DNA from: Rhizobium sp. WYJ-E13
GTDB taxonomy: Bacteria > Pseudomonadota > Alphaproteobacteria > Rhizobiales > Rhizobiaceae
Length of the DNA stretch: 64,000 nucleotides
Direction: 5' to 3'
Assembly (NCBI RefSeq): GCF_018987265.1
Contig: NZ_CP076854.1
Location: 310,001-374,000, forward strand
Both the position numbers and the translations under genes were made by a program. This document shows, piece after piece, positions 1 through 64,000 of the stretch. A model generated the notes under the pieces. It had not been told where the DNA came from, did not search any database, and saw only the letters and a program-made list of their open reading frames with translations. Position 1 is the first letter of the stretch. Each line of letters opens with the position of its first letter.

Positions 1-125
1 AGCTTGCGTGTCGTCGCGTTGACGGCGCTGATCAGAACTGCCAGCAGCAGAAGCCAGGAAACGGCTTTCCCGAAAAAGGTATTGATCGCGTCTACCGCCC
101 GCGATAGCGCCAAAAATCCAGCCAT
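1..125 (-). CDS. TRAP transporter small permease (DctQ-type), N-terminal part
   Basis: The reverse strand opens with ATG at 125, preceded by a strong GGGAGG ribosome site, and reads MAGFLALSRAVDAIN, followed by FFGKAVSWLLLLAVLISAVN before running off the window edge. A short polar start followed by one hydrophobic helix with a conserved W fits the small membrane subunit (DctQ, four helices) of tripartite ATP-independent periplasmic transporters, which carry organic acids with a separate binding protein and large permease. Only about 41 codons are visible. It lies in the same orientation just downstream of the sensor kinase/regulator pair, so it is probably their target. The family call rests on this short stretch. 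Confidence 0.6.
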   Translation of the reverse strand, partial: MAGFLALSRAVDAINTFFGKAVSWLLLLAVLISAVNATTRK

Positions 126-217
126 GATGTCCTCCCGAAACCGCAGGCAGCGGTCGGCGAAGACACGTACGGACTGCTTTCAGGCGACGCAATATGAGAG
201 AGTGGTCAATTGAGGGC

Positions 218-239
218 CTCTACCCAGTAGTGGGTAGAG
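218..239. promoter_or_regulatory. Inverted repeat with NarL-type 7-2-7 heptamer layout
   Basis: Perfect 9-bp arms CTCTACCCA and TGGGTAGAG face each other across GTAG. The core (221-236) reads TACCCAG-TA-GTGGGTA, two inverted heptamers spaced by 2 bp. NarL/NarP proteins bind TACYYMT heptamers in this 7-2-7 arrangement, and six of the seven positions match here. It lies between the regulator stop codon and the transporter start. No T-tract follows on either strand, so an operator is more likely than a terminator. Confidence 0.6.
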
Positions 240-242
240 CGC

Positions 243-890
243 TCAGCCCGCCGATGTCAGGCCATGCTCTATTGCGATGCGCGTCAGGTCGGCGGTGGTT
301 GAAACCCCTAGTTTGCGCTTGATGGTCTTGCGATGCGTTTCGATGGTCGCGACCGACAGATTGAGCAGTCCGGCTATGTCCCGGTTGCTTCGCCCCATGG
401 CAAGATGCGTCAGGATTTCGCGCTCGCGTGCCGTGATCGGCAACGGATCGTTGTCCTGCTTCCGCCTGGGCTGGAGAAGCACCTCCGAAACCCCGGTGGA
501 AAAATAGGTGCCGCCGGCGGCTACTGTTTCGATGGCTCGGACAATCTCTTCATTGGGGACGTCTTTGAGGATATAGCCCGAGGCGCCTTTGAGGACCGAT
601 GCGGATATATATTCGCGGCTGTCGTGCATTGACAGCATGAGGACCCTGGTCGACGGGGCAGCGCCCTTGAAGAGCTCTATTGCATCGATGCCGCTGATCT
701 GCGGCATGTTGATGTCCAGGAGGACGATGTCGGGGGGGTGTCGCGCTGATATGTCAAGGCCTGCTTGAACAGCTCCGGCGGTGCCGACGACTTTTATGTG
801 CTCGTAGGTCTCCAGCACTGCGCGCAGCCCCTCGAGAACGAGTGGGTGATTGTCGACGAGAATGACGGAAATATCTCGCTTTCTCTTCAT
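243..890 (-). CDS. NarL/FixJ-family response regulator
   Basis: This is a 215-residue two-domain regulator. The receiver occupies about residues 7-122, with the phospho-acceptor Asp59 in LLDINMP and the acidic pocket near Asp13. A LuxR-type HTH follows at about 148-210 (ITAREREILTHLAMGRSNRDIA, then SVATIETHRKTI). It would bind DNA as a phosphorylated dimer. The start overlaps the kinase stop by 4 nt, so the two are translationally coupled. The perfect inverted heptamer pair 3' of the gene suggests it controls the TRAP transporter gene that follows. Confidence 0.93.
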   Translation of the reverse strand: MKRKRDISVILVDNHPLVLEGLRAVLETYEHIKVVGTAGAVQAGLDISARHPPDIVLLDINMPQISGIDAIELFKGAAPSTRVLMLSMHDSREYISASVLKGASGYILKDVPNEEIVRAIETVAAGGTYFSTGVSEVLLQPRRKQDNDPLPITAREREILTHLAMGRSNRDIAGLLNLSVATIETHRKTIKRKLGVSTTADLTRIAIEHGLTSAG

Positions 891-2269
891 GCTGCTTTCG
901 CTGGCGTTGTCGCATTGGCCGATTTGGGAAACATGGCGGTCAGTGCCGTGCCATGCTCATTGGTTTGAACGATCAAAATGCCCCGAAAATGCGCCATTCG
1001 TTCCTGCATGTTTCTAAGCCCGAGCCCACCCGAGTAGGTCTGGCTTTCATTCGCCGGTTTTCTGGCGAACCCAATCCCGTTGTCCGCGATCAACATGCGT
1101 ACACGGCCTTTCGTACTCCAGATCCTGATTGAGACCTGAGAGGCTTCGGCATGCCGTTCAACATTTGCGAGCGCCTCCTGCGCTATCCGGTAGAGCGCCG
1201 TATTGGCTTCGGGTTTAAGCGTGTCGGGGCTTGAGGATTCCACCGATACGGTGATGCCCGTCCGCTCTTGAAAACGATTGCCAAGCGACGTCAATGCGGC
1301 GGTCAGTCCGAGATCGTCGAGAATACGTGGGCGCAATTCATGCGACAGATCCCTGACTTCCTTGATCGCTCCATTCAATGCGTCGATCCCCCGATCGATC
1401 GCCGCAACGGCGTCGGCGGTATTTGCCCTGACCTTGCGAGAGGCGAGATCAAAGGCATAGCGGACGCCGACCAGGTTTTGCGAAACGCCATCGTGCAGTT
1501 CCCGCGCGAGTCTCGCTCGCTCCTCCTCCTGCGTATCGATAATGCGTTGCGTCAGCAGTTTCTGTTTGCCATCGGCCATGCGGCGCTCATGAAGGGTAAT
1601 GCCCATGCAAGTTACAAAGACAAGCAGAACCGACGGAATGGCGATCAATGTCACGACGACAAAGGTGTGCCTGATGCTCTGCTTCAGATCCGCCTTGGCG
1701 GCCGCGGTCTGGGCAAAGACATCGTCGAGATAAACGCCGGTACCGATCATCCAACGCCATTTGTCTAGGCCTGCCGCAAAGGACAGCTTGTCGGCCATCG
1801 ATCCGCTGGAAGGCTTCTCCCATTTATATTGGTGAAGGCCTCCGCCTTCTTTCGCCTTGGAGATCAGGTTCGCAATCACCTGGTCACCGTCAGGATCGGT
1901 GAGGTCCAGCCAGTTGCGGCCCGGCCTGAATGATTGGCGCGGATGAACGACGTTATTGCCGTCGTAGTCGTAAACGAAGAAGTATCCGTCCTGCCCGTAG
2001 TCAAGGGACGTCAATATCTGTCTGACCTGTTCCTTTGCCTGCTCATCGTCCGGTCCCGCAGCGTCATAGGCATCCTTGATCGCCGACAGAGCAAGGTTTG
2101 TCAGATTGAGAAGCTCGCTCTCTTTGGCCTTCAGCATGTTGCGTTCGAACGCCTCGATGCTGCTCTGGGCCAGATTCGAGGACTGCCATGTCGTGAAGGC
2201 CGTGATCAGGGTGATCGCGAGCATAAGTGGAAGAACCGCAAGGGCAAGGATCTGATGGCGAAGTTGCAA
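887..2269 (-). CDS. Membrane sensor histidine kinase with Cache domain (NarX/DegS-like output)
   Basis: This 460-residue kinase has a membrane segment at about 7-28, a periplasmic single-Cache domain at about 35-195 (the GYFFVYDYDGNNVVHP and GTGVYLDDVF motifs are typical of sCache_2), and a second membrane segment at about 202-224. A HisKA_3 dimerisation domain follows, with the phosphorylated His259 in RELHDGVSQNL, then an HATPase with N-box, ADNGIGFA and GGLGLRNMQERM. The start is TTG, chosen because GAGAGG lies 8 nt upstream and no in-frame ATG fits. Cache kinases of this type often sense organic acids, which matches the TRAP transporter downstream; the ligand itself is inferred. Confidence 0.92.
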   Translation of the reverse strand: MQLRHQILALAVLPLMLAITLITAFTTWQSSNLAQSSIEAFERNMLKAKESELLNLTNLALSAIKDAYDAAGPDDEQAKEQVRQILTSLDYGQDGYFFVYDYDGNNVVHPRQSFRPGRNWLDLTDPDGDQVIANLISKAKEGGGLHQYKWEKPSSGSMADKLSFAAGLDKWRWMIGTGVYLDDVFAQTAAAKADLKQSIRHTFVVVTLIAIPSVLLVFVTCMGITLHERRMADGKQKLLTQRIIDTQEEERARLARELHDGVSQNLVGVRYAFDLASRKVRANTADAVAAIDRGIDALNGAIKEVRDLSHELRPRILDDLGLTAALTSLGNRFQERTGITVSVESSSPDTLKPEANTALYRIAQEALANVERHAEASQVSIRIWSTKGRVRMLIADNGIGFARKPANESQTYSGGLGLRNMQERMAHFRGILIVQTNEHGTALTAMFPKSANATTPAKAA

Positions 2270-2287
2270 GGTAACTGCCTCTCATGA

Positions 2288-2311
2288 AACGGCGAGACTA
2301 GCCTCGCCGTT
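2288..2311. other. Stem-loop upstream of the kinase gene
   Basis: AACGGCGAG and CTCGCCGTT form a 9-bp stem with a 6-nt loop about 20 nt upstream of the TTG start. On the plus strand it is followed by ATTATT. It may be a 5'-leader structure or a weak terminator; nothing decides between them. Confidence 0.35.
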
Positions 2312-2392
2312 ATTATTCGAAACAAGCGTCGAATGTGAAGCCTCATCGAAGCCGAGCTGTGAAACAGCATTGACTGGCGCCTAGCCAATAAA

Positions 2393-2411
2393 TATATCAT
2401 CACATGATATA
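2393..2411. promoter_or_regulatory. Palindromic operator candidate, copy 1
   Basis: TATATCATCACATGATATA is a perfect inverted repeat with 8-bp arms and a 3-bp spacer. It is the most symmetrical of six related sites between 2.39 and 6.88 kb. Its right edge merges with the AGGAG ribosome site of the 46-residue ORF at 2422, so a protein bound here would block both promoter and translation start. Confidence 0.65.
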
Positions 2412-2421
2412 GGAGTTGCCG

Positions 2422-2562
2422 ATGGGAAGAGATATCAAGATCGTGCTCGTGGCGACAATCGGCGCCCTTATCGTCTGTACCGTCTGCTTCGCCCTATGGG
2501 CGTCCTCTGCACCTTACCGGCCGCAATGGGATTTCCCGGGAGAGCGCGGTGTGAGCCGCTGA
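2422..2562 (+). CDS. Small single-pass membrane protein (46 aa)
   Basis: ATG at 2422 follows AGGAG with 6-7 nt spacing, directly behind the perfect palindrome. The product starts MGRDIKIVLVATIGALIVC, continues through one hydrophobic helix to about residue 27, and ends in a short polar tail containing PYRPQWDFPGERG. I do not recognise a family. The leader (palindrome half, purine-rich ribosome site, GCCG, ATG) closely matches that of the small membrane protein on the opposite strand at 4414-4542, which supports both being real genes of one regulon. Confidence 0.6.
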   Translation: MGRDIKIVLVATIGALIVCTVCFALWASSAPYRPQWDFPGERGVSR

Positions 2563-2566
2563 AATG

Positions 2567-2830
2567 TCAAACGACATCTGACTTCAATGTCGCTTCAATG
2601 TTGGAGAGCCACGTTGGGCAGAAATTTCGCCACGCCGACTTACAAAGGAAGGCCGAGATCATGAAGCCGAACGGGCTGAGCGCCAGCGGCAACAAATAGG
2701 ACCATCCCCTTGAGGCGGTAATGCCCGAAATCCCGGTCTGTACAAGATCGGCGAGCCTGGGAAAACGGGCACTTGTTCCTTCGCCCGGTGCGATACGGTC
2801 AATGTCGATTAGCGGCTTGAACCACCGCAT
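2567..2830 (-). CDS. Hypothetical small protein with one hydrophobic segment (87 aa)
   Basis: The reverse-strand ORF starts at ATG 2830, with AAGAAG just before it and the second palindrome copy immediately upstream. The sequence has a polar first half and a hydrophobic stretch at about residues 43-62 (WSYLLPLALSPFGFMISAFL), so it could be membrane-bound. No family was recognised. It would be transcribed divergently from the gene at 2887, sharing one operator. The tail is close to the end of the 46-aa gene on the other strand, giving a convergent pair. Coding status is plausible but not strong. Confidence 0.4.
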   Translation of the reverse strand: MRWFKPLIDIDRIAPGEGTSARFPRLADLVQTGISGITASRGWSYLLPLALSPFGFMISAFLCKSAWRNFCPTWLSNIEATLKSDVV

Positions 2831-2840
2831 CTTCTTATAT

Positions 2841-2859
2841 TATATCATAGTGTGACATT
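2841..2859. promoter_or_regulatory. Palindromic operator candidate, copy 2
   Basis: TATATCAT-AGT-GTGACATT keeps the left arm exactly and 5 of 8 positions of the right arm. It lies between two divergent small genes (2830 leftward, 2887 rightward). Confidence 0.5.
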
Positions 2860-2886
2860 ATTTTGAACGTGAACACGGCAGATTTC

Positions 2887-3144
2887 ATGTCCAGCAACAA
2901 ACCGCCCGCGCCCCTTTCCGACGACATCCTCGCCTTGCGCCTCGGCCTGACGACACGCGAATTCCAGCGGTATCGCGGGCAGGGGCTGATTGTCGTCACG
3001 GTCACCGAAGAGGACGAGAACACCGCCAAGGTCACGTGCCAGCTTGGAAATCGCATCTGGGAAGGTTTTGTGGCCAATGGCGAAATCATTGTCGAAGGGG
3101 TGAGATTCACGCGCGGTATGCGTTCGAAGACCATAGTGTCCTGA
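2887..3144 (+). CDS. Conserved-looking hypothetical protein (85 aa)
   Basis: A small soluble protein begins MSSNKPPAPLSDDILALRLG. The middle (TTREFQRYRGQGLIVVTVTEE) and end (GNRIWEGFVANGEIIVEGV) look like a compact beta-rich fold. In-frame TTG (2863) and GTG (2869) codons lie closer to the upstream palindrome and are possible starts; none has a clear ribosome site. I do not recognise the family. It sits between two other palindrome-flanked genes and probably belongs to the same locally controlled set. Confidence 0.6.
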   Translation: MSSNKPPAPLSDDILALRLGLTTREFQRYRGQGLIVVTVTEEDENTAKVTCQLGNRIWEGFVANGEIIVEGVRFTRGMRSKTIVS

Positions 3145-3192
3145 CACTGACCACAGACGTCACATCAATTCACGAAGATTAAGAAGATATCA

Positions 3193-3687
3193 ATGAAGAA
3201 GCTTGCCTGCCTTATCATCGCTGCGACGATTGGCTCTATCGGACCCCTTCAGGCGACGCCAAGGATGGTTGGACAAAGCGGCGACTGGCTCATCTATTCC
3301 TTCGACAGAGGCGGTAAAGAAACCTGCTATGTTTTGTCGGTGCCGGAAGACGCGAAACCGGTGGGCGTCGATCACGGGAAGAATTACTTCCTTGTCGCGC
3401 CGGGCGAGCAGACCAGCCGTCGAGAGCCTGAGGCGATTATGGGCTATCCCTTGAAGCCCGGCTCCATCGCCGAACTATCAGTGGGAGATAAGAAATTCAG
3501 GATGTTCACGAAGGGTAACGCTGCCTGGGTGAACAATGAAAAGCGCACGCCGGAACTGATCCGCGCACTCAAAGCCGGTAGCAAGATGGTGCTTCAGGCG
3601 ACGTCGGCACGCGGGACGGACACGACCTATGTCTATTCCCTTGACGGCATCACAGCAGCTCTCGATCGCAGCTCCAGATGTAACTGA
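3193..3687 (+). CDS. Secreted IalB-like protein (invasion-associated locus B family)
   Basis: This 164-residue protein has a Sec signal peptide (MKKLACLIIAATIGSIGPLQA, cleavage near residue 21) and an all-beta core with GDWLIYSF, then a paired cysteine (ETCYVLSVP) and a second cysteine at the C-terminus (RSSRCN). A W..Y/C pattern with a YFLVAPGE strand resembles the IalB family of exported alphaproteobacterial proteins, known from Bartonella invasion but common in free-living rhizobia, where the role is unclear. The start has a purine-rich AAGAAG upstream. The family call is by pattern only. Confidence 0.6.
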   Translation: MKKLACLIIAATIGSIGPLQATPRMVGQSGDWLIYSFDRGGKETCYVLSVPEDAKPVGVDHGKNYFLVAPGEQTSRREPEAIMGYPLKPGSIAELSVGDKKFRMFTKGNAAWVNNEKRTPELIRALKAGSKMVLQATSARGTDTTYVYSLDGITAALDRSSRCN

Positions 3688-3699
3688 ATACAAGCTACC

Positions 3700-4029
3700 C
3701 TATCCCGAAAGCTGCCCGTTCGCCGGACGTGTCGATCTCTGTCTTACGCGCTTGGGCCTCCTGTCCCGGGCAGAAAGAAGCGGATCGATCTCCGACCTGC
3801 CCGGGCCAAACCGGAACAGAAGTCGCTCCGCCTCCTGTCGGCTGACACCGTAGCGACGTCGAAACGCCGCCACGTCATAGGGAGCGATCGTGCGATTGCT
3901 CGGCAGGTGGGGGTTCTTTCGTACCGGTCGCGGGAGAGCCTCCTTGCGATCACCCAAATCGCCATTGCGACCATCGTCAGGTTCTCGGTCAGCGAGACGC
4001 AGCCGAGGGGACGTTGCTGTCGCCGTCAA
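3700..4029 (-). CDS. Small DUF3606-like protein
   Basis: The reverse strand encodes up to 109 residues, of which the second half is the convincing part: SNRTIAPYDVAAFRRRYGVS, followed by RQEAERLLFRFGPGRSEID. This has the layout of DUF3606-type small proteins (I...Y.v..w...fGVs..eL..a....G), in which a short basic protein carries one helix-turn-helix-like unit. The TTG start at 4029 is uncertain, and an internal start would give a product of 60-80 residues, closer to the usual family size. It converges with the IalB-like gene. Confidence 0.5.
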   Translation of the reverse strand: MTATATSPRLRLADREPDDGRNGDLGDRKEALPRPVRKNPHLPSNRTIAPYDVAAFRRRYGVSRQEAERLLFRFGPGRSEIDPLLSARDRRPKRVRQRSTRPANGQLSG

Positions 4030-4041
4030 CGCAGGCGCATT

Positions 4042-4149
4042 TCAGGTGTCGTTTTTCCAGGTGAAAGGCCCCGGCAACGGTCCCGTCCTCGCGTGGGAAA
4101 CATACTGTGGGTGACCGGATCTACGGGGAAGGAAGGCGTGCTGCATCTC
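4042..4149 (-). CDS. Possible very short ORF behind an AAGGAG site
   Basis: On the reverse strand AAGGAG is followed by two ATG codons; the second has ideal spacing and opens a 34-35 residue ORF starting MQHAFLPRRSGHPQYVSHAR. The product is basic with no recognised domain. It lies downstream of palindrome copy 3, which is its only contextual support. It may simply be leader sequence for the DUF3606-like gene. Confidence 0.25.
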   Translation of the reverse strand, partial: EMQHAFLPRRSGHPQYVSHARTGPLPGPFTWKNDT

Positions 4150-4209
4150 CATACTCCTTGCTACGAGGAGCACTGGAAAAACCCTGCGACTATTCCACGC
4201 TCGCCATAT

Positions 4210-4228
4210 AATATCATGGCGTGACGTA
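4210..4228. promoter_or_regulatory. Palindromic operator candidate, copy 3 (degenerate)
   Basis: AATATCAT-GGC-GTGACGTA keeps most of the left arm and a weak right arm, like copy 2. It lies among small reverse-strand ORFs. Confidence 0.4.
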
Positions 4229-4237
4229 AATGCGCAC

Positions 4238-4330
4238 TTAGAGGCAGAAGATGATATAGATGGCGTCACCCCAGATGCTTGCAACGACGATAGAGACGCA
4301 AACAAGAAACAGGCTAACCTGCCGCGACAT
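4238..4330 (-). CDS. Possible 30-aa single-helix membrane peptide
   Basis: ATG at 4330 (or a second ATG at 4333) opens MSRQVSLFLVCVSIVVASIW, which ends 10 residues later in IYIIFCL. The whole peptide is essentially one transmembrane helix, as expected of bacterial small membrane proteins. No good ribosome site is visible. It is reported because similar tiny membrane proteins stand next to the other palindrome copies. Confidence 0.35.
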   Translation of the reverse strand: MSRQVSLFLVCVSIVVASIWGDAIYIIFCL

Positions 4331-4413
4331 CATGCGGGAGAACAACCGGTTTGTTCGTGAAGGCTCCAATCGCCAAGAGGCGATCTTCTGATCATTACCG
4401 TCCTCACGGATGG

Positions 4414-4542
4414 TTAATTGATCGAATGATCGGTCCGTACCTGCGAAAGTTCGGACGCTGTCTCGTCGGGAATCGAGGCGATAACAAACATGACGGCGAC
4501 ATAGCTCGCGAATACGGCAGAGATGAAAGCGGTCTTCGTCAT
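4414..4542 (-). CDS. Small single-pass membrane protein (42 aa)
   Basis: ATG at 4542 is preceded by AAGGGAG with 8-9 nt spacing, directly behind palindrome copy 4. The product reads MTKTAFISAVFASYVAVMFV, then IASIPDETASELSQVRTDHS: one membrane helix and an acidic tail. The leader is nearly the same as that of the 46-aa gene at 2422 (CATCACATGATATA, then A/GGGAG, then GCCG, ATG), although the proteins differ. That parallel supports both coding status and shared control. Confidence 0.6.
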   Translation of the reverse strand: MTKTAFISAVFASYVAVMFVIASIPDETASELSQVRTDHSIN

Positions 4543-4554
4543 CGGCGGCTCCCT

Positions 4555-4573
4555 TATATCATGTGATGACATT
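4555..4573. promoter_or_regulatory. Palindromic operator candidate, copy 4
   Basis: TATATCAT-GTG-ATGACATT matches the perfect copy at 14 of 16 arm positions. It lies directly upstream of the 42-aa gene (reverse strand) and about 70 bp upstream of the receiver gene on the plus strand, so it could control both. Confidence 0.6.
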
Positions 4574-4643
4574 CTTTAATGGTTCGGCGATATTGTCAAT
4601 CCTGAATGCAGGATGAACGAAGACGGGGCTGGGGGCAGAGGAA

Positions 4644-5036
4644 GTGAAAATACTTATTGTCGAAGACAACCTGATATTGGCGCAGGATATGCGCGATATC
4701 GTATCCGGCTTGGGTTATGAGACGTCGGGCTTAGCCGAGAGCTTTGAGACCGCACGGCTGCTTGCCCCGTTCAGCACGATCGCCCTTGTCGACGTCAACC
4801 TCAGCGACGGAGCGACCGGGCCGCGTATCGGACAATATCTTGCAACTGAATTCGGTATATCGGTGGTCATGGTCACGGCAAATCCGCAAGCCATCCAGTC
4901 AGGGCTCTCGAACGTCATCGGTGTGATTTCCAAGCCCGTCGATCCGACCATCGTCGGCAACGTGTTGAACTACATCCGTGCAATTCGCGAGGGTCGCGTT
5001 GCTCACGCGCCGAGCGAAATACGGCTGTTATCGTGA
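4644..5036 (+). CDS. Single-domain response regulator
   Basis: The 130-residue product is a lone receiver domain. The acidic pair Glu7-Asp8 (IVEDN), phospho-acceptor Asp50 (ALVDVNLSDG), Thr78 (VMVTANP) and Lys97 (ISKPVD) are all present. There is no output domain, so it should act as a phosphate sink, a phosphotransfer partner or a protein-interaction switch; such proteins are common in alphaproteobacterial general stress signalling. The GTG start has GAGGAA just upstream. The next gene begins within about 20 nt, suggesting a two-gene unit. Confidence 0.85.
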   Translation: MKILIVEDNLILAQDMRDIVSGLGYETSGLAESFETARLLAPFSTIALVDVNLSDGATGPRIGQYLATEFGISVVMVTANPQAIQSGLSNVIGVISKPVDPTIVGNVLNYIRAIREGRVAHAPSEIRLLS

Positions 5037-5056
5037 ACAGACAGGGGAGGGGCATC

Positions 5057-5359
5057 ATGCCGGATGAACGTCAGCAACTTGGGCTATGGCTGAGCGCTCT
5101 TGAGAGTATTCTTGTCGAACGGAATGTGCTCGATGATAAAGGCCAAATTGCCACGATCAACGTAGAATGCAAGTTTCCAAAGGAGATCGAAGATGCGCTC
5201 GATGGGTTCATCGAAAATCCGATAGAACTCGCTGGTCTCTTGAAAATCGCCAGGGACGCTCGGGACGGCCGGCCCTTGTCGCCGGCAGTGCTGAGCGCCG
5301 CGCACTTGATGATGCGGGAAGTGCTGTTGGCGCTCAGGCGCGACGATGCTCGCTCCTAG
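5057..5359 (+). CDS. Hypothetical acidic protein downstream of receiver (100 aa)
   Basis: ATG at 5057 sits behind a strong GGGGAGGGG ribosome site; a GTG at 5033 overlapping the receiver stop is the alternative. The helical, acidic product starts MPDERQQLGLWLSALESILV and contains FPKEIEDALDGFIENPIELA. No known motif was recognised. Coupling to the lone receiver suggests it may be its interaction partner, but that is inference. Confidence 0.65.
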   Translation: MPDERQQLGLWLSALESILVERNVLDDKGQIATINVECKFPKEIEDALDGFIENPIELAGLLKIARDARDGRPLSPAVLSAAHLMMREVLLALRRDDARS

Positions 5360-5375
5360 CGGGTTGACAAAAATC

Positions 5376-5404
5376 GGCCCGCCCGAAATCATTTCGGACG
5401 GGCC
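5376..5404 (-). terminator. Rho-independent terminator for the reverse-strand gene at 5441-5854
   Basis: GGCCCG.CCGAAAT and ATTTCGG.CGGGCC form a 13-bp stem with one mismatch and a 1-nt apex. On the reverse strand it is followed by GATTTTTG, a short U-tract, about 40 nt after the stop codon. The stem could also stop readthrough from the convergent plus-strand gene. Confidence 0.75.
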
Positions 5405-5440
5405 TGCGCCAGCCGGATATCTCATCACATCCGGCCGATC

Positions 5441-5854
5441 CTAGCTGCCAGTCACCGCCGTATCGGCAGGAGAGGGCAATTCCTTCAATTTCGCCAGCTG
5501 GTCGGCGCAGGCGTCTGCCCCATTGGTCGACTTATCGTCAATGCCGGCAATCGTCGCCCAGCCGCCCTCGTTGATGAAGTCTCCACGTTGCCAGGATGAT
5601 TTGGCCTTCAGCGCCTTGAGATTCTCTTGGGCATCGCTTGCTGTGACGAAATTGTGGACGCAGATTGCCGCCACAAGATCAGCCTTCGCATCCCGCACCC
5701 CGATGTCTCGCATGACGTTCGCGCGTCCTGTCGTCATCCATCCGGCCCAGGTGAAACCGACGACCATCGTCAGTGCCGACGCACCGATCATTGACCATAT
5801 CCAGAGCGTCTTGGACGGTCGGTAGTGGGCCCAGCCGCTTTCCTGATCTTGCAT
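5441..5854 (-). CDS. Membrane-anchored hypothetical protein (137 aa)
   Basis: ATG at 5854 follows GAGGAG with ideal spacing; an upstream GTG inside the palindrome is less likely. One membrane segment (about residues 18-40, LWIWSMIGASALTMVVGFTW) precedes a periplasmic region with two cysteines (AAICVHNF and GADACADQ), DAKADLVAA and SSWQRGDFINEGGWA. I have no family name; similar short proteins with a single N-terminal helix and a WQRGD-like segment occur in rhizobia. Palindrome copy 5 covers its promoter region. Confidence 0.7.
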   Translation of the reverse strand: MQDQESGWAHYRPSKTLWIWSMIGASALTMVVGFTWAGWMTTGRANVMRDIGVRDAKADLVAAICVHNFVTASDAQENLKALKAKSSWQRGDFINEGGWATIAGIDDKSTNGADACADQLAKLKELPSPADTAVTGS

Positions 5855-5870
5855 TGCTGTTCTCCTCTTT

Positions 5871-5889
5871 TGTATCACAGCATGATATA
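5871..5889. promoter_or_regulatory. Palindromic operator candidate, copy 5
   Basis: TGTATCAC-AGC-ATGATATA has an exact right arm and 6 of 8 matching positions on the left. It lies just upstream of the GAGGAG site of the gene at 5441-5854 and 50 bp beyond the end of the MarR gene. Confidence 0.6.
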
Positions 5890-5938
5890 AAATCGGAAAA
5901 ACATCAACAAAGAAGCAATCAAAAAATGGTGACGGCGC

Positions 5939-6379
5939 TCAGGCGAGTTCCGTCACCTGCCGAAGACGCGAAAGGGATTCGGCCAGAAGCGGCTCGTTGA
6001 CCAGCATGCCTTCGACGTGCACCCTTGCGAGGCCTTCGAGAATGTCATGCCCTTTCGACGTCATGCCGATCAGAACGCTACGCTTGTCGTCCTCTGCAGG
6101 AATCCGCTCCGTAAGGCCGGCAGCACACATGCGGTCGACAAGCTGGACGGCGCCGTTGTGATGCATGAGCATCTGTTCGGCGAGGTCACGTATGCGCACA
6201 TTCCTGTCGCGGGACGTACGCACGACAAGCAGCGCTTGGTATTGCTGCGATGTGACGCCAGCCTCCGCAAGTGCAGCCTCGCTGAAGGCCAGGAAGCGTC
6301 GCATTGCCAGACGAAACCCGGCCAGCCCATTGTAGATATCATCGTTCAGGCCCGAGGAACCGCGTCGGGAGCGAGGCAT
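5939..6379 (-). CDS. MarR-family transcriptional regulator
   Basis: The 146-residue product has the MarR winged helix: a helical N-terminus (YNGLAGFRLAMRRFLAFSE), VTSQQYQALLVV, the recognition region IRDLAEQMLMHHNGAVQLVD and the wing LTERIPAEDDKRSVLIGMT. MarR dimers bind 16-20 bp palindromes and usually repress nearby genes until a ligand or oxidant releases them. The second ATG (6379) is chosen because AAGGA precedes it; ATG at 6397 is possible. It lies within the cluster of six palindromes and is the obvious candidate to bind them, although its own promoter has no clear copy. Confidence 0.9.
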   Translation of the reverse strand: MPRSRRGSSGLNDDIYNGLAGFRLAMRRFLAFSEAALAEAGVTSQQYQALLVVRTSRDRNVRIRDLAEQMLMHHNGAVQLVDRMCAAGLTERIPAEDDKRSVLIGMTSKGHDILEGLARVHVEGMLVNEPLLAESLSRLRQVTELA

Positions 6380-7130
6380 CGAACTAATCCTTTTCATACG
6401 TTATGCGTGATGTTGTTTCGCGTGGTTACGCTGGAGAACGGGTGGGCGGCGCGACTGAACGCGGGAGAGGCATCCCGCCGGCCTCGCTCGGGAACCGTTA
6501 TCTCATCAAAATGGCAGAATGACTGTGCCAAATTCATGACTTTCCAGAATTTTCAAGGAGCTTGGTTAGCGGCGCATCGTGGCGGCTGGCGCTCGAGACG
6601 AATGATAGGGGTACGAACCCTATGACGCCTGGATGATCAAGACCTCGCCGCAGGCAATCGAACGCCAAGAGAAGGCGTTCGAACGGGATGGAACAACCAT
6701 CCGTCCATTACCAGAAACCGTCATTGTCAAGGCACGGCTAAAGCACGCAGACGAAGAGCGTATGGTGAGCGGAAAGAGAGAAATCGATGCATGGCAAGCC
6801 GGGCGCCCGCCAAGCCCTCATAGATGCCCTGCGGCAAGCAAAATGTCCTTTTAATACATCATTACATGATATATTGTTGACTGCTCGCACTGGGAGGAGG
6901 TTCGCGAGGGCGCATCGGCAGAAGCGGGCTCACCCGCCATCGCTCGAACGGTCAGTTGCAGCGCTCGCGAACCATATCCCCGATACCGGAAAACAGAAAT
7001 AGACCAGGGTCAACGGTCTCCTCTTGTCAACCGGCTAATGGGACAGCCTACGCACATGGCTGCCTATTTTTCAGGTCGCTTCGCTTGAAATATCGCAGTG
7101 ACGCGAATCGCAGGCAGATCGGAGAGCATG
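6380..7130. other. Stretch without a convincing gene, holding palindrome copy 6
   Basis: About 750 bp lack a convincing reading frame. A 73-codon plus-strand ORF (6633-6854) has no ribosome site or recognised motif. The only clear element is the palindrome at 6855-6873. The region may carry decayed genes. Confidence 0.4.
6855..6873. promoter_or_regulatory. Palindromic operator candidate, copy 6
   Basis: TACATCAT-TAC-ATGATATA has an exact right arm and 7 of 8 matching positions on the left. No start codon with a ribosome site follows closely on either strand, so it appears orphaned, or it serves the small gene at 7131 through a long leader. Confidence 0.55.
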
Positions 7131-7343
7131 ATGTGGCGAATTGTTAGGGAAGACGAGAATTCGATCGGCTCCGCGGATCTCGTTGCATTGAGCTTGTTGC
7201 TTGACGAATGGTGTCGCCGGCGCGGCATCAATCACTTCGATCCAAGTGCTGCGGATACGGCCCAGATCCTGGTCGCCAAACGGCGTGCGGGAGCGACCAT
7301 TGACAGCCTCAAGCAATCGCTCGCGTCTGGACTTTCGATCTAA
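7131..7343 (+). CDS. Small hypothetical protein (70 aa)
   Basis: ATG at 7131 follows GGAGAG at good spacing; the adjacent ATG at 7128 is the alternative. The product starts MWRIVREDENSIGSADLVAL and is mainly helical, with LLLDEWCRRRGINHFDPSAA and AQILVAKRRAGATIDSLKQS. Its layout (helix, W.r..gi...d..a...A..l..l...G) resembles short uncharacterised proteins common in rhizobial genomes. No function is assigned. Confidence 0.6.
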   Translation: MWRIVREDENSIGSADLVALSLLLDEWCRRRGINHFDPSAADTAQILVAKRRAGATIDSLKQSLASGLSI

Positions 7344-7486
7344 TTTTGCCTTGAACTCGTGGTCCATCGGACAACGCTATTGATTGATCCGTCGCTTTTC
7401 AGATCGTGTCGAGGCTTGCAACTGTCGCCTCTGGTTCGCCCTTGTTGTTGTTTTCAGGAATAAGTCGATTGGGTCATGTCGCCGGT

Positions 7487-8620
7487 TCAGCCGTGCAGCC
7501 TGCGTAGCATTGTTCCAAGCCGGCTTGCGGGATCGCTTTCCTCAATGCCCGGAGACTGTCGGCAAGGAAAATTGCTTCTTCTTCCGATCCGCACGTCCGT
7601 CGGGCTATAGCCGAATTCCCGCTTGAAGGCGCGACTGAATTCTGTGCCGTCACTGAAGCAGCGCTGCTCTGCCAAATCGAGTATGCGGCGTTGATCGCTC
7701 GGATTGGCCAAAGCTGCGTGTGCATCGAGCAGACGCCTATGTTGAATGTAATGCTTGACGCCGCCAAAAGCCTCGAACATGCGGTACAGTCGCGATCGCG
7801 AAACGCCCAATTCTCGCTCGAGCGTCTCAGGTCCCATGGTCGGGTCGAACAGCCTCGATTGTATGATCTTTTGCGCACGGTCGAGTAGTGTTACTGCAAT
7901 CGGATGACTTGCCGTCTGGACGTTGTCGACCGAAGGAGAGGCGCACGCGAGTATCATCGCTCGCGTCGCCTCGACCAGGGCGGGAAGATCGGCCTGTTGG
8001 ACGAATGGCAGCTGATTGGCGAGCCCCACCATATAGTCATGGAATAACCGCGCCAAGCCGCCTTCCAATGTTGTGAATTCCGCAGCGCTCAAAGCCTGGG
8101 ATACGCGGGGACAAAAATCCCGCGGGACGAACAACATGAGCAACTCGCTCGCCGTCAGACTGCCATGGAAACTGCGACCCATTGCGTGGACTTGGGTGGC
8201 ACCGACAGTGCAATGGAATGTGCTGGTAGGCGCTTCCGTATACGCCTCTCCGGAAAGCAAAACCGACAGGATAAAATGGTCGAGCGGCTCCCAGTGGAGA
8301 TGACGTGTTACGCTCCCGAACTGCAGGGGATCCGTCGTAACCTGCGAAAACACAAAGCAGCCAAGATCCCAGGTGACGTGCCTGCCGATGAACCCTCTCC
8401 TCGTGTCACGTGCGGAGTCGATATCAAAGATCGGGGCGAAATTGGCGCGCCACGCCTCGAACTGGTGGATCCTCGGCACCGCGCTCGTTACGAACTCAAA
8501 GGAAGATAGATTTGAGAACTGCGACGATCCGAATGCGCGTTTTTCCGCTGCACCCCGTTCAGACGCAAGGCGGGCCGAGTGAAAGGCTGTTTGCCGCGCC
8601 CCTAGCTGATGAACTGTCAT
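7487..8620 (-). CDS. AraC-family transcriptional regulator
   Basis: This 377-residue regulator has an N-terminal AraC-binding-like domain (about 40-230; FEAWRANFAPIFDIDSAR is typical of the PF14525 group) and a C-terminal double HTH at about 250-350 (LERELGVSRSRLYRMFEAFG, then CFSDGTEFSRAFKREFGYSP). It probably activates transcription in response to a small ligand. It stands divergent to the arginine deiminase transport cluster, with 469 bp between them, so that cluster is a reasonable but unproven target. Confidence 0.88.
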   Translation of the reverse strand: MTVHQLGARQTAFHSARLASERGAAEKRAFGSSQFSNLSSFEFVTSAVPRIHQFEAWRANFAPIFDIDSARDTRRGFIGRHVTWDLGCFVFSQVTTDPLQFGSVTRHLHWEPLDHFILSVLLSGEAYTEAPTSTFHCTVGATQVHAMGRSFHGSLTASELLMLFVPRDFCPRVSQALSAAEFTTLEGGLARLFHDYMVGLANQLPFVQQADLPALVEATRAMILACASPSVDNVQTASHPIAVTLLDRAQKIIQSRLFDPTMGPETLERELGVSRSRLYRMFEAFGGVKHYIQHRRLLDAHAALANPSDQRRILDLAEQRCFSDGTEFSRAFKREFGYSPTDVRIGRRSNFPCRQSPGIEESDPASRLGTMLRRLHG

Positions 8621-9089
8621 GATATTGGTGCAGACTGAACTGCACTTTCAAAAGCGGAATTCGACATCGAAAGTCTCCAACCAAAATCCGCATTTCAACT
8701 GGATGCCTGGCCATGCACGCGATACTCATGCCGGATTTCGGGTCGTTTATTAGCATGATCGACAATAAAGCACAATCTAACCGAGCATGATAATTTCCCA
8801 CTATCGCTGTATAACGTGTCGTTCCGTTCACTAGGCAGACATCGCTGGTCCGATCTCGCCCGAATTCTCGACGCGGCTTTCGAGGTAATTCGCCTGTTTT
8901 CACCAACGGACCGATCTAGCGCCGAGGATCTGCGCCCGCCACGCCGACAAATCTAGCCTCGATCCGCTTGGGGGACGCAGGGCACAGGCATGAGATTCCA
9001 TGCCATCACCGGCGGGTCGAGGATCAGGTAATGTTAGCTGATGAACGGCCGTCGGTACCGGCCAGATCGGCCTACCTGGATTGTCTGCC
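8621..9089. other. Intergenic region between the AraC gene and the first APC gene
   Basis: These 469 bp have no credible gene. They must hold the divergent promoters of the AraC regulator and the transporter cluster. A half-site ATGATATT occurs at about 8619-8626 without a partner arm. Confidence 0.5.
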
Positions 9090-10520
9090 ATGAGCTCCTC
9101 TTCCGAAGGCAAATTTTCGCTGTGGACCCTGACGGCGATGTCCGTGGGATCAATGGTCGGCGCTGGTATCTTTTCGCTTCCACAAGCGTTCGGACGCGCG
9201 ACAGGCCCATTCGGCGCAACGATCGCCTGGATCATCGCCGGGGTCGGCATGTTGATGCTCGCCTTCGTTTTCCAGACGTTGTCGGAACGCAAACCAGACT
9301 TGGACGCCGGCATCTACGCCTATGCGAAAGCGGGTTTCGGCAGCTATCTGGGGTTCCTGTCCGCGCTCGGTTACTGGTCCGCAGCGCTCCTTGGCAATGT
9401 TTCCTATTTTGTGCTGATCAAGTCGACGTTTGGCCTCTTCTTCCCGATCTTCGGCGATGGAAATACGCTTTTCGCCATTGCCATCTCCTCGGTGCTGCTG
9501 TGGACCGTTCACGCGCTGATCTTGCGTGGAATCCGCGGAGCGGCGTTGATCAATACGATTGTCACCTTTGCCAAAATTATCCCAATCATCCTCTTCATCG
9601 TATTTGTCATTTACGGTTTCCAAGCCGACATCTTCGCGCTCAATTTTTGGGGAGGTGACACCGTTACCTTTGGCGGTATCGCAGGGCAGGTCCGCGCGAC
9701 GATGCTGGTGACGGTATTCGTCTTCGTCGGCATCGAAGGCGCAAGCGTCTACTCTCGCTATGCCCGCAATCGCTCTGATGTCGGAATTGCGACATTGCTC
9801 GGCTTTGCGAGCGTGCTTTGTCTGCTCGTCCTGGTGACAATCCTCTCTTACGGCGTCATGCTTCGTGCCGATCTTGCCAGTTTGCGCAATCCGTCGATGG
9901 CAGGGGTGCTGTCGTCGGTCGTCGGCCCCTGGGGCACCGTGTTTGTCAGCGCCGGGCTGATGATCTCGGTTGGTGGGGCCTATCTCTCCTGGGTTTTGCT
10001 TGCCGCAGAAATTCTGTTCTCCGCTTCGAAATATGGGACGATGCCCGGATTTCTGATGCGTGAAAACAGTGCCGGCGTGCCGTCGAATGCGCTCTGGTTG
10101 ACCAACATTGTGGTGCAGGTCTTCCTGATCCTGTCGCTATTTGCCCAGTATGCGCTTCGTCTGGCTATCGAACTGACCAGCTCAATGATTCTGATCCCCT
10201 ATTTCCTCGTCTCCGCCTATTCTTTCAAGCTTGTTTTGACCGGTGAGACCTACGAACGGGATTCGGCAAGCCGACACCGCGAATTCGTGCGCTCCGCAAT
10301 AGCACTCGTCTACACTTCCTTCCTCATCGCCGCCGCAGGTGGCACTCATCTGCTGCTCTCCGCCGCCATTTACGGACCCGGTTCCATCCTGTTCTTCATG
10401 GCGCGCCGGGAGCAGAAGCTTCCTGTGTTTAAGCTGGCCGAAACGCCGGTGTTCATCGTTGCGGCCGTAGGGGCCCTGATTGCCATCTACGCACTCGCAA
10501 CGGGTCGAATCTCCGTCTAG
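9090..10520 (+). CDS. APC-family amino acid antiporter (ArcD-like), first copy
   Basis: This 476-residue membrane protein has about 12 helices and the basic amino acid/polyamine antiporter signature near the start ([20 protein letters not shown]) and in helix 6 ([20 protein letters not shown]). The family exchanges arginine for ornithine or takes up related cations. Next to arginine deiminase the likely substrate is arginine. ATG at 9090 is used; a TTG three codons earlier is possible, and the ribosome site is weak. A paralogue follows at 10827, similar along its whole length, indicating tandem duplication and divergence. Confidence 0.88.
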   Translation: MSSSSEGKFSLWTLTAMSVGSMVGAGIFSLPQAFGRATGPFGATIAWIIAGVGMLMLAFVFQTLSERKPDLDAGIYAYAKAGFGSYLGFLSALGYWSAALLGNVSYFVLIKSTFGLFFPIFGDGNTLFAIAISSVLLWTVHALILRGIRGAALINTIVTFAKIIPIILFIVFVIYGFQADIFALNFWGGDTVTFGGIAGQVRATMLVTVFVFVGIEGASVYSRYARNRSDVGIATLLGFASVLCLLVLVTILSYGVMLRADLASLRNPSMAGVLSSVVGPWGTVFVSAGLMISVGGAYLSWVLLAAEILFSASKYGTMPGFLMRENSAGVPSNALWLTNIVVQVFLILSLFAQYALRLAIELTSSMILIPYFLVSAYSFKLVLTGETYERDSASRHREFVRSAIALVYTSFLIAAAGGTHLLLSAAIYGPGSILFFMARREQKLPVFKLAETPVFIVAAVGALIAIYALATGRISV

Positions 10521-10826
10521 CCAAGTCACACCGCAGATCCGGGCCGCTGCCGTATTTGTGCGAAAATGCCGCGCCACCGGCGCTTCCCCCCGACCTTCCG
10601 GCTTCACGCCGACCAGTCTTCTGTTTTTCAAGTCGCTGCCGTGAACGCCGCAGCTTAACGCATTGTTCGCTAACTTCGTGGATTTCGTCACTTTTAGACG
10701 CAAAGCATAGTTCTGAGATTCTGTGCGATCACGGCCGGGACGGAAGCACTTTATAGTGTGGGTAAACGCACGTTTCTGCTGCACGACATCTTCGAAAAGT
10801 CCGAACAACCTTCCTGAGAGGGCATT
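10521..10826. other. Gap between the two APC genes
   Basis: About 306 bp without a gene. The length suggests the second antiporter has its own promoter. No clear FNR-type or other operator was seen. Confidence 0.4.
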
Positions 10827-12260
10827 ATGGCTTCGGCTTCCACGCAAAAATTATCCCTCTTCGCACTGACCGGGATGGTGGTCGGTTCGATGGTCGGCGC
10901 CGGTATATTCAATCTCCCCGGCCGTTTCGGGACGGCGACCGGTCCGTTCGGCGCGATCATAGCATGGATGATAGCCGGCACTGGCATGTACATGCTTGCA
11001 CGCGTCTTTCAGGCCCTGGCGGAAAAAAAGCCGGAAATTGATTCTGGTGTCTTTGCCTATGCCAAAGAGGGCTTTGGAAACTATATGGGCTTCCTTTCCG
11101 CCTTCGGGTACTGGCTTGGCAGCTGCCTTGGCAACGTCTTTTACTGGGTCCTGATCGGTTCCACACTCGGTCTGTTCTTCCCTTCGATCTTTGGCGACGG
11201 AAGCACTATCATCGCCATTGTTGTTTCCCTCCTGGGGATATGGGCCTTCCATTTCATGATCCTGCGCGGCGTCGAGCAAGCCGCATTCATCAACGTGATC
11301 GTGACAATTGCCAAGATCGTCCCGATCATCGTCGCCATCCTGGCTATGGCCTTCGCGTTCAACTACGCGCAGTTTTCCGCCAATTTCTTCGGCGGCGTGG
11401 ATATGCCGGAAAAATCTCTGGTGGCGCAGGTTCGTGACACGATGCTCATCACGGTCTTCGTCTTCCTGGGGATCGAAGGAGCGAGCGTCTATTCACGCTT
11501 CGCCAGGACCCGCGCCGATGTCGGTACCGCGACCATTCTGGGCTTCATCGGAGTGACCGGTTTGATGGTGGCGATCACTTTGCTTCCCTACGCTGCGATG
11601 CCGCGCGCAACGATGGCTGGGGTCCAGAATCCTTCCCTCGCCGGCGTCCTCGAAGTCGTCGTCGGCCATTGGGGTGCGGTATTCATTTCGATCGGCGTGC
11701 TGGTGTCGGTCCTCGGCGCCTATCTCGCATGGTCGCTGATCTGCGCCGAAGTGCTGTTTGCCGCTGCCAAATCAGCGGACATGCCAAGGATTTTTGCGGC
11801 ACAGAACAACAACAGGGTGCCGGCCAACGCGTTGTGGCTGACAAATATTGTCGTCTCGTTGTTCGTCATCTCGACCTATTGGTCTCGAGACGCTTTCAAC
11901 TTCATGCTCGACATGACGAGTGTTACGGCCCTACTCCCCTACCTTTTGGTCGCAGGCTACGGTGTTTTGCTTGCGCGCCGCGGCGAAGGCTACGAGGAGA
12001 CACCCCAGGAGCGCGGCCGCGACCAGGTTTTTGCCTGGATCGCCGTGATTTACACGATCGTCATGTTCGTCGCCGCAGGGCTGAAATACGTTCTTCTCGT
12101 CAGCGTTTTGTTCGTGCCTGGAACCATCCTTTACGTCTGGGCGCGGCGCGAGCAAAAGGTGACGCTTTTCACCAGCATCGAACTCATCGTTTTCGCCGTC
12201 ACCGTGATTGCGGGCCTCATAGGATTTTACGGCCTGCTCACGGGCACCATCACGCCTTGA
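10827..12260 (+). CDS. APC-family arginine/ornithine antiporter (ArcD-like), second copy
   Basis: The 477-residue transporter shares [40 protein letters not shown] and the overall order of about 12 helices with the preceding gene. It lies 19 bp upstream of arginine deiminase, so the two are almost certainly co-transcribed and this copy is the best candidate for the arginine/ornithine exchanger that feeds the enzyme. The start has GAGAGGG upstream. The gene symbol is left blank because arcD in the ADI operon of other bacteria belongs to more than one transporter type. Confidence 0.88.
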
Positions 12261-12279
12261 TGACATAGGGAGTAGATCG

Positions 12280-13524
12280 ATGACACAGGAAATCACATTT
12301 GGCGTGCATTCCGAAGTTGGCCAATTGCGAAAAGTCATGGTTTGCGCGCCCGGCCGTGCCCATCAGCGTCTGACGCCGACAAATTGTGACGCGCTTCTCT
12401 TCGACGATGTTCTTTGGGTCGACAATGCCAAGCGCGATCACTTTGATTTCATAACCAAAATGCGCGACCGTGGCATCGACGTGGTGGAGATGCATAACCT
12501 GCTTGCCGAGACGGTTGCGATCCCCCAGGCCAAGACGTGGATACTGGACAACCAGGTCGTCGCCAACCAGATTGGTCTCGGTCTTCTGAATGAAGTGCGA
12601 TCCTATCTGGAAGGGCTTTCCGACCGGGATCTGGCCGAAACGCTGATCGGCGGCCTGTCGACGTTTGAATTTCCGGAAGCCATTGGAGGCGAGCAACTGG
12701 CGCTGATCCGCGATGCAGCCGGCGTCAACGAGTACTTACTGCCGCCGCTGCCGAATACGCTCTACACCCGAGACACGACCTGCTGGATCTATGGTGGCGT
12801 AACATTGAATGCGCTCTACTGGCCGGCGCGTCATGAGGAGACGATCCTCACCACGTCCATCTACAAGTTTCATCCGGATTTCGCCGGCAAGGTCAACGTA
12901 TGGTGGGGCGACCCAACGAAGGACTGGGGCCTTGCGACGATAGAAGGCGGCGATGTCATGCCGATCGGTAAGGGTAACGTCCTCATCGGCATGAGCGAGC
13001 GCACGTCGCGACAGGCAATCAGCCAGGTGGCGGCAGCGCTGTTTGAGAAAGGCGCCGCTGAGCGCGTCATCGTCGCGGCCATGCCGAAGCTGCGCGCCGC
13101 CATGCATCTCGATACCGTCTTCACCTTTGCGGACCGCGATTGCGTGCTGATCTACCCCGACATCGTCAACAATATCGAAGCCTTTTCCTATCGCCCCGAC
13201 GGCAAGGGCGGCATCGAACTTCACAAGGACAAGGGCTCCTTCGTCGACACTGTGCGCGACGCGCTCGGACTAAGGGCGATGCGCGTCGTCGAGACCGGCG
13301 GAAACGACTATATGCGCGAGCGAACCCAATGGGACAGCGGCGCCAATCTGGTCTGCGCATCGCCCGGTGTCGTCTACGCCTATGACCGCAATACCTACAC
13401 CAATACCTTATTGCGCAAGCAAGGCATTGAGGTGATCACGATCACGGGCGCAGAGCTTGGGCGTGGGCGAGGTGGTGGGCATTGCATGACATGCCCCATC
13501 GCTCGTGACGCCGCCGACTATTAG
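12280..13524 (+). CDS. arcA: Arginine deiminase
   Basis: This 414-residue cytoplasmic enzyme hydrolyses L-arginine to L-citrulline and ammonia. The family signature is complete: [20 protein letters not shown] at the start, [13 protein letters not shown], a catalytic His in [11 protein letters not shown], and the nucleophile Cys402 in GGGHCMTCP near the C-terminus. AGGGAG precedes the start. Ammonia release is classically used for acid resistance, and the full ADI pathway yields ATP through ornithine carbamoyltransferase and carbamate kinase. Neither arcB nor arcC lies in this window, so citrulline must be exported or processed elsewhere. Confidence 0.95.
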
Positions 13525-13582
13525 TTGTCGCAGGAAAAAGTCGGCCCACCTTATGGCGCGCGCCCTGCTTGCCGTCGCTTGG

Positions 13583-13687
13583 GAACGCGGCGGCAATCCG
13601 CTCGATGACCTGAAGCTCATCGACAATCTCGAGAAGAGCCTGAAGGTCGTCATGAAGGATGGCCGGATTTTCAACAACACACTCTGA
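13583..13687 (+). pseudogene. C-terminal remnant of an amidohydrolase
   Basis: Immediately after arcA a short frame reads ERGGNPLDDLKLIDNLEKSL and then KVVMKDGRIFNNTL before a stop. This is the characteristic end of metal-dependent amidohydrolases of the imidazolonepropionase-like group (G.PL.Dl..l.n....vmkdG.iykNtl). No catalytic part remains, so it is a deletion scar. It shows that a longer amidohydrolase gene once followed the ADI genes. Confidence 0.65.
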
Positions 13688-13708
13688 CCTATCCAGGCGA
13701 GGGCAATA

Positions 13709-14749
13709 ATGCGGGCAGGGCGACATCGAGCAGTTCCTTCAGCTCAGGTCGTCATTGCGGTGCTTGTCGTGATCGCCATGTTGCCGGCGGGCGCAACGGT
13801 GCTTGCGCCGCTGGCATTCGCGCTCCTGGCGATAGCCCTTCTGTGGCCGGTCCAGCATCGCATGCAGACCGTTTTTCCAAGATACATCGCGCTTCTGGTG
13901 ACATTGGCCGTTATGATGCTGGCCCTTCTGGCATTCGGCTGGATCTTTGCCTGGTCTTTCGGACGTGTCGGCGGGTGGATGGTCGACAATACGGCTCGCT
14001 TTCAACAACACTATGATGAGCTTCGTCAGTGGCTGGAGGGACACGGCATCGACGTTGATGTGCTCTGGGCCGACAGTTTCGGCGCCGCTTGGGCAATGCG
14101 CGTGGTTCAGGCCGTGACGAGCCGCGTCAACAGCACGTTCAGCTTTTGGCTGATCGCTCTCACTTACCTTCTTCTCGGCTTGATGGAGGTCGAGGGTTTT
14201 GAGAGCCGGATCAAGGCGATGCGCAATCCGGTGGCAAGAAAATTCCTGCTCGACGGCAGCCGGGAAACGGCGCAAAAGCTTCGACGCTTCATGAGGATCC
14301 GGACGATCATGAGCATCACAACGGGGCTGTTCATCTGGTTCTTCACCAGTAGCTTTGGGCTGCCCCTTGCAAAGGAATGGGGCGCGATTGCCTTCGTTTT
14401 GAATTACATACCCTTCATCGGTCCGCTCGTGGCAACGCTGCTTCCGACCGCCTTTGCGCTCATTCAGCTTGATAACTGGCAATCGGCGATTGCCATCTTC
14501 CTGGGGCTCAACCTCATTCAGTTCACACTTGGCAGCTATATTGAACCGCGCATATCCGGCAGCGCTCTCTCCCTCTCACCAGTGGTCGTGCTGCTTTCCG
14601 TTTTTGCCTGGGGTTATCTCTGGGGGATTTTCGGCGCGTTCATCGGCGTACCGATCTCGATCGCGCTGGTGACATTCTGCCGCCATCATCCCTCCAGCCG
14701 GTGGGTGTCCGAACTTTTGGGACGCGGTAGCGAAGCCGGCGGCGTCTGA
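13709..14749 (+). CDS. AI-2E-family transporter (PerM/TqsA-like permease)
   Basis: The 346-residue membrane protein has paired N-terminal helices, a soluble central region (about 85-135), and the C-terminal block typical of the family: WFFTSSFGLPLAKEWGAIAF, LNYIPFIGPLVATLLPTAFA and GSYIEPRISGSALSLSPVVV. Members export autoinducer-2 or act as Na+/H+ antiporters; the substrate here is not shown by sequence. It follows the ADI cluster in the same direction after the amidohydrolase scar, so co-transcription is possible. The first ~30 residues are basic then hydrophobic, consistent with the chosen ATG. Confidence 0.85.
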   Translation: MRAGRHRAVPSAQVVIAVLVVIAMLPAGATVLAPLAFALLAIALLWPVQHRMQTVFPRYIALLVTLAVMMLALLAFGWIFAWSFGRVGGWMVDNTARFQQHYDELRQWLEGHGIDVDVLWADSFGAAWAMRVVQAVTSRVNSTFSFWLIALTYLLLGLMEVEGFESRIKAMRNPVARKFLLDGSRETAQKLRRFMRIRTIMSITTGLFIWFFTSSFGLPLAKEWGAIAFVLNYIPFIGPLVATLLPTAFALIQLDNWQSAIAIFLGLNLIQFTLGSYIEPRISGSALSLSPVVVLLSVFAWGYLWGIFGAFIGVPISIALVTFCRHHPSSRWVSELLGRGSEAGGV

Positions 14750-14784
14750 TCTGAGACTGCGCCAGCGATGAGGCACCACGCCCT

Positions 14785-15489
14785 TTATCGAAACATCTCG
14801 AAGAGCGCCGTGCTTGCCTCCTGCATTGTCAGGCCGTGTTGAAACGCGCCGTTTTCGACAAAATTGACTATCTCGGCGATGACGATCGGGTTGAACATCA
14901 TGAACGTGTGCGTGGCATGAAGCACCAGATGGTCAGTCGCACCCTCCAATCTCGTCGATGCCACGGACACTTTTCCATCGTTCCGCCCCTTGATGATGGA
15001 GTTGAAAAGCGGATTGACGGATATGTCGCCTGCGATGATGCCAACGGGATAATCCGGAAGCGGCAATAGCTTCGGTAACGCCGTCTGACCGGTTCCTAGC
15101 TCGCGTCCGGCTGGGCCGTTGATCCAATGAAATGGCAACATCTCTCCGAAGACATCCACGATCTCGGATCCGTTGTTGGGTGGCGCCAGCATGACCACCC
15201 GCCCGAGATTTGTAGGACGCCGATGGGCCAGCCAATAGCGAACAAGAATTCCGCCCATGGAGTGGGTTACGAAATTGACGCGTCTCTGCCCGCACATCGC
15301 CACAGCATCACCGACGTAGCCGGCAAGTTCGGAGATTGTCGCGCGCGTTGAGGGATATTCGTTGTTGATGACGAGGAATCCGCGCCGTGCCAGTGCCTTC
15401 TCGACAAGCCGAAGGGATCCGCTGCCGCGCGCAAGCCCATGCACCAACACGACGCATTCCGCATCGTCCTCACCGGCATTACCCATCAC
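14785..15489 (-). CDS. Alpha/beta hydrolase (lipase/PGAP1-like)
   Basis: A 234-residue hydrolase with the oxyanion motif [18 protein letters not shown], then the nucleophile elbow THSMGG (GxSxG-like with T for the first G) followed by [13 protein letters not shown] later Asp in [10 protein letters not shown]-like context and a His near HATHTFMMF complete a plausible triad. There is no signal peptide, so it should be cytoplasmic. It lies 9 bp downstream of the RND pump gene on the same strand, so it is probably the last gene of that operon. The substrate is unknown. Confidence 0.82.
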
Positions 15490-15498
15490 GCCCCAGAC

Positions 15499-18400
15499 CT
15501 ATTCAACTTCAGCGTTTCCAGTTTCGATCCGACCGACCGACCCTTCATTCGTGCTGGTCGCCGCGGTAGGATCACGGGTCTTCTCGGCATGGGCGGTACC
15601 AAATAGTTTCCGCTTGCTGGCCTCCCTCACCGTCTGAACGAAAATATAGAGCAAAGGAATGGTGAGGAGGCCGACATTCGTTCCGAGCAGCAGCCCACCG
15701 AGAACGGTAACACCGATCGCCTGGCGGCTGCCTGCTCCGGCTCCCGTCGCCACCACCAACGGTACCACGCCCAATATGGAAGCCATCGCCGTCATCAATA
15801 CCGGTCTGAAGCGCTGCGACGTTCCTTCGCGTGCCGCTTCTATGATGCTGAGACCTTCTTCCCGCCGCTCCTTGGCGAACTCCACGATGAGGATGGCGTT
15901 CTTGGCCGCCAGCCCGATCAGCAGCAGCAGGCCGATCTGGGCGTAGATATTGAGATCGATGCTGCCGATAACCAGTCCCGCCAGGGCCCCGAGCACCGCG
16001 ACGATCACGGACATCATCACGGCGAGCGGGACGCTCCAGCTTTCATATTGGGCGACGAGGAAGAGATAGGTGAGGATGATCCCCATGGTCAGGATGATGA
16101 CCGTCTGTCCACCCGCCTGCTTTTCCTGAAGGGCAAGTCCCGTCCATTCATATCCGAAGCCTGGCGGCAGCTTTTCCGCAGCAAGCGCTTCCATGGCGTT
16201 CAGGGCATCCCCGGTACTCGCACCCGCCGCAGCCTGCCCGTTGATCGCGGCGGATGGAAAAAGGTTGTAGCGGTTGACCGAGTTTGGTCCGTAGATGGTC
16301 GAGATGGAAAGCAATCCTTGCAGGGGCACCAGATCGCCCGACTGGCTTCGCACCCTCAGCCGCTGGATGTCCTCGATGCGCGAGCGGAACGTCGGCTCGT
16401 CCTGGATCCGAACCTGGTATACGCGCGAAAATATGTTGAAGTCGTCGACATAGGCCGATCCAAGATGCGCTTGCAGCGTGTTGAAGATCGTCGCTGGTGA
16501 AACGCCGAAAAGTTCGGCCCGTCGCCGGTCGATATCGAGATAGATCTGCGGCGCGTCGGCCGAAAACGTGCTGAAGACTCCTGTTAACCGCTCCGTCTGG
16601 TTTGCTGCGACGATCAGCCCGCGCATCACTTCGGCTAGTTCCTCCTGACTTTGCCCGGCGCGGGCCTGAAGGCGAAAGTCAAAGCCGCCGGTCGTCCCGA
16701 GGCCAGGTATTGCTGGCGGATTGAACGGGACAACCGATGCCGTCGAAACCTTTCTGAACTCCGTTCGAAGCTCGTTCATCAACGCAAAGGCGCTCTGGTC
16801 CGACCCGCGTTCGCTCCACGGCGTGAGCGCCGAGATGATCATTGCCGAATTGGAGCCGCCACCGCCTATCATGCTCGTCCCGGCAATGGCGATGGTGTTT
16901 GCAATCCCAGGCGTCCGTTGGAGCACAGTGGTGACCGCCGCGACCGTCCCCTGCGTGCGCTCGAGGGAAGCGGAATCGGGCAATTGCACGTTCATGAAGA
17001 GATAGCCCTGGTCTTCGGCGGGGACAAAACCCACGGGCAGGATGCGATAAAGACCGTAGACGCCCACGACGGTAATCGCGAGAAACAGCAGGCTGAGGGC
17101 AATCCTGCGGGCAAAAATCGCCAGCAAAGAAATGTAAAACCGTCGCGACGCATCGAGGCCCCGGTTTATCCTGCCGAACAGCTTCGACCGGCTCTCCTGT
17201 GCCGGCCGGAGGATGAGGACGCAGAGTGCCGGACTGAGGGTCAAGGCATTGATCGTCGAGAAGGTGATCGTGATCAAGATGGTGACCGCGAACTGACGGT
17301 AGAGTTCACCGGTTATGCCGGCGAGGAACGCAACCGGCACGAAGAGAGCGGCCAGCACCAACGTTGTTGCAACGATTGGCCCCGTGACCTGGCTCATCGT
17401 GTGTAGCGTCGCTTCACGCACGTCGACGCCCAGCTCGCTCATGATGCGCTGGACATTTTCCACCACGATGATCGCGTCGTCCACGACAAGACTGATCGCG
17501 AGTATCATCGCGAAAAGCGTGATCGTGTTGGCCGAATAACCCATGAGATAAAGCACGGCAAAGCCGCCGATCAGCGAAACGGGTATGGTCAGCGTCGGGA
17601 TGATTGTCGCGCGCCAGTCCTGCAGGAAAAGGAACACGACCACGACAACGAGCACGAAGGTGATCGCCAATGTAATGAAAATCTCCTGGATGGTCTGCCG
17701 AACAAAAGCGGTCGTGTCGAAAACGACCGTATAGGCGAGGTCATCAGGAAATTGTTTCGACAATGTCTGCAGCTCGCCGAGAACGGCGTTCGATACCGCC
17801 AGCGCGTTCGCATCGGTCGATTGATAGACGACGACGGTAGCGCTCGGCCTGCCATTCAGGGTCGATGCCGTATCGTAGGATTGTGCGCCGAGCTCGATCC
17901 GGGCGACGTCGCGAAGATGGACGATCGCTCCGTCCTTGTTGGTGCGGATAATGATGTTGCCGAACTCGATTGCATCCGCAAGCCTCCCCCTGGCCATGAC
18001 GGTCAACTGCAGCTGCTGACCGGTGGGCGAGGGGGGCGAACCGAGCTGGCCGGCGGATGCCTGGACGTTCTGGGCCTGGATCGCCGTCGTCAGGTCGGCT
18101 GCGGTTACCCCAAGGGCCTGCATGCGATCGGGGTTCATCCAGATCCGCATGCTGTAGGCCGGGCCAAACACGCTCGCCTCACCGACGCCGGGAAGGCGAG
18201 CGATCGCGTCCCGGATGTTGATCATGGCATAGTTGCTGATGAAGACATCGTCCCTGGTGCCGTTCGGCGAGTAGACGGCAAAGCCGAGTAGCATGCTCGA
18301 CGAACGAGTTCTGACCGAGACGCCTGTCTGTGTAACGGCAGCGGGAAGCCGCGGCGATGCCATTGACACGCGATTCTGCACATTGACCTGGGCGATTGCC

Positions 18401-18705
18401 GGATCCGTGCCGGCTGCGAACGTAACCGTCAGGCTGTAGGTGCCGTTATTGGTGCTTGACGACGACATGTAGAGCATGTCTTCAACGCCATTCACCTGAT
18501 CCTCGATCGGCGCTGCCACGCTGTCGGTCATGACGCTGGCATTCGCGCCGGGATAGCTTGCCGTGACCTGCACTTCGGGCGGTGTGATCTGCGGAAACTG
18601 GGCGACGGGTATCAAGAAGAGGGAGAGGCCGCCTGCGATCATCATCACGACTGCGATGACCATTGCAAATCTTGGCCTGGCAATGAAGTGCGCCGAAAGG
18701 TTCAT
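15499..18705 (-). CDS. RND multidrug efflux transporter (HAE1/MexF-like inner-membrane pump)
   Basis: At 1068 residues this is full length for AcrB/MexF-type pumps. Helix 1 ([20 protein letters not shown]), the porter domain ([20 protein letters not shown]), and the proton-relay pair in helix 4 ([15 protein letters not shown]) are present, followed by a second internal repeat ending in [16 protein letters not shown]. It exports hydrophobic compounds by proton antiport through a periplasmic adaptor and an outer-membrane channel. Its ATG overlaps the adaptor stop by 4 nt. No TolC/OprM-type channel gene lies nearby, so it must borrow one encoded elsewhere. Confidence 0.95.
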
Positions 18706-19880
18706 TGGGGTGAACCCGGTTGCGGTTCCATCGGCGCGAGCGAGATCGCGTTGCTGTCGGTTGGAGAAACTTCCGTGGGCTCGACGACGAGGCCTTCCGA
18801 GACGTTCTGTAGGCCGTCGACGATCAGTTTTTCCCCGCCTTTAAGACCATCGTCTACTGCCCAGCTGCCACCGATCTGTCGAGTAATCCTTATTCGACGC
18901 AGCTCGACGGCATTTTGCGCGTTGACGAGCAGGACGTACTTGCCATCCCGATCCTGCTGCACCGCCCCCAGCGGCACAACCGGACGGAGCGTCTTTTCCC
19001 TTTCCGATATGACAACTGTTACGAACTGACCCGGAATAAGCAGGGCATCTGGATTGGGAAATAGCGCCCGAACGGGCAGGGTTCCCGTCGCCGGGTCGAT
19101 TTCGTTACCGAAGAATTCGATCCTTCCCGGCTCCGCGTAAGATTGGCCGTTCGACAGCCGCAGGCTGGGCTTATAGCTGCTGGCCAGCGCCTCCTTGCCG
19201 ATATTGCCTCTGGTCGCGCGCAGTTCGAGGATCGATCGATCGCTCACCGAGAACACGACGCGGATCGGATCCATTTCGACGACGCGAGCCAGTGCCGTTG
19301 AACTGCCGCTGACGAAGCTTCCGACCGACAATTCGGCAGCTCCGATGCGGCCGTCGATCGGCGAGACTATCCTGGTGTAGCTGAGATTGAGCTCGGCCTG
19401 GCTCACGCGTGCTTGTGCCGAAAGAAAGTTTGCCTGGCCGGTTTCAAGGGCGGTCTGGCTTTCCTCCAGCGTCGCGCGCGATACGGTTTGGTTGCTCAGC
19501 GATTGATTGCGCGCGACACGGCGTTGAGCATCCGCCAATGTCGCCTGGGCGCTCGCAAGCGCTGCCTTGGCGTCCGACAGCGCTATTTCCAGGGACCGCT
19601 TGTCGATCAGGAAGAGATCCTGATCCTTCCTGATCAATTGGCCCTCATTAAAAAGACGTTGGTCGACGAAGCCTTCGATGCGCGAACGGATATCGACGGC
19701 ATTGACTGCCTCCACTCGTCCGACGAATTCGTGTTTCGGCGAAACGTCCTGGACCGGCACGGTGAGGACGCCGACGGACGGACCAGCCTGTGCCGCCACG
19801 TCCTGCGGCACTGACATCAGAGCTGCGAACAATAACACCAGGAATGTCGGCGGAACTCGACGATGCAACTTCATCGACAT
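18702..19880 (-). CDS. RND periplasmic adaptor protein (MexE/AcrA-like)
   Basis: This 392-residue membrane-fusion protein begins with a Sec signal ([20 protein letters not shown]). It then has the barrel-sandwich half-motif ([20 protein letters not shown]), an alpha-hairpin rich in Ala/Gln (about 100-160), the second lipoyl half ([20 protein letters not shown]) and a beta-barrel domain. It bridges the inner-membrane pump and an outer-membrane channel. GGAG sits just before the start. It forms a coupled two-gene operon with the pump; no dedicated regulator is adjacent. Confidence 0.93.
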
Positions 19881-20171
19881 GTCTCCAACAGAACCGTGAA
19901 ATTAGATCACTCAAGGCGGATGGAAGCAGTCTACAAAAATTAGCATATGTTGAGATTCTACTACCATACGTGGAGAGCAGCAAGCGTTACAGATGGCGCG
20001 TCCTGTCCTAAATTGGCGCTGGAAAGACCCTTTGTCGGACAGGCACCGCACTGTTGATTGCGTCACCACTAGATGCTGATGCCACCGCTGCCGAACTCGA
20101 ACCTGAAGCGGAGAGAGGCGGGATTCGTGCACAGCCTTCCCATGCTCTCCCGATCAGCACTATCTCACGTC

Positions 20172-20870
20172 TCAGGTGGTCTCATCGTCGGTCTTCGACC
20201 AGCTTGTTTGTGCGACGTCCGATCTCAAACTCAGCTGGGCCACAAGTTGTTCGACAACGCTGTCCTGGTCGCCCTTCGTGAAAACGATCGCTTCGATTTC
20301 CATCCCCTTATCGGCATCGCACAGGCGGCTTTTTATCGATCGGAACTGCAGTTTGTTGGCGTTCAGCGATTGCAGCAGCGTCGCCCGGACTGCTATTTCA
20401 TGATCCATTGGGCATTTGAGCTTTATGTCGTAGATACGTTCTTGCTCTGGCGCGACCACAGACCAGGCTTCGATATACGATCCAAGCTTGGGAAGCGTAT
20501 AGTTGAAGGCGACAATGAAAAAGGCCGCTTCGCTAGCCAATAGAAGCTGCCCATAGCCAGCGAAGACGCCGACAGCGCCGGTGCTCCAGACCGTCGCAGC
20601 CGTGCTCAAGCCTTTGATGTTGGTGCCGTCGCGGATAATGAGACCCGCCCCAAGGAAGCCGATGCCCGTAACGACCTGAGCGCCCATGCGCAGATCGAAT
20701 TCGAAGCCCATCGCACTTGGAAGCGACGCATAGGATGCGGCACCAAGGGAAACAAGCGCATGGGTTACGAGATTTGAGTTCCGCTGCTTCAAATGTCTTT
20801 CGGCGCCGATCAGCGTTCCGAGCAGCAATGCGGTCACCAGTTTGACGAGAATTGATTGGCTGGCGTCCAT
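20172..20870 (-). CDS. MgtC/SapB-family membrane protein
   Basis: The 232-residue product has the MgtC N-terminal membrane domain (LVTALLLGTLIGAERHLKQR, GAQVVTGIGFLGAGLIIRDG, IKGLSTAATVWSTGAVGVFA) and a C-terminal cytoplasmic ACT-like domain from about residue 145. MgtC proteins support survival in low Mg2+ or acid and modulate ATP synthase or membrane potential. The start MDASQSILV is preferred because GAGGCG precedes it and it matches the family's N-terminus; a 27-residue upstream extension is less likely. It is divergent from the YqhA-like gene. Confidence 0.88.
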   Translation of the reverse strand: MDASQSILVKLVTALLLGTLIGAERHLKQRNSNLVTHALVSLGAASYASLPSAMGFEFDLRMGAQVVTGIGFLGAGLIIRDGTNIKGLSTAATVWSTGAVGVFAGYGQLLLASEAAFFIVAFNYTLPKLGSYIEAWSVVAPEQERIYDIKLKCPMDHEIAVRATLLQSLNANKLQFRSIKSRLCDADKGMEIEAIVFTKGDQDSVVEQLVAQLSLRSDVAQTSWSKTDDETT

Positions 20871-21033
20871 ATCGATCGCCTCTATGTTTATCCGGTGTGA
20901 GCCGCGACTATTTCCTGGACATCGGCCAGTTATGTCTCTGCAAGGAACCATTTACCCTCGTGCAGAAAGAAACCAGCATCCTCTCGTCTTTTTCTTACTT
21001 TGATTTGGAAGTTGAAGTTCGATCGGAGAGACC

Positions 21034-21570
21034 ATGATAAACATCCTGCTGAAGTTACGCTTCGTCATGGCGCTTGCATCCATAGGTGTTATCGCCGCCG
21101 CCGGTTTGATGTTTTGGGAGGGCCTGCTGACATTATGGCATGCCTTTGCCTATGTGAGAACCGACCCGGATCTTGCCGTCATTGCGGCCGTCATGCGGGC
21201 GACGGATAAGCTGCTGTTTGCGATCGTCCTCGTCATCTTCGGCTGCGCCACCGCGCTTGGTTTTCTCGTCGATCTGTCGCCCGAACAACGCGCGGCGCTG
21301 CCCGATTGGATGGTCATCGACAGTGTCGCCGAACTCAAGAACCTCTTCATCCAGATGATTATCCTCTATCTGGTGGTCCATTTCGCCACGCTCGTCGCGG
21401 AGACCGACCAGATGCTGCAATGGAACGCGCTGGTCCTTCCCATGTCTATCCTGCTATTGGCCGGCGCCATGAGACTGATCGCCGATGCTCCTGGGCACGG
21501 CCATCACGGTGATCACGCTTCGGTTCAAAACAAACCACCCGCTTCCAATGCCAGCACCGACGATGCCTAA
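21034..21570 (+). CDS. YqhA-family (UPF0114) membrane protein
   Basis: A 178-residue protein with about four membrane helices. The order RFVMALASIGVIAAAGLMFW, a soluble loop, TDKLLFAIVLVIFGCATALG, LFIQMIILYLVVHFATLVAE and a final helix fits the YqhA/UPF0114 family, which has no firm biochemical role. The C-terminus carries a His-rich tail (APGHGHHGDHAS) that might bind metal. It is transcribed away from the MgtC gene, 163 bp apart. Confidence 0.75.
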   Translation: MINILLKLRFVMALASIGVIAAAGLMFWEGLLTLWHAFAYVRTDPDLAVIAAVMRATDKLLFAIVLVIFGCATALGFLVDLSPEQRAALPDWMVIDSVAELKNLFIQMIILYLVVHFATLVAETDQMLQWNALVLPMSILLLAGAMRLIADAPGHGHHGDHASVQNKPPASNASTDDA

Positions 21571-21900
21571 ATTCACTGCGCGATCCCAATCCGCTGCTCC
21601 TTGATGCGTCGGCGGCAAGCAGCGGGCATGCGGTGTCTTCCCGGGCAGGGATGAAACTCCTCGAAAAAATAGCCGTCTTGCCCGCGACGCTGTGGTTGAT
21701 GAGGAGAGCACGACGTTGTCGTTCACCATCGCGCAAAGTATCTCGTCGCCGGTTGCTATTCCTCTTGACGTCTTTCTGCCGTCCAAACCGATATCTCAAC
21801 CGCTCAATTTCCCTGGCCATCTCTCTTCGTCTGTGAGTGAAAGGTAAAATTTACCAAGATTTGTAACGATCCGCCTCTATCCAAATCGCGGAGGAATTTT
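21571..21900. other. Intergenic region upstream of the binding-protein/chemoreceptor pair
   Basis: About 330 bp without a convincing gene on either strand. An AT-rich stretch (about 21838-21870) just upstream of the GTG start at 21901 is the likely promoter. Confidence 0.4.
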
Positions 21901-24989
<3,089 letters not shown>

Positions 24990-25087
24990 CGCTCTTTTGG
25001 CACGCGCTTTCGATCGCGGAACCTTGCCGAACGGGGCGGAGCATTCCGGCCCCGACCGTCCGCGCTCCGGCCTGAGCGGATACGAGA

Positions 25088-26100
25088 TCATAGGGCACCA
25101 TAGATGGCATTGCGTAGGTCGACGAACTGTCCCCACATGCCCTTCAGCGCGGTATTGGTCAGCGCCACGACCGTCAGCGCCTTTTGCGGATCCACGAACC
25201 AGCTATGACCATGGGCCCCGCCCCAGTGATAGGTGCCCGTTGACCACGGAGCCTGCGTGGCGACGGGATCGCTGACCACGGCCCATCCGAAACCGAAGCC
25301 GATCCCCGGGTCAAGCGGTTGGCGCACGCCGTGCGCTTGATCGCTGGTCATGAGGTCGACCGTCTCCTTGGAAAGAAGTGGTGCTCCGCCTTTACGGACC
25401 GTTTCCAGTATCGCGAGCACCTCACGCGCCGTCCCCGCGATGCCTGCGCCGCCGGAATGATAGGAATCGGGATCGAAGATGCGGTCCGGCGCAAATCTCA
25501 CCGTTCCGGTGAATGCCACGACGGACGATTCCGTGCCCATGCGCTCGGGCTCCGGCGAGCCGCTCTTATAGGCTGCCGCCAGTCTCTCGCGGTCAGTGAT
25601 CCGGAACGCGGTGTCGCGTAGTCCGATCGGGCCTGTGACAAGCCTTTCGACAGCCTCGCCAAGCCTCATGCCGGTTTCCTTCTCGATGATACCGCCGATG
25701 ACGTCCATCGCCAGTGAATATTGCCAGTTCGTGTCCGGCGTGAAGAGCAGGGGGCGCTTGCGATACGCCGGAGGTTTTCGTCCAGCGGCAGGCCGGGTTC
25801 CGCCAGACCGTCGGAAACGCCGGCGCGAACGTAAGAGCCATTCTCTTCCATGAACCCGTAGGTCAGGCCGGCCGTATGCGTCAGGAGATCGCGGATACGG
25901 ATAACCGGTTCATTGCCGTCAGCAAGACGCGGCCTGAAATCCGGCAGCCATCTCGTCACCGGATCGTCAAGCCCGATCAGGCCTTGCTCGATGAGGCGCA
26001 TGGCCGCAATCGCAACGATCGGCTTCGTTACCGGGGCCAAGCGGAAGATCGTATTGTCCGTCATCGCGCGGTTCGTCTCGCGGTCCGCCAGGCCGGCAGC
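25088..26100 (-). pseudogene. Beta-lactamase-family serine hydrolase, inactivated
   Basis: Two reading frames together make a class C-type esterase/beta-lactamase fold: AAGLADRETNRAMTDNTIFR, LIGLDDPVTRWLPDFRP, IRIRDLLTHTAGLTYGF, then after a frame change at a run of five G (25750-25754) LLFTPDTNWQYSLAMDVIGG and GYTYHWGGAHGHSWFVDP-like residues to AIYGAL. The active-site SxxK motif reads PVTK, so the catalytic Ser is replaced by Pro (codon 26034-26032). The 5' end is cut near 26100, where antisense LuxR sequence begins. Truncation, frameshift and lost nucleophile together make this a clear pseudogene. Confidence 0.85.
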
Positions 26101-26238
26101 GCGGCGGAGATCGCCGACATTCTCGACATGTCGCCCCGGACGGTGGACAAGCACATGGAGCAGATCTTCAACAAGCTCGCCGTGGAAAAGCGTACTTCGG
26201 TTGCCACTCTGGCGGTCAAGGTCTTGTGGCGGGAGTGA
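26101..26238 (+). pseudogene. LuxR-type HTH C-terminal fragment
   Basis: The frame reads AAEIADILDMSPRTVDKHME, then QIFNKLAVEKRTSVATLAVK, which is the last three helices of a LuxR/FixJ DNA-binding domain. Nothing upstream in any frame supplies the rest; upstream sequence belongs to the opposite-strand serine hydrolase. The two remnants abut at about 26098-26103, marking a deletion or rearrangement junction. Confidence 0.8.
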
Positions 26239-26325
26239 TGGCGATGTGACAAAGCCAGTGATGTCGGCGGCGCGATGCTGAAGCGTTGATCGGCTGGAGC
26301 CACCGCGCATTGAACATGCGGCGGC

Positions 26326-26856
26326 CTAGCCGAACCCCGCCACCACTGTTTCGATGGGCAGGAACAGCGTTCGGCTGTCTTCCGGATATTCGATGAACTC
26401 CGCGCAACGCAGATAGAAGCGCTTGGCCGCATCGTCCTTGGCCTGAACCAGAACTGCCCCGATGCCAATACTCTGCGATACTAGAGCAATCCGGCGCAGC
26501 GCATCGGACAGGAGGTCCGCCCCGAGACCCTTTCCCGCATGATCGCGACTGACCGCCAACCGCCCGATAACTGACACCGGAATCACGTCGGGCGCATTGC
26601 ACCGCACCTTGCCGGGAGCAATCCCACGCTCGACCGATCCGGCTGAAATGCAGAAATAGCCAACCACCCGATTGCCCTCACACACGACATAGGTGCGCGA
26701 GAACCGGCTTTCGTTCTTCAAGGCCCTATGGCGCAGCCAGTCATTCAGCACCGGCTCACCACAGTCGAACCCCGAAACATCGTGGTCGACAGTCAAGGCA
26801 ACGGGAGCGGAGAGCCGAGGCGCGGGCTGGTCCGGCGCGTCGTCTATTTCTGCCAT
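26326..26856 (-). CDS. GNAT acetyltransferase toxin (TacT/AtaT-like)
   Basis: The 176-residue product is a GNAT enzyme: FDCGEPVLNDWLRHRALKNE at the start is typical of toxin-type members, acetyl-CoA binding is RLAVSRDHAGKGLGADLLSD, and the C-terminal FY motif is KRFYLRCAEF. TacT-like toxins acetylate charged tRNAs and stop translation. The gene overlaps the DUF1778 antitoxin by 13 nt, the standard arrangement. It sits among pseudogenes, where a toxin-antitoxin pair is expected to persist. Confidence 0.92.
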   Translation of the reverse strand: MAEIDDAPDQPAPRLSAPVALTVDHDVSGFDCGEPVLNDWLRHRALKNESRFSRTYVVCEGNRVVGYFCISAGSVERGIAPGKVRCNAPDVIPVSVIGRLAVSRDHAGKGLGADLLSDALRRIALVSQSIGIGAVLVQAKDDAAKRFYLRCAEFIEYPEDSRTLFLPIETVVAGFG

Positions 26857-27179
26857 GCCGGAGTCCGGCGTAGAAGGGCCTTGAGCTTCGGTCCGGGCGC
26901 GGGCGGATTGTCGAGCGCGTGAATGAAAGCGTCGTAACGCTCGGGATCGAGCGTGAACAGGCGCTGGTCAAGCAGCACATCGACTGCCTGCCGCCGGGCG
27001 CTTTCCACCATGAACTCGGTGCGCGTCTTACCCAACACCGCCGCCGCATTGTCGATGAGCTGGCGAGTGCCGGTCTCGATCCGCAGGTTGATACTGCCCT
27101 TGGTGTCGGCCGCAGAGGCGCGCGCCGAGACAGCAGCAGAAGGGGAAGATGCGGAGGGAGCGGTACGAGTTTTTGTCAT
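26844..27179 (-). CDS. DUF1778 antitoxin (TacA-like, ribbon-helix-helix)
   Basis: A 111-residue antitoxin. After a low-complexity Ala/Ser start comes the RHH DNA-binding part INLRIETGTRQLIDNAAAVL, then GKTRTEFMVESARRQAVDVL, and a C-terminal toxin-neutralising tail ending TPAWQK. TacA proteins bind the GNAT toxin and autorepress the operon. ATG at 27179 with GGAG close upstream is preferred over a 9-codon longer form. It is the first gene of the pair. Confidence 0.9.
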   Translation of the reverse strand: MTKTRTAPSASSPSAAVSARASAADTKGSINLRIETGTRQLIDNAAAVLGKTRTEFMVESARRQAVDVLLDQRLFTLDPERYDAFIHALDNPPAPGPKLKALLRRTPAWQK

Positions 27180-27273
27180 ACTCCAATTATGGGCCTCTGT
27201 ACCCACACTGTCAATACGCTCGTGCTCTCTTTAAGATCGGACAGCGCCTGACACACAAAAGGAAAATTGTCGA

Positions 27274-27553
27274 ATGCTCAAGGTCATCGCTCAGGATTTC
27301 ATCAAGCCGGAAGCCATCGAAATCGTCCTGCCGCTTTATCGCGAAATGGTCGAGAAGACCCGGCAGAAAGAACTCCGTATCGCCTATGACCTGTTCGTCG
27401 ACAAACGCATCCATCAGGATAAATGTCGCGTCCTGCCGCCGATGAGCTTTGATGAGTGGGACCAACCGCGTGAAATGCTCGGCCCTGCAATGCGCGTCCA
27501 GAGTGGCCCGGTCCGGCCATTCTTCGATGAAAACAAAATATCCGGGATCTTTC
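27274..27553 (+). pseudogene. Antibiotic biosynthesis monooxygenase-like gene with inverted 3' half
   Basis: The plus strand encodes MLKVIAQDFIKPEAIEIVLP, then LYREMVEKTRQKELRIAYDL FVD, the N-terminal half of an ABM-domain (quinol monooxygenase-like) protein. From 27403 the plus frame is meaningless, but the minus strand of about 27403-27553 reads DPGYFVFIEEWPDRATLDAH, then CRAEHFTRLVPLIKAHRRQD and ATFILMDAF, exactly the missing C-terminal half. So about 155 bp have flipped inside the gene. Both ends carry a similar short palindromic core (GTCGAC at 27397-27402, GTTGAC at 27554-27559). Re-inverting at those cores would still leave a small frame offset. Confidence 0.75.
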
Positions 27554-27700
27554 GTTGACGTGGAAGAGGTAGCCTACCTGCTTGGATACCAGGACGCCAA
27601 CTCGTTTTATCGCGCCTTCCGCGAGTGGGAAAACATGACGCCCGGCCACTGGCGTCGGATCGAGTCTGTGTCGGCAATGACTGCTCTTGAGCAGCGGTGA
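27554..27700 (+). pseudogene. AraC-family HTH C-terminal fragment
   Basis: The frame reads VDVEEVAYLLGYQDANSFYR, then AFREWENMTPGHWRR. This is the second HTH and terminal helix of an AraC-family regulator (evA..lGY.d.nsF.RaFr.w.g.tP..wR). The first HTH and sensor domain are absent. It begins exactly at the right border of the inverted monooxygenase segment. Confidence 0.8.
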
Positions 27701-27924
27701 AGCAGAGATCAACGGCCGGGTTGGGGCGCAAACTTGTCGCGCCATTCGTGAGCGCCGATCTGCAGCGCCGCTCAATCCAGATTTTTGTGATTGCGGTCAT
27801 GGGCGCGGTCAATGCTCCTCGCCGCAACGAGAAAGCATCGCCACGTCCCGTATTTAGCCTTACCCGGCCTTCTGGCCACCTGGAATCTCGCCTCTTCTGC
27901 TCACCTTCGCTGGGACCCTAAGAG

Positions 27925-29133
27925 TCAGCTGCGGGGCTGGAGCAACGCCAGGACGATGGTCGATGCCGCCAAGAGGGCGGTCATGATCAACGGCCCGGAA
28001 GCGCCATGCTGATCGACGATATAGCCGCCGAACACCGCACCCATGCTGATGGCGACCTGGAACGAAACGACCATCAAGCTGCCAGCAGCCTCCAAGGCAT
28101 CCCCTGCGCCCCGGGACAAGTTAGTAGGCAATACCACCGGAGCCATCCCAAAAGCTAAACCCCAAAGTGTAACCAGGGCAAACGCGATGCCGCTATGTGC
28201 ACCCCAGAGTACGAGAGCAAGTGCAGCAAACGCCATCAATACGCCGGTGACAGCGAGTGCCATGTGGATATTGGCGTCTGCCAGTCGGCCGCCGGCGACA
28301 TTGCCGATCACAGCGGCGATGCCAAACCCGAGGAGCGCCAAGGCAATCGGCCCCGTGCCAAGGAGCGTCACTTGTTCGAGGAAGGGTCGCACGTAGACCG
28401 AGCCGGCAAAATGCCCGGTCATCAGCAAGAGGATGGCAAGCATTCCGAGTTGAACAGTGCGCCGTTTGGTCAGCCGGAAGACGTCAGAAAGACTGTTGCT
28501 TGTGCTTGCGGGCAGTGTCGGCAAGCTGAGTATCTGCAGCAGCATCGCAACCGCTGCGAGCCCAGCCGTCATGCCTGTGGCGGTACGCCAGCCGAGCCAA
28601 TCGCTGATCAAAGCACCCATCGATGGTGCAGCGATGGTGGCGAGAGAGACGCCGAGGGTGACTATAGCCATGCCCCGACCTGTCGCATTGGTGCCAACCA
28701 ATCTCGCCACAACGGCAACTGAAAGCGCCCAGAAACCACTCAGCGCCACGCCCAGCCCGGCTCGGCCCAACAACAATAGCCAAAAATCGGTCGCGAACGC
28801 GGCCAGAAGATTGGAGCCGATAGCCAAGGCACTTAGGCCAACCAGAACAGTCTTCCGGTTCAGTTTGCCGATCAGAACATTGCTCAACAAGGCCGTCACC
28901 GCGCCAACAGACGCGGTTGCGGTGACAACCTGACCGGCGGTTCCCTCACTGATGCCAAGGTCACGTGCCATTGGCGTCAACAGGCCTGCCGGCAGGAATT
29001 CGGCTGACACAAGCGCAAAGCTTGTGGCTGCCATTGAGATAACGGCAAGCCAGGTAGTGGGGCTCCATGCACTCGGAACGGCAGAATCGAGGCCAATCGC
29101 GGGGCCGTCAAGCTGTGATGTTGTGTCCGTCAT
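27925..29133 (-). CDS. MFS efflux transporter (DHA1 family)
   Basis: The 402-residue transporter has 12 predicted helices and DHA1 features: FALVSAEFLPAGLLTPMARD in helix 1, GKLNRKTVLVGLSALAIGSN as motif A region, and GVALSGFWALSVAVVARLVG in helix 4-5. It resembles the AraJ/NepI group of sugar, nucleoside or drug exporters; the substrate cannot be read from sequence. A perfect palindrome overlaps its ribosome site. The AraC-type gene immediately upstream on the same strand is the likely regulator. Confidence 0.88.
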   Translation of the reverse strand: MTDTTSQLDGPAIGLDSAVPSAWSPTTWLAVISMAATSFALVSAEFLPAGLLTPMARDLGISEGTAGQVVTATASVGAVTALLSNVLIGKLNRKTVLVGLSALAIGSNLLAAFATDFWLLLLGRAGLGVALSGFWALSVAVVARLVGTNATGRGMAIVTLGVSLATIAAPSMGALISDWLGWRTATGMTAGLAAVAMLLQILSLPTLPASTSNSLSDVFRLTKRRTVQLGMLAILLLMTGHFAGSVYVRPFLEQVTLLGTGPIALALLGFGIAAVIGNVAGGRLADANIHMALAVTGVLMAFAALALVLWGAHSGIAFALVTLWGLAFGMAPVVLPTNLSRGAGDALEAAGSLMVVSFQVAISMGAVFGGYIVDQHGASGPLIMTALLAASTIVLALLQPRS

Positions 29134-29139
29134 TGAAGT

Positions 29140-29158
29140 ACCTCCAAGGTTTGGAGGT
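29140..29158. promoter_or_regulatory. Palindrome over the MFS ribosome site
   Basis: ACCTCCAA-GGT-TTGGAGGT is a perfect inverted repeat with 8-bp arms. On the reverse strand its TTGGAGGT arm contains the GGAGG ribosome site of the MFS gene, 7 nt from the ATG. It could be an operator or an RNA hairpin that hides the ribosome site. Confidence 0.6.
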
Positions 29159-29192
29159 CTTCATAGCGGAGTTCTTCAGGATGATATGTGCC

Positions 29193-30173
29193 CTAAAGTC
29201 CGAATTCTATGTCCGTTCGTCCGGAAATGGTGCGGCGCACAACGCCAGGTGAAACGCTGGTGATGCGCTTGAAGGCGCGAGCGAAAGAAGCTTCAGATTC
29301 ATAGCCCAGTTGAGAAGCGACCTCGGCAACCGACATGTTTTGACCGAGTAACTCTCGTGCAAGCTGCATGCGCAGACGGGCGAGATAGCGTGCCGCGCCT
29401 TCCCCCAATATGGCGCTGAAGCGTTCCGCGAAGATCGAGCGCGATTGACCTGCCACGCCAGCAAGGGTCTCAAGCGTCCAGTCATGGCCTGGATCTCGGT
29501 GCATGGCTGCCAGCGCACGACCGATATGAGGATCACGGATCGCGGCGAGCCAGCCGCTGGTCGAGGCTCCGCTGCAATTGACCCAGCAGCGAATAAGCCG
29601 CGCGACGAGCACGTCCGCCATGCGTGACAAGACCGTAGCGCTGCCTATCTGGGGCTGTGACGCCTCTGCCGTCATGGCGGCGAGGAGAGGGCCGACGACC
29701 GGATCATTGCCAGCAACATCACAGCCCTTGATAATCGGTGGCATCAGAGCGATCAGAGGGTTGAGGGCATTCGCACCCAAAGCCATCGAACCGCAGAACA
29801 GGGTGCTCGTCGCTCCTGTTCCTTGATGCACCACTTCGCAGACATTGCCCCCCAACTTGGTGACGTGACAGCTCTTAAGCGAGTCCCCGACAACATCAGG
29901 CTTGCTGGCCAGTCGGTGTTCGACACCTTGTGGCAACAACACCAGATCGCCGTCTTGTAACTCCTGCCATCCCTGGGCTTCGGTATGGACCCAGCATGGC
30001 CCCTCACTGACAAAATGGAAGCGAAGCAGCTGTTGCTGCGGAAAGGCGATGCTCCATGGATGGCGCAGCTCACAACGGCCGTAGTTGACCCCACTCAGGC
30101 GAAAGTCCTGTAGAACTTCGCTTAGGGCGTCCGTAGGAATATATGTCGGAGATTGGGATGAACGATCAAGCAT
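29193..30173 (-). CDS. AraC-family transcriptional regulator (cupin sensor)
   Basis: A 326-residue regulator with an N-terminal cupin sensor (about 10-190; FHFVSEGPCWVHTEAQGWQE, DGDLVLLPQGVEHRLAS) of the AraC cupin_6 type, and a C-terminal double HTH (LAGVAGQSRSIFAERFSAIL, then VAEVASQLGYESEASFARAF). Such regulators commonly control an adjacent MFS exporter or oxidoreductase, and here the exporter follows 59 bp downstream on the same strand. Confidence 0.9.
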   Translation of the reverse strand: MLDRSSQSPTYIPTDALSEVLQDFRLSGVNYGRCELRHPWSIAFPQQQLLRFHFVSEGPCWVHTEAQGWQELQDGDLVLLPQGVEHRLASKPDVVGDSLKSCHVTKLGGNVCEVVHQGTGATSTLFCGSMALGANALNPLIALMPPIIKGCDVAGNDPVVGPLLAAMTAEASQPQIGSATVLSRMADVLVARLIRCWVNCSGASTSGWLAAIRDPHIGRALAAMHRDPGHDWTLETLAGVAGQSRSIFAERFSAILGEGAARYLARLRMQLARELLGQNMSVAEVASQLGYESEASFARAFKRITSVSPGVVRRTISGRTDIEFGL

Positions 30174-30808
30174 TGGGCCAATTTATATGCCGGGCGTCCG
30201 GCATGCAAGTAAGGCATCCGTGCCATGCAGGGCAATCGCTTCAGCTTTGCATTTCGTTGTGGCCGGCAGAGGTGCGATTGTGACTCATGAGGCGCTTCGA
30301 ATCGACGGAGCCGTTCATTCCTGATCATTTTTCGGCGCTTTCCAACCCGCCAGAGTGTTGGCGGGTGGTTTATCCGCTGACGGAGGGTGCTCGACGTCGT
30401 CTTCCACGACGACCTCTCAAGACTGCGAACTACTGCCGGACCCGTCGGCGGTCGACAGTAAAGCAATCAGATGCAAAAACATCGGTCTCCAACGCCCTCC
30501 ATCCCTATGTGTGGGAAGTCATTGATGTGAAGTAAAATCTTGCCCGCTGTGCGGCGGTACGTATCCCATCAACTGCGCCAGACGTCGAGTAACGAGGTCT
30601 CAGGCGCTGCTATCATCAAAGCGTCGAATTGGGCATACCTCAGCTTCTTCCCTATTAAAAGACGGCAGCTTGCTTAAACGGCAGCTCAAAACCATACCCC
30701 GTGTGGCCTCCATCGACATCGACGACTGGAACACGCGCTGCGTCTCGACCGGCGCTAGCCCAATCCACCGGTCTTACCGTTTGACCGTGCCGCTATATAT
30801 TTCCGCCT
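30174..30808. other. 635-bp region without an intact gene
   Basis: No intact gene was found. On the reverse strand (about 30790-30655) an open frame ends in ARVPVVDVDGGHTGYGFELP and a stop. It looks like the conserved tail of some enzyme, but I cannot name it and nothing upstream continues it. The remainder holds the promoters of the flanking genes. Confidence 0.4.
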
Positions 30809-32206
30809 ATGGATAATCGGCGGAAATTGGCATGGCATTCGAGGCTCTGGCGAAGAATATCGCAAGTGCTAGCCCTGATGCTGGGCCTGATGCCGGCATT
30901 TGGTGCCATCGCGGCGCTGGGGCAGTCCAATCGGGTCGCGATCGTCCTCCAGCTGAATGGTGCCGTCGGTCCGGCGACGGCTGACTATATCAAGCGCGGT
31001 CTTCAGCACGCCGCCGATCGCGGGGCGGTGCTTGTTGTTCTGCGGATGGATACGCCGGGCGGTCTCGACACGTCCATGCGTGACATCATCCGCGCAATCC
31101 TTGCGTCGCCGATACCGGTCGCGGGTTTCGTCGCGCCTCCCGGAGCGCGTGCCGCCAGCGCCGGAACCTATATCCTCTATGCAAGCCATGTAGCGGCAAT
31201 GGCGCCCGGCACCAATCTCGGTGCGGCAACGCCGATCGCACTCGGCCGACTCCCGGACAAAGGCACGGGAGACGATCAGACCAATCCGGAAGGTAACAAG
31301 CGGCAGGCACCGCGCAGTCCGGAGGAGGCCAAGGCAGTCAACGACGCCGTGGCCTATATCCGCGGGCTTGCTGAACTGCGGGGCCGCAATGCCGACTGGG
31401 CGGAGCGCGCGGTGCGCGAGGCGGCCAGCCTTTCGGCGACCGCGGCCCTGCGTGAACACGTCATCGATTTCATGGTCACCAGCCCCGCCGATCTTCTGGC
31501 CCAGGCGCAAGGGCGTGTGGTGAGAATCGGCCAGGCTGACGTGCGGCTCGATACGGCAGGCCTTGCGATAGAGACGTTCGAGCCGGACTGGCGGATCCGT
31601 CTGCTTTCGGTGATCACCGATCCGAATATCGCCCTCATTCTGATGATGATCGGCATCTATGGACTGATCTTTGAATTTCTCGCGCCGGGAACGTTCTTGC
31701 CCGGAACGATCGGCGCCATCTGCCTGCTGCTTAGCCTCTATGCGCTCGCCCTACTGCCAGTCAGTTATGCCGGCGTCGGTTTGATTGTTTTGGGCGTGGG
31801 CCTGACCGTCGCAGAAGTGCACTCGCCGTCTTTCGGCGCGCTCGGCATAGGCGGCGGGCTGGCTTTGGTGCTGGGTGCGGCGATTCTGTTCGACACCGAC
31901 ATACCCGGCTTCAGCGTCTCATGGCCGATGCTGGGCGCCATCGCCATTGCAATCTCGGCGCTCAGCCTTCTGATCGCGTTTCTCGCCTTCACATCGCGCC
32001 GGCGCGACGTGGCTACGGGAGCCGAGCAGATGATCGGCCTTTCCGGCAAGGTTCAGAGCTGGGAAGATATGACGGGTTACGTGATCGCACATGGCGAACG
32101 CTGGAGAGCGATCGCCGACGAACCACTATCCAGCGGCGACGAAATCAAGGTTACCGGCCGCAAAGGACTGACGCTCGAAGTTGCTCGCCAGCGGCAGGAA
32201 AGCTAG
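30809..32206 (+). CDS. NfeD-family membrane serine protease (long form)
   Basis: At 465 residues this is the long NfeD form: a signal or anchor helix (about 17-38), a ClpP-like protease domain ([20 protein letters not shown]; nucleophile Ser117 in [11 protein letters not shown]), a cluster of membrane helices (about 270-400) and a C-terminal OB-fold NfeD domain ([20 protein letters not shown]). In archaea the homologue cleaves the stomatin C-terminus. It lies 31 bp upstream of a slipin gene, the standard partner, so the two form a membrane quality-control or raft-organising operon. Confidence 0.92.
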
Positions 32207-32237
32207 GGCAGGGAATATTCAGAGGCAGGAGGACATC

Positions 32238-33011
32238 ATGGGCATGTTCGTGAGTTTCACCTTTTATGGCGTCGTCATCCTCATTCTGCTGCTCATCATC
32301 GGATCGGCGATCAAGATCCTGCGCGAATATGAGCGCGGCGTCGTTTTCACACTCGGCCGCTTCACCGGCGTCAAGGGACCGGGTCTGATCCTGCTCTTTC
32401 CCTACGTGCAGCAGATGATACGAGTGGACCTGCGCACCCGGGTACTCGACGTGCCGAGCCAGGATGTTATTTCCAGAGACAACGTTTCAGTTCGCGTCAA
32501 CGCGGTGATCTATTTCAGGGTCATCGATCCTGAGAAGTCGACCATCCAGGTGGAAAATTTCATGGCCGCCACCAGCCAGCTCGCACAGACGACGCTGCGC
32601 TCGGTGCTCGGCAAGCATGATCTCGACGAGATGCTTGCAGAACGCGACAAGCTCAACAGCGATATCCAGGCAATCCTCGATGCGCAGACGGATGCGTGGG
32701 GCATCAAGGTCGCCAATGTCGAGATCAAGCATGTCGACATCAACGAATCGATGATCCGCGCCATCGCCCGCCAGGCGGAGGCCGAGCGGGAGCGGCGGGC
32801 GAAGGTTATCAATGCGGAGGGCGAGCAGCAGGCGGCAGCAAAGCTTCTCGAGGCCGCGGAGATCCTGGCCCGCAAGCCGCAGGCCATGCAGCTTCGCTAT
32901 CTGAGTACGTTGAACGTTCTCGCGAGCGAAAAGAGTTCGACGATCATATTCCCGTTCCCGATGGAAATAGGCAACCTGATCTCGCCTCAGGCGGGAAGAC
33001 CACGAGAATAA
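32238..33011 (+). CDS. Slipin (SPFH/stomatin-family membrane protein)
   Basis: A 257-residue SPFH protein. One N-terminal membrane hairpin (about 5-27) is followed by the band-7 domain: [40 protein letters not shown], and the coiled coil [20 protein letters not shown]. Slipins oligomerise at the cytoplasmic membrane and work with NfeD. The ATG at 32238 is chosen because AGGAGG precedes it; in-frame codons further up overlap the NfeD gene and lack a site. Confidence 0.93.
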
Positions 33012-33194
33012 CCGTACGAGAAGTTCAATCTGATGCCGTTATTCATATGCACCGCTGGAGCCTCTGTTCTGGCCGCAAGACCGCCGCTTCAGCCCGTTCA
33101 GGGCTTATCTCAATCGTAGTGCGACCGGTGGTCCTTTTACCTGACGCCATAACGAGCCGCGCATGGCCGAGCCGTCTCGCTGCAACTCGGGCTG

Positions 33195-33896
33195 TCAACC
33201 CTGCAAATGCGGCTGTTCCGGCAGCAGATCGATCTTTCCGTCGACGATATGGATGCGGCGATCCATGCGCGCCGCCATGTCGAGATCGTGAGTTACCGCC
33301 ACTACCGTCTTCCCGCGTTCGCGCACCAGATTCTCGAGGGTCGCGAAGACCTGTTCGGAACTGCTGCTATCGAGACTTCCGGTCGGCTCGTCGGCGAGTA
33401 TAAGCGGTGGATCGTTGGCGAGTGCGCGTGCCACGGCGACCCGCTGACGCTGGCCGCCCGAGAGCTGGTCGGGCCGCTTGTCGAGATGCTCGCCCAGCCC
33501 CAGGGATGTGAGCAACTCGCCGGCCCGCTCGCGCATCTTAGGCCGTGCCAATCGGCCGAGCCTCCGCATCGGAATCTCGACATTCTCCCGCGCCGTGAAT
33601 TCCGGCAGCAGAAAGTGAAACTGGAACACGAAGCCGATCATCGAAAGCCGCGTCGCCGCCCGCTCCCGCTCTGTCATCGGCCCGGTGTCGCGGCCGCCGA
33701 TGCTGAGCGTTCCATCGGTTGGCCTGTCGAGCAGCCCGAGAAGGTAAAGCAACGACGACTTGCCGGATCCGGACGGGCCGGTGACGGCGACGAATTCCGT
33801 CTCGCCTATGGAAAGCGTCACGTCCTTGACGAGCGTGACGGGCACCGTCTCCGGCAAAATGCGCGTCAGTTTCTCCGTCTCGACGAGAGCGCTCAT
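33195..33896 (-). CDS. ABC transporter ATPase (LolD/MacB-like)
   Basis: This 233-residue ATPase shows Walker [11 protein letters not shown]-loop FVFQFHFLLPEFTARENV, signature [15 protein letters not shown] and Walker B LILADEPTGSLD. It belongs to the group that drives FtsX-fold permeases rather than classical importers. The gene overlaps its permease by 4 nt and ends an HlyD-permease-ATPase operon on the reverse strand. The complex likely exports or extracts a lipid, peptide or drug across the periplasm. Confidence 0.93.
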   Translation of the reverse strand: MSALVETEKLTRILPETVPVTLVKDVTLSIGETEFVAVTGPSGSGKSSLLYLLGLLDRPTDGTLSIGGRDTGPMTERERAATRLSMIGFVFQFHFLLPEFTARENVEIPMRRLGRLARPKMRERAGELLTSLGLGEHLDKRPDQLSGGQRQRVAVARALANDPPLILADEPTGSLDSSSSEQVFATLENLVRERGKTVVAVTHDLDMAARMDRRIHIVDGKIDLLPEQPHLQG

Positions 33897-35134
33897 GTCG
33901 CGCCCCTGATGATCTCGACGGGGTTCAAGTGCGCTGCACGGCGCGCCGGGAGATATCCGGCCACCGCCGCCGAGCCGAGCGCAAAAGCCGAGGCAATGAC
34001 ATAGTGGAGTGCGCTCCAGGCAATCGGCAGTCGCGTTATCTCCTGTCCGGTTGCTGCGATTTCGAACCGGATAAGGGACAGCGCATAGATCATCGAAAGG
34101 CCGAACGCACAGCCGATCGCCGAACCCGCCGCCCCGATCGCCATGCCCTCAAGCAGGAACATCCGCCGCATATCCGACTCAGGGAAGCCGAGCGATTTCA
34201 TGATGGCGATGTCGCGTGCCTTCTCATGCGTGATGGTGGAGATGATGTTGTAGATGCCGAACCCCGCAACCAGCATGATCGCGCCGACCACCGTATACAT
34301 GATGACGTTGCGCACCACGAGCGCTTCGAGGATGGATTCGTTTGCCTCCTGCCAGGCAACGGCCTTGTAGCCAAGCTCCGCCTCGGCACGACGCGCGACG
34401 TCGGGCGCGTGGTTCGGATCGTCGAGCTTGATGCGGATCTCGTTGATGGCGTTCGGCCGGGCAGACAGGATCTGGGCATTCTTCAGGAGAAGATAGGCTT
34501 CCCCTTCATCCCGCGCCGTGGTGCCGGTGTGGAACAGGCCGACGATCTTGAAGTCGCGGGTCAGGCCTTCGGAGGAGACTGCCGTGATCGTGTCGCCAAG
34601 CCCGGCGCCGAGCCGGCCCGCCATTGTCTCGCCTATGACAACGTTGTTGCCGCCTGCGGTCAATGCCGCAAAGCTGCCTTTCACGAAGTCCTCGACGATC
34701 GGTGACACGCCTGGTTCGCGTTCGGGGTCGATGCCGATGATCGCAGCCCCGACCTCGCGGCTGGAATAGCGGATCACGCCCTGCGCCTTGAGGCTCTCCG
34801 CAAAGCGGCCGGGGACCCAACTCTCAAGCCTGGCAGTCGCGGCGGTCGGGTTGATGATGCCACGGCGGTCGTTGCGTGGTCTCAGCCCCGAAATGACAAC
34901 GCTCGTAAAGACGTCCTCCGCTGGCTGGCGGCGGGGCGTTCGATGTTCGTCGGTGATGTCGACATGCGGCATCGTGTCGACGAGCCGCCTGATAAAGTCG
35001 TCTTGTCCGCCTTGCATCAGCGCTGCCATCGCGATGGAGAATCCGACGCCGACCGCAACCCCGAGCACGGCAACGATCGTCTGGCGGCCGCGGCCGACGA
35101 TATGCGTAACGGCGATGTCTAGGATAAGCGGCAT
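33893..35134 (-). CDS. ABC transporter permease (FtsX/MacB fold)
   Basis: A 413-residue permease with one N-terminal helix (GRQTIVAVLGVAVGVGFSIA), a large periplasmic MacB_PCD domain (about 45-280) and three C-terminal helices (VVGAIMLVAGFGIYNIISTI; SDMRRMFLLEGMAIGAAGSA; FALGSAAVAGYLPARRAAHL). The ending AARRAA..L.PVEIIRG is the FtsX-family hallmark. Together with the ATPase and HlyD-type protein it makes a tripartite mechanotransmission exporter. No outer-membrane partner is encoded nearby. Confidence 0.92.
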   Translation of the reverse strand: MPLILDIAVTHIVGRGRQTIVAVLGVAVGVGFSIAMAALMQGGQDDFIRRLVDTMPHVDITDEHRTPRRQPAEDVFTSVVISGLRPRNDRRGIINPTAATARLESWVPGRFAESLKAQGVIRYSSREVGAAIIGIDPEREPGVSPIVEDFVKGSFAALTAGGNNVVIGETMAGRLGAGLGDTITAVSSEGLTRDFKIVGLFHTGTTARDEGEAYLLLKNAQILSARPNAINEIRIKLDDPNHAPDVARRAEAELGYKAVAWQEANESILEALVVRNVIMYTVVGAIMLVAGFGIYNIISTITHEKARDIAIMKSLGFPESDMRRMFLLEGMAIGAAGSAIGCAFGLSMIYALSLIRFEIAATGQEITRLPIAWSALHYVIASAFALGSAAVAGYLPARRAAHLNPVEIIRGAT

Positions 35135-35140
35135 ATGGGC

Positions 35141-36172
35141 TTACTCCTCTGGCGCGGCAATCGCCACCCGCGCGCCATCGGCCAGGTTGGTCGGATAGGG
35201 CGAGATGATCCGGGCCTTCTCGTCAAGACCGGAAAGTACCTCGATGCCATTGATACCACGAATACCCGTCTGGATTTGGCGCAGTCGCGCCATGCCACCT
35301 TCGACGACGAAGAGCTTGTTCCCTTCAATCGACACGGACGGGACCAGAAGCGTATTTTTGGACACGCGAATGACGATATTGACGTCCGTCGACATGCCGA
35401 TGTGAAGCGGCGTGTCATCCGGCAGGCGAAAACGGACGCGGTAGGTCTTCGTCAGGGGATCGCCCTTCGGCGTGATGCTGTCAACCACCGCCTCGAGATT
35501 TTGTCCGGGGAATGCATCGGCACTGAGAAGCGCGCGCTGCCCCACCGCCACCCGCGGAATGTCCTCCTCGTTGACCTCCGCGACCACGAGCAGCGGTCGT
35601 GGCTCGCCAACCCAGAACAGCACGCTGCCGAGTTCGGCCACCTCGCCGACCTCACCATCCTGCCTCAAGACCACGCCGGGGCTGGGTGCACGCAATATAT
35701 GGGATTCGAGTCGAGCCTTTTGGGCGACAAGCAACGCCTGGACCTGAGACAGTTCGCTGCGGGCGCGGTCGACCTCCTGTTGGCTCGCCGCATATTTTTC
35801 CGCAAGCGCGGTCTGGCGCTGAAACTCCTGCTGCGCGAGAACCTGCCGCGCCTCGAGCTCGCCGAGAGTAGCCCTCGCTTCACTGTCATCGAGTCGGGCC
35901 AGCACGTCGCCTTTGGCGACCCTCGATCCTTCGCAATTGCATTGCTCGATGATCCTCTCGCGAACCACCGGCGCTACTTTGGCCCAGATGCGCGGCTCAA
36001 CGACACCGCTCGCATAGACGATCTCCGCTGCGTCGCCGCGCATGGGCGTGGCGATGGAAATAGCTGCCGGCCGCAAGACATACCAGGCGACGGCGCCAGC
36101 CGCTGCGACAACCATCGCAATGCCGGCGATCCAGCGCAAATGCCTCACGAAACGCTCCATTCGGTTTTGCAT
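35141..36172 (-). CDS. HlyD-type membrane fusion protein
   Basis: A 343-residue adaptor: one N-terminal anchor helix (IAGIAMVVAAAGAVAWYVLR), a biotinyl/lipoyl-like half-motif (VVRERIIEQCNCEGSRVAKG), a coiled-coil hairpin (about 95-155) and a beta-barrel region. It couples the inner-membrane permease to the outer membrane. The start at 36172 (MQNRMERF) is used because a longer form would run into the TetR-type operator at 36191-36207; MERF four codons later is also possible. It is the first gene of the three-gene operon. Confidence 0.85.
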   Translation of the reverse strand: MQNRMERFVRHLRWIAGIAMVVAAAGAVAWYVLRPAAISIATPMRGDAAEIVYASGVVEPRIWAKVAPVVRERIIEQCNCEGSRVAKGDVLARLDDSEARATLGELEARQVLAQQEFQRQTALAEKYAASQQEVDRARSELSQVQALLVAQKARLESHILRAPSPGVVLRQDGEVGEVAELGSVLFWVGEPRPLLVVAEVNEEDIPRVAVGQRALLSADAFPGQNLEAVVDSITPKGDPLTKTYRVRFRLPDDTPLHIGMSTDVNIVIRVSKNTLLVPSVSIEGNKLFVVEGGMARLRQIQTGIRGINGIEVLSGLDEKARIISPYPTNLADGARVAIAAPEE

Positions 36173-36190
36173 TGCCAAAAGCCTATCATT

Positions 36191-36207
36191 AGACCGACCG
36201 TCGGTCT
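36191..36207. promoter_or_regulatory. TetR-type operator candidate
   Basis: AGACCGACCGTCGGTCT is a perfect palindrome (8-bp arms, 1-bp centre). Many TetR/AcrR regulators bind AGACCGAC/GTCGGTCT-like sites. It lies 19 bp upstream of the HlyD-type gene and at the 5' edge of the broken TetR gene, as expected for an autoregulated divergent promoter. Confidence 0.7.
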
Positions 36208-36764
36208 GGCTTTCTATCACTATTTCGTATCGAAGGAGGCCTTGCTGGAGGCTTTGGCGGCACGCCTTGCCCGCGACAGTATCGGCGAACTGCGGCCCCT
36301 GCTCGAAGACCCGTCGCTCGACGCAATCGGCGGGATCAATGCGATTTTTCCGGGGCGCGACAGTTGAACATCGAGCTTGCTCCGCGACTCAGAAAGACGT
36401 TCTCGGTGCTCTTCCGGCCAGAGAATATCGCGCTCTTCCATCGTGTCGACTAGGCGGGCCGCGAGCTTGCCATGCCGATGTTCACCGGTCTTCTCAAGAA
36501 AGGGAGCGAAGAGGGGTGCTCGACGTGCCTGATCCGGAGGCTTTCGCCGAAATGCTGCTACAGCTCAGGCTGATCTTCCGGGACGTGATGTATCAGGCCA
36601 CACGCATGGCCGAACGAGGAAATGTCGACGAAGCCGTATGGATGCTCGAGGAGCGGCTGCGGCTCTACGTGATTGCCTTCGAACGACTCCTAGAATTGCC
36701 CGACGGGACAATTGATTCCGCGCAGCCCGGCTTTGCCCGAGTCTTTCTGGAGGCGGATCCTTAG
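36203..36764 (+). pseudogene. TetR/AcrR-family regulator, decayed
   Basis: Recognisable pieces run in shifting frames: LAFYHYFVSKEALLEALAAR (end of the HTH), LNIELAPRLRKTFSVLFRPE, then a stop after FHRVD, AGRELAMPMFTGLLKKGSEE, and after another frame change VLDVPDPEAFAEMLLQLRLI to the end. The first ~40 residues, including most of the HTH, are gone, apparently deleted between the operator and FYHYF. The repressor is dead, so the adjacent exporter may be constitutive unless a paralogue binds its operator. Confidence 0.82.
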
Positions 36765-37205
36765 GTCGCTGGTGCAAAAAGGCCGGTGTTGTCGGATGCC
36801 GCTTACCGATGTGCGGCTCGCTTCGAGAGTAGAAAATATAAAGTGACGATCCGCCTCGACGGACACAGTTCCGATCGGCAACGAATGGACGGAGACCTTA
36901 GGATTCGAACGCCTGACCGGCGCTCTGCTGGACCGCATCACTACCACTTCGACATGTCAGAGATGAACGGTGACAGCTATCGCCTCGCGCAAGGCCGCGC
37001 CCGAAAGGTCGGCTGACATTTGTCGCAAAAGCGCAGCACGCGGATAGGGATCCCGCTCGGCCCAAAGCCCACAGCGGGTTCATCCATGCGCCGAGTAGCT
37101 GGCTTTTACGTCGCCGCGCGGCTGGTTTTTATGCCGCCGCCGTCATATTTCCGTGTTGTCGGCACGATTGTTGCGGCGATCGGACGACCGCCGCAACGAT
37201 TATGG
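36765..37205. other. 441-bp region without a gene
   Basis: No convincing frame or repeat was seen except the stem-loop at 37170-37197. The two flanking genes converge here. Confidence 0.4.
37170..37197 (-). terminator. Stem-loop after the beta-helix gene
   Basis: GTTGCGGCG and CGCCGCAAC form a perfect 9-bp stem with a 10-nt loop, 9 nt beyond the stop codon of the reverse-strand gene. There is no clear U-tract, so terminator function is likely from position only. Confidence 0.45.
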
Positions 37206-39275
37206 TTACAGGAGAAAATCGCCTGACCCCAGGTGGACGAGGCCCTGCAGCTGAATCTCGAAGTCATGAACACCATCGCCGTTCAGGTCGCCCTGGATAA
37301 CGGTCGTATCGTTCGAGGATCCGGCGTGGTCTTCATAGTGCCAGGCGAGCGCGCCGGCCTTTTTGTCGAAGAGGGCATTTTCCTGCGCCTGGAAATGGAA
37401 GGCTCCATTGCCTGCCGCAGAGCCATTCGCATCGATCGCCGAGAGGTCGATCTTATCGACGCCGTGCTGGAAGTCGGTGATGAAGTCGCGGGTCGAGCCG
37501 GACCCGGCATGCGCCGCTGTCTTGAAGATAAACGTATCCGCGTCGGCACCACCGATCATCATGTCCTTTCCGGCGCCACCGATGAGGACGTCCTTTCCGG
37601 CGCCACCGTCCAGCTTGTCCGCACCCGCCCCGCCATTGAGAACGTTGCTGCCGCTATTGCCTCTCAGCACGTCGTTGTAGCTGGAGCCAGTCACGTTTTC
37701 GATGCTGACGAACTTGTCACCAGTGGCATGCCCGCCCGATGCGGCCCCGGTCGCCAGGTTGACGTTGACCGCGCTGGAGCCCGCATAGCTGGCCGTGTCA
37801 CTGCCAGTACCGCCGTCGAGCACGTCCGCGCCGGCGCCGCCCTTCAACACGTCATTACCGCCGAGACCCTTGAAGGTTTCGTTGCCGCCGTTGGCCTGGC
37901 CGCTATGTGGCATGGTGTCGTTGCCGTCGGTGCCGGTATAGACCTTCGTCCCCGTGGTTGGAGTCGACGGTTGCGTCGGCGTGGTTGGCGTTCCCGATGT
38001 CGGAGGTGTGGTTGGCTCCCCCGAGGTCGGCGGCGTGGTCGGCTCGCCCGATGTCGGCGGCGTGGTTGGCGTCGACGGTGCCGCGCTGGAGCCCGATTCG
38101 TAGGCGCCCATATCGACAGTTCCAACGACGCGATGGTCGCCGTCCAGATCGGTCGCGCTGACGCCGTACTTGCTGGTTCCGTGGTCGATCGCCGCTGAGC
38201 CGGAGGCGAGGTGGAAGTCGCCGTTCGCTGCGGCTACGAATTTCGGGTCAACGCCGAGCTGGTTGCCGTTCGCCGTGCTTGGCATCGCGTTGCCACCGTC
38301 GGTCTTGACAGAGGCCTGGCCGGCGGTGCCGTTGTAGGTGGTGTTGTTGGCCCAGACGACGTTGCTGTTGACGTAGCCGTTGGTCGACGTGTTATCGATC
38401 GCCGTGTTGTTCTTGTTCACCGATGGGTCGGCTACGGCGATGTTGTTAACCCAGGTGTTGTTGCTCGATGCCGAGTTACTGAGCTCACCGCGCCAGGTGC
38501 CGGTGTTCAGCGGGTCCTGATTGTTGTGGTATGCGGTGTTGTTCGACACAGTGACGGAGTCGCTCCAGGTGACCTGGATGCCTTTGCCGCCGTTCCCGTA
38601 GACGAGGTTGTTGTCGACCAGGGTCTTGTATGTGTAGTTCGGATGGCCGTCCGCCTGTGTGCTCTGGAAATCGTCGATGATGATGCCGTTGCCATCGGTG
38701 TGCTCACCCGACTTCGTAACGTTGTCGTGGGAGATGTTGTTGCGCACGATGTTCCGGTAGCCGTCCGTCGAGGTGTCGCCGGTGATGTTCCGGTTCTCGT
38801 AGATCGAGATGCCCGAGAACCAGCCCGACGACGCGTTGTGGTAGGTCTCGTTCCCCTCGATCCTGATGTAGTCCGACCAGTTGAACTGAATGCCCGACTC
38901 GCCTGCGTCGTGAACCTTGTTGTTGAGAACCGAGACGTGATGGACGTTGTTTGCTTCGATACCGTCGCCGGGGCCGCCCTTGATGTCGAAGCCGTCGATC
39001 GTCACGTAATTGGCATTGACGCTGATTGCGTTCCACGAGCCTGCGGGCGGCCGGATCAGCGCCCCACCGGGCACTTCCGAGCGCAGCGTGATGTCGCCTG
39101 CCGCCGAGCCGCTCTTACTGATGTTGATACTCTCGTTGTATGTCCCCGCCTTCACCACGACCTCATCGCCGGGCTTCAGGTTAGCCGACATCGCCTCGCT
39201 GATAGTGCGGAAGGGAGACGAGGTACTGCCGTTACCGCCGCTAGTGCCGGTCGTCGCTACGTAGTATGTCGTCAT
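37206..39275 (-). CDS. Secreted parallel beta-helix protein with RTX calcium-binding repeats
   Basis: The 689-residue product has three parts. Residues about 1-395 form a right-handed parallel beta-helix (TISEAMSANLKPGDEVVVKA, then many N-rich turns such as NNKVHDAGESGIQF and VDNNLVYGNGGKGIQ), as in pectate lyases and alginate epimerases. A Thr/Pro linker follows, then about 460-689 carries RTX nonapeptides (GLGGNDVLKGGAGADVLDGG, GGAGKDVLIGGAGKD) and a peptidase M10-like C-terminus, the type I secretion signal. It is probably exported and acts on, or binds, polysaccharide. The start at 39275 has GAGGA upstream. No type I secretion genes are adjacent. Confidence 0.85.
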   Translation of the reverse strand: MTTYYVATTGTSGGNGSTSSPFRTISEAMSANLKPGDEVVVKAGTYNESINISKSGSAAGDITLRSEVPGGALIRPPAGSWNAISVNANYVTIDGFDIKGGPGDGIEANNVHHVSVLNNKVHDAGESGIQFNWSDYIRIEGNETYHNASSGWFSGISIYENRNITGDTSTDGYRNIVRNNISHDNVTKSGEHTDGNGIIIDDFQSTQADGHPNYTYKTLVDNNLVYGNGGKGIQVTWSDSVTVSNNTAYHNNQDPLNTGTWRGELSNSASSNNTWVNNIAVADPSVNKNNTAIDNTSTNGYVNSNVVWANNTTYNGTAGQASVKTDGGNAMPSTANGNQLGVDPKFVAAANGDFHLASGSAAIDHGTSKYGVSATDLDGDHRVVGTVDMGAYESGSSAAPSTPTTPPTSGEPTTPPTSGEPTTPPTSGTPTTPTQPSTPTTGTKVYTGTDGNDTMPHSGQANGGNETFKGLGGNDVLKGGAGADVLDGGTGSDTASYAGSSAVNVNLATGAASGGHATGDKFVSIENVTGSSYNDVLRGNSGSNVLNGGAGADKLDGGAGKDVLIGGAGKDMMIGGADADTFIFKTAAHAGSGSTRDFITDFQHGVDKIDLSAIDANGSAAGNGAFHFQAQENALFDKKAGALAWHYEDHAGSSNDTTVIQGDLNGDGVHDFEIQLQGLVHLGSGDFLL
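37987..38068. repeat. Three 27-bp tandem repeats in the beta-helix gene linker
   Basis: Three consecutive copies of a 27-bp unit encode TTPPTSGEP, TTPPTSGEP and TTPPTSGTP. Copies differ at a few bases. Such linker repeats can change number by slippage without breaking frame. Confidence 0.7.
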
Positions 39276-40484
39276 GATCTTGTTCCTCAACCTTAGCGTT
39301 GTGTGTGCCGGTTACTATTTGTAGTTAACCAGTCGTTACGGCGGCAGGTTATAGGGCGACATTCTGGAGGGTGCAACAGCAACGTGTCCGTAAGTGCTTG
39401 AGAAGCATAGCCTTATTGCTGCCACAATATACGAATCGATCCGAAGTTACATTTTGAAATACTTGGTGAAATTCGAGTGCCCAAATTGGGACAATATTTA
39501 TGTCTCGCTCACCGCGAATAATTCTTTCCGCAACCATAGCGATATGTGCGCACTGAAAACATTATAAAAATATGATGGACGTGCCCGGATTCCTCTTGCC
39601 AGAGGCGGAATCGACATTTTTTGCTAAATTTAACAATTTTTGGCAGCGTCTGCTTACCAATTGGCCCTAATCGAGAGGGCAATGGGAGGGCATGATCGTA
39701 GCCGATTCGAGCAAATCCATTGCGCGGCATTTCAAGCGCCACCGTTTTTTGCACCGAGATCATCGGGCATGCGGTGTGACTATACTTTCGGTTTCCGCTG
39801 AGCCTGCGGCATGTCGAGAATCTGCTTGCCGAGCGTGGTATCGATGTCTCGTCTCGGCCGCGAATTTGCCCCGGCACATATAGCTCATACCCTCGCCTTC
39901 AAGCAGCCGGACACTATCGCCACGACGTCCCTGCAGAGGTATTGTTTCCCGCCGCGGCCTATTGTGACAAATATGAACCAGGCTATTCTGGCCATAGACC
40001 ATTGATCGCACGGCGTGGGCGATCTTCTCCTTCTGATGGGGGTCGTGGCCGCCGCTGATGATTGGATCGGCAGTCCTTCCAGAGCAAAGTGGTCTCTGCG
40101 TAACGGTCGTCTTCAGACGAAGAGATGGGTGTCGTCATGCGTCAGTCTTTGGCAGTCCCGCATTTCAAAATCTCTATCCTTCATGCCGGGCTGCGTACAC
40201 GGGCCTACGGTTCGATTCCTATCAAGAGTAATAACTCTCGCAGGACTGGCGACCGAGCGCGCGAACTGGATCATCGCCGGATATCGCGCACACAACCCCT
40301 AAAGCATTCCGCGCGGTCGACAGCGGCGAAGACGCTTATTTCAGAAATGACTTCTGGCTTGGTGCTTGGCGGAGCCGCGGTATTCCAAATCGCAGAATTG
40401 TAAGGTGGTGGCGCGGATTTCTGCGCTTCTTTCGTACCTTACCAGCTATAGCGATAGCGGGCAGCGAGAAATATCATATTCTAG
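39276..40484. other. 1.2-kb intergenic region with an IS6 scar
   Basis: No intact gene. The first 400 bp are AT-rich and include the beta-helix promoter. A transposase remnant lies at 39734-39851. The rest (39852-40480) has no readable frame or repeat before the IS701-like element. Confidence 0.5.
39734..39851 (+). pseudogene. IS6-family transposase remnant
   Basis: With one frame change the plus strand reads KRHRF, EIIGHAV, stop, LYFRFPLSLRHVENLLAERG and IDVS. This is the conserved N-terminal region of IS6/IS26-type transposases (RF..eII..AV.lY.RF.LSlR.Ve.lLaeRGi.vs). The stop replaces a conserved Trp and the rest of the protein is missing. Confidence 0.65.
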
Positions 40485-41914
40485 TACTACAGTTGCGGTT
40501 TACCGGAAGTCATGATTCACTTCCCGCATTTGGCGGGAGGGAAGTTCAATGTCGGTTGCGGGTTGGTCCGGGTCGGTTCTGGCGTGGCATCGTGAGCTCG
40601 ATGCCTTGAAGGTGCGGTTGGGCTCGGTCTTTGGTCGCCGAGAATTGCGCGCATCGTGCGGTGCCTTTCTGGATGGGTTGTTGTCGGGAGTAGAGCGCAA
40701 GACTGGCTGGCTGATGGCGGAACAGGCAGGACTGGAGCGCCCTTATCGGATGCAATCGCTGCTGGGGCGCAGCCATTGGGATGCTGACGCATTGCGCGAT
40801 ACGGTTCGCGCTTATGCAATAGAGTCTCTCGGTGACGCGGACGGCGTTCTTGTGGTCGATGAGACCGGCTTCCTGAAGAAAGGCGCCCATTCAGTCGGTG
40901 TCGCACGACAATATTCCGGCACGGCCGGCCGGATCGAGAACTGTCAGATCGGTGTTTTCCTTGCCTATGCAAGCCGCTACGGTCAGACCCTGATCGATCG
41001 GCAACTTTATCTACCGAAGGAGTGGGCCGAGGATGAAGCCCGCCGTGCTTCGGCTCACGTCCCCCAGTCCCAAGCCTTCGCGACCAAACCGGCCATTGCA
41101 GCCAAGCTCATTGCCGATGCGCTGGATGCCGGCGTGCCTTGTGCCTGGGTATTGGCGGATGCGCTTTATGGTTCGGATTCCAAGCTGCGCCGGATGCTGG
41201 AAAGCCGTGGCCAGCCTTATGTTCTGGCAGTGCGCTCCAATCAATGCCTGCGCTTTGTGCGTGAGCAAGGGATCGAGCAGACCGATCCCGAAACGATGGC
41301 TGATGAGTTGAAACCGGAGGTTTGGCAGAGCCATGCAGCAGGCGAAGGTGCCAAGGGTCTTCGGCTTTATGATTGGGCCCGTATTCCTCTCAGCTCTCGC
41401 CCGGATCCACAATGGGAGCGCTGGCTTCTGATCCGGCGCAGCCGACGCGAACCCGATGCGCGCGCCTATTACTTTGTCTTTGCGCCCGCCGGTACCGAAT
41501 TGAGCGAATTGGCGGGCGCTGCCGGGCTGCGTTGGACCGTGGAAGAATGCTTCCAGCGTGCGAAGGACGATCTCGGCCTGGATCATTGCGAAGCGCGATC
41601 CTGGCATGCTTGGAAGCGGCACATGACGCTCGTCATGGCAGCCGCTGCATTCCTCGCCAAACTCGGCGCCGATCTACGCCGCACCGCTGCTGGCAAACCG
41701 AACGAAACGAGTCCAAACCCGCCAATCGCCGCCTGACCAACACCATGGCCTTCGTGCCCAGCGTCGCAGAGATCCGCTATCTGATCAAACGCCTCCTGCT
41801 ACAGCCCCCGATTAGAGTTCGCCTCATCTTGGCATGGTCACTCTGGCGACGCAGGCATCAAGCATCCGCAATGCTTTCTCACTACAAAGCAAGGCATCAA
41901 ACGCAACTGTAGTA
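40485..41914 (+). mobile_element. IS701-family-like insertion sequence, complete ends
   Basis: The element is 1430 bp, with perfect 13-bp terminal inverted repeats (TACTACAGTTGCG at 40485, CGCAACTGTAGTA at 41914). It is flanked on both sides by CTAG (40481-40484 and 41915-41918), a 4-bp YTAR target duplication typical of IS701. It carries one transposase gene whose last ~58 codons are in another frame. Clean duplications indicate a recent insertion. Confidence 0.88.
40549..41736 (+). CDS. IS701-family transposase, frameshifted near the C-terminus
   Basis: The main frame gives 395 residues with a DDE-type core: VLVVDETGFLKKGAHSVGVA (first Asp), PCAWVLADALYGSDSKLRRM (second Asp) and LRWTVEECFQRAKDDLGLDH (Glu). 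GGGAGGGAAG precedes the ATG. The frame ends PNPPIAA-stop, but the next frame continues LTNTMAFVPSVAEIRYLIKR to LAWSLWRRRHQASAMLSHYK and stops inside the right terminal repeat (41910-41912). One extra C before 41736 would join them into about 453 residues. Either a recent deletion inactivated the enzyme or the tail is made by frameshifting. Confidence 0.88.
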   Translation: MSVAGWSGSVLAWHRELDALKVRLGSVFGRRELRASCGAFLDGLLSGVERKTGWLMAEQAGLERPYRMQSLLGRSHWDADALRDTVRAYAIESLGDADGVLVVDETGFLKKGAHSVGVARQYSGTAGRIENCQIGVFLAYASRYGQTLIDRQLYLPKEWAEDEARRASAHVPQSQAFATKPAIAAKLIADALDAGVPCAWVLADALYGSDSKLRRMLESRGQPYVLAVRSNQCLRFVREQGIEQTDPETMADELKPEVWQSHAAGEGAKGLRLYDWARIPLSSRPDPQWERWLLIRRSRREPDARAYYFVFAPAGTELSELAGAAGLRWTVEECFQRAKDDLGLDHCEARSWHAWKRHMTLVMAAAAFLAKLGADLRRTAAGKPNETSPNPPIAA

Positions 41915-41957
41915 CTAGAGTGCCGATCATTGCGTCAACCAGACTCTTAGAGGCAGA

Positions 41958-42926
41958 TTGCGAGTAGTCCAACAACCACTGCTGACCGGGTTAGGGCCTG
42001 CAATGTCGGCCACTGAGGTAGTGCGCGACGCGGACCTAACAGGACGGGTAGCGGTAGTGACTGGCGGTTCATCGGGCCTCGGGCTTGAGACGGCCCGCGC
42101 GCTTGCATCGTCCGGGGCAAGCGTACATGTTCCCGCTGTCGACCCTGTCGCTGCCCGCGCGGCGTTGAGCGGAATCGACAAGGTCGATGTGTGGCCCATT
42201 GATCTTGCGGACGAGGCATCAGTTAAAGCTTTCGCGAACACTTTCCTCGACCGCCGGGCTCGGCTCGACATTCTCGTTCTCAACGCGGGCATAATGGCTA
42301 AGCCGCTTTTCCGTGATACGCATGGCCATGAGGGTCATTTCTCAACCAATTTCCTGGGACACTATCAGCTCACGGCGCTACTGTGGCCAGCATTGCTGGC
42401 CGCCCGCACATCGCGAGTGATCGTCATGTCGTCCCGCGCCCACCAGATGTCTGATGTCGATTTCGAGGATATCGACTTCGTTCGCCGTCCCTATGATAAG
42501 TGGATGGCTTACGGCCAATCCAAGACAGCGAACGCCCTCTACGCGGTGGCGCTTGACAGGCGTGGCCGCGCGAATGGAGTTCGCGCATTTTCTGTTCATC
42601 CGGGGATGATCGTCACACCAGGAATCCGGCATCTATCCCTATCCGAGTTCGACGCTGTCGGCGCGCTCGAGCCAGACGGGTCTCCGGTGATCAATCCGGC
42701 GGCGGACAAGAAAACACCCGGGCAAGGAGCAGCTACAACGGTCTGGTGCGCAACCTCCCCACTTTTGAATTCTCTGGGAGGAGTATACTGCGAGAACTGT
42801 GACATCGCTTCCGTCGAAACCGAAAGCCCCTTCGGGGTGCGCCCTTACGCGATTGATCCGGAGAGGGCCGAAAGGTTGTGGCGTTGGAGCGCCATGATGA
42901 CGGGTTTGGATATTGAAATAACCTGA
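41958..42926 (+). CDS. Short-chain dehydrogenase/reductase
   Basis: This 322-residue SDR has the cofactor motif GRVAVVTGGSSGLGLETARA, NAG in VLNAGIMAKP, catalytic Ser in VIVMSSRAHQ and YxxxK in YGQSKTANAL. It resembles the retinol-dehydrogenase-like group. TTG at 41958 is used because AGAGG precedes it and the first residues (RVVQQPLLTGLGPA) match the usual N-terminus; ATG at 42003 is the alternative. The IS ends only 43 bp upstream, so the original promoter was probably displaced. Confidence 0.88.
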   Translation: MRVVQQPLLTGLGPAMSATEVVRDADLTGRVAVVTGGSSGLGLETARALASSGASVHVPAVDPVAARAALSGIDKVDVWPIDLADEASVKAFANTFLDRRARLDILVLNAGIMAKPLFRDTHGHEGHFSTNFLGHYQLTALLWPALLAARTSRVIVMSSRAHQMSDVDFEDIDFVRRPYDKWMAYGQSKTANALYAVALDRRGRANGVRAFSVHPGMIVTPGIRHLSLSEFDAVGALEPDGSPVINPAADKKTPGQGAATTVWCATSPLLNSLGGVYCENCDIASVETESPFGVRPYAIDPERAERLWRWSAMMTGLDIEIT

Positions 42927-43131
42927 AGCACTCCTGGTGCCTTTCGGCGATCGGCGAGGGCACGACACGAACTTAGCTCTCCAGGAGAAGATGGGCGACT
43001 TGCAGCTGTTGCTATACGTTCTTCAGTCAGGGTTCTATTGCGTTGTTATTCTCCGACCCTACAGGATCGACTATGATTCATCGAGTTATTGGCTGCGAGC
43101 TGACACCGCTTATCTATCAGGGCCGATCAGG

Positions 43132-45999
43132 ATGGAAGGGCATGCATTAACAAACGCAACGGCGGGGCCGGATGTTGCGACATCATTCGGCGATTTCCGG
43201 CTGTACCCGGGACGTCACCTACTAGTCAGAAACCAGAAGCCGGTACCAATCGGATCGCGAGCGCTCGACATCCTCATCGCGCTGACGGAACGGCCTGGCG
43301 AGCTCCTGACGAAAGACGAACTGATCGCGCGCGCCTGGCCGAACACGATAGTCGAGGAATCGAACCTCAGAGCGCAGATCGCGGTGCTTCGCAAGGCGCT
43401 TGGCGAGGATCAATCCGCGGCGAGCTATATCGCCGCCGTTCCTTCGCGGGGCTATCGGTTCGTTGCGCCACTTTCCCGCTCGGAACTCCCGAACGGGGCT
43501 GCCGAGGATGCGGCGCCGAATAATCTTCCAAGGCAACTGACGCGACCGATCGGAAGGGAGGAGGCAATCGAGATCCTTGAAGGACGGGTTCAACGGTCTC
43601 GTCTGGTCTCCATTGTCGGTCCTGGTGGAATCGGAAAGACAACGGTCGGCATCCGTGTGGCGGAAGAGCGATCTTCATCGTATGAGCATGGCGTGTGCTT
43701 TCTGGATCTGGCACCGCTCCGGGATCCTTCGTCGCTTCCGTCCGTCCTGGCATCACAGCTTCGGCTGCCGGAGATCACGGGCGATACTGTTTCCCTGTTG
43801 ACCGCGCACCTGCGTGACAAGCGGATGCTTCTGGTGTTCGACAGTTGCGAACTCGTTCTCGACGCCGCTGCAGGACTGGCGGAGATCCTGCTCCGGGAGG
43901 CTCCGGGTATCGGCATTCTGGCTACCAGCCGAGAGGCATTGCGGGTGGAGGGGGAGAGCGTCTACAGGCTTCCCGCCCTGGATATGCCCCCGCTTGGTTC
44001 GGGCCTAACGGCGGCCGATGCTTTGGCGTTTCCCGCCATCCGCCTTTTTGTAGACCGGGCAACTTCGTCCGGAGGTGAGTTCACGTTCGATGACGACGAA
44101 GCTCCGATCGTCACCCACATATGCCGTCAGCTCGACGGAATTGCCCTGGCAATCGAGCTCGCTGCCGGTCGGGTCGAGGCGTTTGGCACCCGAGGAATAG
44201 CGGAGCTTTTGAACGACCGGCTACGATTGCTGACGGGTGGCAGGCGCACCGCTCTTCCACGTCACCAGACGCTGGCTGCCATGATCGACTGGAGCTACGG
44301 TGCGCTTTCGCGCGAGGAGCAGGCGGTGTTGCGAGGGCTCGCCGTGTTCGCTGGTGAATTCGGGCGCGAGGCAGCGACAGCCGTTGCTTTCGATGCGCTC
44401 GCAAACGAATGCGATGTACCGGGGCAACTTGCGCAACTTGTGGCGAAGTCCCTTTTAGCTGTCGATACGCACGGCAAGGCGGCACGATACCGATTGCTCG
44501 ATACGACACGTGCCTTCGCTGTAAGCAAATTGCAGGAAGAAGGGGAGGTAAGCCTCGTCGTCCAGCGCCTAGCAAGATATCTGTGCGAGACCCTCGAGTA
44601 TTCGGCGGAGGAAGTGGAAACACTGTCAAGCGACGATTGGCTGCTCAAGTACGGGTCACAAATCAACAACGTCCGCTACGTCCTCGACTGGACGTTCTCT
44701 GACAACGGCGACGCCGATATAGGGGTTGCTGTAACTGTTTCGGCCATCCCGCTCTGGTATCAATTGTCGCTGGTCGATGAGTGCCTGACGTGTGTGCGCC
44801 GCGCACTGCTTGCCATCGATCCGGGGAAAAAGCGGGATGGACGCGCCCGTCAGGTCATGCAGCTTTATAGGGCGCTCGGTCTCTCGCAGGCCTTCAAGGT
44901 CGGGTTTGCGCCACAGGCTCCTGCCGCGTTCGCAAAGGCACTGGAGATAGCCGAAGAGCTAGGCGACGTCGACGCGCAGGCAGAAGCCCTATGGGGCTTG
45001 TGGATCGCGCAGGTGGGTATGGGCGAGTATCGGGCATCGCGCGACAATGCCGATCGCTTCGTGAGGCTTGCTCGCAACAGCCTCGACAGGTTCATCGGCG
45101 ACCGCATGCTGAGCATGACGCTCTTCTGTATGGGAGATTTCCGGGGTGCCCGTCGCCACGCCGATCTCATGCTGGAGCACGACGTCTCAACCGAGCTTCC
45201 CCCTGGCGGGTTCGTGCGGTTCAGATTTGGTCAGTCTGTTTCGGCGCGAATTCAGCCCGCTCAGCTCCTTTGGATGCAAGGCTTCCCGGATCAGGCCATG
45301 CGCGCCGCCGATGCCGCGGTCGAGGCGGCACGCACCTCCGGCCACACAATTTCGCTCTGCGAAGCATTGGCCCGGTGGTCATGCCCAATCCTGGTTCATG
45401 TCGGGAACCTCGCGGCGGCTGATTGTGCGATCACGGAACTGCTTGATTTGGCCAAACTGAACAGCCTTGGTCCGTGGGAGGTATTCGGCCGCTGCTGGAA
45501 AGCGGCCCTGCTGATCCAGCAGGGACATCCCGAAAGAGGCGTTCCGCTTCTACGCAGCGGACTGTTGGAATTGCGACAGGTCAAGCTTTTCAACCTCTAC
45601 CACGTCAGATTTGTCTGCTTCCTGGCCGAGGGTCTCGCCTCGCTCGGCGAGCACGCAGAAGCGCGGACCCAAGTGGAGGCAGCCATTGCCGTAAGCGAGG
45701 ATAAGGACGAACTCTGGTACATTACGGAGCTCTATCGTCTGAAAGGTGAAATCCTTGCGCAATGCGGACATGGCGACGAAGCCGAGCAATGCTATCTCCA
45801 TTCCTTGGAACTGGCACGGCAGCAGGACGCACTTTCCTTGGAATTGAGAGCGGCCCTAAGCCTTTCTCAATCGGCCGTGGGGCGCGGCGACAGAGCTAGA
45901 GCGCGCGAGCTTCTGGCCACGGTCTATGAACGTTTCAGCGAAGGTCTCGATACCGCAGACCTGCGCGCGGCGAAGGCGATACTGGCCGAACTGTCCTGA
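43132..45999 (+). CDS. Large winged-helix/STAND ATPase transcriptional regulator
   Basis: A 955-residue regulator. Residues about 18-115 are an OmpR-type winged helix (FGDFRLYPGRHLLVRNQKPV; AVLRKALGEDQS; VPSRGYRFVAPL). An NB-ARC/STAND ATPase follows, with Walker A at 163-170 (VGPGGIGKTT) and Walker B-like RMLLVFDSCELVL, then a long helical TPR-like C-terminal half. Such proteins assemble on a ligand and ATP before activating nearby genes. ATG at 43132 is chosen where homology starts; a 65-codon upstream extension lacks domain sequence. It probably controls the flanking SDR and the oxidoreductase/hydrolase genes. Confidence 0.88.
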   Translation: MEGHALTNATAGPDVATSFGDFRLYPGRHLLVRNQKPVPIGSRALDILIALTERPGELLTKDELIARAWPNTIVEESNLRAQIAVLRKALGEDQSAASYIAAVPSRGYRFVAPLSRSELPNGAAEDAAPNNLPRQLTRPIGREEAIEILEGRVQRSRLVSIVGPGGIGKTTVGIRVAEERSSSYEHGVCFLDLAPLRDPSSLPSVLASQLRLPEITGDTVSLLTAHLRDKRMLLVFDSCELVLDAAAGLAEILLREAPGIGILATSREALRVEGESVYRLPALDMPPLGSGLTAADALAFPAIRLFVDRATSSGGEFTFDDDEAPIVTHICRQLDGIALAIELAAGRVEAFGTRGIAELLNDRLRLLTGGRRTALPRHQTLAAMIDWSYGALSREEQAVLRGLAVFAGEFGREAATAVAFDALANECDVPGQLAQLVAKSLLAVDTHGKAARYRLLDTTRAFAVSKLQEEGEVSLVVQRLARYLCETLEYSAEEVETLSSDDWLLKYGSQINNVRYVLDWTFSDNGDADIGVAVTVSAIPLWYQLSLVDECLTCVRRALLAIDPGKKRDGRARQVMQLYRALGLSQAFKVGFAPQAPAAFAKALEIAEELGDVDAQAEALWGLWIAQVGMGEYRASRDNADRFVRLARNSLDRFIGDRMLSMTLFCMGDFRGARRHADLMLEHDVSTELPPGGFVRFRFGQSVSARIQPAQLLWMQGFPDQAMRAADAAVEAARTSGHTISLCEALARWSCPILVHVGNLAAADCAITELLDLAKLNSLGPWEVFGRCWKAALLIQQGHPERGVPLLRSGLLELRQVKLFNLYHVRFVCFLAEGLASLGEHAEARTQVEAAIAVSEDKDELWYITELYRLKGEILAQCGHGDEAEQCYLHSLELARQQDALSLELRAALSLSQSAVGRGDRARARELLATVYERFSEGLDTADLRAAKAILAELS

Positions 46000-46102
46000 T
46001 CCGTCCCACAAGAATTCACTGCGATTCACTGGCTGGTGACCGTCGTGTTCTGCCATCTTGTGGCCATCGCCGGATGGTCGGCAGCGCATGAAGGGCAGAC
46101 CG

Positions 46103-47107
46103 ATGATGATTAACACGCCTACAGAAATGGATGCACTCGTCCTTACCGAGACGAATACTGATCTTGTCCGTACCCGCATGGTCTGCCCGGCTCCTGCGGC
46201 GGGGGAGGTTCTCGTCCGCGTCAAGGCGAGCAGCGTCAACCCGCTCGATCTCAAGATCAAGAGCGGACAGGCCCCGCACGCCCGCCATCCGTTGCCCGCA
46301 ATCCTCGGAATGGACTTGGCCGGAGTCGTCGAGGCAGTCGGCCCGGGCGTAATGTCCTTCAGACCTCAGGACGAGGTCTTCGGCTTGACCGGCGGCGTTG
46401 GCGGCCTGCAGGGCTCATTGTCGACCTTCGCTTCTGTCGATGCCGATCTGCTGGCACCCAAGCCAACCAACCTCACCATGCGCGAGGCCGCCGCACTGCC
46501 GCTGGTGTTCATTACGGCCTGGGAAGGGCTGATAGATCGCGCTGCCGTCCAGGCACGGCAAAAGGTGCTCGTACTCGGTGCTGGCGGGGTCGGGCATGTA
46601 GCAATCCAAATCGCACGTGCCTTCGGAGCTCAGGTCTTCGCCGTGGACAAGGCGTCGAAGCAGAAGCAGATCGAAGAGCTGTGCGCGACGGCGATCGATC
46701 GCCATCAGACTACCGTCGAGGAATACGTGAAAGACCACACGGGCGGGCGCGGCTTCGATGTGGTCTATGATACCGTCGGCGGCGCAGGGATAGATGCGGC
46801 GTTCAACGCCGTGCGCAGGTTCGGCCACGTCGTCAGTTGCCTTGGATGGGGCACGCATTCGCTCGGGCCGCTCTCCTTCCGCGCTGCAAGCTACTCAGGC
46901 GTGTTCACGCTCCTGCCGATCCTGACCGGAGAAGGCCGCGCCCACCACGGCGCTATACTGCGCGAGGCAAAACGCCTTGCCGAAGCCGGAAAGATTACCC
47001 CTCTCCTCGACCCACGCCGATTCAGCTTCGAGAGCGCTTCGGCAGCATATGCGGCAGTTGAAAATCGCACCGCCAGCGGAAAGATCGTCATCGACGTTGC
47101 CGACTAG
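46103..47107 (+). CDS. Zinc-type alcohol dehydrogenase / quinone oxidoreductase (MDR)
   Basis: A 334-residue medium-chain dehydrogenase-like protein with the GroES-like domain (VRVKASSVNPLDLKIKSGQA; ILGMDLAGVVEAVGPGV) and a Rossmann NAD(P)H domain (VLVLGAGGVGHVAIQIARAF). Typical zinc-ligand Cys clusters are not seen, so the NADPH:quinone oxidoreductase subgroup is most likely. The start MMINTPTEM is preferred (AAGGG 8 nt upstream); longer forms begin at 46058. It follows the regulator and precedes a tautomerase in the same direction. Confidence 0.88.
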   Translation: MMINTPTEMDALVLTETNTDLVRTRMVCPAPAAGEVLVRVKASSVNPLDLKIKSGQAPHARHPLPAILGMDLAGVVEAVGPGVMSFRPQDEVFGLTGGVGGLQGSLSTFASVDADLLAPKPTNLTMREAAALPLVFITAWEGLIDRAAVQARQKVLVLGAGGVGHVAIQIARAFGAQVFAVDKASKQKQIEELCATAIDRHQTTVEEYVKDHTGGRGFDVVYDTVGGAGIDAAFNAVRRFGHVVSCLGWGTHSLGPLSFRAASYSGVFTLLPILTGEGRAHHGAILREAKRLAEAGKITPLLDPRRFSFESASAAYAAVENRTASGKIVIDVAD

Positions 47108-47140
47108 GTGGACCGCCTCACTACAGCCAAGGAGAAGACA

Positions 47141-47441
47141 ATGCCATTCGTGAACGTAAAGCTCGTCGACGGCGTCTTCACGCCAGAGGAAAAGCACGCC
47201 ATGGCCAGGGCGCTGACCGATGTCATGGTCAGGTTCGAAGGCTCGGAAGCATTCCGCGAGGTCGTCTGGGGTACTGATCGAGGAACTGCACACGGATGGC
47301 TGGCACATCGGTGGCAGGCCGTTCGAGGGGCCGAAGTCCTTGATGACCACGCTTTCGAAATCGAAGGACATCGTCGAGACGATCGACGGCTATCCCACGA
47401 CGCGCAAAGAGTGGTCCCAGGCCGCGCCAGTCGTCGGCTGA
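47141..47441 (+). pseudogene. 4-oxalocrotonate tautomerase-like gene with +1 frameshift
   Basis: The first frame reads MPFVNVKLVDGVFTPEEKHA through EAFREVVW, with the catalytic Pro after the start Met as in all tautomerase-superfamily enzymes. At a run of four G (47268-47271) the frame breaks; the next frame gives VLIEELHTDGWHIGGRPFEG to EWSQAAPVVG. Removing one G would restore about 99 residues in one frame. It is inactive unless frameshifting occurs or the extra G is a sequencing error. Confidence 0.8.
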
Positions 47442-47528
47442 TCACCCGCAACCTGAACAGCGGCGAGAAAAGAAGGTCACGCAAGACTTCCGCCTTGCGG
47501 AGCCATCCGGCCATGAAGGAACAGGACC

Positions 47529-48512
47529 ATGACTTCGAAGGAAAATTTGCCGATACCCGCCGCCACGAGACGGGAAGTTTTGATCGGGACGGCCGCCACA
47601 GCATTTGCCGCCCTGCCGATGCAGGCCCTGGCGGCGACGATGTCTTCAAATCCAACCAGAGCAGATTTCGAAACCGGGAGTGAGATCATGAGCAGCATCA
47701 CGACGAAAGACGGCGCGCAGATTTTCTACAAGGACTGGGGTTCCGGTCAGCCGATCGTATTCCACCACGGCTGGCCGCTCAGCGCCGACGACTGGGACAA
47801 CCAGATGCTGTTTTTCTTAAGCAAGGGTTTCCGTGTCATCGCCCACGACCGTAGGGGCCATGGCCGCTCGAGCCAGACATCCGGTGGCAACGACATGGAC
47901 ACGTACGCGGCCGACGTCGCGGCCCTGGCCGAGGCCCTCGACCTCCGCGACGCCGTCCATATCGGCCATTCCACCGGTGGCGGCGAAGTCACCAGGTATG
48001 TGGCCAAACATGGGAAGGGCCGGGTCGCGAAAGCGGTTCTCATTTCCGCAATCCCCCCGGTCATGGTCAAGTCCGACAAGAATCCGGGCGGGCTTCCGAT
48101 CGAGGTGTTCGACGGCTACCGGGCGGCGTTGGCCGCCAACCGCGCGCAGCTCTACCTCGATATCGCAAGCGGCCCGTTCTATGGCTTCAACCGCCCTGGG
48201 GCGACCGTCTCGGAAGGTACCATCCGCAACTGGTGGCGACAGGGCATGATGGGCGGCGCGAATGCACACTACGAGTGCATCAAGGTCTTCTCGGAGACCG
48301 ACTTCACGGAGGACCTCAAGATCATCGACGTCCCCGTGCTCGTCATGCACGGCAGCGACGACCAGGTGGTTCCCATCGCCGACTCCGCGGAGCTGTCTGT
48401 GAAGCTGCTCAAGAACGGGAAGCTCAAGGTCTATGACGGCTACCCCCACGGAATGTTCACGACGCATGCCGACGTGATCAACGCCGATCTCTTGTCCTTC
48501 ATCAAGGCTTGA
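47529..48512 (+). CDS. Alpha/beta hydrolase (arylesterase/haloperoxidase type) with Tat-like signal
   Basis: The 327-residue enzyme has a twin-arginine leader ([20 protein letters not shown], then QALA) before the catalytic domain. Oxyanion [14 protein letters not shown], nucleophile Ser in [11 protein letters not shown], acid Asp in [12 protein letters not shown] and catalytic His in [12 protein letters not shown] are all visible. This is the non-haem chloroperoxidase/arylesterase fold. A start at [11 protein letters not shown] would remove the leader and give a cytoplasmic protein; both forms are possible. It lies in the run of detoxification genes. Confidence 0.88.
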
Positions 48513-48604
48513 CGGCCGGGCAGGCCGCAAGGCCCGCCTCGACCTCTCCAACTCCAGTTCGAAAGCCGTCGGCTCGTTCGAGTCCGGCTGCGGAAAGGTA
48601 TGTC

Positions 48605-49570
48605 ATGAAATCCGAACACATGCTCTCGCGCCGTGGATTTTGCCTCTGCTGCATCGGTGCGGCGGGATTTGCCGCCACGGGAGGATGGTTGAGCCCCCGC
48701 GAGGCTTATGCCGAGGCGCGCGGCCTGGTAAGCCTCATAAAGGACAGCGCCGCCAAGTCGGCCATCTCCACCCACAAGCTGAGGAATGGCATCACCATCC
48801 TCGAAGGGTCGGGTGGCAACATCGCGGTGTTGGGCGGCAAGGACGGCCTCGTCATGGTGGACGCCGGAATCAGTGTCTCGCAGAAACAGATGACCAAGGC
48901 GCTATCCGACATCTCGCCGGACCCCGTGTCCCACTTAATCAACACCCATTGGCATTTCGACCACGCGGACGGAAACCCGTGGATCGGTTCCGACGGCGCA
49001 AAGATCATCGCGCACGAGAACACCCGCAAGTATCTTTCGCAGGTCCAACGGGTAGAGGACTGGGATTACAATTTTCTACCGCTGGCGCGGAGCGGCGTCC
49101 CCGAGCATGTGTTCTCGAAGGAGCATACGCTCAAACTCAACGGTAACACACTCGATCTGAAATATTACGGCCCGGCCCACACGGACTGCGACATCTACGT
49201 GATGTTCGGCGAGGCGGATGTCCTGCATGCGGGCGATACATACTGGAACGGCATTTATCCGTTCATCGATCACTCGACAGGCGGAAGCATCGACGGAATG
49301 ATCGCGGCTTCTGAAGCAAACCTTGCCGCGTCCACAGACGAGACCATCATCATTCCGGGACATGGAAACCCGGTGAGCAACCGCGCCGAGTTGCGTGACT
49401 TCCGCGACATGCTCGTCGCCATCCGCGAGAACGTGGCCAAACTCAAACGCCAGGGACGCTCCCTCGACGAGGTGGTCGAGGCAAAGCCCACGGCTGCGTT
49501 CGACGAGAAGTGGGGCCAGTTCGTGATCGATCCCGCCTTCTTCACGAGGCTCGTCTACGCCGGCCTCTAG
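48605..49570 (+). CDS. MBL-fold metallo-hydrolase with Tat signal
   Basis: A 321-residue metallo-beta-lactamase-fold protein. A twin-arginine signal (MLSRRGFCLCCIGAAGFAAT) ends near residue 38. The HxHxDH motif is NTHWHFDHADG, with later ligands in YYGPAHTDCDIYVMF, HAGDTYWNG and IPGHGNP, which is the set for two Zn ions. It should be exported folded to the periplasm, where it may hydrolyse a lactone, ester or thioester. GGAAAGGT precedes the start at 48605; the longer upstream frame is not expected. Confidence 0.9.
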   Translation: MKSEHMLSRRGFCLCCIGAAGFAATGGWLSPREAYAEARGLVSLIKDSAAKSAISTHKLRNGITILEGSGGNIAVLGGKDGLVMVDAGISVSQKQMTKALSDISPDPVSHLINTHWHFDHADGNPWIGSDGAKIIAHENTRKYLSQVQRVEDWDYNFLPLARSGVPEHVFSKEHTLKLNGNTLDLKYYGPAHTDCDIYVMFGEADVLHAGDTYWNGIYPFIDHSTGGSIDGMIAASEANLAASTDETIIIPGHGNPVSNRAELRDFRDMLVAIRENVAKLKRQGRSLDEVVEAKPTAAFDEKWGQFVIDPAFFTRLVYAGL

Positions 49571-49630
49571 GGTGGACCGATCTCACAAAACCTTTTGGCG
49601 CGCTCCTCCCACCGCCTCCCTTGCGCGCCT

Positions 49631-49657
49631 CCGGGACGCCGCGCATTGGCGTCCCGG
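49631..49657. other. GC-rich stem-loop between MBL and DsrE genes
   Basis: CCGGGACGCC and GGCGTCCCGG form a perfect 10-bp stem with a 7-nt loop. No T-run follows. It may be an attenuator or processing site that separates expression of the two genes. Confidence 0.5.
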
Positions 49658-49690
49658 ATCTATCGCAACAGCAATCTCGAAGGAACGAAC

Positions 49691-50128
49691 ATGTCTGATA
49701 CGAAAAGCGCGCTGTTCATCGATATCCCGGTCGAACTGCGAGAAGTGAAGTCAGTCCACAGCATCGGAGGGCTGGAGTTCGAGGGCGACTTGCCCGCGGC
49801 TCTATTCCATCTCCAGTTGATCACGACGGACATCGCGAATTGGAAAGCGGCTTCCGAAGTGATCGTGGTGTTCCACACCAACGCCGGCCACGTCACGCTT
49901 GGCGATGAGGCCTACAATGCGTCGCGGAACATCGCCACTGGCAACCCCTACAAAAAGCTGGTCGCGGACCTCATCGACATCGGCGTCAAGGTCGAGCTTT
50001 GCGGAGCGACTGCGAAGGTAAACGGATGGGGCAACGCCGATCTTCTGCCTCGCATCAAGATCAATCTCGACGCCATGGCGCGGACGATCCAGCTCGTCCA
50101 GCAAGGATTCGTCAAGATCACCGAGTGA
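49691..50128 (+). CDS. DsrE-family protein
   Basis: A 145-residue DsrE/F-like protein. Features are the alpha/beta order FHLQLITTDIANWKAASEVI, VVFHTNAGHVTLGDEAYN and a central LVADLIDIGVKVELCGATAK with the conserved Cys. Some members transfer sulfur; others have no sulfur role. GAAGG precedes the ATG. It closes the MBL/hydrolase run before the truncated SDR. Confidence 0.8.
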   Translation: MSDTKSALFIDIPVELREVKSVHSIGGLEFEGDLPAALFHLQLITTDIANWKAASEVIVVFHTNAGHVTLGDEAYNASRNIATGNPYKKLVADLIDIGVKVELCGATAKVNGWGNADLLPRIKINLDAMARTIQLVQQGFVKITE

Positions 50129-50177
50129 CCTCCTGGTTCCCAGTCCTGCCAAGAATCGAACGCCCAACGAGAGTGCC

Positions 50178-50357
50178 ATGCTTCAACTGCAATTTGGGTT
50201 CCATTCAACGGCCTCGGATGTCTTGAAGGGCATTGATCTCCATGGAGAGACAATGATCGTGACCGGAGGCGCAAGCGGCATCGGCACCGAGACGACGGCA
50301 GCTCTTGCCGCCGCCGGTGCGTCCGTTGTCATCGCCGCGCGTCGTCCGGAAGTGTGA
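50178..50357 (+). pseudogene. SDR gene truncated by a MITE-like element
   Basis: The frame MLQLQFGFHSTASDVLKGID, LHGETMIVTGGASGIGTETT, then AALAAAGASVVIAARRPEV is the N-terminal cofactor-binding part of a short-chain dehydrogenase similar to the one at 41958. It stops at a TGA formed by the first bases of the 187-bp element. No SDR continuation was found beyond the element, so more than a simple insertion has occurred. Confidence 0.82.
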
Positions 50358-50539
50358 ATCAGCACCGAAGGTTGACCCTCTGCCGCTTTTACGTAAGGCA
50401 TCGATTTACAAATACGAAATGGAATCGAGAGGGGGTCACGATCAGGACCGATGATGACTCCGCCCGGATCGAGATTTGCCCGCAAATTCATGCACGTGCT
50501 GCCTTTTGGCAGAGGGTCAACCTTCGGTGCTGATTCACA
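50353..50539. mobile_element. MITE-like element with perfect 32-bp terminal inverted repeats
   Basis: The first and last 32 bp are exact inverted copies (start TGTGAATCAGCACCGAAGGT, end in its complement ATTCACA at 50539), around a 123-bp non-coding centre. The TGTG end followed by GCACCGAAGGTTGACCC resembles ends I associate with IS21-family elements in rhizobia. I see no clear flanking duplication. It is probably an internally deleted, non-autonomous IS. Confidence 0.8.
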
Positions 50540-50721
50540 GACAGGCTAAACCTTTCTGCGCGCAGGGGAAAACTGGACGGCCAGAACCCAGCTCAATGCG
50601 AAGGCATCCGCCTTTCCAGACTCGAGCTGGCCAGACGGCAGCCTTGACCGGCCTTGGAGCAACCCATGCTGGCGAGAGTTCAACTAACGCTTGTTTTGGT
50701 AGTGCATGATCTCCGCCGTCT
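50540..50721. other. Short gap without a gene
   Basis: No frame, repeat or SDR continuation seen. Confidence 0.4.
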
Positions 50722-51801
50722 TCACTCCCGTGCCGTCTCAGGCAGCCATGAGTGATAAAGCGGGTGATTGACGGAAATTGGCATGGCGGTCGGCTTGCTG
50801 GTGCGGTGTGAGTGATAGGCGGCTGTTACGAGTTCGAGCGAGCGGCGGGCATCCTCAAGCGTTACTGGCGGTTTAGTACCATCCATGATTGCCTTGTGGA
50901 AAAGCTGGAATTGGCGGGTATAACCGTCCTCCTCGTCCTTATATTCGGCGAGTGCATCATCGACGCGGGCCTGATGCTCTTCTGTGCCCGCGACGAAGCT
51001 CCATGGATCACGGCCCATCGTGTAAGGATCCAGGACGCTTTCCGCCACCAGATCGGAAAAGCAGAAGCGCAGGCGCGAGATTTCCTTGCGGGAACCGAGC
51101 GTCATGGACAGAGCCGCTAGCGAACCATTTTCCATCTTCACCGAAAGCGTCGCTGTGTCCTCGACCTCAATTGGGTTCACCAGCGTCGTACCATGGCTGA
51201 ACACTTCGGCGCAGGCGCCATGGACGTAGTTCAGCATGTCATGGGCGTGGATGGCATGACCGAGTAGCCCGCCGCCGAGTTCGCTCTTCCATTTGCCGCG
51301 CCACGGAACGGCATAGTAGTCCGGCCCGCGCCACCAGTGGGTCTCGATGGTAGTGAGAAACGGGTGCCCGGCCAGGCCGCGTTCGATAAGATATTTCAAC
51401 TTCTGCAATCCGGTACCGTAGCGGTACTGGAAGATCGGCATCAGAAAACGGTCGGTGCTGCCCACGATCTTGATCATTGCATCGACATCGGCGATCGAGC
51501 CATAAAGTGGCTTCTCACAGATGATATGCTTGCCGGCCTCAATGCCGCGCTTGGAGAGTTCGAAATGTGAATCCGGCGGCGTGCAGATGTCGATGATGTC
51601 GAGATCATCGCGTGCAAACAGAGTGTCCACATCCTGAGTATATTCGGCGATCTTGTATTCTTCGCAAAGCGCGCGCCCGCGGTCCCCGTCAAGCGAGCAA
51701 AGGACCGCGACCTCGAACAGCTCAGGGTTCCAGCCAAAGCCGGACAGATGCCTCGCGGCAATGCCGGCCCCAATGACGCCGACGCGTAATCTCTTGGTCA
51801 T
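50722..51801 (-). CDS. Gfo/Idh/MocA-family oxidoreductase (second of a pair)
   Basis: A 359-residue NAD(P)-dependent dehydrogenase. The N-terminal Rossmann domain is LRVGVIGAGIAARHLSGFGW and the conserved EKP is HIICEKPLYG. A C-terminal domain follows with GGGLLGHAIHAHDMLNYVHG. The ATG at 51801 follows the preceding stop by one base; an ORF extension upstream is not translated sense. Gfo/Idh enzymes oxidise sugars or polyols. It is the last gene of the CUT1 sugar-importer operon, so the imported compound is the likely substrate. Confidence 0.9.
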   Translation of the reverse strand: MTKRLRVGVIGAGIAARHLSGFGWNPELFEVAVLCSLDGDRGRALCEEYKIAEYTQDVDTLFARDDLDIIDICTPPDSHFELSKRGIEAGKHIICEKPLYGSIADVDAMIKIVGSTDRFLMPIFQYRYGTGLQKLKYLIERGLAGHPFLTTIETHWWRGPDYYAVPWRGKWKSELGGGLLGHAIHAHDMLNYVHGACAEVFSHGTTLVNPIEVEDTATLSVKMENGSLAALSMTLGSRKEISRLRFCFSDLVAESVLDPYTMGRDPWSFVAGTEEHQARVDDALAEYKDEEDGYTRQFQLFHKAIMDGTKPPVTLEDARRSLELVTAAYHSHRTSKPTAMPISVNHPLYHSWLPETARE

Positions 51802-51802
51802 C

Positions 51803-52822
51803 TCAATATTCTCCCTGGACGCCAATACGGGCGGCATTGGTCTGTGCCTCAAGCGAAAGGCGACAGACTTCAAAGACATGGGCCTGCGACATCGCGGTTT
51901 CGGTGCGATTGGCGACGTCATCGACAAAGGCGCGGAAATATATGAGCTCCTCGTCGCTGCAATCGATGTAGCGGTTTTCCGTACCATTGATGAGGAAGAG
52001 GTGATCCTTGCCCGGTCGGCCGGAAATGTCGATATACTTGCGCAGCTCGATATAGCCCTCCGTACCGAGGATGATCAGCCGTCCGTCGCCCCACGTACCG
52101 AGCCCTTCCGGGGTGAGCCAATCGACTCGGACATAGCCGGTTGCCTTGTCGGAACGCAAAAGAATGTCGCCAAAATCCTGGAAGGCCGGCTTTCCCGGCA
52201 TCGTGAAATTGCCGATGCTGCTGGCAACGATCTCGCCCGCTTTCGAGCCGGTGTAGAACAGAAACTGGTCGATCTGGTGGGAAGCGATATCCACGATGAT
52301 GCCGCCGAAGCGTTTGGGGTCGAAAAACCAATCCGGTCGTGAGGCAAGCTGAAGCTTATGGGGGCCGGTGCCGATAGTCTGGATGACCCGGCCAACCGCG
52401 CCCTCCTGCACCAGTTTGCCCGCCTTCACCGCCGAGCGAACGCTGTGACGTTCGGTGAAGCATATGGAAAAGATCTTTCCGGTTTCCTCTACCGTCTTGC
52501 GGACCTCTGCGAGCTGCTCAAAGCTTGTAACTCCTGGCTTGTCCAGCATCACATCCTTCCCGGCCTTCATTGCACGGACGGCCAAGCCCGCGCGGTCCGC
52601 CGGTACGGCGGAGATGCAGACGACGTCGATCTTCGGATCATCAAAGATCCGGTCGCGGTCGATCTTCGGTACGTCGGGATAATTCTTCTCCATCGCCTCG
52701 AGAACAGCGGGGGCAGTGGTTTCGGGGCAATAGCCGACAAATTCAGCGCCCGTCGCCAAAAGCCCCTTCACATGATCGAAAATATGGCCGTGGTCGAGAC
52801 CGACGGCTGCAAACCTCAACAT
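51803..52822 (-). CDS. Gfo/Idh/MocA-family oxidoreductase (first of a pair)
   Basis: A 339-residue dehydrogenase distinct from its neighbour. LRFAAVGLDHGHIFDHVKGL begins a Rossmann fold variant, with DVMLDKPGVTSFEQLAEV carrying the conserved KP, and GGIIVDIASHQIDQFLFYTG the catalytic His region. It is translationally coupled to the next gene (1 nt apart). With two enzymes of this family one may oxidise and the other isomerise or reduce, as in inositol or anhydro-sugar pathways; the substrate is not known. Confidence 0.9.
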   Translation of the reverse strand: MLRFAAVGLDHGHIFDHVKGLLATGAEFVGYCPETTAPAVLEAMEKNYPDVPKIDRDRIFDDPKIDVVCISAVPADRAGLAVRAMKAGKDVMLDKPGVTSFEQLAEVRKTVEETGKIFSICFTERHSVRSAVKAGKLVQEGAVGRVIQTIGTGPHKLQLASRPDWFFDPKRFGGIIVDIASHQIDQFLFYTGSKAGEIVASSIGNFTMPGKPAFQDFGDILLRSDKATGYVRVDWLTPEGLGTWGDGRLIILGTEGYIELRKYIDISGRPGKDHLFLINGTENRYIDCSDEELIYFRAFVDDVANRTETAMSQAHVFEVCRLSLEAQTNAARIGVQGEY

Positions 52823-52883
52823 TGCTCGCTCCTTATTGCTAGCCGGCCAGAACCGGCCGTCGTCATGCTTGTCTCACCGGCGA

Positions 52884-53957
52884 TCATGCCTCCTGGACAT
52901 GCTTCGGCAGCGTCTTGCGCCCAGCCTGGTCGAAGAAATGCGCCTTCTCGAGATCGAAGAACACGTCCACGCTGTCGGTGACCGCCGGCTGCCCTTCAAG
53001 CAGAATCGTCAGCGGCTGCCCATCGCCGAGGCTGGCGTACACAACAGTCTGCCCGCCGAGGCTCTCCACCAGATCCACCGCAGCGGTGCCAAGTTTGATC
53101 CTGCTGGTGCCGGCAACTATCGAGAGGTGCTCGGGTCGGATGCCAAAGGTAACCGGCAACCTTTCGAAATTCGGATGAGGTAACGAGACCTCGTTAATCC
53201 TGACGCCGTTCGAGGAAGCCGCGGCCGGTAGGAAATTCATCTTTGGTGAGCCAATAAAACCAGCAACGAACCGATTGCCGGGCGCGTTGTAGAGATCGAG
53301 CGGAGAGCCAACCTGCTCAATGCGCCCGTTGTTGAGCACCACGATCTTGTGCGCCATGGTCATCGCCTCGACCTGATCGTGGGTCACGTAGATCGTCGTG
53401 TTGCCGAGCCGCTTGTGCAGCTTGGCAATCTCGACGCGCATTTGGACACGCAGCTCGGCGTCCAGGTTGGAGAGCGGCTCATCGAACAGGAAGAGTTTCG
53501 GCTCGCGCACGATCGCCCTGCCAATTGCCACGCGCTGGCGTTGACCACCGGAAAGCTGTCGTGGTTTGCGAGCGAGGAGCGGCTCGATCTGAAGGATTTC
53601 CGCCGCCTCCTGGACACGTCGCTTGATCTCCTCCTTCGACATCTTCGCGGTCTCCAGCCCGAAGGCGAGGTTCTTATGGACCGTCATGTGCGGATAGAGC
53701 GCATAGGACTGGAAAACCATGGCGATACCGCGCTCGTAAGGCGCGATATGATTGACCGTTCGGCCGTCGATCATGAGGTCGCCGCCAGTGATCTCCTCGA
53801 GTCCGGCGACCATTCTCAAAAGAGTCGATTTGCCAGAGCCTGACGGGCCAACAAAGACAACGAACTCTCCGGGGTCGATTTGAAGATCGACGCCGTGAAC
53901 CACCTGTAGTTCGCCATAGGATTTAGTAACGTTTCGCAACTCAACGGTGGATGACAC
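52884..53957 (-). CDS. CUT1 ABC transporter ATPase (UgpC/MsmK-like)
   Basis: A 357-residue ATPase: Walker [21 protein letters not shown], signature [20 protein letters not shown], Walker [13 protein letters not shown], and a C-terminal TOBE/OB domain that binds regulators. This is the sugar-importer type. GTG at 53957 is chosen because GGGAGG lies 6 nt upstream; TTG at 53987 is less likely. It lies between the permeases and the two dehydrogenases. Confidence 0.92.
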
Positions 53958-54011
53958 GGATCGCCTCCCGGCTGTGCTGGAGTTCAATTTTCGCGCGTGA
54001 AAGAAGTCCCA

Positions 54012-54875
54012 TCATCGCTTCATCCCCGTGGTTGCGATCCCCTCGATAAGCAGCCGCTGGAACAGCAGGAAGAAGCCGAAGACCGGCATCAGGGACAGCA
54101 CGGACATGGCGAACAGTCCGCCGAAATTCGACACGCCGCTCGAATCCACGAAGGTCCTGAGTCCGAGCATTGCCGTGTATTGCGGCATGTCGCTCAGATA
54201 GATGAGCGGTCCCAAAAAATCGTCCCAGGTCCAGATAAAGGTGAAGATCGAGGCGGTGGCCAGCACCGGCAGCGACAGCGGCATGATCACCCTCCAGTAA
54301 ACCCGCCAAGGCGAGCAGCCGTCGATCATCGCAGCCTCATCGAGCTCCTTAGGAAGGCCGCGAAAGAACTGCACCATCAGGAAGATGAAGAAGGCATCGA
54401 CGGCGAGGAACTTCGGAACAACCAGCGGCAGAAAGGTGTTGACCCAGCCAAGCTCGCGAAACAGCACATATTGCGGGATCAGGGTGACGTGATAGGGGAG
54501 CATCAGCGTCATCAGCATCAGCGCGAAGCAGATCCGGCGCCCCCGAAATTCCAGCCGCGAGAACGCGAAAGCGGCAAGCGAACAGCTAAATACATTGCCA
54601 ACGACGCAAAGTATCGCGATCAAGAAGGAATTGCTGAAGAACCGGCCAAAGCTCACCGGCAGCCCGTTCCAGCCTTCGACATAAGAGGTAAGGCTAAAGC
54701 TCGACGGAGTGAGGCTCGTCGAGATGAAGATTTCGTTTTCAGGTCTGAATGAGGCCGACAGCATCCACAACAGCGGATAGATCATAGCGATCGAGGCGCC
54801 GATGAGCAGCGCGTGAGTGACCATGCCGGCAACACGCGAACGCATCGTGGCTTCGGAGAGCGAGAGCTTATTCAT
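54012..54875 (-). CDS. CUT1 ABC transporter permease (MalG-like)
   Basis: A 287-residue inner-membrane permease with six helices and the EAA loop ELDEAAMIDGCSPWRVYWRV followed by IMPLSLPVLATASIFTFIWT. It is the second permease subunit. The start MNKLSLSEATM overlaps the first permease by 8 nt. Coupled translation with its partner is typical of the CUT1 family. Confidence 0.9.
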   Translation of the reverse strand: MNKLSLSEATMRSRVAGMVTHALLIGASIAMIYPLLWMLSASFRPENEIFISTSLTPSSFSLTSYVEGWNGLPVSFGRFFSNSFLIAILCVVGNVFSCSLAAFAFSRLEFRGRRICFALMLMTLMLPYHVTLIPQYVLFRELGWVNTFLPLVVPKFLAVDAFFIFLMVQFFRGLPKELDEAAMIDGCSPWRVYWRVIMPLSLPVLATASIFTFIWTWDDFLGPLIYLSDMPQYTAMLGLRTFVDSSGVSNFGGLFAMSVLSLMPVFGFFLLFQRLLIEGIATTGMKR

Positions 54876-55815
54876 CGTAGTGCACCCAATAGCGGCTGGT
54901 GAGGAAGGCGAAGGCCGTAAACAGCGCGATGATGACCAGCAGCACCCAAGCGAGTGCCGAGGCATAGCCCATGCGGAAATAGCCGAAGGCTTCCTGATAG
55001 AGATAAAGCGTATAGAACAGCAGCGAATTGACCGGATTGCCCGATCCGTTCGAGATGATAAAGGCAGGTGTAAATGTCTTGAACGCATCGATCGTCTGGA
55101 TGATGGCGTTGAAGAAGATCACGGGAGTTAGCAGAGGTACGGTAATGCGCCTGAACTGCCGCCAGCGCCCGGCGCCGTCGACCCGCGCCGCCTCGTAAAC
55201 ATCGGCCGGTATCTGCCGAAGGCCGGCGAGGAAGACGATCATCGGCGAACCGAACTGCCAGACCGCCAGGACAATTAGCGTCCACAGCGAGTAGTTGGGG
55301 TTCGAGATCCAACTCGGACCTTCGATGCCGAACTGAGCGAGGAGGTGGTTTACCAGCCCGTTGCCAGCGAAAAGCTGTCGCCAGAGAACGGCAATCGCAA
55401 CGCTCGCGCCGAGAAGCGAGGGCAGGTAAAACAGCGCCCGGTAAAGCGGCAGACCGCGGATGCCGCGATTGAGCAGCATGGCCACGGCGAGCGCAAAAGC
55501 GAGTTTCAGCGGCACGGAGAAGAGGACATAGACAAAGGTTATCCTGATGGAAATCATGAACTTGGGGTCTGCGGTAAACATGCGCACGTAGTTGGCAGGG
55601 CCTACCCAATCGGGCGCGGTCAGAAGGTCGAAATCCGTAAAGGACAGGTAAAGCGACCACAGGATCGGGCCGAGCGACAGGCAAAGAAAGCCTATCGCCC
55701 AGGGCAACAAGAAGAGGTAGGCCGCGCGCTGCGTAGAGGAATAGCGCTTAGGCCCTTTTGCCCGCACCATTCCCCCGCGTGACGCGGCCGCTTCGGGCGA
55801 CTTGATAACCGTCAT
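54868..55815 (-). CDS. CUT1 ABC transporter permease (MalF-like)
   Basis: A 315-residue permease with six helices (AAYLFLLPWAIGFLCLSLGP; VIFFNAIIQTIDAFKTFTPA) and the EAA loop DVYEAARVDGAGRWRQFRRI. It pairs with the MalG-like protein. The start ATG at 55815 is 3 nt from the binding-protein stop. Confidence 0.9.
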   Translation of the reverse strand: MTVIKSPEAAASRGGMVRAKGPKRYSSTQRAAYLFLLPWAIGFLCLSLGPILWSLYLSFTDFDLLTAPDWVGPANYVRMFTADPKFMISIRITFVYVLFSVPLKLAFALAVAMLLNRGIRGLPLYRALFYLPSLLGASVAIAVLWRQLFAGNGLVNHLLAQFGIEGPSWISNPNYSLWTLIVLAVWQFGSPMIVFLAGLRQIPADVYEAARVDGAGRWRQFRRITVPLLTPVIFFNAIIQTIDAFKTFTPAFIISNGSGNPVNSLLFYTLYLYQEAFGYFRMGYASALAWVLLVIIALFTAFAFLTSRYWVHYDE

Positions 55816-55817
55816 GA

Positions 55818-57107
55818 TCAGCGCCGGCTCAAAAGTTCGGTTGCCTGCTCGACAAGCATCGGCCCGGCGTTCTCCGGCTTTTCCATTCCGAAGGCGACTT
55901 GCTGACTGATATTGGCAAGCACCGATTGACTAACCTCGCCGGCGGCCGTCGGCGGAGAAGGGGGGATCGGGCCAAGGATATCGCCGAGCCCCGACACGTA
56001 TTCCAACCCCGCACGTTCGAGCGGCGACAGTGTTGGGGCAAGGGCTTCGCGCACGGGCTCCGAACAGGGAATGCCACGTTCGGTGCCGAGAAGCTTTGCA
56101 GCTTCTAGGTCGTTTGCAAAGAAGCTGAGAAACTGGGCGGCTTGGCTTTTCGCGGCCGACGAGTTCGCAATCGAGAAAAACATTGACGGTTTGCGGTACT
56201 GGCCGCCCGTTGCGCCAGTAGAGATTAACGGGTAAGGAGCGAGCGCCAGCGGATCCTGCATCAGGGACTGATAGGCAACCAGAAGATTTGAATTGTCTGG
56301 TTGAAGCGCGGCCTTACCCGACACAATCATGGTCGATTCCATCGGGCCTGTTTCCAGCGCATTATCTTCGGCCGTAACGCAAACGCCGGCCTCACGCAGC
56401 TCCGACCACAAGATAAACCATTCCGTGGCATCGTCGGCACCGAAGGCAAGTTGACCATCGGCGGTGTAAAGCGCCTTCTTGCGTTGGCGCAGCCAGTTTT
56501 CGAGCATCTGCTCATTACCCGAAGCGTCCATGATGACGCGGATCCCATTTGGCAGGCCCGACTGCTTGAAGACGTCGGCATATTCAAAGAGCTGGTCATA
56601 GGTGAAACCACCCACGGGCAGTTTAATGCCGGCTCTATCGAAAGCTGCGGTGTTGACGATGGTCGCGACGGAGTTTGCTCCGAGGCTGATACCATAGAGC
56701 TTTCCGCTAACTTTGCCCCCCTCAATTTGATCTTTATCGAAGCCGGCGAGGTTCAATTCCTTGCCGATAAATTCGTCAAGCGGCGCGATTGCGTTACGGG
56801 CGGCATATTCGGCGATATAACGGTAGTCCATTTGCACGACGTCTGGCGCGTTGCCGCCAGCGATCTGTGTGGCAAGTTTCGTCCAGTAATCGTTCCAGGC
56901 GAGAAATTCGTTTTGGACTGTGATTCCGTTTTGAGCGGCAAAAAGCCCGCTTGCCTTTCCGGTCTTATCCGCGCGAGCTTGCCCGCCCCAGAAGATTAGA
57001 CGAAGCCTTTCTGCGGCGGCGTAAGCGCTGGTACCGTTAAGGGTGGCGGCAAGGGCTCCCAGGCCCGCGGTCTCCAAGAAGCTGCGACGACCGATAAGAT
57101 TATTCAT
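55818..57107 (-). CDS. CUT1 ABC transporter substrate-binding protein
   Basis: A 429-residue extracellular solute-binding protein (SBP_bac_1). It has a twin-arginine-like leader (GRRSFLETAGLGALAATLNG) and then ERLRLIFWGGQARADKT, NDYWTKLATQIAGGNAPDVV and MENWLRQRKKALY-type core. It captures the sugar or polyol in the periplasm for the two permeases. It is the first gene of the operon and lies just downstream of lysR, with the candidate LysR box upstream. Confidence 0.92.
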   Translation of the reverse strand: MNNLIGRRSFLETAGLGALAATLNGTSAYAAAERLRLIFWGGQARADKTGKASGLFAAQNGITVQNEFLAWNDYWTKLATQIAGGNAPDVVQMDYRYIAEYAARNAIAPLDEFIGKELNLAGFDKDQIEGGKVSGKLYGISLGANSVATIVNTAAFDRAGIKLPVGGFTYDQLFEYADVFKQSGLPNGIRVIMDASGNEQMLENWLRQRKKALYTADGQLAFGADDATEWFILWSELREAGVCVTAEDNALETGPMESTMIVSGKAALQPDNSNLLVAYQSLMQDPLALAPYPLISTGATGGQYRKPSMFFSIANSSAAKSQAAQFLSFFANDLEAAKLLGTERGIPCSEPVREALAPTLSPLERAGLEYVSGLGDILGPIPPSPPTAAGEVSQSVLANISQQVAFGMEKPENAGPMLVEQATELLSRR

Positions 57108-57198
57108 ATGCTCCTCCTTTAAGGCCGAACTCTCCTCAGTCGGCGTTTAAAGAGTATCAATCCCCAAGACATATGAAAATTACGATTTATCCGGAGTA

Positions 57199-57217
57199 AT
57201 ATAGATTTTCTCTATAT
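57199..57217. promoter_or_regulatory. LysR-type box upstream of the sugar-importer operon
   Basis: ATATAGA-TTTTC-TCTATAT is a perfect inverted repeat with 7-bp arms; the inner T-N11-A (57202-57214) fits the LysR consensus. It overlaps the last codon of the lysR gene and lies about 90 bp upstream of the binding-protein ATG, a normal activation position. Confidence 0.65.
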
Positions 57218-58156
57218 CTCCGTTTCATCTAGTGCCATTGCCGCGAGCTTCGAGGCACCGAGAGCCCGGATTTCCTCTAGGAGGGCGGCAAGCCGAGGGT
57301 CGTGTTCGGTACTGTGGGTGGCGTAGATGCCGACCCTTGCCGACCGCTCCGGCTGATCATCCCGCAACGTGACCTGATGGAGCCCTTTCTCCGCCAGTTC
57401 TTTCGCGACTACGGAGGTGAACCGAAGGACCCCCTCGCTCTTCAAAATATACTCTACGCAGACCGACATGGAATTTGATGAGAAGCTATTTGGCTCCATG
57501 CGAAAATGAGGACTGCTTATCGTGTCTCGATCCCGCAGGAACAATCGCTCGTAGCGTTCTTCGGGCGAACCAACGACCACCATGGGGTAGGCTCGGATGT
57601 CCTCAAAGCCTTTAGGCTCATTGAGCAACGGATGCCCTTTTCGCACGAAATAACCCTGCCTGGCGTTGCCGAACGGCACGAAACGGGTGTTGAACTCCGC
57701 GGCCATGCCAGGTGTCTCATGTCCGAGGAACATTGAAATTTCGCCAGCGAGGAGCTGATCCATGCAACGCAGCTGATTACCCACGCTCACATGCACAGGC
57801 GCATCGGGATAACTACGGCGGCGCTCAAATACCCAGTCGCGGAGGAAGAGGATCCACCAAGTATAACCGACGCCGATACTGATTGTTAGTTCGGAATGTA
57901 TGCGCTGCCGATCGATCTGGTCGATTGTGTTGTCATAGAGCTTGCGCATCACGCGCGCATTTTGGAAGAGGGTCACGCCGTAAGGTGTAAGGACCGCGCC
58001 GCGTGCCGTGCGCTTGAAGAGCGTAACACCAAGACTCTCTTCAAGCTTCCTGATATTGAAAGTAAGAGTTGGTTGCGTCACGCTTAGCAATTGCGCCGCG
58101 CGACTGAATGAGCCAGATTCTGCTATTGCTAAAAACTGCTGCAATATCTTGTCCAT
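57212..58156 (-). CDS. LysR-family transcriptional regulator
   Basis: A 314-residue LTTR: N-terminal HTH (FLAIAESGSFSRAAQLLSVT, QPTLTFNIRKLEESLGVTLF) and a type 2 periplasmic-binding-like effector domain (about 90-300). GGAGG precedes ATG 58156; the longer ORF adds 17 residues without support. It should activate the downstream sugar-importer operon in response to substrate or a derived metabolite. Confidence 0.92.
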   Translation of the reverse strand: MDKILQQFLAIAESGSFSRAAQLLSVTQPTLTFNIRKLEESLGVTLFKRTARGAVLTPYGVTLFQNARVMRKLYDNTIDQIDRQRIHSELTISIGVGYTWWILFLRDWVFERRRSYPDAPVHVSVGNQLRCMDQLLAGEISMFLGHETPGMAAEFNTRFVPFGNARQGYFVRKGHPLLNEPKGFEDIRAYPMVVVGSPEERYERLFLRDRDTISSPHFRMEPNSFSSNSMSVCVEYILKSEGVLRFTSVVAKELAEKGLHQVTLRDDQPERSARVGIYATHSTEHDPRLAALLEEIRALGASKLAAMALDETEI

Positions 58157-58992
58157 TAAGCCTCCGCCGCTGGAGCTCGCAATAACGCTCCTCCTCGTCC
58201 CACCCATAATTCCACGAATGATTTAGCTAGTGCCCGTCCATAAACGCCTGTTTTTCTCCGATTTTGAAAGGGTGTTTGCCGGCTGCCATCGTTTCTTGGG
58301 ACGAGTGATGGCAGAAGACCGCGCAGATTATGGCCCGAAGAGCGATCTGGCGGCAATGGGGTCATGGGATATCGGCCGACGCTCGCTGAGCTGCTTTGAA
58401 CGCTACCGGATCAGGAGCGTAAGGTCGGCCTGAGGCGGGCAAGGAGGGCGAGATTGTAAGCGACCACCGAGGACCAGACACGTGCGGCCTCGTTCCATTT
58501 GCCCGTCTGGCATGTGGGGTGCGGGTGGCTTTGAGGTGACCTTAAGCCATGACTGTGGCGTGCTATGTCCTACCGCTTATTTAATAGGCAGGTGGCATTC
58601 GTAGATGCTTATGATTGTAAGCCTGCGTTTTCTGCGGCGCCGGCTCGTTTAGGCGGATACAGTAGCAGAGCAGCTGTTGGTCGACTTCTCTTCAAGATCG
58701 CTGAGATCAGAATACTCGCCGTGGCATGGTCGCTACGCTCGATCCTGTTCATTCAATAGCCTCGGGATCGGTATCGGGACCTCTTCCGATAGAGGATTTG
58801 AGGTAAAAAACTGTCCTCTCTGATCTCCATGGTCGATAGGCCTCTGATGCGACCACGTTGTTGCTGTCAGAAGCTCGCTAGCAATTCACTTTGGGACGAC
58901 CACTCGTGTGATGACAGGCACCTCAAATATCTTGACAAAGGAAATCATATTTACGAATTGATGTGCGTCACTAAATTTTTTGAGGGTTTTTT
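58157..58992. other. 836-bp region with a transposase scar and no intact gene
   Basis: Besides the remnant at 58411-58530, no convincing frame is seen. The AT-rich end (58920-58992) includes a TTGACA at 58932 and should hold the promoter of the FecCD-type operon. Confidence 0.45.
58411..58530 (-). pseudogene. Transposase C-terminal remnant
   Basis: The reverse strand reads CQTGKWNEAARVWSSVVAYN, LALLARLRPTLRS and a stop. This resembles the C-terminal end of transposases (W.eaa..w.s.vaYNL.llaRl), but I cannot name the family with confidence. No catalytic part or terminal repeat was found. Confidence 0.45.
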
Positions 58993-60078
58993 ATGCTTTT
59001 CAGACGGAACGAGTTCGCGATCACAGTTGCATTGGTTTTCACTCAGCCACTCGCCGCAACCGCCGATCCGATCACCATCATCGATCATGAAAAGCGCACC
59101 GTCACACTGCCAAAACCGGTCGAGCGGATCGCCTCGATCCCAATTCCGATGGCCTCGACCATCATCGCCATGGACGGCGGAACGTCAAAGCTGGTCGGCA
59201 TGAACCCAACCGCCAAGTCGGCGATCGTCGAGGGCGTGCTCGGCAAGATCTTCCCCGAGGCGAAGGACATTCCCTCCGACATTACCGCGCCGAACTTCAT
59301 TCCGAACGTCGAGGAACTGGCGGCCACCAATCCCGAACTGGTAATCCAGTGGGCCGATCGCGGCCCGGACCTGGTCGACCCGATCGTCAATGCCGGCCTG
59401 ACCGCGCTTTTGATCTCCTACGGCTCGGAAGAGAAGACCAAGCAGTACCAGGCGATGGTGGCGACCGCGATGGGCAAGCCCGAGCGCGCGCAGATGATCA
59501 ACGGCTGGCGCGACCAGGTGGCCGCCGAAATGGCCGCCAAGTCGAAGGATATTCCGGCCGAGAAGAAGCCGCGCATCCTTTATCTTGGCCGCGCGCTGGA
59601 AAGCCTGACCGCCTCCGGCGACAAGGGCAACTACGCCGCCTTCTACGTCAATCTGGCCGGCGCCGTCTCCGTCTCGGCCAATCTTGAGGGCCAGGGCACG
59701 ACGATCAGCCCCGAACAGATCGCCGAATGGAATCCCGACGTCATTCTCCTCAACAGTTTCGAGGCCAAGCTCGGCCTTGAGCGGATCTATGACGACCCGA
59801 TCCTGTCGCTGACCAAGGCCGCCCAGGACAAGCGCGTCTACAAGATGCCGCTCGGCGGCTATCGCTGGGACCCGCCGAACCAGGAAAGCCCGCTGACCTG
59901 GATGTGGCTTGCCAATCTCATGCATCCCGACATCTTTCAGTACGACCTGCGCGGCGAGATGAAAAAGGCCTACAAGACGCTCTACGACTACGACCTGACC
60001 GACGAGGACATCGACGGCATCCTGTGGGTCGGCATGCAGGGCGACGCCACCGACTACGCCCAGTTCAAGGCGAAGTAA
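58993..60078 (+). CDS. Periplasmic binding protein of a FecCD-type ABC importer
   Basis: A 361-residue type III binding protein (Peripla_BP_2/BtuF-like). A signal peptide ends near residue 24 (LAATADP), followed by ITIIDHEKRTVTLPKPVERI, the fold's opening strand, LVGMNPTAKSAIVEGVLGKI, and the linker helix toward GGYRWDPPNQESPLTWMWLA. Family members bind iron-siderophores, haem, cobalamin or molybdate. GAGGG precedes the start. It begins the operon with permease, ATPase and two unusual proteins. Confidence 0.9.
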   Translation: MLFRRNEFAITVALVFTQPLAATADPITIIDHEKRTVTLPKPVERIASIPIPMASTIIAMDGGTSKLVGMNPTAKSAIVEGVLGKIFPEAKDIPSDITAPNFIPNVEELAATNPELVIQWADRGPDLVDPIVNAGLTALLISYGSEEKTKQYQAMVATAMGKPERAQMINGWRDQVAAEMAAKSKDIPAEKKPRILYLGRALESLTASGDKGNYAAFYVNLAGAVSVSANLEGQGTTISPEQIAEWNPDVILLNSFEAKLGLERIYDDPILSLTKAAQDKRVYKMPLGGYRWDPPNQESPLTWMWLANLMHPDIFQYDLRGEMKKAYKTLYDYDLTDEDIDGILWVGMQGDATDYAQFKAK

Positions 60079-60079
60079 G

Positions 60080-61132
60080 ATGGCGATGGCGGCGATGGAA
60101 AGCGGGCGCCGAAGCCTGATCGGCCTCAGGATCGGCGCGTTCGGGCTGATGGCGCTGGCGCTGATCGCCGCCATGCTGTTTTCAATAGGCGCCGGGCGCT
60201 TTTCCGTCGACGTGCCACGGATCGGCGAGATCCTGCTGGCGGCGGTCCTCAACCCGGATGCCGCGCCGACCCAGATGGACGAGCGCATCGTGCTGCTGGT
60301 GCGTCTGCCGCGCGTGCTTCTGGCGGCGCTGTCGGGTGCGGCGCTCGCCGTCGGCGGCGCGGCGCTGCAGGGCGTGTTCCGCAATCCGCTGGTCTCGCCG
60401 CAGGTGCTCGGCATCAGCCAGGGTGCCGCCTTCGGCGGTGCGCTCGCCATCCTGTTCGGCTATTCCGGCTTCGTCCTGCTCGGCATGGCCTTCCTGCTCG
60501 GCCTGTCGGCGCTGTTCATGGTCGGGCTCCTCGCCCGCATCAACGGCCGCACTGAGGTGATCACGGTGATCCTCGCCGGCATGATCGTCGGCGCGTTGTT
60601 CGCGGCCCTGGTGTCCGTCGTGCAGTTCGTCGCCGACCCCAACACCTCTCTTCCCGCCATCGTCTACTGGCTGATGGGCTCGTTTTCGACCGCAACCTGG
60701 CCACGCCTGTGGCTCGCCGTGCCGGGCATGGGCCTTGGCCTCCTCGCCGTCTGGCTGTTGCGCTACCGGCTCAACCTGCTGGCGCTCGAGGAGCAGGAGG
60801 CGCGGTCGCTCGGCGTCAATCCGGATCGCGAGCGCTGGTATATCTTCGTCGCCATTTCGCTGATGACCGGAACCTCGGTGGCGGTAGCCGGCATCATCGG
60901 CTGGATCGGGCTCGTCGTGCCGCATGCCGCGCGCATCCTGGTCGGCGAGGACCACCGCGCGCTGATCCCGGCCTCGGCCCTGCTCGGCGCCGCCTATCTG
61001 ACGCTGATCGACACCATGGCGCGCACCCTGACGGCGGCCGAAATCCCGCTCGGCGTGCTGACGGCGCTGGTCGGCGCGCCGGTGTTCGGTTACCTGCTGC
61101 GCCGCCATTTCAAGGAGACCAACCGCACATGA
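60080..61132 (+). CDS. FecCD-family ABC permease
   Basis: A 350-residue permease with about ten helices: LPRVLLAALSGAALAVGGAA, LQGVFRNPLVSPQVLGISQG (family signature), VIVGALFAALVSVVQFVADP, and the C-terminal GWIGLVVPHAARILVGEDHR. It is a homodimeric type II importer of the BtuC/FhuB/MolB class. The start lies 2 nt after the binding-protein stop; the ATPase start overlaps its stop (ATGA). Confidence 0.93.
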   Translation: MAMAAMESGRRSLIGLRIGAFGLMALALIAAMLFSIGAGRFSVDVPRIGEILLAAVLNPDAAPTQMDERIVLLVRLPRVLLAALSGAALAVGGAALQGVFRNPLVSPQVLGISQGAAFGGALAILFGYSGFVLLGMAFLLGLSALFMVGLLARINGRTEVITVILAGMIVGALFAALVSVVQFVADPNTSLPAIVYWLMGSFSTATWPRLWLAVPGMGLGLLAVWLLRYRLNLLALEEQEARSLGVNPDRERWYIFVAISLMTGTSVAVAGIIGWIGLVVPHAARILVGEDHRALIPASALLGAAYLTLIDTMARTLTAAEIPLGVLTALVGAPVFGYLLRRHFKETNRT

Positions 61133-61887
61133 TCGGTCTTGAAGACGCCTCCGTCTCCTTCGGCGCCCGCACGCTGTTTTCCGGCATCAGTTTCACCGTG
61201 CCGGTCGACCGTTCGATGGCGGTGCTCGGCCCCAATGGTCGCGGCAAGACCACGCTTCTGCGCGCCCTGCTCGGTTTCCAGCCGCTGGCCAAGGGTCGTC
61301 GCAGCGCGCCAAAAATCTCCGGCTATGTGCCGCAGCACGGTGCCTCGCAGGCCAAGCTGTCCGGGCTCGACGTCGTCGTCATGGGTCGGGCGGCCAGGCT
61401 TGGCCTGTTCGGCCAGCCCTCGGCGGACGACCGCGCGGCGGCCGAGGAGGCGCTGGTCGAGGTCGGCGCCTGCCATCTCGCCGAGCTTCGCTACGACCGC
61501 ATGTCCGGCGGCCAGAGGCAGATGGTGCTGATCGCCCGCGCCATCGCCACCGGTTCGCCGGCTCTGATCTTCGACGAGCCGACCTCGGCGCTCGATCTCG
61601 GCAACCAGTCACGCACGCTGGAACTCCTCAATTCGCTCCGGCTTCGTCGCGACAAGGCGATCCTGTTCACCACCCACGACCCAAACCATGCGCTGGCGGC
61701 GGCCGACGACGTGCTGCTGATGATGCCGGGCGGGCGCGAAATCCACGGCACCGTGGCCGATATGATCGAGCCCGACAAACTCTCCGAGCTCTACGGCGTG
61801 GCGATGCGCTGGGTGGAGGTAACCGGACCGACGGGCGAGACGCGCCGGGCAATCCTGCCGGCTTTCGCCGGAATAGAGGCAGCATGA
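61129..61887 (+). CDS. FecE-like ABC importer ATPase
   Basis: A 252-residue ATPase: Walker A GPNGRGKTTLLRALLGFQPL, signature YDRMSGGQRQMVLIARAIAT, Walker B ALIFDEPTSALDLGNQSRTL and the H-loop TTHDPNHAL. A longer upstream frame (from 60709) lies inside the permease gene and is not its start; ATG at 61129 in the ATGA overlap is. It powers the permease and overlaps the next gene by 4 nt. Confidence 0.93.
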   Translation: MIGLEDASVSFGARTLFSGISFTVPVDRSMAVLGPNGRGKTTLLRALLGFQPLAKGRRSAPKISGYVPQHGASQAKLSGLDVVVMGRAARLGLFGQPSADDRAAAEEALVEVGACHLAELRYDRMSGGQRQMVLIARAIATGSPALIFDEPTSALDLGNQSRTLELLNSLRLRRDKAILFTTHDPNHALAAADDVLLMMPGGREIHGTVADMIEPDKLSELYGVAMRWVEVTGPTGETRRAILPAFAGIEAA

Positions 61888-63194
61888 GCGCGATCTATCT
61901 GAAATCGACCTATGATGCCCCGTCCGAGGCCGTGAAGGCCGCCGCGGCAGAGGGTCTGGTGACGATCGTCGAGCAGCCGGCGCTGACCGCCGACATGCTT
62001 CTGGCCCACAAAGGCCTGATCACCGGCAATCAGTTCGACCAGAACGCCATGATGCTGATGCGCGAGGCGCTCGCCGCGTTCCTCGATGCCGGCGGCCGCT
62101 GGTTCTTCAACGGCCACATGGTACGGCCGCTGGTCGACGGCATGAGCCAGTACCGGCCGATCGAGGCGCCGAATCGCGCCGATTTCGACCTTTCCTCGGT
62201 CAACGCCCATCCGCTGTTTTCCGGCATCGAGCTTGCGAAGATCGAGACCAACAAGGGTGTGGCTGGCTTTTACGGCCGGGGCTGCAATCCGCCGCCCGAA
62301 GGCGCGGTGGCGGTCAACGGTCTCGGCGCGGCGCAGGTGCCGGTCGACTGGGTCTGGGCGCGGCCAAGGGGCGGGAGGATCTTTTCCCATGCCGGCAATG
62401 ATCTCGGCTCGATGGGGCTCGAATGGAACCTGTCGGGCGAGCTGACGCGGCGGATGATCGACTGGACGCTTGGCGGCCCCTGCCTTGACCCCTGGCCCTC
62501 GGCACCCTCGTCGCCGGCGGCCGAGCTGCCGCTTGCCGCGCCCGAAACCTATGGCGGCATGCGGATGTCGAGCCGAACGGGACGGCGCGTCGTCGCGCCA
62601 TCGTCCGGCACCTATTACAACATCCGCAGCCTTGAAGGACCGCGCTACACCGAGATCTTCGACGTCATCTGCGCGCCCGAGCAGCTCGCCGACATCCTGC
62701 GTCCCGACGACATTCTCTGGGTTCCGTGCCGCACACCAGCGCAGCGCATGATCGCCCAGAAATCCGTGCTCGCGCGCCATCTGGCCGCCGGGGGCACGGT
62801 GGTGGCGCTCGGCGAGAGCCGTTCCGATCTTTGGCTGCCGCATGTCGACTTCACCGGCACGCCGACGAATTGGTGGTGGTGGCTCGATCCGGCCGCCGAT
62901 CTCGGCGTGCGCGTCAGCGAGGCCGCGGCCAGCCATCCGCTGATGGCCGGCATCGGCGACAGGCAGGCGACCTGGCACCTGCATGGCTGGTTTGTCCCGC
63001 CGGACGGCGCCACGGTGCTGGCCCGCGACGGTGAAGGCCGGGCGATCCTCTACGAGGACAAGGTCTCGACCAAGGGAACGATGATCCTCTCCTCGCTCGA
63101 TCCGATGTTCCACCACGGCTCGCACTTCATGCGGGCAACGACCCTTTTCCTCGACAGCTTCGTTCCCAACCTGAGAGCCTTCGCAGATGTCTAA
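61884..63194 (+). CDS. Uncharacterised protein with two related GATase-like halves (436 aa)
   Basis: No named family was recognised. Residues about 1-205 and 265-436 look like a tandem duplication: FLDAGGRWFFNGH (67-78) aligns with HLAAGGTVVALGE (299-311), HPLFSGIEL (109) with HPLMAGIGD (351), and GRIFSHAGNDLG (164) with GTMILSSLDPMF (398). The order resembles ThuA/class I glutamine amidotransferase-like folds, which often lack enzymatic residues. No signal peptide is visible, so it should be cytoplasmic. It is coupled to the ATPase on one side (ATGA) and the FmdE-like gene on the other (8-nt overlap), so it almost certainly acts on the imported compound. Confidence 0.75.
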   Translation: MSAIYLKSTYDAPSEAVKAAAAEGLVTIVEQPALTADMLLAHKGLITGNQFDQNAMMLMREALAAFLDAGGRWFFNGHMVRPLVDGMSQYRPIEAPNRADFDLSSVNAHPLFSGIELAKIETNKGVAGFYGRGCNPPPEGAVAVNGLGAAQVPVDWVWARPRGGRIFSHAGNDLGSMGLEWNLSGELTRRMIDWTLGGPCLDPWPSAPSSPAAELPLAAPETYGGMRMSSRTGRRVVAPSSGTYYNIRSLEGPRYTEIFDVICAPEQLADILRPDDILWVPCRTPAQRMIAQKSVLARHLAAGGTVVALGESRSDLWLPHVDFTGTPTNWWWWLDPAADLGVRVSEAAASHPLMAGIGDRQATWHLHGWFVPPDGATVLARDGEGRAILYEDKVSTKGTMILSSLDPMFHHGSHFMRATTLFLDSFVPNLRAFADV

Positions 63195-63696
63195 TGCCAT
63201 TACCGTGCTCGACAACGGCCACCCGATCAGCTTCACCTTCGACGGCATCAACGCCTATCACGGCGGCGGTTTTCCCGGCGGCGTGGCGCATGCGCTGAAG
63301 GCGATGCAGGCGGCGTTTCGGCTACTGTCCGACACGCCGCTGGAACGGCGCGAAGTGACAATTGTCACCGCGTTTTCCGGTCCCGGCGGACGCGACGCGC
63401 TGGAAATGGTGACCCGGGCGCTGACCGAGGGACGGCTGACCGTCGACAAGTCGATCGGCGGCAAGGACATCATCACCGATCCGCCCGGACCTTACGTGTT
63501 CCGCTTCAGCTATCGCGGTCGCACCGCTGAAGCCGTAATCAAGCCAGGGCACGTGAAGGAAGAGTTCGTCACGCTGGGCGCTAAGAAGGACAAGACGCCC
63601 GACGAGGTCGCCCGCCACGAGGAGTTGAAGGCGGAAATGGCTTATCGTCTGCTGCCTATCCCTGCACACGACGTGTATGGCGTCAGGACCTTTTGA
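63187..63696 (+). CDS. FmdE-like protein lacking the family cysteines (169 aa)
   Basis: The N-terminal half reads DGINAYHGGGFPGGVAHALK, matching the FmdE-domain opening (fHGHlCPG...GyRa) but with Gly and Phe in place of the second His and the Cys (HGGGFPG, 25-31). FSGPGGRDALEMVTRALTEG (63-) similarly matches the family's DaCGvDAiq..tg.T.GkGnl segment, again without Cys. FmdE proteins are found with formylmethanofuran dehydrogenase and also with molybdate/tungstate genes. It overlaps the preceding gene by 8 nt and ends the operon. The loss of the metal-binding cysteines suggests it binds a different ligand. Confidence 0.65.
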   Translation: MSNAITVLDNGHPISFTFDGINAYHGGGFPGGVAHALKAMQAAFRLLSDTPLERREVTIVTAFSGPGGRDALEMVTRALTEGRLTVDKSIGGKDIITDPPGPYVFRFSYRGRTAEAVIKPGHVKEEFVTLGAKKDKTPDEVARHEELKAEMAYRLLPIPAHDVYGVRTF

Positions 63697-64000
63697 TCCG
63701 GACCGGACCGAGGATCCAACGTATCGTGTGTGAATAACTGCGGTCAAAGTTTGTAAGCTTTTCCTGCATGCTGTTCCACGTTGTCCGCGAGCAGCGGGCT
63801 TTCCGTCAGGGCCTTGATCAATCGGTCGAAGGGCATAGCTACTCGACCACGGCCTTGGCGCAGTTGGGGCTTCCTCGTACTGAGCATTCTATGAAGGCGA
63901 CTCTTCTGAGGCATGCAATCTGAGACTGAGGCAGGTTTCGAGAAACACGTTAGCATACAGGCGCTTTGCTTGCCTCAGATCCACTTCGGGGACCCTCGAA
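63697..64000. other. Right edge of the window without a convincing gene
   Basis: A 70-codon reverse-strand frame (63744-63956, ending FDRLIKALTESPLLADNVEQ) is open, but has no ribosome site or recognised domain. It could be a remnant of a longer gene to the right. Confidence 0.35.

What the first reader, a model, noticed from the sequence alone, without database searches (positions are those of the whole stretch)
58993..63696. Candidate new system: FecCD-type importer fused in one operon to a two-half GATase-like protein and an FmdE-like protein
Five genes overlap or abut (2-nt gap, then overlaps of 4, 4 and 8 nt). The importer class handles siderophores, cobalamin, haem or molybdate. The two downstream proteins match no system I know, and their tight coupling argues for joint work on the imported metal or metal complex. 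FmdE relatives near molybdate or tungstate genes, and the MolBCA precedent for a FecCD-type molybdate importer, make an oxyanion or metal complex plausible.
Basis: partly seen in the sequence, partly recalled or inferred. Interest (0 to 1): 0.75.

Follow-up and report, generated by a model that had tools for sequence, protein, structure and literature searches.

The report
Iron-starvation importer with two unnamed partners
A soil Rhizobium carries a compact operon that probably imports a small iron complex when iron is scarce, with two unnamed, conserved proteins that may free the iron inside the cell; relatives link the same importer to enzymes that break carbon-phosphorus bonds.

Summary
The five-gene operon is real: binding protein, FecCD permease, ATPase, P4 (two GATase-like halves), P5 (FmdE-like fold). 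P4 and P5 have no usable Pfam or NCBIfam match yet are conserved: of 64 P4 loci, 53 have FecCD beside P4 and 51 of those P5. P4a and P4b are separate genes elsewhere and fused in both orders; P4/P5 also accompany Dpp/Nik-type and NMT1-type importers. The metal is most likely iron, not molybdate: the RirA-type box TGA-N9-TCA lies 60 bp before the first start codon and in 22 of 34 de-duplicated upstreams (91 of 938 controls; best of 1,344 dyads). The genome encodes RirA; a Paenibacillus relative has an 18/19 Fur box; the Aliivibrio salmonicida relative is reported iron-responsive (PMC4324432, PMC2627896; passages). Sister operons join this importer and P5 to PhnGHIJKL with PhnJ's cysteines kept. 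Best reading: a RirA-controlled importer of a small iron chelate whose cytoplasmic partners P4-P5 release the iron or process the ligand. Iron import is well supported; the partners' chemistry is inferred; the ligand is unknown.

The parts
58933..58947 (+). RirA-type iron-responsive operator TGA-N9-TCA, overlapping a TTGACA hexamer (58932-58937), 60 bp before the first start codon
   Evidence: 22 of 34 upstreams against 91 of 938 controls; only spacing 9 stands out; position; IRO definition seen in passages of PMC6386902 and PMC8822346
58993..60078 (+). periplasmic substrate-binding protein (Peripla_BP_2); N-terminal signal-like stretch by reading
   Evidence: PF01497 2e-17; nearest solved chain 4ovk, E 5e-54; MolA HI_1472 (E 2e-10) and H. 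pylori nickel/iron chains weaker
60080..61132 (+). FecCD-type permease
   Evidence: PF01032 2e-87; nearest solved: MolB HI1471, 282 bits, next HmuU 164.5 bits
61129..61887 (+). ABC ATPase
   Evidence: PF00005 4.7e-20
61884..63194 (+). P4: fused two-half GATase-like protein without a Pfam, NCBIfam or PHROGs match; first half about residues 1-200, second half about 236-436
   Evidence: no family; halves are separate genes in relatives; model, pLDDT 91.4; fold; conserved residues
61884..62483 (+). P4a half (conserved D52-Q53, N76-G77-H78, 125-136 GVAGFYGRG.NP, D155-W156, H169, G171, N172)
62589..63191 (+). P4b half (conserved P281-C282-R283, G310-E311, T328-N329, W331-W333, W364-G368 WHLHG, L405-P407 and H410-G412)
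63187..63696 (+). P5: FmdE-like fold, no curated family match; HGGGFPGG where three FmdE relatives have GHxCP
   Evidence: pLDDT 95.3; 2glz, TM 0.63/0.70

Best explanation
A RirA-repressed ABC importer for a small iron complex. When iron is plentiful RirA sits on the box over the TTGACA hexamer and keeps the operon off (inferred from the box and the presence of rirA). When iron is scarce the binding protein takes an iron chelate from the periplasm and FecCD/ATPase pump it in. In the cytoplasm P4 (a pair of GATase-like halves fused into one chain, probably without amidotransferase chemistry) and P5 (FmdE-like) receive the complex and free the iron or process the ligand. No TonB receptor gene lies in the operon, so the chelate is probably small enough for a porin or uses a receptor encoded elsewhere. 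Shown: operon, families, folds, conserved company, iron-type operator. Inferred: RirA binding, substrate, P4-P5 chemistry. Unknown: the ligand.
For: Regulation: TGA-N9-TCA is the best of 1,344 gapped dyads in 34 de-duplicated upstreams (22 of 34; 91 of 938 controls; P 1e-14, next best 4e-6), and only spacing 9 is enriched (22; at most 4 at the other spacings from 4 to 15). RirA in the same genome: NF008886, 294.8 bits, cut-off 193. The box also stands before the remote P4-carrying FecCD operons L027, L139, L140, L141, L142 (5 of 5) and in 7 of 13 further upstreams (two of the 7 are one shared divergent site, and some are near-copies of loci already). Other phyla have Fur-type boxes: Paenibacillus 18/19, Sulfurovum MAG 15/19 (shuffle P 0.000 and 0.001). 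A. salmonicida pVSAL320, whose only listed ABC transporter is SBP-FecCD-ATPase followed by a P4 relative: SBP VSAL_p320_27 up 2.4-fold (p 0.01), ATPase VSAL_p320_29 up 1.7-fold (p 0.07) in iron depletion (PMC4324432, table passage); called iron-dependent, probably Fur-regulated and perhaps non-siderophore (PMC2627896, passage). Partners: P4 and/or P5 follow four kinds of importer, and the P4 halves are fused in both orders, so they act together, presumably on what comes in.
Against: 12 of 34 upstreams lack an exact box, among them the R. leguminosarum-type group. RirA binds without this motif too: 5 of 10 RirA peaks in S. fredii had it (PMC8822346, passage), so the box is suggestive, not proof. 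No Fur-type box stood out (9-11 of 19) for Methylosinus, E. coli ED1a, Paracoccaceae, Azospirillum and the Rhodospirillales MAG; Klebsiella is weak (13/19, P 0.055); A. salmonicida's best is 13/19 at P 0.13. In the main text of the A. salmonicida fur-mutant paper the term p320 does not occur (its supplement was not seen). Nickel-like company in some relatives (HupE/UreJ_2, NikA-like SBP, HypD/HypE). Nothing here shows that P4 or P5 bind iron.
Confidence: 0.62

Rival explanations
1. MolBCA-type importer of molybdate or tungstate, with P4-P5 handling the oxyanion.
For: MolB HI1471 is the nearest solved permease by a wide margin (282 against 164.5 bits); MolA HI_1472 is among the SBP hits (E 2e-10); P5 has the fold of a family named after the molybdenum formylmethanofuran dehydrogenase operon.
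Against: RirA/Fur-type boxes; iron response of the Aliivibrio relative; no Rfam riboswitch found in window 50000-64000; MolB-like permeases may merely be the nearest clade with a solved structure.
Confidence: 0.12
2. Nickel or cobalt complex importer (it would work like the FecCD-type NiuBDE of Helicobacter, recalled).
For: HupE/UreJ_2 protein (L075 by Pfam; L072 and L084 by sequence likeness, my reading) and NikA-like SBP in Dpp-type relatives; a P5-like gene directly beside hypE-hypD in L123; SBP resembles H. pylori chains named nickel/iron binding.
Against: Iron-type boxes in three phyla; no nickel-related gene was seen next to the window operon; L123's P5-like protein is only 22% identical to the window P5; the NikA-like SBPs score far below the NikA cut-off.
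Confidence: 0.12
3. A phosphonate- or other nutrient-import operon in which iron is incidental: LysR-controlled, with P4/P5 or C-P lyase as catabolic enzymes.
For: PhnGHIJKL follows the same importer and P5 in 12 loci (several near-identical); LysR genes beside such operons.
Against: The window operon has no phn genes beside it and the only PhnJ of the genome is elsewhere; TGA-N9-TCA also precedes phn-linked operons: L019, L077, L083, L125 (read), L127, Labrenzia, though not Klebsiella L082 nor the annotated A. vitis start; known phosphonate importers use other binding-protein families (recalled).
Confidence: 0.12

Closest known systems
FecCD-type siderophore/haem/cobalamin ABC importers (FhuBCD, FecBCDE, HmuTUV, BtuCDF)
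   Same: binding protein, FecCD permease, ATPase; iron-type operator
   Different: no TonB receptor gene in the operon; two unnamed partners instead of a known reductase or hydrolase
MolBCA (HI1470-1472), molybdate/tungstate importer
   Same: its permease is the nearest solved relative
   Different: iron-type operator here; SBP only remotely similar; no P4/P5 partner known there (recalled)
FmdE family PF02663 (2glz, 2gvi)
   Same: P5 fold and remote profile match
   Different: below Pfam's cut-off; GHxCP cysteine replaced (HGGGFP); sits with importers
Class I glutamine amidotransferase-like domains (GMP synthase subunit 2a9v, IFT52 N-domain 5fmr, GH42 trimerisation domain)
   Same: fold of the P4 halves (E 1e-4 to 4e-3)
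   Different: two halves as a pair; the one invariant Cys is not at the expected nucleophile place; own His/Asp/Trp motifs
C-P lyase core PhnGHIJKL
   Same: downstream of the same importer-P5 unit in sister operons; PhnJ cysteines kept
   Different: not in the window operon; no phnM annotated in those operons
Aliivibrio salmonicida pVSAL320 iron ABC transporter (VSAL_p320_27 and _29)
   Same: SBP-FecCD-ATPase followed by a P4 relative (halves swapped), iron-responsive in print
   Different: no P5 listed beside it; the passages seen name only the transporter

Membership tests
FecCD-type type II ABC importer | FecCD permease (PF01032) with Peripla_BP_2 SBP and ATPase in one operon | tested here: met
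   all over the curated cut-offs
FecCD-type type II ABC importer | uptake of a metal chelate or corrinoid | not testable with these tools
   needs ligand binding or uptake assay
RirA regulon | IRO box TGA-N9-TCA in the promoter | tested here: met
RirA regulon | rirA gene in the genome | tested here: met
   L146, NF008886 294.8 bits, cut-off 193
RirA regulon | RirA binds the site and represses under iron repletion | not testable with these tools
   no binding or expression data for this genome
MolBCA molybdate importer | closest permease MolB | tested here: met
   but by comparison with solved structures only
MolBCA molybdate importer | molybdate-type regulation or ligand | tested here: inconclusive
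   the operator found is iron-type; Mo-type operators were not searched for; ligand not testable
FmdE (PF02663) | score over Pfam's cut-off | tested here: not met
   window P5 no hit at E<=1, none in the own genome; 2 of 6 distant P5-like proteins scanned reach 18.2 and 18.7 bits against 22.9
FmdE (PF02663) | fold of 2glz/2gvi | tested here: met
   E 3.4e-6, TM 0.63/0.70; profile comparison of a six-member set with P5 prob 91.6, E 8e-7; the close set alone only prob 7
FmdE (PF02663) | GHxCP motif as in the three FmdE relatives aligned here | tested here: not met
   P5: H25, G26, P30, G31 invariant and F29 at least 90% in 37 rows, against GHxCP in 3 of 3
Class I GATase | GATase fold | tested here: met
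   (2a9v TMt 0.53-0.59, E 3e-3 to 4e-3)
Class I GATase | Cys-His-Glu triad | tested here: inconclusive
   only invariant Cys is C282 (34 of 34 rows with a letter), not after the strand that should carry the nucleophile; no residue superposition was run
C-P lyase | PhnGHIJKL genes in the window operon or next to it | tested here: not met
   the only PhnJ of the genome is at C1:4141503, the window is on C2

The most novel reading that the evidence does not exclude
P4 (paired pseudo-GATase halves) and P5 (an FmdE-like protein without the GHxCP cysteine) are a portable, iron-starvation-controlled cytoplasmic unit that dismantles imported iron complexes and is plugged into several kinds of ABC importer in bacteria and archaea; in one branch it is coupled to a second, iron-controlled C-P lyase core, so that ferric phosphonate chelates are imported and the ligand cut to yield iron and phosphate together.
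Probability: 0.25. Interest if true: 0.82.

Novelty: new variant of a known kind. Interest (0 to 1): 0.6.

Why it matters
How bacteria get iron out of imported complexes is known for few chelates (reductases, esterases; recalled). Two unnamed families that travel with iron-type importers across phyla are testable candidates for another way. The link of the same importer to a C-P lyase core under an iron-type box would connect iron and phosphonate use, which none of the listings seen describes, and would raise the question of natural phosphonate iron ligands. It also offers a role for genes that the plasmid records opened here call 'hypothetical protein'.

Tried and rejected
TALE/AvrBs3 matches of P5 in the solved-structure search (again; 10 bits in NCBIfam): rejected, sums of weak repeat matches, no stretch passes alone. 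Riboswitch control: only three sub-threshold Rfam matches in window 50000-64000, and no riboswitch before the operon in 8 loci (a cobalamin riboswitch in L023 lies about 6.5 kb behind the operon). PF02663 in the own genome: none. A dedicated TonB receptor: BLAST with two Methylosinus receptor genes hit only L036 and L085 of the 103 loci compared; a weak test for so diverse a family. Genome-wide scan for TTGACA-N7-TCATR in the own genome: 7 sites (2 forward, 5 reverse; reversed-pattern control 0). Besides the window site one lies before a TonB receptor plug protein, one in a coding-like stretch (my reading), one 272 bp before a urease-like ORF (my reading). By a simple count about 6-7 sites are expected by chance, so this adds no evidence. 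Neighbours of relatives such as catalase, PHB depolymerase, xanthine dehydrogenase-like, c-di-GMP enzyme and adenine deaminase were scanned and taken as unrelated. Literature: the searches gave no description of P4, P5 or the FecCD-PhnGHIJKL unit in the rows listed (titles, counts and starts of abstracts seen). Rodionov et al. 2006 on the RirA regulon is not held, so whether it lists this operon is not checked.

Rows dropped before counts: 80 upstreams were reduced to 34 by shared 16-mers; upstreams that were cut, or whose SBP alignment began after residue 60, were left out. The box-free second SBP of L036, which lies behind P5 in the same direction, is among the 34. The label of L022 was corrected by hand; that of L068 rests on a divergent importer seen. 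Of the 16 PF02663 matches in 15 of 200 genomes only three (L184, L189, L197) were used for the FmdE alignment; my script found no clean reading frame for the others.
Full report
OBSERVATION. The first gap is 1 nt, the overlaps 4, 4 and 8 nt. Pfam names the first three; P4 and P5 have no Pfam hit at E<=1; in NCBIfam P4 has none and P5 only a meaningless 10-bit one. The window lies in a 6.9-Mb genome, a Rhizobium by its nearest P4 (97%, Rhizobium sp. BK316).

CONSERVED COMPANY. One genome scan gave 64 P4 loci. FecCD lies within 4.5 kb on the same strand in 53, P5 in 51 of those, PhnJ in 5 of those; 4 have a Dpp/Nik-type importer (three confirmed by protein families, L068 likely); 7 are cut, damaged or have no importer I recognised (label of L022 corrected by hand). 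Profiles in evenly drawn genomes: P5 in 9 of 385 of the class, 6 of 398 of the phylum, 13 of 297 of the family (some P5 hits are weak and partial); P4 in 8 of 385 of the class, of which 5 lie beside FecCD, 2 beside an NMT1-type importer and 1 weak partial hit beside none of the proteins I searched with. In the genus, P4 matches 7 of 60 genomes, so the unit is patchy; with 28 plasmid records for P4 and 35 for P5 it looks mobile. I opened 11 of the 28 and 13 of the 35: an ABC importer lies beside the gene in 11 of 11 and 12 of 13.

P4. Its halves are separate genes (P4a, P4b) in the more distant loci (from L048 on, about 38-58% identity) and are fused in the opposite order in others (L005; A. 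salmonicida). Fusion in both orders is good evidence that the halves act together. The model (52-row alignment, pLDDT 91.4) has two GATase-like domains; Foldseek's best matches are IFT52's N-domain (E 2e-4), a GH42 enzyme and a GMP-synthase GATase subunit (E 3e-3). The only invariant Cys, C282, is not after the strand that should bear a nucleophile; the invariant motifs are rich in His, Asp and Trp. That P4 is no amidotransferase is inference.

P5. The model (37 rows, pLDDT 95.3) matches the FmdE-like proteins 2glz (E 3e-6, TM 0.63/0.70) and 2gvi; every other match has E of 1 or more among the 50 rows shown. A set of six distant members that includes the window P5 matches three FmdE relatives with probability 91.6, E 8e-7 over 146 columns; the close set alone does not (probability 7). 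Two of six distant P5-like proteins reach 18.2-18.7 bits with PF02663, under its cut-off of 22.9. The FmdE relatives carry GHxCP, P5 carries HGGGFPGG. P5 has the fold but is not a member by Pfam's rule.

WHICH METAL. I compared 34 de-duplicated 250-base upstreams of the SBP gene (from 80) with 938 control upstreams in the same loci. Of 1,344 gapped dyads TGA-N9-TCA is far the best: 22 of 34 against 91 of 938, P 1e-14, the next 4e-6. Only spacing 9 is enriched (22; at most 4 at the other spacings from 4 to 15). It is the iron-responsive operator of RirA (PMC6386902 and PMC8822346, passages); the second paper also says that only 5 of 10 RirA peaks in S. fredii carry it. The window copy is at 58933-58947 over a TTGACA hexamer. 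The genome has RirA. The remote P4-carrying FecCD operons L027, L139, L140, L141 and L142 have the box (5 of 5). 12 of 34 upstreams lack it, among them the R. leguminosarum-type group. Outside RirA's range the Paenibacillus P5-P4a-P4b-Dpp operon has an 18/19 Fur box and a Sulfurovum MAG 15/19; five other relatives gave 9-11 of 19 and Klebsiella 13 (further sites). In print, the A. salmonicida pVSAL320 transporter is induced by iron depletion (SBP 2.4-fold, ATPase 1.7-fold; PMC4324432, table passage) and called iron- and probably Fur-dependent (PMC2627896, passage); on that plasmid the only listed ABC transporter is SBP-FecCD-ATPase followed by a P4 relative (P4 profile E 5e-58). That the papers' locus tags are these genes is inferred from there being one such transporter. 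The main text of the fur-mutant paper does not name them.

OTHER IMPORTERS. P4 and/or P5 also accompany Dpp/Nik-type importers (L061, L072, L075, L080, L084), with a HupE/UreJ_2 protein in L075 and look-alikes in L072 and L084 (my reading); NMT1/NrtA-type importers (P5-like in L079, L086; P4a-P4b in L164, L166, L179); and in the haloarchaeon Natribaculum luteum an SBP_bac/BPD-type importer annotated as iron permease, with P4a and P4b between SBP and permease. What is common is the partners, not the pump.

C-P LYASE BRANCH. In 12 loci (several near-identical) the unit SBP-FecCD-ATPase-P5 runs into phnG-H-I-J-K-L as far as the locus reaches: Martelella, Rhizobium and Peteryoungia relatives, two unnamed Rhizobiaceae genomes, Proteus and Klebsiella plasmids; a Labrenzia and an A. 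vitis plasmid show it too. PhnJ keeps its four Cys and the glycine-rich YGWG-GG stretch where full length. In Rhizobium sp. CG5 (L017) and A. vitis the window-type operon lies directly beside the phn-linked one, and in Martelella and Labrenzia P4 stands in the phn-linked cluster. The iron-type box precedes several of these operons: L019, L077, L083 and L125 (read), L127, Labrenzia SBP and P4; not Klebsiella L082, nor the annotated A. vitis start. This suggests phosphonate-type iron ligands in that branch; it is not shown for the window.

MECHANISM. Shown: operon, folds, conserved company, iron-type operator, a published iron response of one relative. Inferred: RirA represses here; the SBP-FecCD-ATPase unit imports a small iron complex; P4 and P5, whose N-termini show no signal sequence to my reading, act on it in the cytoplasm. 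MolBCA-type and Ni/Co import remain rivals.

VERDICT. A real, conserved pair of partners of iron-type importers, undescribed as far as my searches went: a new variant of a known kind.

Noticed in passing
L077, L078, L082, L083, L125, L127, L176, L177: A second, divergent C-P lyase core (phnGHIJKL, no phnM annotated) in one operon with an iron-type FecCD importer and P5, on plasmids of Rhizobiales and of Proteus/Klebsiella; in Labrenzia the unit is the main cargo of a 22.6-kb plasmid.
   Followed up: partly
   Followed up: no
L072:9283-10293: A DUF364/DUF4213 ('putative heavy-metal chelation') gene follows P4b in a Sulfurovum MAG.
   Followed up: no
L072, L075, L084: HupE/UreJ_2 family membrane protein (L075 by Pfam, the others by likeness) between a Dpp/Nik-type importer and P4a; its role beside iron-type regulation is unexplained.
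   Followed up: partly
L079:11995-15430; L117:8484-9650: Two different P5-like genes frame an NMT1/NrtA-type importer on E. coli plasmid pECOED, and stand in tandem in L117.
   Followed up: no
window 58224-58480: Remnant of a repeated element (about 90-94% identical copies on Sinorhizobium/Rhizobium plasmids, some under an ISNCY transposase annotation) just upstream of the operon.
   Followed up: partly
window 54012-58207, minus strand: Sugar-type ABC importer genes (two permeases and a binding protein, by reading) and a LysR regulator next to the operon; probably unrelated.
   Followed up: no
L087:1728-6060; L178:3427-7599: A second FecCD importer with a fused P4 paralogue (profile E 2e-55 and 6e-58) close to the P4 or P4-P5 genes.
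   Followed up: partly
L082:15825-18495: Microcin B17 processing genes near the phn-linked importer on a Klebsiella plasmid (annotation).
   Followed up: no
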